Below are positions 1-23,284 of a stretch of 23,284 bases of DNA, piece by piece. Position 1 is the stretch's first letter. The number at the start of each line of letters is the position of its first letter. The notes beneath the pieces are model-generated. The model saw only the letters and a list, made by a program, of their open reading frames with translations. It was not told where the DNA came from and made no database searches. The stretch is from a virus. Made by a program: the position numbers and the translations under genes. The stretch lies in IMG/VR virus record IMGVR_UViG_3300022821_000118, positions 1-23,284 of that record; one strand, 5' to 3'.

Positions 1-2
1 AT

Positions 3-782
3 GCTAAATTCGATACTACTCGTTTTTTTGGTAAACGAGATGATGGGCGTTATTTAGGTGGTTTAATTGATGAAGTAACTATTTTTGATACTGTTTTAAC
101 AAGTGACGAAATAACTTTTTTATATAACGAAGGAACACCAACAAGCGACCAACAATACCCTTTTGGAGTAAATATAGATGTTCCCAGTATAACTCAAAAC
201 ACTTATAATCATAGTACAGCAATTAATAGTACTCAGGAGATTGTTTGGAGAACAAATACATCTACTCCTTCTTGGACTTATGATGCAACTCCTACTGTTC
301 GTTTTGATACTAACGTGAGTGCTAACTGTAGGTTGTCAACTACTGATATTAATTACTCAAGCATGAACAGTAGCATGAATTGTAGTACTACAGGAACCAA
401 GTCTCACGTCTGTAGTTTATGGAGTGCTTTAGCTAAAGATAGTTATTTGAATAACTTGTACGCTTCTTGCGTTAACATAAACAATGCAACTAAAGAAACA
501 GTACTAAGTACTTCAGGAGCTTTGAATATTTCTCTTGGTAGCTTTTCATTAACAGGAACAACAAAGAACGCTACAGGAACAATAGTTCCAAACGCTTCAG
601 TAATTATTATGTACCAAGATAACAACACAGTATTTACTAACACAACTAGTGATGGTAGCGGAATATGGAACTATGATTTTACTACTGCAGATACTAGCAT
701 CAATTATTTAATCTACGGCTTTGATCCTCTCAACAGTTCTCGAGCTGCAGGCATAAAACATTTTGTTAAGGTGAACACGTAA
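3..782 (+). CDS. C-terminal part of LamG-like surface or virion protein (5' truncated)
   Basis: The reading frame is open from the window edge (first full codon at base 3) to TAA at 780-782, so the start lies to the left; about 259 codons are visible. The first 40 residues match the end of a LamG/concanavalin-like jelly-roll domain: the pattern GGLIDEVTIFDTVLTSDEI followed by LYNEG is the usual last strand and tail. The last 80 residues (about 180-259) look like an Ig-like or carboxypeptidase-regulatory-like beta domain, with TGTIVPNASV and TSDGSGIWNY. N-X-S/T sequons are frequent. The stop overlaps the next start (TAATG). The position just before the connector genes suggests a capsid decoration or host-recognition protein. 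That role is inferred; the domain type is fairly secure. Confidence 0.75.
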   Translation, partial: AKFDTTRFFGKRDDGRYLGGLIDEVTIFDTVLTSDEITFLYNEGTPTSDQQYPFGVNIDVPSITQNTYNHSTAINSTQEIVWRTNTSTPSWTYDATPTVRFDTNVSANCRLSTTDINYSSMNSSMNCSTTGTKSHVCSLWSALAKDSYLNNLYASCVNINNATKETVLSTSGALNISLGSFSLTGTTKNATGTIVPNASVIIMYQDNNTVFTNTTSDGSGIWNYDFTTADTSINYLIYGFDPLNSSRAAGIKHFVKVNT

Positions 783-1159
783 TGAGTATTTTATTTAACA
801 AATTATTCGTTATTGCACTAATACTTTTTACACTATTAACTATCTTTCAAGTAACTGCTTACACTGCGCCAAGCAACACAGCAGTTGATTTATTACTAAC
901 TGATACTTACACAGCACCAAGTAATACAGTTATTCCTCTAGTACTTGACGATACAGCAAGCTCAACAACTACTTGCGAGATAACTACAGACACAACAATA
1001 ACCTCAGACCTTGATTGTTCAGGAGAAACATTCAGCGTAACAAACGCAGCAACAGCAACTGTCTCTGCAGGAATAACAGTACAAGCATTAAAAACAAATG
1101 TTAACAACGGAAAAATTAATTTGAAAGCAGGAGCAAAGCTTCAACAAGGAGTATCTTAG
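782..1159 (+). CDS. Small secreted or membrane-anchored protein with duplicated YTAPSNT motif
   Basis: A 125-residue protein. Residues 1-26 form a typical signal peptide or membrane anchor: a short basic N-terminus, then a hydrophobic core such as FVIALILFTLL, ending VTA just before the mature part. Two tandem units of about 16 residues follow, each beginning YTAPSNT and ending in a hydrophobic strand plus D/T (around residues 27-42 and 43-58). Similar short 'AP..V.L.L' units occur in many phage structural proteins. The remainder is Thr/Ala-rich and probably beta-structured. The ATG overlaps the previous stop, and the next gene starts one base after the TAG. A signal peptide within a head/tail gene block is unusual. 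Function unknown. Confidence 0.75.
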   Translation: MSILFNKLFVIALILFTLLTIFQVTAYTAPSNTAVDLLLTDTYTAPSNTVIPLVLDDTASSTTTCEITTDTTITSDLDCSGETFSVTNAATATVSAGITVQALKTNVNNGKINLKAGAKLQQGVS

Positions 1160-1160
1160 A

Positions 1161-2531
1161 ATGGTTACACTACCAAAATATGAATCAATAACAGGAGCTA
1201 GCTTAACAGGCAGTGACGGTGATGCAAATAGACAATATAGTTTAGTTAATGCTAATGCTCAAGTAGCTGGCTTTGATGTTAGAGTAGCTAATGCAGCTTG
1301 GCAATACACTATTGATTATACTCTCTCAGGTAGCGTTCTAACCTTCGTTTCTAGAGTGTGGGATAATCAGACCATTACATTAAATTACTTCATCTCAAGC
1401 ACTTATTCTACGTCTAGTGCGAATACAGAGTATGCTACGACTGAAGAACTAAGTGAGTACATGCACATGATTGGAGAACTACCAAATCCTTCCATTGTAG
1501 GTGATGATAGAAGTATAGAAACAGTAGGTGTGGGTGATGATTCAGCTACAAGATTCTTTGTGGACCACGCATTCATTATCTCATCAACATACACTTTTTA
1601 CTATGGAGCAACAGAAGCAGTAGCTTTAGGACAGGCATTAACTGAAACAACACATTACACTATTGATAAAGACTTAGGAATATTAACTTTAACAACTACA
1701 GGTGTATCTCTTATAGGTACAGATAATATTTATGTTGCTTACTCTTATAACAATTTAGGTTTCAAAGATAGTTTCTTACAGGACACCCTTAATCGTAGTG
1801 CTGATTGGTTTGATGATGAAACTAACAACCACTTCGCTTTAGGAGATGAAGCAACCCCTAATTACAATCAAGTATCTGACGAGAAGCATCTCGGGCAAGG
1901 GCGGTTCAATCGTGATTATTATACTTACGATTTCCCCCTCCCGAATGTCTCCACCACTCTTAATGGAGCTTTAACTATTGGTGATACAACTATTACTGTT
2001 GTTTCTACTAATGGTTTCCCCGATTCAGGTTACGTATTAATTGATAATGAGAAGGTAACTTATGGTTCTAAAGCTTCAACAACAGTGTTTAATGTTACAG
2101 CGATTACTGCAGCTCACTTAGATGGTGCAGCAGTAGGTTCAACCATTGTAGAATTATCTACAACTATGAGTGGTACAGCCCCAACATGGAACGTACTTCA
2201 AGAAGATGTAGATTTTGATTTAGATATTAATACTGGTAAAGTTCACATTTATAGAGATGATATTATTTTAAGCGTTGTTAATCAACAGAGTGCTCCTTTC
2301 ATGGTTCCTAATCGTGTAAGGTTCAATTACTTGTTCGGTAACGGTACCGTTCCTTCTAATGTTAAGAGGGCTACTCTTATGATTGCTGCTATGGATTTAA
2401 TGCATTTAGCGGTTCGTAAGGCTCATGTAGCTGGTAGGAATGACTTTCAACCTGACTTAATTGATGTTGATAAGGATTGGTTAGCTAGAATTATTGGCGA
2501 GTACAAATTAATGAGAACTACAAACACTTAA
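1161..2531 (+). CDS. Head-tail connector (adaptor)-like protein with beta-domain insertions
   Basis: A 456-residue protein. The C-terminal 60 residues (PSNVKRATLMIAAMDLMHL, then RNDFQPDLIDVDKDWLARI) form the helical pattern of head-tail connector/adaptor proteins (HK97 gp6 or SPP1 gp15 type). In that family the motif is preceded by a short beta region and packs under the portal. The middle (about residues 275-325) holds the phage motif GDTTITVVSTNGFPDSGYVL with IDNEKVTYG, a small beta module common in virion proteins. The N-terminal half is mostly beta and not recognised. The protein is much longer than a bare adaptor (about 100 residues), so it may carry decoration domains. It is followed by neck genes, which fits the adaptor role; the role is inferred. 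Confidence 0.65.
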   Translation: MVTLPKYESITGASLTGSDGDANRQYSLVNANAQVAGFDVRVANAAWQYTIDYTLSGSVLTFVSRVWDNQTITLNYFISSTYSTSSANTEYATTEELSEYMHMIGELPNPSIVGDDRSIETVGVGDDSATRFFVDHAFIISSTYTFYYGATEAVALGQALTETTHYTIDKDLGILTLTTTGVSLIGTDNIYVAYSYNNLGFKDSFLQDTLNRSADWFDDETNNHFALGDEATPNYNQVSDEKHLGQGRFNRDYYTYDFPLPNVSTTLNGALTIGDTTITVVSTNGFPDSGYVLIDNEKVTYGSKASTTVFNVTAITAAHLDGAAVGSTIVELSTTMSGTAPTWNVLQEDVDFDLDINTGKVHIYRDDIILSVVNQQSAPFMVPNRVRFNYLFGNGTVPSNVKRATLMIAAMDLMHLAVRKAHVAGRNDFQPDLIDVDKDWLARIIGEYKLMRTTNT

Positions 2532-2550
2532 ATAGTAGTGTCTCTAAGAA

Positions 2551-2562
2551 TTAATATAAACT
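2551..2562 (+). promoter_or_regulatory. Possible TATA box in the gap before the neck genes
   Basis: The 67-base gap 2532-2598 contains TTAATATAAACT about 45 bases before the ATG at 2599. In an archaeal promoter this would place transcription start near 2582. A ribosome-binding site GAGGT lies 5 bases before the ATG. Assigned by motif only, in AT-rich DNA. Confidence 0.3.
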
Positions 2563-2598
2563 TTATCTTTGCGGAGGTATTGTTAGACTGAGGTCGAA

Positions 2599-3114
2599 AT
2601 GACAACTATAATTACTAAAACTACTTTAGAGAGTGCAGCTTATGATAACGTCATTTCTTTCTTAGACAATAGAGCAATAATTACTGATCCAAGAGATGTT
2701 TCTGGCACTCTCAAAAGAAAGTTTATTTATGACTCTGATCCTTTAGCTAAAGCAATTAACTTTGAAGAGTTCCCTTATATCATTGCTGAGTTCCCTACTT
2801 TAGAATATTCTTCTGTTTCTGCTGATGGTAAGACTAAGGAGATTGTTTGGACTATGAACATTACTGTGAGAACATTACGTACTGGTGCTGGTCAAGGAAC
2901 TGATGGTACTGGTAAGAAGGATATGTTTACTATTTGTGATAAATTACAATTCTTGTTTAACTCTTTAACTTACAGGCAACAGTTTGCTGATTTAAGAATG
3001 TTCTTCACTAACCTTACTAAGCAGGGTGTTTCTGCTCCTGTGATTAATGAGGAGTACATTTATGAATCTAGTTATTCTTTAACCGTTACTGAGCGTATTA
3101 AGGTGAGTGATTAA
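2599..3114 (+). CDS. Tail terminator / head-closure-like protein
   Basis: A 171-residue protein preceded by GAGGT 5 bases before the ATG. It has an N-terminal helix, then strands with the pattern FPYIIAEFPTLEYSSVS and KEIVWTMNITVRTLR, a helix KKDMFTICDKLQFLFNS, and a last strand YESSYSLTVTERIKV. This layout (strand, amphipathic helix, strand ending in an aromatic and charged pattern) resembles tail-terminator proteins (lambda gpU / HK97 gp10-neighbour types). It lies between the connector gene and a HK97-gp10-like gene, where head-closure and tail-completion proteins are normally found. The stop overlaps the next start as TAATG. I cannot distinguish head closure from tail terminator by eye. 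Confidence 0.55.
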   Translation: MTTIITKTTLESAAYDNVISFLDNRAIITDPRDVSGTLKRKFIYDSDPLAKAINFEEFPYIIAEFPTLEYSSVSADGKTKEIVWTMNITVRTLRTGAGQGTDGTGKKDMFTICDKLQFLFNSLTYRQQFADLRMFFTNLTKQGVSAPVINEEYIYESSYSLTVTERIKVSD

Positions 3115-3632
3115 TGGTTACAGGCGTTGTTCTGAAAGTAAATGGTATTAAAGAACTACACAGGTTCTTACGTAAAGTACAGACTAAACTCCCTGTCGAA
3201 GTAGACAAAGGTATGTTCAAATATGCTCAAGGAGTTGCTGTTGCTTTGAGAGATGCAGCTTTACAAGATTCTTTAAGACCTTCACCTTCTGCAGCTAGAG
3301 TTACCGCTGCTCAGCGTATTAAAGCCAAAAAACTTAGTAAGTTCCGTAGCGTTGTTACAATGCCTCAATCATTAATATATCTTGATGGGATGATGCCTCA
3401 CTACGTATCTTTGAAGCGTGGTCGTAACATTACTCGTTGGGCTAGAACTAACTATAATGGACACAGAATACACGGTAAAAGTTTTGTAAGAAGAGGTCCT
3501 AGAGGAGGAATCACTGGTGGTTACTTATTCGTTACTCCTCACAAATTCATTAATCACACTTTGCAAACTGAACGAAATAAATTATCTAACGAAATGAGGA
3601 GAAGCTTGAAAAGAGCAGTCTCTGGAGCTTAA
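3114..3632 (+). CDS. HK97 gp10-like neck / tail-completion protein
   Basis: A 172-residue basic protein with AAGGTGA 6 bases before the ATG. It opens with VNGIKELHRFLRKVQTKLP, the beta strand plus helix typical of the HK97 gp10-like neck family ('...G...L...L..L...'). It continues with the helix AQGVAVALRDAA, in which this family usually has 'A..i...A..laP', and ends with a long C-terminal helix (INHTLQTERNKLSNEMRRS) after VTPHKF. The central part is rich in Arg and Gly. In known phages these proteins form the neck ring joining the head to the tail. The gene order (connector, tail terminator-like, this, tail tube) supports the call. Confidence 0.65.
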   Translation: MVTGVVLKVNGIKELHRFLRKVQTKLPVEVDKGMFKYAQGVAVALRDAALQDSLRPSPSAARVTAAQRIKAKKLSKFRSVVTMPQSLIYLDGMMPHYVSLKRGRNITRWARTNYNGHRIHGKSFVRRGPRGGITGGYLFVTPHKFINHTLQTERNKLSNEMRRSLKRAVSGA

Positions 3633-3637
3633 TAAAA

Positions 3638-3805
3638 ATGACTTATAAATACAAAAATTTAACTCATGTAAAACTTCATGGTATGGAACCATACGGTACA
3701 GGAGAGTTCGATCATCCCATTCTAGGTGGTGGTATTGAATTAGTAAAAGAAAAGATGAATACTAAAAAAAGGCAAGCCAAAGTGCTTGACACGGAGATGA
3801 TATAA
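3638..3805 (+). CDS. Small conserved-position protein, 55 residues, unknown
   Basis: A 55-codon frame from ATG (GGAG 11 bases upstream) to TAA, filling the gap between the neck gene and the tail tube gene exactly (6 bases before, 1 base after). The sequence starts MTYKYKNLTHVKLHGMEPYG, has a GGG turn near residue 30, and ends in a charged stretch KEKMNTKKRQAKVLDTEMI. Many tailed phages have a 40-70 residue protein of unknown role near this position. No recognised domain. The tight fit to its neighbours is the main support. Confidence 0.6.
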   Translation: MTYKYKNLTHVKLHGMEPYGTGEFDHPILGGGIELVKEKMNTKKRQAKVLDTEMI

Positions 3806-3806
3806 T

Positions 3807-4436
3807 ATGACGGCAGCAAGTACCACGGATATTGATAGTTGGAAAGAATTTTGTTTAATAGGAATTATTCCACAAGCGTACCCTACAGGAGCAGGAGGGG
3901 GTAGCGAAATCGCATTTGCAGGTTTCACAGAAGACATTACAGCACTAGATTTTGGTGACAGAGATATTGAAGGAGTTCCTTTAGTTAACGGTGGGAGAGT
4001 TATTAAATGCAATCCTATGGATGACGAGAGTATTACTTTGAAAGTTTACCAAGTAGATGCTTTACTGGACACTTCAGATGTAGCTAATGGTGTGGCTCAA
4101 TTAATGCACCCCCAAACTACTGAAGATGCAACTCAACCAGTTTTAGTTGATAATACTGTTAATCGTAGAAAGTTTGGAATAATCATTCTTTGGGCTGAGA
4201 CACTTCCAGCTACAGCAGGAGCAATACCAGCAGAAAGTAAAAAAGCTTATCGTATCCAAATAGTTAATGCTTATATGACTTCATATAAACCTAATTATGA
4301 TGATAAGATGTTAAGTGCAGAAGTTACTTTTAAGTGGGCTCCTTTCCAAAAGGATGCTTCATCTAATAAGCGAGAAGAAAGTACTGATGGTAGTGTACAG
4401 TTACCAGCAGGAATTACTAGTTCAACAACCTTTTAA
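3807..4436 (+). CDS. Probable major tail tube protein
   Basis: A 209-residue protein with GGAGATG a few bases before its start. It is mainly beta, with an N-terminal region naming a 'scheme' of strands (EIAFAGFTEDITALDFGDRD), a strand pair ESITLKVYQVDAL, and a C-terminal strand KMLSAEVTFKWAPF, where tube proteins have their last tube-forming strand. It is followed at once by T-run termination and then the two chaperone-like genes and the tape measure. That is the classical order tube, chaperones, tape measure. The identification rests on gene order, length and beta pattern, not on a signature motif. Expected to polymerise into the inner tail tube of a non-contractile tail, since no sheath gene is seen next to it. 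Confidence 0.6.
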   Translation: MTAASTTDIDSWKEFCLIGIIPQAYPTGAGGGSEIAFAGFTEDITALDFGDRDIEGVPLVNGGRVIKCNPMDDESITLKVYQVDALLDTSDVANGVAQLMHPQTTEDATQPVLVDNTVNRRKFGIIILWAETLPATAGAIPAESKKAYRIQIVNAYMTSYKPNYDDKMLSAEVTFKWAPFQKDASSNKREESTDGSVQLPAGITSSTTF

Positions 4437-4444
4437 TTAAGGTA

Positions 4445-4460
4445 TTTTTTATTTTTTTTT
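4445..4460 (+). terminator. T-run terminator after tail tube gene
   Basis: Two T runs (six and nine T) separated by one A lie 9-24 bases after the tail tube stop codon. Archaeal transcription ends at such T-rich tracts without a needed hairpin. It would limit read-through from an abundant transcript into the chaperone genes. The next gene has its own GGAGATGA binding site. Confidence 0.5.
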
Positions 4461-4477
4461 ATTGAGGAGATGAATAG

Positions 4478-4789
4478 ATGATTAATGATGAAGTTAAACA
4501 AATAAGGGAAAGAATAGTTACTGGATTTTCCATTAACAGAATACCCTCAAAAGAAAAAGATTGGTTTATTCAGTTCGCTAAAGAAGAGTTCTGTGATGAC
4601 AGAGGATTCGCTTTAAAGCACTTAATAGATTTTTACAATGGATTGATACCCTCTGGTATTGAACACGTTGAAGGTACAGTATTAGCTCTTGAAGAAAGGG
4701 TTAAAGTATTGGAAGAAGCAAACGCTAAACCAATAGAAAAGAAAGTTCGGAAATCTTTAGATGGAAGAACAAGAATAGGAGAAAAATAA
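4478..4789 (+). CDS. Small coiled-coil protein in tail module, unknown
   Basis: A 103-residue charged protein with GAGGAGATGA before the ATG. Residues 70-85 (VLALEERVKVLEEANAK) are a clear coiled-coil heptad stretch, followed by a basic tail ending RTRIGEK. The N-terminal half is helical (DWFIQFAKEEFCDDRGFALKH). It sits between the tail tube gene and the chaperone-like genes and is separated from the next ATG by one base. No known family is recognised; a role in tail assembly is guessed from position. Confidence 0.6.
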   Translation: MINDEVKQIRERIVTGFSINRIPSKEKDWFIQFAKEEFCDDRGFALKHLIDFYNGLIPSGIEHVEGTVLALEERVKVLEEANAKPIEKKVRKSLDGRTRIGEK

Positions 4790-4790
4790 A

Positions 4791-5201
4791 ATGGTAGAAA
4801 TATTAATGAATGGGGTAGAAGTAAATCTTAAGAACCCTGGAACAAAAGGATTAAAAGATTTTTTAATAATACAACAAGCAATATCAACAATTCCTCCTTT
4901 AAACTTTAAAGGAAAATCTGAAGAAGAAAAACAAGAATTAATTAACAAAGCAGGTATGGAATTTTTAGGACATATGAACTCGAACCAATTAGATTCATTA
5001 ACTAACCTAGTAAACTTATCTTTAAAAAACACATTCGAAATAGTTACTCCAGAAATAGATCAATGGGCTATGACTAACAGCATGGACATTATGAGTGAAG
5101 TACTAGCTATGTGTTCACCAAAACAAAAAACTGATGATGAAAACAGAAAAGAAAAGTTAATAGAGAAATTAAACCATGACTCTTCAAAGTCCTCTGTCTA
5201 G
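4791..5201 (+). CDS. Tail assembly chaperone-like protein (gpG position)
   Basis: A 136-residue acidic, helical protein. It begins with a short beta hairpin (MVEILMNGVEVNLKNP), then helices (KGLKDFLIIQQAI, EEEKQELINKAG, LDSLTNLVNLSLKNTF), matching the usual make-up of tail assembly chaperones encoded just before the tape measure. Its last 26 bases overlap the next gene in the +1 frame, the layout in which lambda makes gpG and gpGT by frameshifting. Chaperones of this type coat the tape measure during tail assembly. The call is by position and composition. Confidence 0.55.
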   Translation: MVEILMNGVEVNLKNPGTKGLKDFLIIQQAISTIPPLNFKGKSEEEKQELINKAGMEFLGHMNSNQLDSLTNLVNLSLKNTFEIVTPEIDQWAMTNSMDIMSEVLAMCSPKQKTDDENRKEKLIEKLNHDSSKSSV

Positions 5202-5406
5202 TCAAGCGAAAGCTAAACCTTTAAACATAAAAGACTATGATATGATCAAACATTATTTCATAGAAACTTATGGTTACAAGATGTGGACTGAAGTACCGTT
5301 AGATGAACTATTCGAAATGTTACCTTTTTTATTCAAAGAGGTTGCTAAGAAAGAGAATCTGAGAATATGTAGCTTAAAGTTTTACGGAGTGAAAAATCCC
5401 AAATGA
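5176..5406 (+). CDS. Second tail assembly chaperone-like ORF (gpT position)
   Basis: A 76-residue protein overlapping the end of the previous gene by 26 bases (+1 relative frame) and overlapping the tape measure start by 4 bases (ATGA). The sequence includes KDYDMIKHYFIETYGYKMW and DELFEMLPFLFKEVAKKE. The ATG at 5176 has only a weak binding site (AGAG), and the frame is closed by TAA at 5170, so either internal initiation or a frameshift within 5173-5201 must express it. In lambda-like phages the equivalent ORF is made only as a fusion. Which applies here cannot be settled from sequence. Confidence 0.55.
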   Translation: MTLQSPLSSQAKAKPLNIKDYDMIKHYFIETYGYKMWTEVPLDELFEMLPFLFKEVAKKENLRICSLKFYGVKNPK

Positions 5407-6890
5407 CATTAGAAAAATTAGTTATCGAATTAGAAGCGACAGGTTTTGAACGATTACAAGGACAACTTTTGCGTTTACAGACATCTATGAGAACCTTGTT
5501 TAGTACTCAGAAGAAAGGGATAGGTTTATTTTCTAAACAAATAGAGGGTATAGGGCGTACTAAGAAAATGTTTGCTAGCATGAGCAAAACAAACACTAAC
5601 GCTGCACAAAGCACTCAAGCAGTACAAAATAGTTTACAAGATTTATTCTCAGGAGTAACTCCTCAAACAGCAACTTTCGGTAGCGTTATGCGTATGTCAA
5701 ACGAAGAGTTTGGTAGTTTCAATAAGAACGGTAGGAAATTTCAAACTACTGGTGGGAGAATGGCTAATAAATTACGTATGGCAACGGCAGGTCTTAAAGG
5801 CTTCCGTATGGAAATGTTGGGTGTAATGTTCTTCGGTATGGCTATGGCTAGAATGTTTAGCAGTATGTTGAGACCAGCTACTGAGGCTACAGGAATGTTC
5901 GAGATTTGGGGTACAGTATTAGAGGTAGTTTTTTTACCTGTCATGCTTGCTCTATTACCTTTATTCTTAAGTATCTCAGAAGCTTTAATAGAAATGGGTC
6001 CAGGAGCACAAATGGCTGTAGGAATATTTGCTATTTTAGGAATGATTGTTGGTAAAGTATTATTTTTAGTAGGAACTCTGGCTCTAGGTATTGGTTCATT
6101 AATGCAAGCAGGAGCTTTCGGTGCAATGAGTGGGTTTTTCCAAACAATATTAACTTTTTTAGGAGGATTAGGTGCTGCTGCAGCTATAGTCTTCGCAGTA
6201 GTTACAGCAATAATTATTGGTGCAGTACTTGCTTGGCAAACTAACTTCGGTAACTTCAGGGATTGGGTTGGTGTCCTTTGGCAAAGTATTAAAGATATAT
6301 TTGTTGGTTACTTCAAAATATTTGGTGGGATAATCAAAGTATTCACTGCTTTATTCAAGGGAGATATGGAGGGTGTTAAAGAAGGATTCAAACAAATATG
6401 GGAAGGTATTAAACAGTTTGTTGTAGGCGTTTTTAAGTTCGTAGTTTCTTTATTAGTAACTTTAGGTTTAGCAATATTAAAATTTATTACTTGGATCCTT
6501 AACGGTCTTTGGAATATGATTACAACAATAGTACAACTAGGAGTTGAATTAGGAACTAAACTAGCTAATGCTATGTGGGATGCTATGCCGTCATGGTTAC
6601 AGAAACTAATTAATGGAGTTATGAATATTACGGGGAAAATTGTTGGTTCAGTATTTGGTACTGGTGATGGTGCTAAGAAAGAGAATGATTTCATTATGAG
6701 ACCAGGGCAACAATCAGTAAGTATGAATCCTAACGATACAATAGTTGGTTTCAAAGGAGATTCTCCTTTTGGTGGTGGAGCTACAGTTAATCAAACATTA
6801 AACATTACAGTTAGTGATCCTGAAGAAATGTTAAGACTTATTCGTGGAGAGAACGATTCTTTAGTTAGAAAATTACAGAGGAATACATAA
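5403..6890 (+). CDS. Tail tape measure protein
   Basis: A 495-residue protein, the longest in the tail assembly block and directly after the chaperone-like genes. Residues 1-130 are helical and Gln/Thr-rich. Five hydrophobic segments follow (about 137-157, 170-196, 204-234, 255-279 and 338-368), as is usual in tape measures, which insert in the host membrane on ejection. The C-terminus has VNQTLNITVSDPEEM followed by a helix, a common tape-measure ending. At about 1.5 angstrom per residue, known for this family, the length predicts a short tail of roughly 70-75 nm. No lytic domain is seen. It overlaps both neighbours (ATGA before; TAATGG after). Confidence 0.85.
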   Translation: MTLEKLVIELEATGFERLQGQLLRLQTSMRTLFSTQKKGIGLFSKQIEGIGRTKKMFASMSKTNTNAAQSTQAVQNSLQDLFSGVTPQTATFGSVMRMSNEEFGSFNKNGRKFQTTGGRMANKLRMATAGLKGFRMEMLGVMFFGMAMARMFSSMLRPATEATGMFEIWGTVLEVVFLPVMLALLPLFLSISEALIEMGPGAQMAVGIFAILGMIVGKVLFLVGTLALGIGSLMQAGAFGAMSGFFQTILTFLGGLGAAAAIVFAVVTAIIIGAVLAWQTNFGNFRDWVGVLWQSIKDIFVGYFKIFGGIIKVFTALFKGDMEGVKEGFKQIWEGIKQFVVGVFKFVVSLLVTLGLAILKFITWILNGLWNMITTIVQLGVELGTKLANAMWDAMPSWLQKLINGVMNITGKIVGSVFGTGDGAKKENDFIMRPGQQSVSMNPNDTIVGFKGDSPFGGGATVNQTLNITVSDPEEMLRLIRGENDSLVRKLQRNT

Positions 6891-7321
6891 TGGTAAGAGA
6901 TAATATAAAATTTGTTGGAGGAGGAGTAACGGTTTACGTTGCAACTACAGGTGTTAAGTTTAACTTCACTAACTCGGTTAAAGTAATAAATATTCCTTCA
7001 ACAGAAGAGACTCCTAACGCTTCTCAGTTACTTAATCTTAATAAGGTTGAGAAGAGATTCACAGTTAATGGTTCTTTGTCTAATGGTAAATTGGATGTTT
7101 CTGAAACTCACACTACAGCTATTGATAAACGAACAGCGTTAATAACTATGTTTGGTTTAGGTAATGTTGTTGTTATGACTTGGGAAAGCACAGCTTATGA
7201 TGTTGCTGTTGATAAGTATGAGATTGATTATAAGTCTATGGATGATCACGATGACGTATCTGATGGAACTATGGTTTATACAACAACTATCTCTTGCGTT
7301 ACTGGGGAGGATTTAATATGA
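6890..7321 (+). CDS. Tail-tip or distal tail-associated protein
   Basis: A 143-residue, mostly beta protein immediately after the tape measure, with GAGG 7 bases before its ATG. Features include an early GGGVTVYVATTGVKF strand pair, RFTVNGSLSNGKLDV, and VAVDKYEIDYKSMDDHDD near the C-terminus. The position after the tape measure is where distal tail proteins lie, but the length is short for a classical Dit. The pattern also resembles a tube-like or hub-adaptor protein. The last codons carry the GGAGG binding site for the next gene, and stop and start overlap (ATGA). Confidence 0.5.
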   Translation: MVRDNIKFVGGGVTVYVATTGVKFNFTNSVKVINIPSTEETPNASQLLNLNKVEKRFTVNGSLSNGKLDVSETHTTAIDKRTALITMFGLGNVVVMTWESTAYDVAVDKYEIDYKSMDDHDDVSDGTMVYTTTISCVTGEDLI

Positions 7322-7680
7322 CTAACACAACTACTTTTTTGAATACTATAAAATCAAACACTCAGGCTTTTGTTTTAACTAAGAGTACTTACATTGCTGC
7401 AGGTACAGGAACTACAACTCCTACCGCTGCAGATACAGCTTTGGAGACTGAGACCGTGCGTAAGGCTAGACAAGAGAGTACTACAGGAACTAGTGACGTT
7501 ATAGTAAGTCTATTCCTAGGAACTGCAGATGCAAACGGAGATGTACTTACTGAAGTAGGGGCTTTAGATGCGGCTAGTGTTGGTAACTTAATGAATCACG
7601 GTTTAATAACTGCTATTACTAAAGCTGCAGATACTGATGTTTGGATTGATATAGAAGAACAGATTGATGTGACTCAATAA
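7318..7680 (+). CDS. Baseplate/tail-fibre-associated beta protein
   Basis: The start at 7318 is chosen because GGGGAGG lies 6 bases upstream and it forms an ATGA overlap with the previous stop; an upstream TTG at 7294 is less likely. The 120-residue product has the pattern YIAAGTGTTTPTAADTALET, then ETVRKARQES, VIVSLFLGTADANGD with VLTEVGALD, and a last strand DVWIDIEEQIDV. This order (GTGT.aPtasDtaL, edge strand, G.anG..itEiGl, final strand) is that of a widespread phage tail family found next to baseplate and fibre genes. The exact structural role is not known to me. Confidence 0.6.
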   Translation: MTNTTTFLNTIKSNTQAFVLTKSTYIAAGTGTTTPTAADTALETETVRKARQESTTGTSDVIVSLFLGTADANGDVLTEVGALDAASVGNLMNHGLITAITKAADTDVWIDIEEQIDVTQ

Positions 7681-7681
7681 A

Positions 7682-9469
7682 ATGGTAGCTATCCCACAAT
7701 TTTTTATTAGGAAAGGAGGTGTTAATTACATATTAATAGGTTTCAATTTCGAAAGAGAAGGGAATACTGCTGTTGACCAAACACCTTTTGAAGTTAGTAA
7801 AGGTAATGGACCTAATCTAAATATTGGTGATGATGCTAGTATTGGTTATATGGATGGTTCCTTCGTTTCTGAGTTTAGTGGTGATATAGTTAGTAAAGCA
7901 GTTTCTGAAACAGGAGTCTATACTCTTGAGAGTTATGGTGGTCGTTTGAATAGGGCTGCTCACTTTAGTCAAATCTTTGACGGTCAAACTCCTGAAGCTA
8001 TTGCTGAGAACATTATTGATAATCAGTTACCTAGCTTGACTTATGCTAGTACTGCGTCTTCTGGAATCACTATTGAACGATTCGTTATTAGAGATGAGAC
8101 TCCTGGTGAGGCTATTGGTCGGTTGGTTGAGTTACTTAATTGGCAGATAAGAACTGATAATGATAAAAACTTTTATTTCGAACCTATAGGTCACACGACT
8201 AACAGTACAACTTTGGAAGTAGGTGTTAACGCTATAGTTACTACTCCTTGGAGTGAGTCTCCTAATAGTTTAGTTAATAGTGTTTCTTTTATAGGTGGTG
8301 ATGCAGTTTTTAATACTGCTCAGTCATTCACTGCTACTGCTAGCCAGACAGTTTTTACTGTTGATAATAAGATTGTTGGTAATGTTAAAATTACTGATGA
8401 CGATACTGAGTTAGTTGGTGGTACTTCTGATAGCACTACTACTTTTGATTATAGTGTTGATTTTGATAATAGTATTATTACTTTCGAGGTTGGTAGAACT
8501 GTTGGTCATACGATCATTGTTAATTATGATTATGGTTTACCTATTAAGGTTACTGCTCAAGATGATGCTAGTATTACTGCTAATGGTATTTTTTCTACTA
8601 AGGTTACTGATGCTAGTATTAAGACTATGAGTGATGCTCGTAAGAGGGCTAAGCAGATACTTAATAATGGTTCTATAACTAAGAATAGTGAGATACAAAT
8701 TTCTTATAGTAGTACTTATCAGGTTGGTCAAACAGTTCAAGTTATAGATTCGTTTAATAGTGTGGATCAGCAAGTAGTTATTAATAAGTTAACTTTTAAT
8801 TATTTGGAGGGTGTTAAGAGGATTGAAGTTGGTAATACTAGAGATGGTGTTCTTGATTGGAATAAGGGTATTGATGCTCGTTTGAAGAAGTTAGAGAGTA
8901 AGCAAGATAATAGTGATCGTATCCAGAAATATATTCAAGTAGTTGAGACTATTAATATAACTCAAAGGCAAGGTAGAACTAAAGTATCCACTCAGTCACT
9001 TGGTAGTGCTTGGATAGTGGGTAGTTCAACCAATGGTCTTGTAGGTACTAACACAGCCACAATTAGTGGTAATCAACAAGTAGTAGGTGCAGGTGATAGA
9101 GGATCTAAAGTTGTTATTAGTGTTAAGAATCCTAACAGTACTTTCTATGAAAGGTTTAATTTCGTAAATTATATTGATACAGCTACAACTACTGCAACTC
9201 CAGATTACACTAATGAAGATTGTGATTTCCTTAACACAGAAGTATTACAAAGTCTAAGCGCTCAGAAAGGAGCAACAATAACTAAAGCTAAACTTACTTC
9301 AGATAGTACTACTAATTTAACTTTCGAGATGACTGCAGATAATTCTAATTGGGAATCAGTAACTAGTGGCACAATACACACCTTTACAAATACAGGTTCT
9401 GATTTAAGATTTAGAGCTACAGCTAGTGGTGCAGCAACGATAAGTTTAATAACTATAACATATGAATAA
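7682..9469 (+). CDS. Baseplate hub-like protein (gpD/gp27-type) with C-terminal beta domain
   Basis: A 595-residue protein. The N-terminal 300 residues have the hub layout: a strand-rich start, then RLNRAAHFSQIFDGQTPEAI with AENIIDNQL, and the segment FVIRDETPGEAIGRLVELLN with WQIRTDNDKNFYFEP (about 132-170), which is diagnostic of late-control-D/gp27-type tail hub proteins. A second hub-type region covers ITANGIFSTKVTD to about residue 395 ('R.AK.ILN.G...' then 'QVGQTVQV'). From about 415 onward there is a separate Thr/Ser-rich beta region ending in WESVTSGTIHTFTNTGSDL, which resembles a jelly-roll or carbohydrate-binding module. The stop overlaps the endonuclease start (TAATG). Confidence 0.65.
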   Translation: MVAIPQFFIRKGGVNYILIGFNFEREGNTAVDQTPFEVSKGNGPNLNIGDDASIGYMDGSFVSEFSGDIVSKAVSETGVYTLESYGGRLNRAAHFSQIFDGQTPEAIAENIIDNQLPSLTYASTASSGITIERFVIRDETPGEAIGRLVELLNWQIRTDNDKNFYFEPIGHTTNSTTLEVGVNAIVTTPWSESPNSLVNSVSFIGGDAVFNTAQSFTATASQTVFTVDNKIVGNVKITDDDTELVGGTSDSTTTFDYSVDFDNSIITFEVGRTVGHTIIVNYDYGLPIKVTAQDDASITANGIFSTKVTDASIKTMSDARKRAKQILNNGSITKNSEIQISYSSTYQVGQTVQVIDSFNSVDQQVVINKLTFNYLEGVKRIEVGNTRDGVLDWNKGIDARLKKLESKQDNSDRIQKYIQVVETINITQRQGRTKVSTQSLGSAWIVGSSTNGLVGTNTATISGNQQVVGAGDRGSKVVISVKNPNSTFYERFNFVNYIDTATTTATPDYTNEDCDFLNTEVLQSLSAQKGATITKAKLTSDSTTNLTFEMTADNSNWESVTSGTIHTFTNTGSDLRFRATASGAATISLITITYE

Positions 9470-10071
9470 TGATTAAAATGATAAACTATACTAAATTATA
9501 TGAACAATATACTGAAGGTAAATCCTCTAACGAAATAGCTAGAAGTTTAGGTGTTCGAGCAGGTACAGTAATTTATCATTTCAAAAAAAGAGGATTTAAA
9601 CTAAGAACTCAAAAAGAAGCCATAGCGAATAGACCTCCAGAACTAAAAGATAAAATTAGTAAAACATTAAAAAGAAAATATAAATCAGGAACAATAATTC
9701 AGTGGGCCACAGGATTAACTAAGGAAACTGATGAAAGAGTAAAAAGTGTAGCTTTATCAAAAACTGGAACAAATTATTATAATTGGAAAGGTGGTAAATG
9801 TGTTCACCCCTCTGGTGCAACAAGAATGAGTGAGAATGGAAGACAATTTTGGGAACATCATAAAGTGTGGTGTATTGCTAACAATTTCCCGTATATTCCT
9901 AAAGGGTTGGAAATACATCACATAAACTTAAATCCTTCAGATAACAGACCTGAAAATCTAGTTATGCTCCCTGGAACAATACATAGAAAATTACATGCAA
10001 AATTACAATTACGAACTAATCCAGATAGAAAATACTGGGGAAAAAATATACATTTAAGAGGTAAAGCATAA
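9469..10071 (+). CDS. Free-standing HNH homing endonuclease with N-terminal helix-turn-helix
   Basis: A 200-residue protein. Residues 6-45 form a helix-turn-helix (YEQYTEGKSSNEIARSLGVR then AGTVIYHFKKRGF). Residues 98-110 (SKTGTNYYNWKGG) match the NUMOD3-like DNA-binding motif common in phage homing endonucleases. The HNH core is at 127-176: EIHHIN (H150, H151), PENL (N163) and H172. These enzymes nick or cut intron-less alleles and spread by gene conversion. It sits between two virion genes and interrupts an otherwise contiguous TAATG junction. An alternative ATG is at 9478. Confidence in the family is high; activity is inferred from intact catalytic residues. Confidence 0.9.
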   Translation: MIKMINYTKLYEQYTEGKSSNEIARSLGVRAGTVIYHFKKRGFKLRTQKEAIANRPPELKDKISKTLKRKYKSGTIIQWATGLTKETDERVKSVALSKTGTNYYNWKGGKCVHPSGATRMSENGRQFWEHHKVWCIANNFPYIPKGLEIHHINLNPSDNRPENLVMLPGTIHRKLHAKLQLRTNPDRKYWGKNIHLRGKA

Positions 10072-11024
10072 TGGCAAATAGAACAACATTTACAGAAATT
10101 AGTGATGGTGATGAATTATCAGAGGGTTATTTCAACGGTATTAGTGGATTTTTAGCTCCGCCTTTAATTAGGAATCTTATTAGACAATTACAAAACCGTA
10201 GTGTAGTTTTCTCTGCTGATGGCGGAGAATGGGCTGAAGCTTACACTGATAGTAATGGTCGATTGAATAGTGTTGCATCAGCAACAGCTTTTTACACCTC
10301 GTTGGAAGAAAAGTTTGTAGCTGGAGTAGACGATGAAGCTAGTGGTGACACAACGAGTGACCCAAATAGCTTTACTAATCCTAGTTATGCTTTTGACGGT
10401 GACAGAACTACGTACGCAAGAAAAACTATTGATGGTGGCTCTAGGTCGTGGAGTTTAGGAAAGACTTTCACAGCAAAAAACGTTAACCTAGTTCAATACA
10501 GGGTTGCAGGATATGTCGGTGGAGAAAGCGTCCACACTATAAAAATGCAAACTTATGATGGAGCTACTTGGAATGATGAGACAACAGTAGGTTATGGTGC
10601 AGAAACTTCATTGCAATACTACGAGGATTCTTATGAATTAAATTCTTCAGTGGAAGGAGTTAGGTTCTTATTTACTGGTGACGGTCACGCAAGTGGTACA
10701 CTCGATTTTAGAGTGTTAAACATAACTTATGGCGACATGGCTGACAATACAGTAGTCACACACGATTTACCTTCTGGTAGTTTCTCTTCAACAATAAGTA
10801 GTTGTTTCGGAAGTGCTTTAGTTGCTGACTGGGAAACAGGTGCTAACATACAATATAAACTAACTAACGCTACTAGTGATACAGGTTGGCTAACTTATAA
10901 TGAGGTATCTAGTTTTACTGCTTTCACTAGTGAACCAACAACTTGCATAGTTAAACTAATACTTAAAACTACTAGTCCAACTACAGGTTATCCTAGTATT
11001 AAGGGTTTTGCGGTGTACGAATGA
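10071..11024 (+). CDS. Tail fibre / receptor-binding protein with discoidin-like domain
   Basis: A 317-residue protein with GAGGT 8 bases before its ATG. Residues 95-225 look like a discoidin (F5/8 type C-like) beta-sandwich: TNPSYAFDGDRTTYARK, then WSLGKTFTAKNVNLVQYRVA, and SVEGVRFLFTGDGHA. These domains bind sugars or lipids. The C-terminal part (from about 230) is another beta region ending SIKGFAVYE. The N-terminus (ISDGDELSEGYFNGI) resembles an attachment segment of phage fibre proteins ('i.dGd.l.a...N.i'). The position after the hub gene supports a role in host attachment. It overlaps the next gene by 4 bases (ATGA). Confidence 0.65.
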   Translation: MANRTTFTEISDGDELSEGYFNGISGFLAPPLIRNLIRQLQNRSVVFSADGGEWAEAYTDSNGRLNSVASATAFYTSLEEKFVAGVDDEASGDTTSDPNSFTNPSYAFDGDRTTYARKTIDGGSRSWSLGKTFTAKNVNLVQYRVAGYVGGESVHTIKMQTYDGATWNDETTVGYGAETSLQYYEDSYELNSSVEGVRFLFTGDGHASGTLDFRVLNITYGDMADNTVVTHDLPSGSFSSTISSCFGSALVADWETGANIQYKLTNATSDTGWLTYNEVSSFTAFTSEPTTCIVKLILKTTSPTTGYPSIKGFAVYE

Positions 11025-11851
11025 ACTGGGTTCAACAATTATGGATTACAATAATATCTAGTGATAACAAACCTTTTATTGATAAAATCTCCTTATTAGA
11101 GACTGCTAATAAAAAACTTAAATATACTCAAGATAGTCTTAATAAAGATTTTGATTCTTGCGTTGACAAAATTAGTGATTTGAGAAATGAGAATACTCTT
11201 TTAACAACTAACATTATTGATTTGAAGGATCAAGTTTTTACTTTAACCCCTTTAGAGATTAAGAAACCTACTTGGTTAACAGGTAAAGTTGCTTACACTC
11301 CTAAACGAAGATTCGTCTCTAAAGAATACGACTTATACTTCACTTTTGATGAGCCTGGAGACGTCTTTGATAAAAGCCGTTATTTATACCGACTAATGAA
11401 AAAAGCAGGTTATATAGGCTTAAATCAATCCTACGCTAAAGCTAACGAACTACACAAATGGATAGTCTCAAGACTCAAATATACTTATGATGACAAAGAC
11501 AATTGGAGACCAGTAACAGAAACTCTTCTTGCAAAACGTTGCGATTGCGAAGACTCAGCAATAGTTCTTTGCAGCACATTCGGAATGGCAGGATGGAAAG
11601 ATGACGAAGTATTTTTAGGTGTAGGATGGTACTATCCAAAAGGAAAAATTAAAGACCCAGAAAACAGGTTCTACCACTCATGGTGCAATATAAAGATTAA
11701 TGGCAAATGGTATATCTCAGAAGGAACAAACCCTAGAGGTAGCTTATTAAGATGGGATACTTACAGAGACAAATACGAACTAAAAGAAGTATGGAACTGG
11801 AAATTCGAAGGAAGACTAAGAAGCGGAAAAAAATATTTTAACAGAGAATAA
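11021..11851 (+). CDS. Transglutaminase-fold cysteine peptidase with N-terminal coiled coil
   Basis: A 276-residue protein with GGTG 5 bases before the ATG. Residues 20-75 form a coiled coil (ISLLETANKKLKYTQDSL; DLRNENTLLTTNIIDLKD). The transglutaminase-like core spans about 135-245: helix ANELHKWIVSRLKYTYDD, catalytic Cys in RCDCEDSA (probably C176), His in FYHSW (H219), and an acidic residue at the third position in WYISEGT (E234, where Asp is usual). The same fold is found in pseudomurein endoisopeptidases of methanogen viruses and in bacterial peptidases. It may cleave host envelope peptide or protein during entry or lysis. Substrate is unknown. Confidence 0.7.
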   Translation: MNWVQQLWITIISSDNKPFIDKISLLETANKKLKYTQDSLNKDFDSCVDKISDLRNENTLLTTNIIDLKDQVFTLTPLEIKKPTWLTGKVAYTPKRRFVSKEYDLYFTFDEPGDVFDKSRYLYRLMKKAGYIGLNQSYAKANELHKWIVSRLKYTYDDKDNWRPVTETLLAKRCDCEDSAIVLCSTFGMAGWKDDEVFLGVGWYYPKGKIKDPENRFYHSWCNIKINGKWYISEGTNPRGSLLRWDTYRDKYELKEVWNWKFEGRLRSGKKYFNRE

Positions 11852-11856
11852 AAAAA

Positions 11857-12294
11857 ATGAATAGTGATTTGGAATATTTACTAAAACCTCAAAAAATGGT
11901 TCGAAGTAAACACGACAATCTAATAATAAATGTTTCTAACCACACAACAATAAGTCCAAATGTTTTAACAATGTATATGAGTGCATACTTCTTAAAAAGG
12001 AAAACAAAAAACTCCTCAAGAGTAGAAGGAGATATAGACCTACTACAAATGTTCTACCAACACGAAGAGTTCAGAGATATAGACCACTGGAAAGAAATAC
12101 CTTTTGCAGATGCCAAACTATTAATTTGGGAAATGAAAAGCACAGATAATAAAAACAACTATTACAGAGCAAAAAGCCAGTTAAAAAAAGAAAAGAAGTT
12201 CATACAAGACAACACAAACTACCAAGACATTGATTGTTTCTATTGCTTCAACGTAGGGAACAGTTATTCATGGAGGTTTATAGATATAAAATGA
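11857..12294 (+). CDS. Hypothetical protein, 145 residues
   Basis: No family recognised. The N-terminal part has a small strand-rich section (DNLIINVSNHTTISPNV), followed by charged helices (SRVEGDIDLLQMFYQHEEF; NNYYRAKSQLKKEKK). Two Cys are close together in DIDCFYCFN near the C-terminus. It starts 5 bases after the peptidase gene with a weak binding site and ends in an ATGA overlap with the next gene. Coding status is supported by the packing and by good amino-acid balance. Confidence 0.6.
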   Translation: MNSDLEYLLKPQKMVRSKHDNLIINVSNHTTISPNVLTMYMSAYFLKRKTKNSSRVEGDIDLLQMFYQHEEFRDIDHWKEIPFADAKLLIWEMKSTDNKNNYYRAKSQLKKEKKFIQDNTNYQDIDCFYCFNVGNSYSWRFIDIK

Positions 12295-12548
12295 CATTAG
12301 AAACGGTAACAAGGAAAGAATGGAAAAAACAAGTAGAGGACAACCTATTGAATATTGAAGAAGCCTTAATAGAAAAAATGGATACTTATTTAGCACTAAT
12401 AAAAATTAATAAAAATTATCGAATGGATGACAAGACTCACAGAATAATACATCAGATAGACTTTGACAAAGGAATAATCACTTACAAATTAGGAGCTAAA
12501 AGAAGAATGGGCTTCGATTACAAAAATAAACAACCAGGAGGAAAATAA
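12291..12548 (+). CDS. Hypothetical protein, 85 residues
   Basis: The start at 12291 is chosen for its ATGA overlap with the previous stop; a longer in-frame start at 12234 would lie inside the previous gene. The product is a charged helical protein (TRKEWKKQVEDNLLNIEEAL) followed by a strand pair KTHRIIHQIDFDKGIITYKL and a basic tail ending QPGGK. That tail carries the GGAGG binding site for the next gene. No known family. Confidence 0.6.
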   Translation: MTLETVTRKEWKKQVEDNLLNIEEALIEKMDTYLALIKINKNYRMDDKTHRIIHQIDFDKGIITYKLGAKRRMGFDYKNKQPGGK

Positions 12549-12549
12549 A

Positions 12550-12720
12550 ATGAATAAAGAAAAATTTTGGGAAAGTAGAAGAGTATGGGGAGCAGGACTA
12601 ACGCTTGTAGCAACAGCACTTATTATTGCATTCCCTGAGAACGTAATTATCATAGCACCGATAATGACAGGACTAGCAGGACTACTAGGATTAGGCAGTT
12701 GGACATTCCCTAAAAAATAA
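12550..12720 (+). CDS. Small two-helix membrane protein, candidate holin
   Basis: A 56-residue protein with GGAGG 8 bases before the ATG. A charged N-terminus (NKEKFWESRRVW) is followed by two hydrophobic segments, about 14-29 (WGAGLTLVATALIIAF) and 32-50 (VIIIAPIMTGLAGLLGLG), and a short basic end FPKK. Size and topology are those of a class II holin. It lies one base after the previous stop, and a peptidase gene is 0.7 kb upstream, which would fit a lysis block. Holins share no motif, so this is by topology only. Confidence 0.6.
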   Translation: MNKEKFWESRRVWGAGLTLVATALIIAFPENVIIIAPIMTGLAGLLGLGSWTFPKK

Positions 12721-12733
12721 ACCCAACAAAAAC

Positions 12734-12749
12734 TTTTTATTTTTTTTTT
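12734..12749 (+). terminator. T-run terminator after the small membrane protein gene
   Basis: A run of five T, then an A, then ten T, beginning 14 bases after the stop codon at 12720. It matches the archaeal T-tract terminator type and probably ends the late virion operon. The next gene starts about 28 bases further on with its own GGTGA site. Confidence 0.5.
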
Positions 12750-12776
12750 AATTATTAAAAACTAGGTGACATGAAG

Positions 12777-13802
12777 ATGACTAAAATAGAGATTGATAAA
12801 GATTACTTAAAAAAAGCATTTATAGACAGAAACTTATCTTCAAGAAAAATAGCTGAAGAACTAGGAATACACCACACAACAGTATTAAAAAGAATCAAAG
12901 AGTACAACCTAAAGAAATCAACCATTAAACCTTTATCAGCAAACTCATCAAAAAAGCCTTTAATAGAAACTCAAGAACAACAAATTGTAAAAGAATTAGC
13001 TAAAAACAATTTCTCACCACAACAACTAAAAGAGTTCATACAAGGATTATCAAAACAAAAGAGTAGTCAATCAGAAGAATACTTTATAGGAAAGAACCAT
13101 GTTAAGATAGGAGTTAGTGGAGACTATCACTTTGGTAATATTAATGTTGATTACAAACTAATAGAACACTATATTAAAACTACTAAGAAAGAGAAAGTAG
13201 ATCTCCATCTTAACTTAGGAGACATCTTTGATGGTTGGTATCAGAATAGACCAAGCAGTATTTTCGAACAAGATGCTATAGGTTTTGATAGACAAATGGA
13301 TCTAGCAGCTAAATGGTTATCTAAGTTAGATGCACCACTATATTTTATTACTGGGAATCACTCTTACAATACTTTTGTTCGAGGAGCAGGTATAGAAGCA
13401 GGACCCTACCTTGAAGACAAACTAAAACTTGCTGGAAACGAAGCTCATTATTTAGGTAATGCTGAAGGAGATATACAAATTGGTAAAGGTTGTACTATTA
13501 AATTAATGCATCCAGATGGAGGAACAGCTTATGCTCTTAGTTACAAACCTCAGAAGATCATAGAGAGTTTAGAGAGTGGTCTCAAACCAAACATTTTATT
13601 GATTGGACACTTCCATAAGATGGAACAGTTATTCTATCGTAATGTGCATGCTTTTCAAACTGGAACTATGATGGGTCAAACAAAGTTTATGAGAGGTAAA
13701 CAAATACCTGCTCACAAAGGATTTTATATTTTAGACGTGTTTAGTAATGATAAGGGTCAAGTCGATAAGATAGTTACTCAACTATATCCCTCATACAAAT
13801 AG
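12777..13802 (+). CDS. HTH-metallophosphoesterase fusion (calcineurin-like)
   Basis: The start at 12777 is preferred over 12771 because AGGTGA is 7 bases upstream of it but only 1 base from the first ATG. The 341-residue product has a resolvase-like helix-turn-helix at 10-45 (LSSRKIAEELGIHHTTVLKR), a charged linker, and a calcineurin-like phosphoesterase domain from 108. All metal ligands are visible: GDYH (D116, H118), GDIFD (D149), GNH (N194, H195), MHPDGG (H245) and GHFH (H278, H280). Such enzymes cut phosphodiesters in DNA, RNA or small nucleotides. The fused DNA-binding part suggests action on DNA or regulation. It is the last gene of the plus-strand arm. Confidence 0.85.
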   Translation: MTKIEIDKDYLKKAFIDRNLSSRKIAEELGIHHTTVLKRIKEYNLKKSTIKPLSANSSKKPLIETQEQQIVKELAKNNFSPQQLKEFIQGLSKQKSSQSEEYFIGKNHVKIGVSGDYHFGNINVDYKLIEHYIKTTKKEKVDLHLNLGDIFDGWYQNRPSSIFEQDAIGFDRQMDLAAKWLSKLDAPLYFITGNHSYNTFVRGAGIEAGPYLEDKLKLAGNEAHYLGNAEGDIQIGKGCTIKLMHPDGGTAYALSYKPQKIIESLESGLKPNILLIGHFHKMEQLFYRNVHAFQTGTMMGQTKFMRGKQIPAHKGFYILDVFSNDKGQVDKIVTQLYPSYK

Positions 13803-13811
13803 TCACTTTTT

Positions 13812-13884
13812 GTTTGAGAGGTTCAGGGTTTTCTACCCACCCTACTCCCCTAATTACTTTCCTTGGGCTTCTCAAACTCTTTTA
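13812..13884. terminator. Stem-loop and T-rich end between converging arms
   Basis: GTTTGAGAGGTTC (13812-13824) can pair with GGGCTTCTCAAAC (13865-13877) over 13 positions including three G-T pairs. The 40-base loop holds a small GGGT/ACCC hairpin. TCTTTTATTA follows on the plus strand. It lies 10 bases after the stop of the plus-strand arm and is the likely end of that transcript. The remaining gap to 13968 holds a comparatively GC-rich stretch (about 13908-13938) with a repeated AGGTGC; no gene is seen there. Confidence 0.55.
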
Positions 13885-13968
13885 TTATAATGAGTAGTTT
13901 AACCACTTGCTCAGGTGCATCAGTCGGGTGAGGTGCCTAATGATTATTATTTATTAACATTGTACGAA

Positions 13969-14397
13969 CTATTTGACTTCCTCTATCAACTTCTTCCTAC
14001 CAACTTTATTAGGAGGGTGCTTCTCAAACTCAACACCAAAAACATCCTTAAAAGTTCTCACAGTTAACATAGTTGTTTTACCAGCACTATTATAATCAGT
14101 ATCATAATACATTACTAAACAAGGTTGACGATTACTCTTAAACAATAAATAAGCTTGGTAAGTGATAGGACTAACAAACTCTAACTTATCAATATACTTC
14201 TTAGCCTGATTCCAACTCATACTCTTCAATCTTTTACACTCAAAGATAACTCTGTGATTATCACTTCTTAAGTCATATTGTAGTTGGAATCCTTCTTGTC
14301 CTGTTCTTACTAGGTCTTCGTATTTGTTTCTTAGACTGTGCGTAGTGTCTAGTTCGAATTGTGATCCTTTACTTTTTGCTGCTCTAACTGATGTCAT
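13969..14397 (-). CDS. Hjc-like PD-(D/E)XK nuclease (Holliday junction resolvase type)
   Basis: A 142-residue protein with GAGGAT just before its ATG. The N-terminal pattern KGSQFELDTTHSLRNKY has the Glu (E15) of archaeal Hjc, which is followed in the family by a strand with Asp and then E-x-K. Here the candidates are LQYDLRSD (D42) and VIFECKRLK (E53, K55), followed by the helix WNQAKKYIDKL. Length is right for Hjc (about 125-145). The enzyme cuts four-way junctions in recombination or genome maturation. It is the last gene of the minus-strand arm, 1 base after the zinc-ribbon gene. A different PD-(D/E)XK nuclease remains possible. Confidence 0.65.
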   Translation of the reverse strand: MTSVRAAKSKGSQFELDTTHSLRNKYEDLVRTGQEGFQLQYDLRSDNHRVIFECKRLKSMSWNQAKKYIDKLEFVSPITYQAYLLFKSNRQPCLVMYYDTDYNSAGKTTMLTVRTFKDVFGVEFEKHPPNKVGRKKLIEEVK

Positions 14398-14398
14398 C

Positions 14399-14740
14399 TT
14401 ATCCTCTTAATTTATTGTCTTGTATTGTTGCTTCAATAATTAACTCATCCAAGGTCATTGTTAGAATGTCTTGTATGAATCTTTGTTTCCTTACTTTTGT
14501 TAAGTATAGGGTTGGATCTCCCATTCCTTTGTTGAATAGTCTTGCTCTCTGGTCACTAATTACTTTATACAATTCTCCTCTATTCATTAATGCAAAGATT
14601 GTTTCTGTTGGTAACTTGTTAGCTTTGTGTTTTAATCTCTTAGCTTCATGCCAAAGAAACCTTTGTCTATTACATAATGTGCAATATTCTTGATGTACTT
14701 TAATAGTACAATCTTCAGATCCACAAACATAACACTTCAT
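14399..14740 (-). CDS. Zinc-ribbon protein, 113 residues
   Basis: The start at 14740 makes an ATGA overlap with the previous stop and puts the ribbon at the very N-terminus; a longer frame would begin inside the preceding gene. CYVC (C3, C6) and CTLC (C20, C23) form a likely four-Cys zinc site, with an extra Cys at 11. A basic helical region follows (RFLWHEAKRLKHKANKLP), then a helical C-terminus. Probably binds nucleic acid or a protein partner. It ends next to the Hjc-like nuclease gene, so the two may work together. No named family recognised. Confidence 0.65.
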   Translation of the reverse strand: MKCYVCGSEDCTIKVHQEYCTLCNRQRFLWHEAKRLKHKANKLPTETIFALMNRGELYKVISDQRARLFNKGMGDPTLYLTKVRKQRFIQDILTMTLDELIIEATIQDNKLRG

Positions 14741-14973
14741 TCTTGACTCATCACTTCTTCCATTAAGTGTTTTAAGAACCAACAAACGCTTATTATGAAT
14801 CCTGGCATCGCTACTGCTAATAGTATTTTCTCTGATAACCATTCACCGTACATGTTGTAATAGACTGTTACTAGTCCTTGTGGTGCAGTAAATATTTGGT
14901 ATAAGTTTATTAGTCCTATCGCTACGTATACTAAGGTACTGAATATTAGGTATAGGCTTATAGTGTCTATCAT
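14737..14973 (-). CDS. Small membrane protein with two transmembrane segments
   Basis: The start at 14973 is chosen because it forms ATGA with the stop of the upstream gene; ATG at 14985 or an earlier start is possible but would overlap more. The 78-residue product has hydrophobic segments about 3-26 (DTISLYLIFSTLVYVAIGLI) and about 48-70 (ILLAVAMPGFIISVCWFL), joined by a polar loop. Topology resembles a small phage membrane protein. Function unknown. Confidence 0.6.
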   Translation of the reverse strand: MIDTISLYLIFSTLVYVAIGLINLYQIFTAPQGLVTVYYNMYGEWLSEKILLAVAMPGFIISVCWFLKHLMEEVMSQE

Positions 14974-15242
14974 TCGCTGGTGCATTTTAGTCCGTGGTAT
15001 CTTGATAAGTATCTTCCAAGGGTGAAAACTTTTAGTCCTTCGTTCTCTTCCCATGGCAGGTTGTTTCCTTCGTGCTTCTTATCGTATGCGGTGTTGAAGC
15101 TTCTTATCAGGTATGCTGCTTTGATAAATCCTACTTTCACGTCTAGTCGGTCTTTAATAGTTTCACGAATGCCATAGTAGTTTTTTCTTCCTTTTCTCGC
15201 TCTCGCTTCAGCAACTTGCGCATCAATACTTTCTTGAATCAT
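14970..15242 (-). CDS. Hypothetical protein, 90 residues
   Basis: A strong GGAGG lies about 8 bases before the ATG. The product is basic and helical: an N-terminal helix ESIDAQVAEARARKGRKNYY, then ETIKDRLDVKVGFIKAAYLI and a tail LGRYLSRYHGLKC. No domain recognised. The gap upstream (15243-15269) carries only the binding site. Confidence 0.6.
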   Translation of the reverse strand: MIQESIDAQVAEARARKGRKNYYGIRETIKDRLDVKVGFIKAAYLIRSFNTAYDKKHEGNNLPWEENEGLKVFTLGRYLSRYHGLKCTSE

Positions 15243-15269
15243 CTTATCCTCCTCTCTAATTATGTGAAC

Positions 15270-15566
15270 TTATTCTAAACCTATTTCTTTTTTGTAAGCT
15301 ATCAATTCTTTGCTAGCAGTATCTCTTTTAATGATTAAAGAGTTTAATTTAGGGTCTAAAAATTTCTTACAATCTTCCTCAGTGCATTCACTACTGTTTA
15401 AGATATGTTCATCATTCCATTCTCCAGCATCTCCAGTATATGTTTCCCAACAACGTAAACTTAAATCATCAGTGTAATTTAATTGCTCAATAATATCATG
15501 TGCAGACCATTCAGCTTTATCATTAATCCCATGAACATATAATACTATTTTATGTAATTTTACCAT
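15270..15566 (-). CDS. Hypothetical protein, 98 residues
   Basis: AAAGGAG is 7-8 bases before the ATG. The first 12 residues form a strand (KLHKIVLYVHGIND), followed by an acidic mixed region with Trp residues and a helical C-terminus (LIIKRDTASKELIAYKKE). Two Cys in SSECTEEDCKKF. No family recognised. It is separated from the previous gene by one base. Confidence 0.55.
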   Translation of the reverse strand: MVKLHKIVLYVHGINDKAEWSAHDIIEQLNYTDDLSLRCWETYTGDAGEWNDEHILNSSECTEEDCKKFLDPKLNSLIIKRDTASKELIAYKKEIGLE

Positions 15567-15567
15567 G

Positions 15568-15882
15568 TTATTCTCCTTTGATTAAGTCTGTGAATAACTT
15601 TTTTAGTTCTGGATCATCACCTTGCAGTTCTACAACTGTTGCTGGAAAAGATACTTCTTCTGTTTCTTTCGCTGCCGTTGCTCCTCTCTTCATCCTTATT
15701 AAGAAGTTCAAGTAATCATCGTGTCTCGCTTGCAATCTCATAAGCTCTTCTAATTCATCGTTACTGAACCATAAGCCTTTGCGATTATCTTGTACTTCTG
15801 CTTTGTGAACAGGAGTCCCACTATTCCCTATAACCCTATCGTCTTTCTCTTGAGTGTATCCACCAATAAAATTATGTTTCAT
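15568..15882 (-). CDS. Hypothetical protein, 104 residues
   Basis: It begins in an ATGA overlap with the stop of the P-loop ATPase gene, with GGAGAGATGA just upstream, so it is probably translated together with it. The product is charged, with a helical centre (SNDELEELMRLQARHDDYLN) and an acidic end (DDPELKKLFTDLIKGE). No family recognised. Tight coupling to the ATPase gene suggests a partner or loader role, but this is a guess. Confidence 0.6.
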   Translation of the reverse strand: MKHNFIGGYTQEKDDRVIGNSGTPVHKAEVQDNRKGLWFSNDELEELMRLQARHDDYLNFLIRMKRGATAAKETEEVSFPATVVELQGDDPELKKLFTDLIKGE

Positions 15883-17093
15883 TCTTCATCTCTCCAACTG
15901 TTAGGATCAAAACTAGCAGGTACGCTCTCATCAAGAACACCAATCTGACTATCCTTAAGCAAAGATACCATGTCATCATAATCTTGTATTGCTTCATCAA
16001 ACAAATCAATATACTCATCATACTCAATCTGACTCTCACAATATTGGTCTATCAACCAAGCAATCTCAAAATAGATTTGTCTACGCCTACCTCGATGTTT
16101 TAGTTTAGTGTGAGTAACCCACTTCCTTTCCAAACTATTAGTTAACCTAGCATCTTGCAAGTACAATAACATCTTAGCATAATTAATATACTTCATCTTA
16201 TTCTCTTCAGCAACCTGCTTAATATCAAACTTTTTATCGAACTGCTCAGTCAAAACACCTTTAAGCTTAACCTTAAGAAACCTATCATCAATAGCCTTAT
16301 TATTACTAAATATGTACTCAAAATAATCTTTAGCAGGATCCTTATAATTAGTAGTGTTATTGTATAGGAAGGTTATTGATTGTATCAAACAACTATAACT
16401 CTGCTTAGTATTAGCACTCTTTAAAGCACCGTTAATGTACCTACTCTTCCCACCACCTATTTGTAAGGCGAACTCTTCAATGATGTCTCTAACCTCTTTC
16501 TTACAACGATGAGTCTCATCAAAAACCATGTTCCCACTACCATTAATTTGGTTTAAGACTCCTGGAATACTTCTTGGTTTGAACACTGGACTCTTATCTG
16601 TTAGGTAGTGTATTAAGTCAAAGATACTACTCTTACCGAATGCACTATCTGTAGAGATACAAACATAAATCTTACTAATATAACCAACTAAAGAAAGTAT
16701 CTTAGCGAAAGTCCATTGTTTAGGATCAGAATGTTCAAAAGGAGCAAAGTCATCTATCAACTCTCTAATAGTCATAGTTTGTTGAGGGATAATCTTGAAA
16801 GCTTTAGGAGCTAAAAGTCTAAACACCACATCGTCTCTGTCTTTTAACTCTTCTATCTTATCACCATAACGTAAAGGCATAGAATCAACAAAGTCCTCAT
16901 CAATCCAATACTTCTTACGATTCTTCTTAGCAAAGAACCCTCTTATATCAACTATAGTACCATCCTTTCTTGAGAACTCAATCTCTTTAAGAGTATCAGT
17001 TGTTAACTCATGCTCATAAAGTAAAGTACTGAATAAGTTAGAATTGTGTAAAGATAAGGTATCCATTAACCATTTCTGCTTGTAGTCTTCCAT
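15879..17093 (-). CDS. Divergent P-loop ATPase, probable replicative helicase-like protein
   Basis: A 404-residue protein with GGAGA upstream. A P-loop lies at 147-156 (STDSAFGKSS): the GKS is intact, but the first Gly of GxxxxGK[ST] is Thr. Walker B follows at NMVFDETH (188-195) and a sensor-1-like Asn at TFLYNN (241-246). DDRFLKVKL (269-277) has the Arg of a sensor-2 or arginine-finger segment. This order fits AAA+/SF3/MCM-like helicases. The N-terminal 120 residues are unrecognised, with no primase motif seen, and the C-terminus is helical. It lies in the early arm with an SSB-like gene and an Hjc-like nuclease, which fits genome replication. The exact family needs a profile search. Confidence 0.6.
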   Translation of the reverse strand: MEDYKQKWLMDTLSLHNSNLFSTLLYEHELTTDTLKEIEFSRKDGTIVDIRGFFAKKNRKKYWIDEDFVDSMPLRYGDKIEELKDRDDVVFRLLAPKAFKIIPQQTMTIRELIDDFAPFEHSDPKQWTFAKILSLVGYISKIYVCISTDSAFGKSSIFDLIHYLTDKSPVFKPRSIPGVLNQINGSGNMVFDETHRCKKEVRDIIEEFALQIGGGKSRYINGALKSANTKQSYSCLIQSITFLYNNTTNYKDPAKDYFEYIFSNNKAIDDRFLKVKLKGVLTEQFDKKFDIKQVAEENKMKYINYAKMLLYLQDARLTNSLERKWVTHTKLKHRGRRRQIYFEIAWLIDQYCESQIEYDEYIDLFDEAIQDYDDMVSLLKDSQIGVLDESVPASFDPNSWRDEE

Positions 17094-17094
17094 C

Positions 17095-17394
17095 TTAATA
17101 GTTCTCCGCTGTATCTAGTTTAGCCACTGTCTTCTTACCTTTCTTCTTCGATGATTTGCCTTTAACAAACTTTCTAGCTGCACCAATAGGAAACATATTA
17201 CCTACAGGATACATAGTTCCATTAGGATAAACTCTGAACTTCTGTGCGAAAGTATATTCTTTAGGAGAATTATCAACTTCAGGAGTTTTATCAGCTAATA
17301 GCTTTGCTTTAGCACTTTCCTCACCTTTCCTTAGTAAGTCTCTAGTGAAGTCTTCTCTTTTTTTTATGTGATCTACGTCTTCAGGGTTCATCAT
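17095..17394 (-). CDS. Small basic protein, 99 residues
   Basis: The start at 17394 (ATGATG) has a weak AGAGAAG site; an upstream TTG at 17454 would lengthen the frame by 20 residues but is not preceded by a better site. The product has an acidic helical N-terminus (NPEDVDHIKKREDFTRDLLR), a repeat-like YPNGTMYPVGNMFPIG turn region, and a very basic tail (KGKSSKKKGKKTVAK) that suggests nucleic-acid contact. It ends 1 base before the ATPase gene. Function unknown. Confidence 0.6.
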   Translation of the reverse strand: MMNPEDVDHIKKREDFTRDLLRKGEESAKAKLLADKTPEVDNSPKEYTFAQKFRVYPNGTMYPVGNMFPIGAARKFVKGKSSKKKGKKTVAKLDTAENY

Positions 17395-17497
17395 TTTCTT
17401 CTCTTTTAATAATAAAAGCGACGGGAATCTTTTACTTGACACGCCCAATCTCAATCAAGTGTAGGTTTACTAGTACATTACAATCCAGCAAGAAAGC

Positions 17498-17610
17498 AAC
17501 AACAATGGGTGACTTTGAATCCACCACTACTTCATTAACATTGGATAGTTGTTACCGACTACAACACATAGTGGTTTTTTGGCTACTTTTCCCTTAGCGA
17601 TATGTGTTGT
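17498..17610 (-). other. Intergenic region with perfect 10-bp inverted repeat and further stems
   Basis: The 230-base gap between 17394 and 17625 has no convincing gene. ACAACACATA at 17561-17570 pairs perfectly with TATGTGTTGT at 17601-17610 around a 30-base loop that itself has a GCTA/TAGC stem. A second set of short stems lies alongside: 17498-17511 can pair in order with 17522-17525, 17539-17543 and 17549-17553. No T run follows. It may be a leader RNA structure, an operator or a replication-origin element; none can be chosen from sequence. Confidence 0.4.
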
Positions 17611-17624
17611 TCTTGTTTCTGGAT

Positions 17625-17873
17625 CTACTTAATAATTTTCTTTTTCTTTACTGATGCAAAATGATAGATTATGTTAGGTATAAATAAGGTCCACCACCCA
17701 ATCAATATTAGTATCCAGAAGTGTCCCCATCCTGTTGCAGTATTCTTCTTCATTAAGAAAAACTCTGGTGTTTCTTCCACTAACTCATAATCATTAGCTA
17801 GCCACATTTTCATGTCTCTTTTAGCTTCTACTCTATCTTCTTTTTCTTGTTTACTAAATTTTTCTTTTACCAT
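17625..17873 (-). CDS. Small membrane protein, 82 residues
   Basis: The start at 17873 is set by GGAGG 7 bases upstream; the frame continues upstream but that part overlaps the structured leader and is not needed. The product has a charged N-terminal helix (FSKQEKEDRVEAKRDMKMWL), then a segment TGWGHFWILILIGWWTLF with IPNIIYHFASV (about 48-76), i.e. one long or two short membrane helices, and a basic KKKKIIK end that would lie in the cytoplasm. Function unknown. Confidence 0.65.
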   Translation of the reverse strand: MVKEKFSKQEKEDRVEAKRDMKMWLANDYELVEETPEFFLMKKNTATGWGHFWILILIGWWTLFIPNIIYHFASVKKKKIIK

Positions 17874-17888
17874 CTTTGTTCCTCCATT

Positions 17889-18001
17889 AAAAAAAAATAT
17901 TGACGTGGTAAAGATTAGTCGAAAAGGGTTGTTGGTGTGTGCGTGTGAGGTGAGATCTTTGTTGGAAGCAAAGAATTTTCTAACCCTTACCATCTCGTCA
18001 A
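17889..18001 (-). ncRNA. Possible structured RNA or leader ending in T9
   Basis: Read on the minus strand, TTGACG (18001-17996), TGGTA (17992-17988), AGGGTT (17987-17982) and an inner hairpin TCTTTG (17974-17969) pair in nested order with CAAAGA (17961-17956), AACCCT (17930-17925), TACCA (17910-17906) and CGTCAA (17905-17900). Bulges are 3 and 14 bases. T9 follows 2 bases after the last stem, then GGAGG and the ATG of the next gene. This is the layout of an intrinsic-terminator-like leader, attenuator, or small RNA end. It starts 5 bases after the preceding stop codon. Confidence 0.45.
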
Positions 18002-18006
18002 AGTGA

Positions 18007-18705
18007 TTATTCTACTCTTTCTTCGTTAGGCATTAAGTCTTCTTCAGGGATTGCTTTGATCTCTTCTTCCTTCGGCTTAAATGCTTCTTTCATGTAACTA
18101 AATACTTTGCTGTATTCTTGATAGTGTTTGTTAAAGAACCAAGTGTTTACTGCGTGAGTTACTGTTCTAGTCTCTACCTTCATCTCTTGATACTTACTCC
18201 AGAACGATTCTAAGGCTTTATCATCCACTTCTTCAGTCTTGGTGTTAGTTGTTGGAGAGGATGTTTGAGTGCTTGTACGCTCCTCTAGTTGCTTCTCCTT
18301 AGACTTAGTGTAATCCTCTTCACTACTGTCTTTAATGAAGAAACAAGTTCTACTATCATGCTTCTTACCATGAGCCTCAAAAGCTTCTTTAACAACATTG
18401 AAACCAACATTGTAATAGTTACCTTCTTCTAAAGCTTTAAGGGTTAATCCTTTACTATCTTCCTTAGTGCCTATAGTGTCAAAACAAGATAATGTAAAAG
18501 GAAATTCTCTCCCAATATCAAACTTTAAAGTGAATAACTTCCAAGTCTTACCACTCTCTTTAGTTGCTTCTTTCTTCAGTTCTTTACCTACATACTTATA
18601 GATTTCAAACTTAGTTATTACTGATTCATCTTTACCATAATCAGTTGTAGCAGACTTACTTTGTAAGTTTGCACTTGATCCGTCTTCTTGTATTTCTTCA
18701 CTCAT
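18007..18705 (-). CDS. Possible single-stranded DNA-binding protein
   Basis: A 232-residue acidic protein. Residues 30-125 are strand-rich (TKFEIYKYVGKEL; KTWKLFTLKFDIGREFPFTL; NYYNVGFNVVKEAF; SRTCFFIKD), compatible with an OB-fold. A Thr/Ser-rich linker (about 135-160) is followed by a helical region (ALESFWSKYQEMKVETRTV) and a very acidic tail (KEEEIKAIPEEDLMPNEE), like the flexible acidic tails that recruit partners in SSBs. It overlaps the 60-residue gene upstream by ATGA. The call is inferred from layout and from the early-gene setting; no diagnostic motif is seen. Confidence 0.4.
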   Translation of the reverse strand: MSEEIQEDGSSANLQSKSATTDYGKDESVITKFEIYKYVGKELKKEATKESGKTWKLFTLKFDIGREFPFTLSCFDTIGTKEDSKGLTLKALEEGNYYNVGFNVVKEAFEAHGKKHDSRTCFFIKDSSEEDYTKSKEKQLEERTSTQTSSPTTNTKTEEVDDKALESFWSKYQEMKVETRTVTHAVNTWFFNKHYQEYSKVFSYMKEAFKPKEEEIKAIPEEDLMPNEERVE

Positions 18706-18884
18706 TGTGTATCACTCTTATTTACAGCATAAGTATTAGCTTCATCAAAGACTTTCTTTGCTTCTGCAAGTACTGTTTCGTTGGTCTCGTCAATCATTTC
18801 TACAGTAACGTCAGGGGTAATAATTCCTTTAACTGATTTACTGAAATTGATTCTTACTCTTTTCTTATAATTTGCTTCAGTCAT
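18702..18884 (-). CDS. Small protein, 60 residues, unknown
   Basis: A GAGG lies 8-9 bases before the ATG. The product starts with a strand (KKRVRINFSKSVKGI) and a Thr/Val strand (TPDVTVEMIDET), followed by a helix (VLAEAKKVFDEANTYAV). It overlaps the following gene by ATGA, so the two are probably made together. The beta-beta-alpha outline is not assigned to a family. Confidence 0.6.
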   Translation of the reverse strand: MTEANYKKRVRINFSKSVKGIITPDVTVEMIDETNETVLAEAKKVFDEANTYAVNKSDTQ

Positions 18885-18894
18885 TTTATTTTCC

Positions 18895-19092
18895 TCATTG
18901 TGGTGGTAACTGAATATTATCAGTTAACGCCTTTAATTGTATTCTAACATTCAAAGCAGTCTTAATAATACTATCAACTGATTCGTCATTACTAATTGTT
19001 AAATTAGTGATCATTCCAGAGAAAGCACCATAACTATACTTATCATTAACTATAAGCTTTAGTTCTTCCAATTCCTTTTCGTTAAGTTCCAT
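18895..19092 (-). CDS. Small protein, 65 residues, unknown
   Basis: The ATG at 19092 has no clear binding site but has a TATA-like box centred about 26 bases before it, so the transcript may be leaderless. The product is acidic and helical (LNEKELEELKLIVNDKYS; SIIKTALNVRIQLKALT). The first gene of a short operon with the 60-residue and SSB-like genes. No family recognised. Confidence 0.6.
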   Translation of the reverse strand: MELNEKELEELKLIVNDKYSYGAFSGMITNLTISNDESVDSIIKTALNVRIQLKALTDNIQLPPQ

Positions 19093-19112
19093 TGTACTTC
19101 ATCTAAAGACAA

Positions 19113-19124
19113 CTAATATATAAA
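19113..19124 (-). promoter_or_regulatory. TATA-box promoter for a leaderless transcript
   Basis: On the minus strand TTTATATATTAG lies at 19124-19113, with its centre about 26 bases before the ATG at 19092. That is the archaeal spacing between TATA box and transcription start, so the mRNA would begin at or next to the start codon. The 34-base gap between genes contains nothing else. Confidence 0.55.
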
Positions 19125-19126
19125 TA

Positions 19127-19558
19127 TTATTGTCCTACACTATATACTTCTTTTTCGCCTTTAATAGAAGCTTTTTCTTTGTCTAAAGATTGTGAGAGGG
19201 AAGGATCAGATAGAAACTTTGCTGCTTTGACCGACAACAGAGGAGACTTTCTTAACCCCTCCCTCCTAAATATAATATCAATAGGTTTTTCCATTAACCC
19301 TTTAAAATAAAGTATTCTCTTCAAAGTATCACCTAAAGACCTTTTAGAAATATCTAAAGTTATTAAAGTATTTTTCATTAAGAAAACTTCTTCCATATCT
19401 TTATTAGCTCTAGCAGTTATTCTATAATAACCATAGTTAGCATGTCTAACTATCTCACCAGCTCCAAAGTTATGAATGTATAAATGAATATCTACATCTA
19501 TAGGTATTTGATCCCAAAATATAGGTAACGCTTCTTCTTCCTCAATTATGGTCTTCAT
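19127..19558 (-). CDS. Paralogous unknown protein A, 143 residues
   Basis: A mixed alpha/beta protein. Its middle matches the gene upstream (19661-19990): a strand block (IPIDVDIHLYIHNFGAGEIV) followed by LKRILYFKGLMEKPIDIIF and an R-x-x-L segment. The shared core is F-K-G-L-x-x-K-P-x-x-I-I-F. It has an extra C-terminal tail of about 35 residues that is polar and probably flexible (SDPSLSQSLDKEKASIKGEK). A weak GAGAAG precedes the ATG. Function unknown. Confidence 0.65.
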   Translation of the reverse strand: MKTIIEEEEALPIFWDQIPIDVDIHLYIHNFGAGEIVRHANYGYYRITARANKDMEEVFLMKNTLITLDISKRSLGDTLKRILYFKGLMEKPIDIIFRREGLRKSPLLSVKAAKFLSDPSLSQSLDKEKASIKGEKEVYSVGQ

Positions 19559-19631
19559 ATTTCTTCTCTGTTTCTTTGTCGGTCATGTGTCTTTGTTTAA
19601 AGCTAACTACTTAATAACTATTGTTAAGATT

Positions 19632-19644
19632 CAAAATATATATT
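19632..19644 (-). promoter_or_regulatory. Possible TATA box in the gap between the paralogues
   Basis: AATATATATTTTG reads on the minus strand at 19644-19632, about 80 bases before the ATG at 19558, which would give a leader of around 50 bases. The 102-base gap also has a 12-base palindrome TACTTTAAAGTA (19657-19668) overlapping the preceding stop. Motif-only evidence. Confidence 0.35.
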
Positions 19645-19660
19645 GTACTTAGGAATTACT

Positions 19661-19990
19661 TTAAAGTAGTGGCTTGATAGAATGTACTGTACCACGTGCT
19701 AAGTTTGTTCTTTCAAAAATTATTCTTACTGGTTTATTCAATAAGCCTTTAAAGTTTAACATCCTGTGAAAATCATTACTAATACGATTAATAGGAATAA
19801 TTAAATAGAACTCAGAATAAGGTAATAAAGATAATTCAAGTACAGAAAAAGGGTTAATGCAAAGGATCTTAACACTCTTTACACCATTGTAACTAAAGAT
19901 TTCTGAATCACCATAAGAAGCTATATCTATAGTTATGTGTACTCTCTCAGGTATCACAGACCAATCTATTATTCTTACATCTTCTAACAC
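19661..19990 (-). CDS. Paralogous unknown protein B, 109 residues
   Basis: The start at 19990 (GTG) is chosen because GGTG lies 7 bases upstream; the GTG at 19996 would sit almost directly on that site. The protein shares the core FKGLLNKPVRIIFER (around residue 80-95) and the preceding strand pattern (VIPERVHITIDIASYGDSEI) with the neighbouring 143-residue gene but lacks its polar tail. Alpha/beta outline, family not recognised. A tandem duplication that has diverged widely. Confidence 0.6.
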   Translation of the reverse strand: MLEDVRIIDWSVIPERVHITIDIASYGDSEIFSYNGVKSVKILCINPFSVLELSLLPYSEFYLIIPINRISNDFHRMLNFKGLLNKPVRIIFERTNLARGTVHSIKPLL

Positions 19991-20026
19991 TTTCACACAC
20001 CTTAAATTTTATTTTTTTAATAAAAA

Positions 20027-20227
20027 TTATTTTTTGAACTCTTTATACTTCTTTTCCATTAACTCTTCAACTAAAGCTTCTTGATAAGATTCTCTCCAAG
20101 ATTCAAACTCTTCAGTTAAGCCTTTAACATCTAAGTATAACTCTGCATCTTGCAACTTTGATAACTCTCTTTTAGTATTATCTAACTCTTTCTCTCTTAA
20201 CATATATTTCTCTTCTGGTTCTTTCAT
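20027..20227 (-). CDS. Coiled-coil protein, 66 residues
   Basis: The start at 20227 is chosen because AGAGGAT lies 5-6 bases upstream; an upstream start at 20245 would overlap the small membrane gene. The product is almost all charged helix (EKYMLREKELDNTKRELSKL, then ESWRESYQEALVEELMEKK), a probable coiled coil. No function can be assigned. Confidence 0.6.
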   Translation of the reverse strand: MKEPEEKYMLREKELDNTKRELSKLQDAELYLDVKGLTEEFESWRESYQEALVEELMEKKYKEFKK

Positions 20228-20237
20228 CTTAATCCTC

Positions 20238-20342
20238 TTAATCAAATATTAAATTACTAATGATCCACCCTACCATAAAACTAACTAATGTTAAGATAAC
20301 CATAAGCATAACGTGTAACCTTGCAAACTCTTTCTTATTCAT
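20238..20342 (-). CDS. Single-pass membrane micro-protein, 34 residues
   Basis: A 34-codon frame that starts inside the end of the previous gene (8-base overlap) and ends 10 bases before the next start. The product begins MNKKEFARLH, then has one hydrophobic helix (VMLMVILTLVSFMVGWIISN) and ends LIFD. A GGTG lies 9 bases upstream. The fit between neighbours and clean membrane topology support it as a real gene. Confidence 0.55.
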   Translation of the reverse strand: MNKKEFARLHVMLMVILTLVSFMVGWIISNLIFD

Positions 20343-20559
20343 CTTCTACACCTTCACGTTTGTATTTATCAATAATAGTTTTTATTGGTTCTGAGAATCT
20401 CTCAGCCATCAAAACTATTTCTTTCTCATTACCGAAATAAACTCCTTTAGATATATAATAATCCATACAACTATTATAAACTTTCATAGTTTCTAAAGGA
20501 TCAATATCGTGGCTGTTCTTGTAATCATTCATTAATTGTGTTAAGTTATTATTATTCAT
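20335..20559 (-). CDS. Small protein, 74 residues, next to transposon right end
   Basis: Starts MNNNNLTQLMNDYKNSHD and continues with helices (METMKVYNSC-like segment; ERFSEPIKTIIDKYKREG). Its ATG is in the ATGA at 20559-20556 that ends the methyltransferase gene and marks the proposed transposon edge. If the element is removed, the ATG is rebuilt from the target ATGA. So the gene probably belonged to the operon before the insertion. Function unknown. Confidence 0.6.
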   Translation of the reverse strand: MNNNNLTQLMNDYKNSHDIDPLETMKVYNSCMDYYISKGVYFGNEKEIVLMAERFSEPIKTIIDKYKREGVEDE

Positions 20560-21197
20560 AATCTTTTAGGCAGGATACCCACTAATTCATTAGTGGGAGG
20601 AATGCCGTCCTCCATTTCTTTACTATCAATCCATCTTAATATTGTATCTCCAGTATATCCTTTTTCAAAAATATACCATGCGTAAAATTGTGTTGTTGCT
20701 TTTAGGTTTTTAAAATCAGCATTCATAGAACATTGTTGCCTAGATGAATGAGCATAAATAAATTTAATATTATATTTTCTAAATAGTTCTCTTCTCTTTT
20801 GACCTTCAATAAATTGTATTTTTAAAAATAAAATTAATTTATTTCCTTTGTTTATTAAACTCATACCTTTTTCTATAAATTCTTCTGCTAATTTAAAAGG
20901 GGGATTTGTTAATATATCCCCATAATGTTTTAAATTTGTTTTTGTAAAATCTAATGGTGTATCTCCATAACCCCTATTTATTAAATCAGAAGAAAAAACT
21001 TTATATTTTTGTTTTTTTAATTCTTCTGACAAATGTCCTTTTCCACAAGCACATTCCCAAATATGTTTATTTAAAATAATATTATCTTTTTTCAATGATT
21101 GTAAGAATAACTTTAATGCTTTTGGATTTGTAGCATAAAAATCGTTATCTTCTCTTTTTGAATTAGGATTTACACCTAACATTAATCCTGCTTTCAT
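20556..21197 (-). CDS. DNA adenine-type methyltransferase, phage Dam-like, within the transposon
   Basis: A 213-residue protein. DFYATNPKAL (19-28) is the opening motif of phage Dam-like methyltransferases. HIWECACGKGHLSEEL (45-60) is the S-adenosylmethionine loop, D71 follows in KVFSSD, and NPPF (98-101) is the catalytic motif of N6-adenine type enzymes. The family usually ends near YAWYIFEKGYTGDTILRWI (172-190). The last 23 residues (DSKEMEDGIPP..., ending LPKRL) go beyond that and are encoded across the transposon right-end hairpin. AGGAG is 7 bases before the ATG, which overlaps the tnpA stop by ATGA. No partner nuclease is next to it. Confidence 0.85.
   Translation of the reverse strand: MKAGLMLGVNPNSKREDNDFYATNPKALKLFLQSLKKDNIILNKHIWECACGKGHLSEELKKQKYKVFSSDLINRGYGDTPLDFTKTNLKHYGDILTNPPFKLAEEFIEKGMSLINKGNKLILFLKIQFIEGQKRRELFRKYNIKFIYAHSSRQQCSMNADFKNLKATTQFYAWYIFEKGYTGDTILRWIDSKEMEDGIPPTNELVGILPKRL
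20569..20606 (-). repeat. Transposon right-end (RE) hairpin
   Basis: CCCACTAAT and ATTAGTGGG pair perfectly around a 2-base loop (20578-20597). GGCA/TGCC extends the stem beyond a 5-by-5 internal loop to 20569-20606. It lies about 18 bases before the proposed right cleavage site (ATGA) and inside the end of the methyltransferase gene. It is the type of subterminal structure bound by TnpA. Confidence 0.65.
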
Positions 21198-21748
21198 AAA
21201 AATACTCCTAATTTAGTTTGATTAGCAAACTTACCTATTTTCTGATTAGGACTTCCAAAGACAGAATACTCAAACACATCTTTTCCTTCTTGCTCGTTAA
21301 TGTATCTCCTTACTGCTTCTTGGCTTACATGACCTGCACTTCCACAATAATATCCTTTAGCCCATAAGTTAGGAAATCTTTTTCCATAACTCCAGAGTAA
21401 GTAAGGTAAGTGTTTGAAACATCTTCTTAGTTGAATACTTGTGTTTCCTTTTAATTGTTTAACAATTTTAAAAGGTGTGTGTTTCGGTTTAGCACCTACG
21501 AATAAGTGTATGTGGTCAGGCATTACTTCTAAAGCCAACATATCTAAATCAAGGTCTTCACATTGTCCTTGAATAATATCTTTAAGCACAGATACCACCT
21601 TCCCTGTTAAGACTTTTCTCCGATACTTTGGAATCCAGATTATATGATAATTGATGTTGTATTTGCAGTGAGAACCTGTCCTCACAGTTGCTATCTTTAC
21701 ATCTAAATTGTACTTTGTTGGATTGAAATGTTTGTATTCGTTTTTCAT
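21194..21748 (-). CDS. tnpA: IS200/IS605 family transposase TnpA (Y1 HUH enzyme)
   Basis: A 184-residue protein. The start is set at ATG 21748: AGGTGA lies 7 bases upstream, while the GTG at 21757 overlaps that site. The family signatures are all present: YNINYHIIWIPKYRRKVL (30-47), the HUH motif PDHIHLFV (H79, H81), the conserved GNTSIQLRR region (101-109), KGYYCGSAGHVSQEAV (131-146), and the catalytic Tyr with a metal-binding Gln in RRYINEQ (Y149, Q153). The enzyme works as a dimer on single-stranded DNA and excises the element as a circle. The tail of about 30 residues beyond the usual end (SVFGSPNQKIG...) is longer than in most relatives. It is coupled to the methyltransferase gene by ATGA. 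Confidence 0.95.
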   Translation of the reverse strand: MKNEYKHFNPTKYNLDVKIATVRTGSHCKYNINYHIIWIPKYRRKVLTGKVVSVLKDIIQGQCEDLDLDMLALEVMPDHIHLFVGAKPKHTPFKIVKQLKGNTSIQLRRCFKHLPYLLWSYGKRFPNLWAKGYYCGSAGHVSQEAVRRYINEQEGKDVFEYSVFGSPNQKIGKFANQTKLGVFL

Positions 21749-21778
21749 AATTATCACCTATAATCAAGTGATAATTAT
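21747..21778 (-). promoter_or_regulatory. Hairpin over the tnpA binding site and start codon
   Basis: A perfect 11-bp stem (ATAATTATCAC with GTGATAATTAT, 10-base loop) covers most of the AGGTGA ribosome-binding site and the A and U of the AUG at 21748. In the mRNA it would keep ribosomes off. IS200 transposase mRNA is known to be limited in this way by a start-site stem. Confidence 0.6.
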
Positions 21779-21790
21779 TCTTTTTAGGTT

Positions 21791-21862
21791 GCATGTTGAA
21801 CGAACCACACATTAAACTTTTCTCTGAAAGGGAACAGTTTAAGTTAAGTGGTTTGTGTATGC
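21791..21862 (-). repeat. Imperfect inverted repeat in the transposon leader
   Basis: Three 4-6 bp stems in order: GCAT (21791) with ATGC (21859), AACCAC (21803) with GTGGTT (21848), TTAAAC (21812) with GTTTAA (21837), separated by small internal loops. Together about 72 bases. In IS200 a leader structure in this place stops read-through transcription from outside and supports a small regulatory RNA. Role here is inferred. Confidence 0.4.
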
Positions 21863-21903
21863 TAACCGTATTTTTTGTTTTTACCATTTTTCTTTTGTTT
21901 TTG

Positions 21904-21935
21904 GAAACTACCTACTTTAGTGGGTAGAGGGTTTC
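21904..21935 (-). repeat. Transposon left-end (LE) hairpin
   Basis: CTACC/GGTAG (21908-21912 with 21923-21927) forms the core. TTTC/GAAA extends it past a 4-base bulge to 21904-21935, and inside the loop ACT/AGT may pair. It carries CCCACTAA on the minus strand like the right end. It starts about 7 bases inside the proposed left edge and lies right after the stop codon of the neighbouring gene. Confidence 0.6.
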
Positions 21936-22176
21936 ATTTTCTTTCTAAGCCTCTCCTTAATAATAATCCTTCATTAAAAGCTTCAATACAACCTATAGCT
22001 CTAAAGATTTCTCTTTGACACTCTTCACTCTCTAAACTAAACTCTCTTAATGATTGTAACTTGTATAAATCGCCTTTAATAGATTCTGCTTTACCAAAAA
22101 TATTCTTATACCTTACTCCATCTCTTAAAGTTATAGAGTTGGTTTTTTCATCGTCAGTAATTTTATATATTTTCAT
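21934..22176 (-). CDS. Small protein, 80 residues, ending at transposon left edge
   Basis: A charged protein starting MKIYKITDDEKTNSITLRDG and ending in the helical GCIEAFNEGLLLRRGLERK. Its stop TGA is part of the target ATGA at the transposon edge, so the insertion left the gene intact. It starts in an ATGA overlap with the 41-residue gene. No family recognised. Confidence 0.6.
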   Translation of the reverse strand: MKIYKITDDEKTNSITLRDGVRYKNIFGKAESIKGDLYKLQSLREFSLESEECQREIFRAIGCIEAFNEGLLLRRGLERK

Positions 22177-22298
22177 TCTTTAACCCACTCCAAAAGTTTA
22201 ACAGCGTATAAGACAAAACTTTCTTTACTCCTAACGCTAATTATAGAATCTTTAATCTCTTTGATCTTATTATTTATTTCTTCTTCAGTTTTCATCAT
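22173..22298 (-). CDS. Micro-protein, 41 residues
   Basis: Starts with ATGATG, overlapping the previous 31-residue gene by 14 bases in another frame, and ends in an ATGA overlap with the next gene. The product is a single charged helix (KTEEEINNKIKEIKDSIISV and SFVLYAVKLLEWVKE). Supported by the end-to-end packing. Confidence 0.5.
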   Translation of the reverse strand: MMKTEEEINNKIKEIKDSIISVRSKESFVLYAVKLLEWVKE

Positions 22299-22380
22299 TA
22301 ACCTTTAACATTTCTTTTTCTAATTCATCCAAGTCTTTAGATAGTTGTTTGTATTCTTGATCCCAAGTTTCTTTAGTCAT
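22285..22380 (-). CDS. Micro-protein, 31 residues, coiled-coil-like
   Basis: The ATG overlaps the stop of the preceding 112-residue gene (ATGA). The product MTKETWDQEYKQLSKDLDEL followed by EKEMLKVNDEN is a charged helix. It matches the neighbouring genes in style. Tiny size limits confidence. Confidence 0.5.
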   Translation of the reverse strand: MTKETWDQEYKQLSKDLDELEKEMLKVNDEN

Positions 22381-22715
22381 CTTAACCCCTTCATTATTTC
22401 TTTCCTTGCTTCTTCCATGACTCTAGCTTTCTCTTCTTCTGATTGACTAAGCCAAGCATTCCTTTTATTGTTATTAACCTTTTGATGTTTAATAATATCT
22501 TGTTTCCTATACTCTGGATTATTAGCGTATCTTTCTCTTTGATACTTGTTAGACCTTAGTCTTGCTTCTCTCTTAATAGGTGTTTCACCATAGAATAATC
22601 TTTTCTTATTATTATGTTCTTCTTTCTTAGCTCTCTGTACAATCCTTAACTTATTCTTTAGATCAAACAATAATTTCTTTATTCTTGCTATGTCTGGATC
22701 ATATATGCTTTGCAT
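22377..22715 (-). CDS. Basic helical protein, 112 residues
   Basis: Strongly basic with many Arg, Lys and Asn (RIVQRAKKEEHNNKKRLFYG; RLRSNKYQRERYANNPEYRK; NNNKRNAWLSQSEEEKARVM). The alternating R/K helices with 'RYANNPEYR' resemble repeat segments of phage HNH-associated or DNA-binding proteins ('R..N.e.r....'). No catalytic core is present, so it may be a DNA-binding remnant or a small nucleic-acid-binding protein. Confidence 0.6.
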   Translation of the reverse strand: MQSIYDPDIARIKKLLFDLKNKLRIVQRAKKEEHNNKKRLFYGETPIKREARLRSNKYQRERYANNPEYRKQDIIKHQKVNNNKRNAWLSQSEEEKARVMEEARKEIMKGLR

Positions 22716-22716
22716 T

Positions 22717-22824
22717 TTATTCTTCCACCTCGTCTAAAATTGCGTTTAAAATTTTGTCTTCTAGTTTAAAATCTTGTATGTAAAATTGCAATATCGCGCT
22801 TATCTTTTCTCTTGATATATTCAT
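22717..22824 (-). CDS. Micro-protein, 35 residues
   Basis: Starts at ATG 22824 in a TAATG overlap with the upstream gene and ends 1 base before the next start. The sequence is MNISREKISAILQFYIQDFK then LEDKILNAILDEVEE, an acidic helix. Its end (GAGGTGG) supplies the binding site for the next gene. Supported by packing only. Confidence 0.5.
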   Translation of the reverse strand: MNISREKISAILQFYIQDFKLEDKILNAILDEVEE

Positions 22825-23174
22825 TATACCCACCTCGGTTTTAAAGTTGTTAAGTCTCCTTCCCCTATTTCTCCCTCTGTGAGTAAGTCTTTAAACTGTT
22901 CTTTATTTTCTATGAGGTTCTCTGGTAAGTACCCTAGCTGTGCGTAAAATGATTCAAGAGTATATACTGTGTCTGATATTTCATAATTTTTTAAGTCTTC
23001 AACTATACCCTTTCCTATACTCATTATTTCTTCTTTCTCAAAGTACCAATGTAAAAACTCTTCTTTGTTAATTTTGATTATTCTTTTGTTTGTCTTCATT
23101 CTTCCACCACTATAATAATTAGTTTCAATTATGAAAATTTTGTTTTTAGTTTTCTCAAAAACTGCTTTTTTCAA
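22824..23174 (-). CDS. Hypothetical protein, 116 residues
   Basis: The start at 23174 is a TTG in a TTGA overlap with the preceding stop, with GAGAGG 8 bases upstream. An ATG at 23099 with GGTGG 4 bases upstream is a good alternative and would give 91 residues. The protein is mixed alpha/beta (KIFIIETNYYSGG; INKEEFLHWYFEKEEIM; SFYAQLGYLPENLIENKEQF). The last part resembles the 'LGYLPENL' turn seen in unknown phage proteins. No function assigned. Confidence 0.55.
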   Translation of the reverse strand: MKKAVFEKTKNKIFIIETNYYSGGRMKTNKRIIKINKEEFLHWYFEKEEIMSIGKGIVEDLKNYEISDTVYTLESFYAQLGYLPENLIENKEQFKDLLTEGEIGEGDLTTLKPRWV

Positions 23175-23284
23175 ATCATTAACCTCTCTGGTTTGTGCTT
23201 ATTAAGTAATTCTTTTTTAAATACAAATAACTTTTCAATAGGTTTGTATGTGTTTTTATTATTCATCGCATTTGTAATTTGTTT
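23171..23284 (-). CDS. Small ORF at window edge (possibly partial)
   Basis: ATG at 23266 gives 31 residues (MNNKNTYKPIEKLFVFKKEL then LNKHKPERLMI). The frame stays open to the window edge, so the true start may lie beyond it. It ends in the TGA that overlaps the next start. No recognised family. Confidence 0.45.
   Translation of the reverse strand, partial: KQITNAMNNKNTYKPIEKLFVFKKELLNKHKPERLMI

Follow-up and report, generated by a model that had tools for sequence, protein, structure and literature searches.

A probable passenger-carrying IS200/IS605-type transposon family of viruses with an exchangeable DNA methyltransferase cargo

IS200/IS605 elements are, to our knowledge, considered minimal elements in which the transposase TnpA has TnpB or IscB as its sole regular partner. 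Elements carrying tnpA alone or tnpA plus tnpB (IS200, IS608, ISDra2) have Y1 HUH catalytic motifs, subterminal hairpins, no terminal inverted repeats and insertion 3′ of a fixed tetranucleotide, all of which recur in the element described here. Among the IscB/IsrB elements, the TAM of IsrB is NTGA, and ATGA gets cut (PMC9581776). Passenger genes have been described in transporter insertion sequences (tIS), as have an endonuclease and a methyltransferase in mariner elements of giant viruses (PMC3627910), and IS200/IS605 transposases have been found near the genes of diversity-generating retroelements (DGRs) in cyanobacteria (PMC7517822).

The stretch of DNA analyzed here, hereafter the window, is a virus record of 23,284 bases that holds structural genes, those for the tail among them, and a primase-like gene. 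On its minus strand, where all features of this paragraph lie, an element of 1378 nt (20556–21933) comprises a left end (LE), tnpA, a methyltransferase gene and a right end (RE), its extent being defined by blastn limits common to unrelated loci, by LE and RE comparison and by an ATGA at both ends. The left flanking target tetranucleotide (ATGA, 21934–21937) also contains the stop TGA of the upstream gene (21934–22176), and the LE (21908–21933) has a subterminal hairpin, CTACCCACTAAAGTAGGTAG, at 21908–21927. The structured 5′ region of tnpA (21746–21872; DNA fold z −3.9) consists of a long hairpin followed by a stem, AATTATCAC/GTGATAATT, that spans the ribosome-binding site and start of tnpA; it resembles the translational control of IS200 tnpA and may have a regulatory role. 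The tnpA gene occupies 21194–21748 (184 aa from the ATG at 21748, or 187 aa from a GTG at 21757), and the ATGA at 21194–21197 is common to its stop and to the start of the overlapping methyltransferase gene (20556–21197, 213 aa). The RE hairpin (20569–20606) lies inside the 3′ end of the methyltransferase gene, so that the RE encodes approximately the last 20 residues of the protein, and is built from an outer stem GGCA/TGCC, an internal loop TTCCT/TATCC and an inner stem CCCACTAAT/ATTAGTGGG. The last four bases of the element are again ATGA (20556–20559), in which the methyltransferase gene stops and the next gene (20335–20559) has its start codon. Removing the element leaves one ATGA in which the upstream gene stops and the downstream gene begins, and the predicted empty join runs from GAAAGAAAATGA directly into ATAATAATAAC.

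ORF and profile comparison detected no tnpB gene in the element; no iscB gene or HEARO RNA was found near it (Rfam, window 20200–22300, where the sole match was a sub-threshold, chance GcvB), and no restriction enzyme that could partner the methyltransferase is present within the element. Elsewhere in the window, an HNH endonuclease gene (9469–10071, phrog_7545) overlaps its neighbors in the structural gene block and is likely to encode a homing endonuclease.

The window TnpA matches Y1_Tnp (PF01797, E 5.6e-36), and its HxH motif (MPDHIHLF) and C-terminal tyrosine (VRRYINEQ) are in register with solved IS200/IS605 transposases when aligned to 2f4f, with ISHp608 (2a6m) among the matches. Residues D78, H79, H81 and Y149 are invariant within its clade, which typically has a C-terminal extension; the TnpAs associated with TnpB in phage contigs lack this extension and branch apart with modest support. 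The nearest relative of the window TnpA is that of L002 (94% identical), the next sister is L003, and this subclade is so far only viral. The second gene matches phrog_799 (E 6.5e-53) and has an NPPF motif; by profile and motif it is a phage orphan DNA methyltransferase, with DNA methylation as its predicted activity. The original prediction of a complete Y1 transposase and an ATGA-coupled methyltransferase in one IS200/IS605-type element, with the methyltransferase in the slot usually held by tnpB or iscB, is confirmed by this layout.

To define the ends, the element with approximately 500 nt of flank was used as a blastn query against the loci fetched with TnpA. The outermost limits of the matches fell at element-strand positions 461 (458–462 for the LE) and 1845–1852 (RE), with no flank matches beyond; 461 and 1845 correspond to window 21940 and 20556, and the matches begin within 10 bases and end within 7 bases of the proposed ends. 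The LE is approximately 93–99% identical to the LEs of L029 and L038 over 70–71 nt, and the RE is 85–93% identical to the REs of unrelated viruses over 59–84 nt, these matches reaching the predicted end or stopping no more than 7 nt from it. The limits that had been predicted from the window by itself were upheld by these boundaries, as was the placement of the RE hairpin within the methyltransferase gene. Of the two hairpins proposed to match each other, the RE hairpin folds well as DNA (z −3.0), whereas the LE hairpin on its own is thermodynamically weak (z −1.1) and is credible because the LE is conserved in other loci found by blastn (L029, L003, L034, L038 and L036), which have the same left ATGA. 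The sequence shared by the two hairpins, CCCACTAA, which was considered as a recognition feature, had to be given up in that role: it is particular to the window subfamily, and other members lack it.

What is constant across the family is the architecture of the RE. REs gathered from viruses and genomes with a sequence pattern uniformly have an outer stem, the constant loop TTCCT/TATCC and an inner stem CCC/GGG, followed by ATGA 17 nt further on; the distance from TATCC to the end of ATGA is exactly 17 nt in 19 of 19 viral cargo-family REs with the full motif and an ATGA in reach, whereas a few copies, from genomes or elsewhere, have 16 or 18 nt. The pattern itself did not include ATGA. The stems covary, with a score of 0.543 among 22 distinct REs against 0.115 ± 0.023 in shuffled and at most 0.121 in slid controls. 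An LE is present in 13 resolved elements; the LE scan and its regular expression included ATGA, so that the left ATGA is independent evidence only in the loci found by blastn. The exceptions are the LE of L005, which lacks ATGA, and the right end of L053, which is ATAA. Terminal inverted repeats are absent, insertion is 3′ of a fixed short target without target duplication (with ATGA built into the LE pattern for part of the scan), and the distance from hairpin to predicted cleavage site is fixed. A CAT 5′ of many hairpins could pair with ATG, although by-eye inspection found these pairings to be inconsistent across variants. Several matches to a looser RE pattern (for example L079, L082, L085, L094 and L063) were set aside as chance or other elements.

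We consider it very probable that the window holds a passenger-carrying transposon of the IS200/IS605 (Y1) type, with the methyltransferase as an exchangeable cargo gene lying between tnpA and the RE. Viral elements with the same ends carry varied cargo, and by our count 14 of 24 have a methyltransferase. At least eight PHROG or Pfam families are represented, with N6-adenine and C5 chemistry: phrog_799 (window, L041), phrog_11619 (L003, L040), phrog_67/PF01555 (L034 and L036, L048 by the sequence of its C-terminus, and by PF01555 L111 and, weakly, the second unit of L043), MT-A70 phrog_359 (L037), phrog_954 (L039) and the C5 methyltransferases phrog_757 (L053), phrog_363 (L047) and PF00145 (L113). 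By comparison, among 120 ORFs that lie outside the elements and have at least 120 aa, 6 show a methyltransferase motif (Fisher 5e-9), a ratio to be read as indicative since cargo was counted by family match or motif and background by motif alone. Two different methyltransferases are carried by two cassettes in single viral genomes, namely contig 3300009128_000056 (L043, with no left end located for its second unit) and contig 3300035698_026777 (L037/L038, L047). In L113, an element with tnpA and a C5 methyltransferase (4548–5972) has a right-end ATGA that serves as start codon for another, different C5 methyltransferase; the latter is 46% identical to the L047 cargo, and the arrangement could represent a snapshot of cargo capture.

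Judged by the type of cargo, the passenger methyltransferase probably serves anti-restriction. Some cargo is not obviously DNA-modifying. A radical SAM protein (phrog_9298) is carried by L052 and its 59%-identical homolog L108, ORFs with no assigned function by L004, L005, L007, L097, L044 and L068, and small ORFs are carried as well. These genes, the L005 ORF among them, together with the regulatory roles that orphan phage methyltransferases can have, leave some room for a benefit to the virus other than anti-restriction, such as gene regulation, a packaging signal, or nucleotide or RNA modification. We regard this as rather unlikely, since the diversity of methyltransferase families and a second cargo resembling a DNA-modification enzyme fit selection for changing DNA modification: the PAPS-reductase-like protein (phrog_424; L002, L050) encoded at L002:578–1495 matches SspD of DNA phosphorothioation (E 8e-14) and may, too, modify DNA.

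Small ORFs lie between the LE and tnpA, one in L029 and a related ribbon-helix-helix-like pair in L068 (1648–1815) and L111 (3868–4008), the latter possibly encoding regulators of the element. L068, whose RE directly follows tnpA, was considered as a tnpA-only ancestor and rejected, as four small ORFs precede its tnpA. The two ends of contig 3300031227_000189 (L002 and L029) carry tnpA copies with amino-acid differences, which suggests that it holds more than one copy of the element.

Cargo appears to turn over fast, because the TnpA nearest to that of the window (L002) is accompanied by the unrelated PAPS-reductase-like gene; L003 carries another methyltransferase, and L041, L052 and L053 have near-identical REs behind three unrelated cargos. 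Many cassettes have no tnpA at all (L040, L041, L047, L053, L097) or have lost it except for the 3′ end, which persists as a short ORF that runs into the cargo (L034, L036, L037/L038, L052). In several of the latter the remnant is the last ~75–95 nt of tnpA, with LE and RE retained, and the shortest tnpA-less cassettes measure 351 nt, cargo included. They look like non-autonomous units that would be served by TnpA in trans.

The same observations could be explained if cargo were swapped by homologous or illegitimate recombination between the conserved tnpA 3′ and RE segments, with elements that now move rarely or never: short conserved segments (the last 75–95 nt of tnpA and the RE) flank variable cargo as in recombination cassettes, and in copies without tnpA the LE is joined to what remains of the tnpA 3′ end. 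As a replacement for transposition this is unlikely, because TnpA is intact and unrelated loci have matching geometry (LE after ATGA, and RE, 17 nt and ATGA), which needs transposition; exchange by recombination is, moreover, compatible with movement by TnpA.

The sites of insertion are consistent with a mobile passenger element. When the flanks are joined at ATGA, an ORF of at least 45 aa opens from that ATG in 10 of the 13 elements with both ends, and one of 42 aa in an eleventh, compared with ORFs of at least 47 aa at 30.5% of all ATGA sites in these contigs (p 7.5e-4). The rejoined ATG is often preceded by a Shine-Dalgarno-like motif. The family therefore usually inserts at the start codon of a gene, and insertion tends to keep genes whole and to place cargo in an operon. 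L003 is an exception, lying inside an ORF that it splits and that excision would restore. For the window itself, scans of viral contigs with the methyltransferase or primase as query found neither a close relative of the virus nor an empty site of the element.

A better view of an empty site comes from archaeal genomes. In the phylum of archaeon GW2011_AR20, which NCBI places under unclassified Archaea and which we take to be a DPANN archaeon, 73 of 279 sampled genomes have a match to the TnpA profile, 11 of them at E ≤ 1e-35 and the best at ~1e-100. The main reservoir lies neither in the Minisyncoccota, where 1 of 287 genomes matched through the L068 contig (found in a Methylococcales bin too, as L069), nor in the Halobacteriota, where 6 of 197 matched over the core domain only. 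Since matches are frequent in the GW2011_AR20 phylum, the viruses with these elements may infect such archaea; among phage records, from which the host of the window virus could not be identified, its primase gave no match and its tape-measure protein weak ones. Three of the archaeal genomes, G029 (L143, L159), G054 (L151) and G209 (L154, L161), have elements with the same LE and RE design and TnpA clade that enclose a complete DGR, including its target gene and reverse transcriptase (for L154, RVT_1 at E 7e-27). In the two examined for repeats, changes from TR to VR are at A in 19 of 21 (L143) and 12 of 15 (L154) cases. Behind the reverse transcriptase, all three have GGCATTCATCCCACAAAT.AATTTGTGGGTATTCTGCC and a further 17 nt as their right end, and G029 has several tnpA copies, two of them beside related target genes. 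In G209 the DGR unit lies between proA and proB, the matched ends of which are 97 nt apart in the relative G572; joining the G209 flanks gives ..GKKNFLH followed by EKIR and a stop, like ..GKKTFTHKKK and a stop in G572, which would restore the ProA C-terminus. We consider this comparison, read from sequence, to be the best empty-site evidence for the ends of the family; of the empty sites called for by the original prediction, a candidate was thus seen in the relative of one archaeal element and none for the window. A further archaeal element, L148 (G233), holds two genes that on inspection resemble an acyl-CoA dehydratase subunit and its ATPase activator.

The original prediction also suggested a role for the methyltransferase in transposition, either in marking excised or target DNA or in steering the process. 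The prevalence of methyltransferases, which outnumber every other type of cargo (14 of 24), and the coupling of the window gene to tnpA would suit a participant that marks donor, target or strand. We nevertheless think this highly improbable: the cargo methyltransferases belong to unrelated families with N6-adenine or C5 chemistry, close TnpA relatives travel with PAPS-reductase-like or other genes, and cargo of DGR and metabolic type is found in archaeal genomes. Because near-identical TnpAs carry a PAPS-reductase-like gene or unrelated methyltransferases, and tnpA-less cassettes keep a methyltransferase, the window gene is most probably an exchangeable passenger and not a transposition factor.

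METHYLTRANSFERASE is cargo of the element, between tnpA and the right end. Phage homologs of the window methyltransferase stop at query residues 190–199 and lack the tail that the RE encodes, and BLASTP between otherwise unrelated cargo methyltransferases gives matches mainly over the last 20–30 residues, that is, the RE tail (92% over 25 aa for L034 and L037, 71% over 21 aa for the window and L037). The RE must be conserved as DNA, because its encoded tail is read in different frames in different cargo ORFs (..RHSSH in L003, ..RHSLFE in L036 and ..GIPPTNELVGILPKRL in the window, with a different frame in L002 as well). That the methyltransferase is a resident viral gene with a tnpA-only element inserted beside it and a coincidental hairpin within it is scarcely credible, for although several of these viruses hold other methyltransferase-like genes outside elements and the gene overlaps the next one by ATGA like a resident operon gene, the RE is shared with unrelated viruses up to its predicted end, its stems covary, homologs lack the tail and the tnpA-methyltransferase junction has no room for a right end. 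In agreement with this, a methyltransferase scan of viral contigs found no relative in which the window gene stays at its locus without the element, and no copy was found with a right end before the window methyltransferase, that of L068 following a tnpA that is itself preceded by other genes.

For the passenger-carrying transposon, we propose the following course of events, modeled on the IS200/IS605 family. TnpA would recognize the hairpins near both ends on one DNA strand, cut after ATGA on each side and move the LE-tnpA-cargo-RE strand to another ATGA. Landing would usually be at a gene start, as ATGA is a common start-codon context that the right end restores. The cargo would then be expressed from the upstream operon, with the displaced gene keeping its overlapping ATGA start, presumably with translational coupling. 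Cassettes without tnpA that have the same ends would move too, with TnpA presumably supplied in trans. Viruses would probably benefit by acquiring and swapping DNA-modifying enzymes that shield their DNA from host restriction. One possible route into the cargo slot is that two copies at neighboring ATGA starts bracket a gene and move as a unit; such a neighborhood is exemplified by L113, in which the right-end ATGA of an element doubles as the start of a methyltransferase gene.

We lean, with some reserve, towards a broader reading in which the family is a general single-stranded DNA shuttle for gene cassettes in viruses and DPANN-type archaea. Single-gene cassettes would be moved in cis or in trans to ATGA start-codon sites, where cargo becomes part of the operon by overlap of start and stop codons without costing the displaced gene its start; the cargo would turn over quickly and include many methyltransferases and, in archaeal genomes, complete DGRs. 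If this is true, the partner slot of these transposons is an exchange port through which viruses, and perhaps DPANN archaea, change their DNA modification gene by gene without breaking operons. The family would also offer a physical vehicle for the spread of diversity-generating retroelements, and a mobile DGR deserves a study of its own, while the tnpA-less cassettes would be ready-made units for ssDNA-based gene insertion at ATGA.

Each part of the element is already known separately: the transposase, the type of end (common to IscB/HEARO elements) and phage methyltransferases. The original prediction knew of no description of the pairing, and we likewise found no report in the open literature, the range of our search, of exchangeable methyltransferase or DGR cargo in IS200/IS605 elements; subscription papers were outside the search, so absence is unproven. 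In contrast to IS200, IS608 and ISDra2, the window family lacks tnpB, has exchangeable unrelated cargo in its place and includes many tnpA-less single-gene cassettes. The right-end design is the same as that of IscB/IsrB (HEARO, OMEGA) elements, and in L067 and L083 IscB-like genes with HEARO RNA run into a right end TTCCTCCC..GGGTATCCTGC..ATGA, the L067 tail being ..GIPPTPEGAGILP; the window element, however, has no IscB gene or HEARO RNA and carries a methyltransferase as cargo. tIS and the giant-virus mariner elements are likewise transposase elements with passenger genes, methyltransferases included, but they use DDE-type double-strand transposition, whereas the window family has predicted Y1 single-stranded DNA chemistry, one-gene cassettes, ATGA start-codon targeting and frequent cargo exchange. 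Integron gene cassettes are small exchangeable single-gene units too, a resemblance that is functional only: the window family has neither a tyrosine-recombinase integrase nor attC, and each of its units has transposon ends and occupies scattered ATGA sites.
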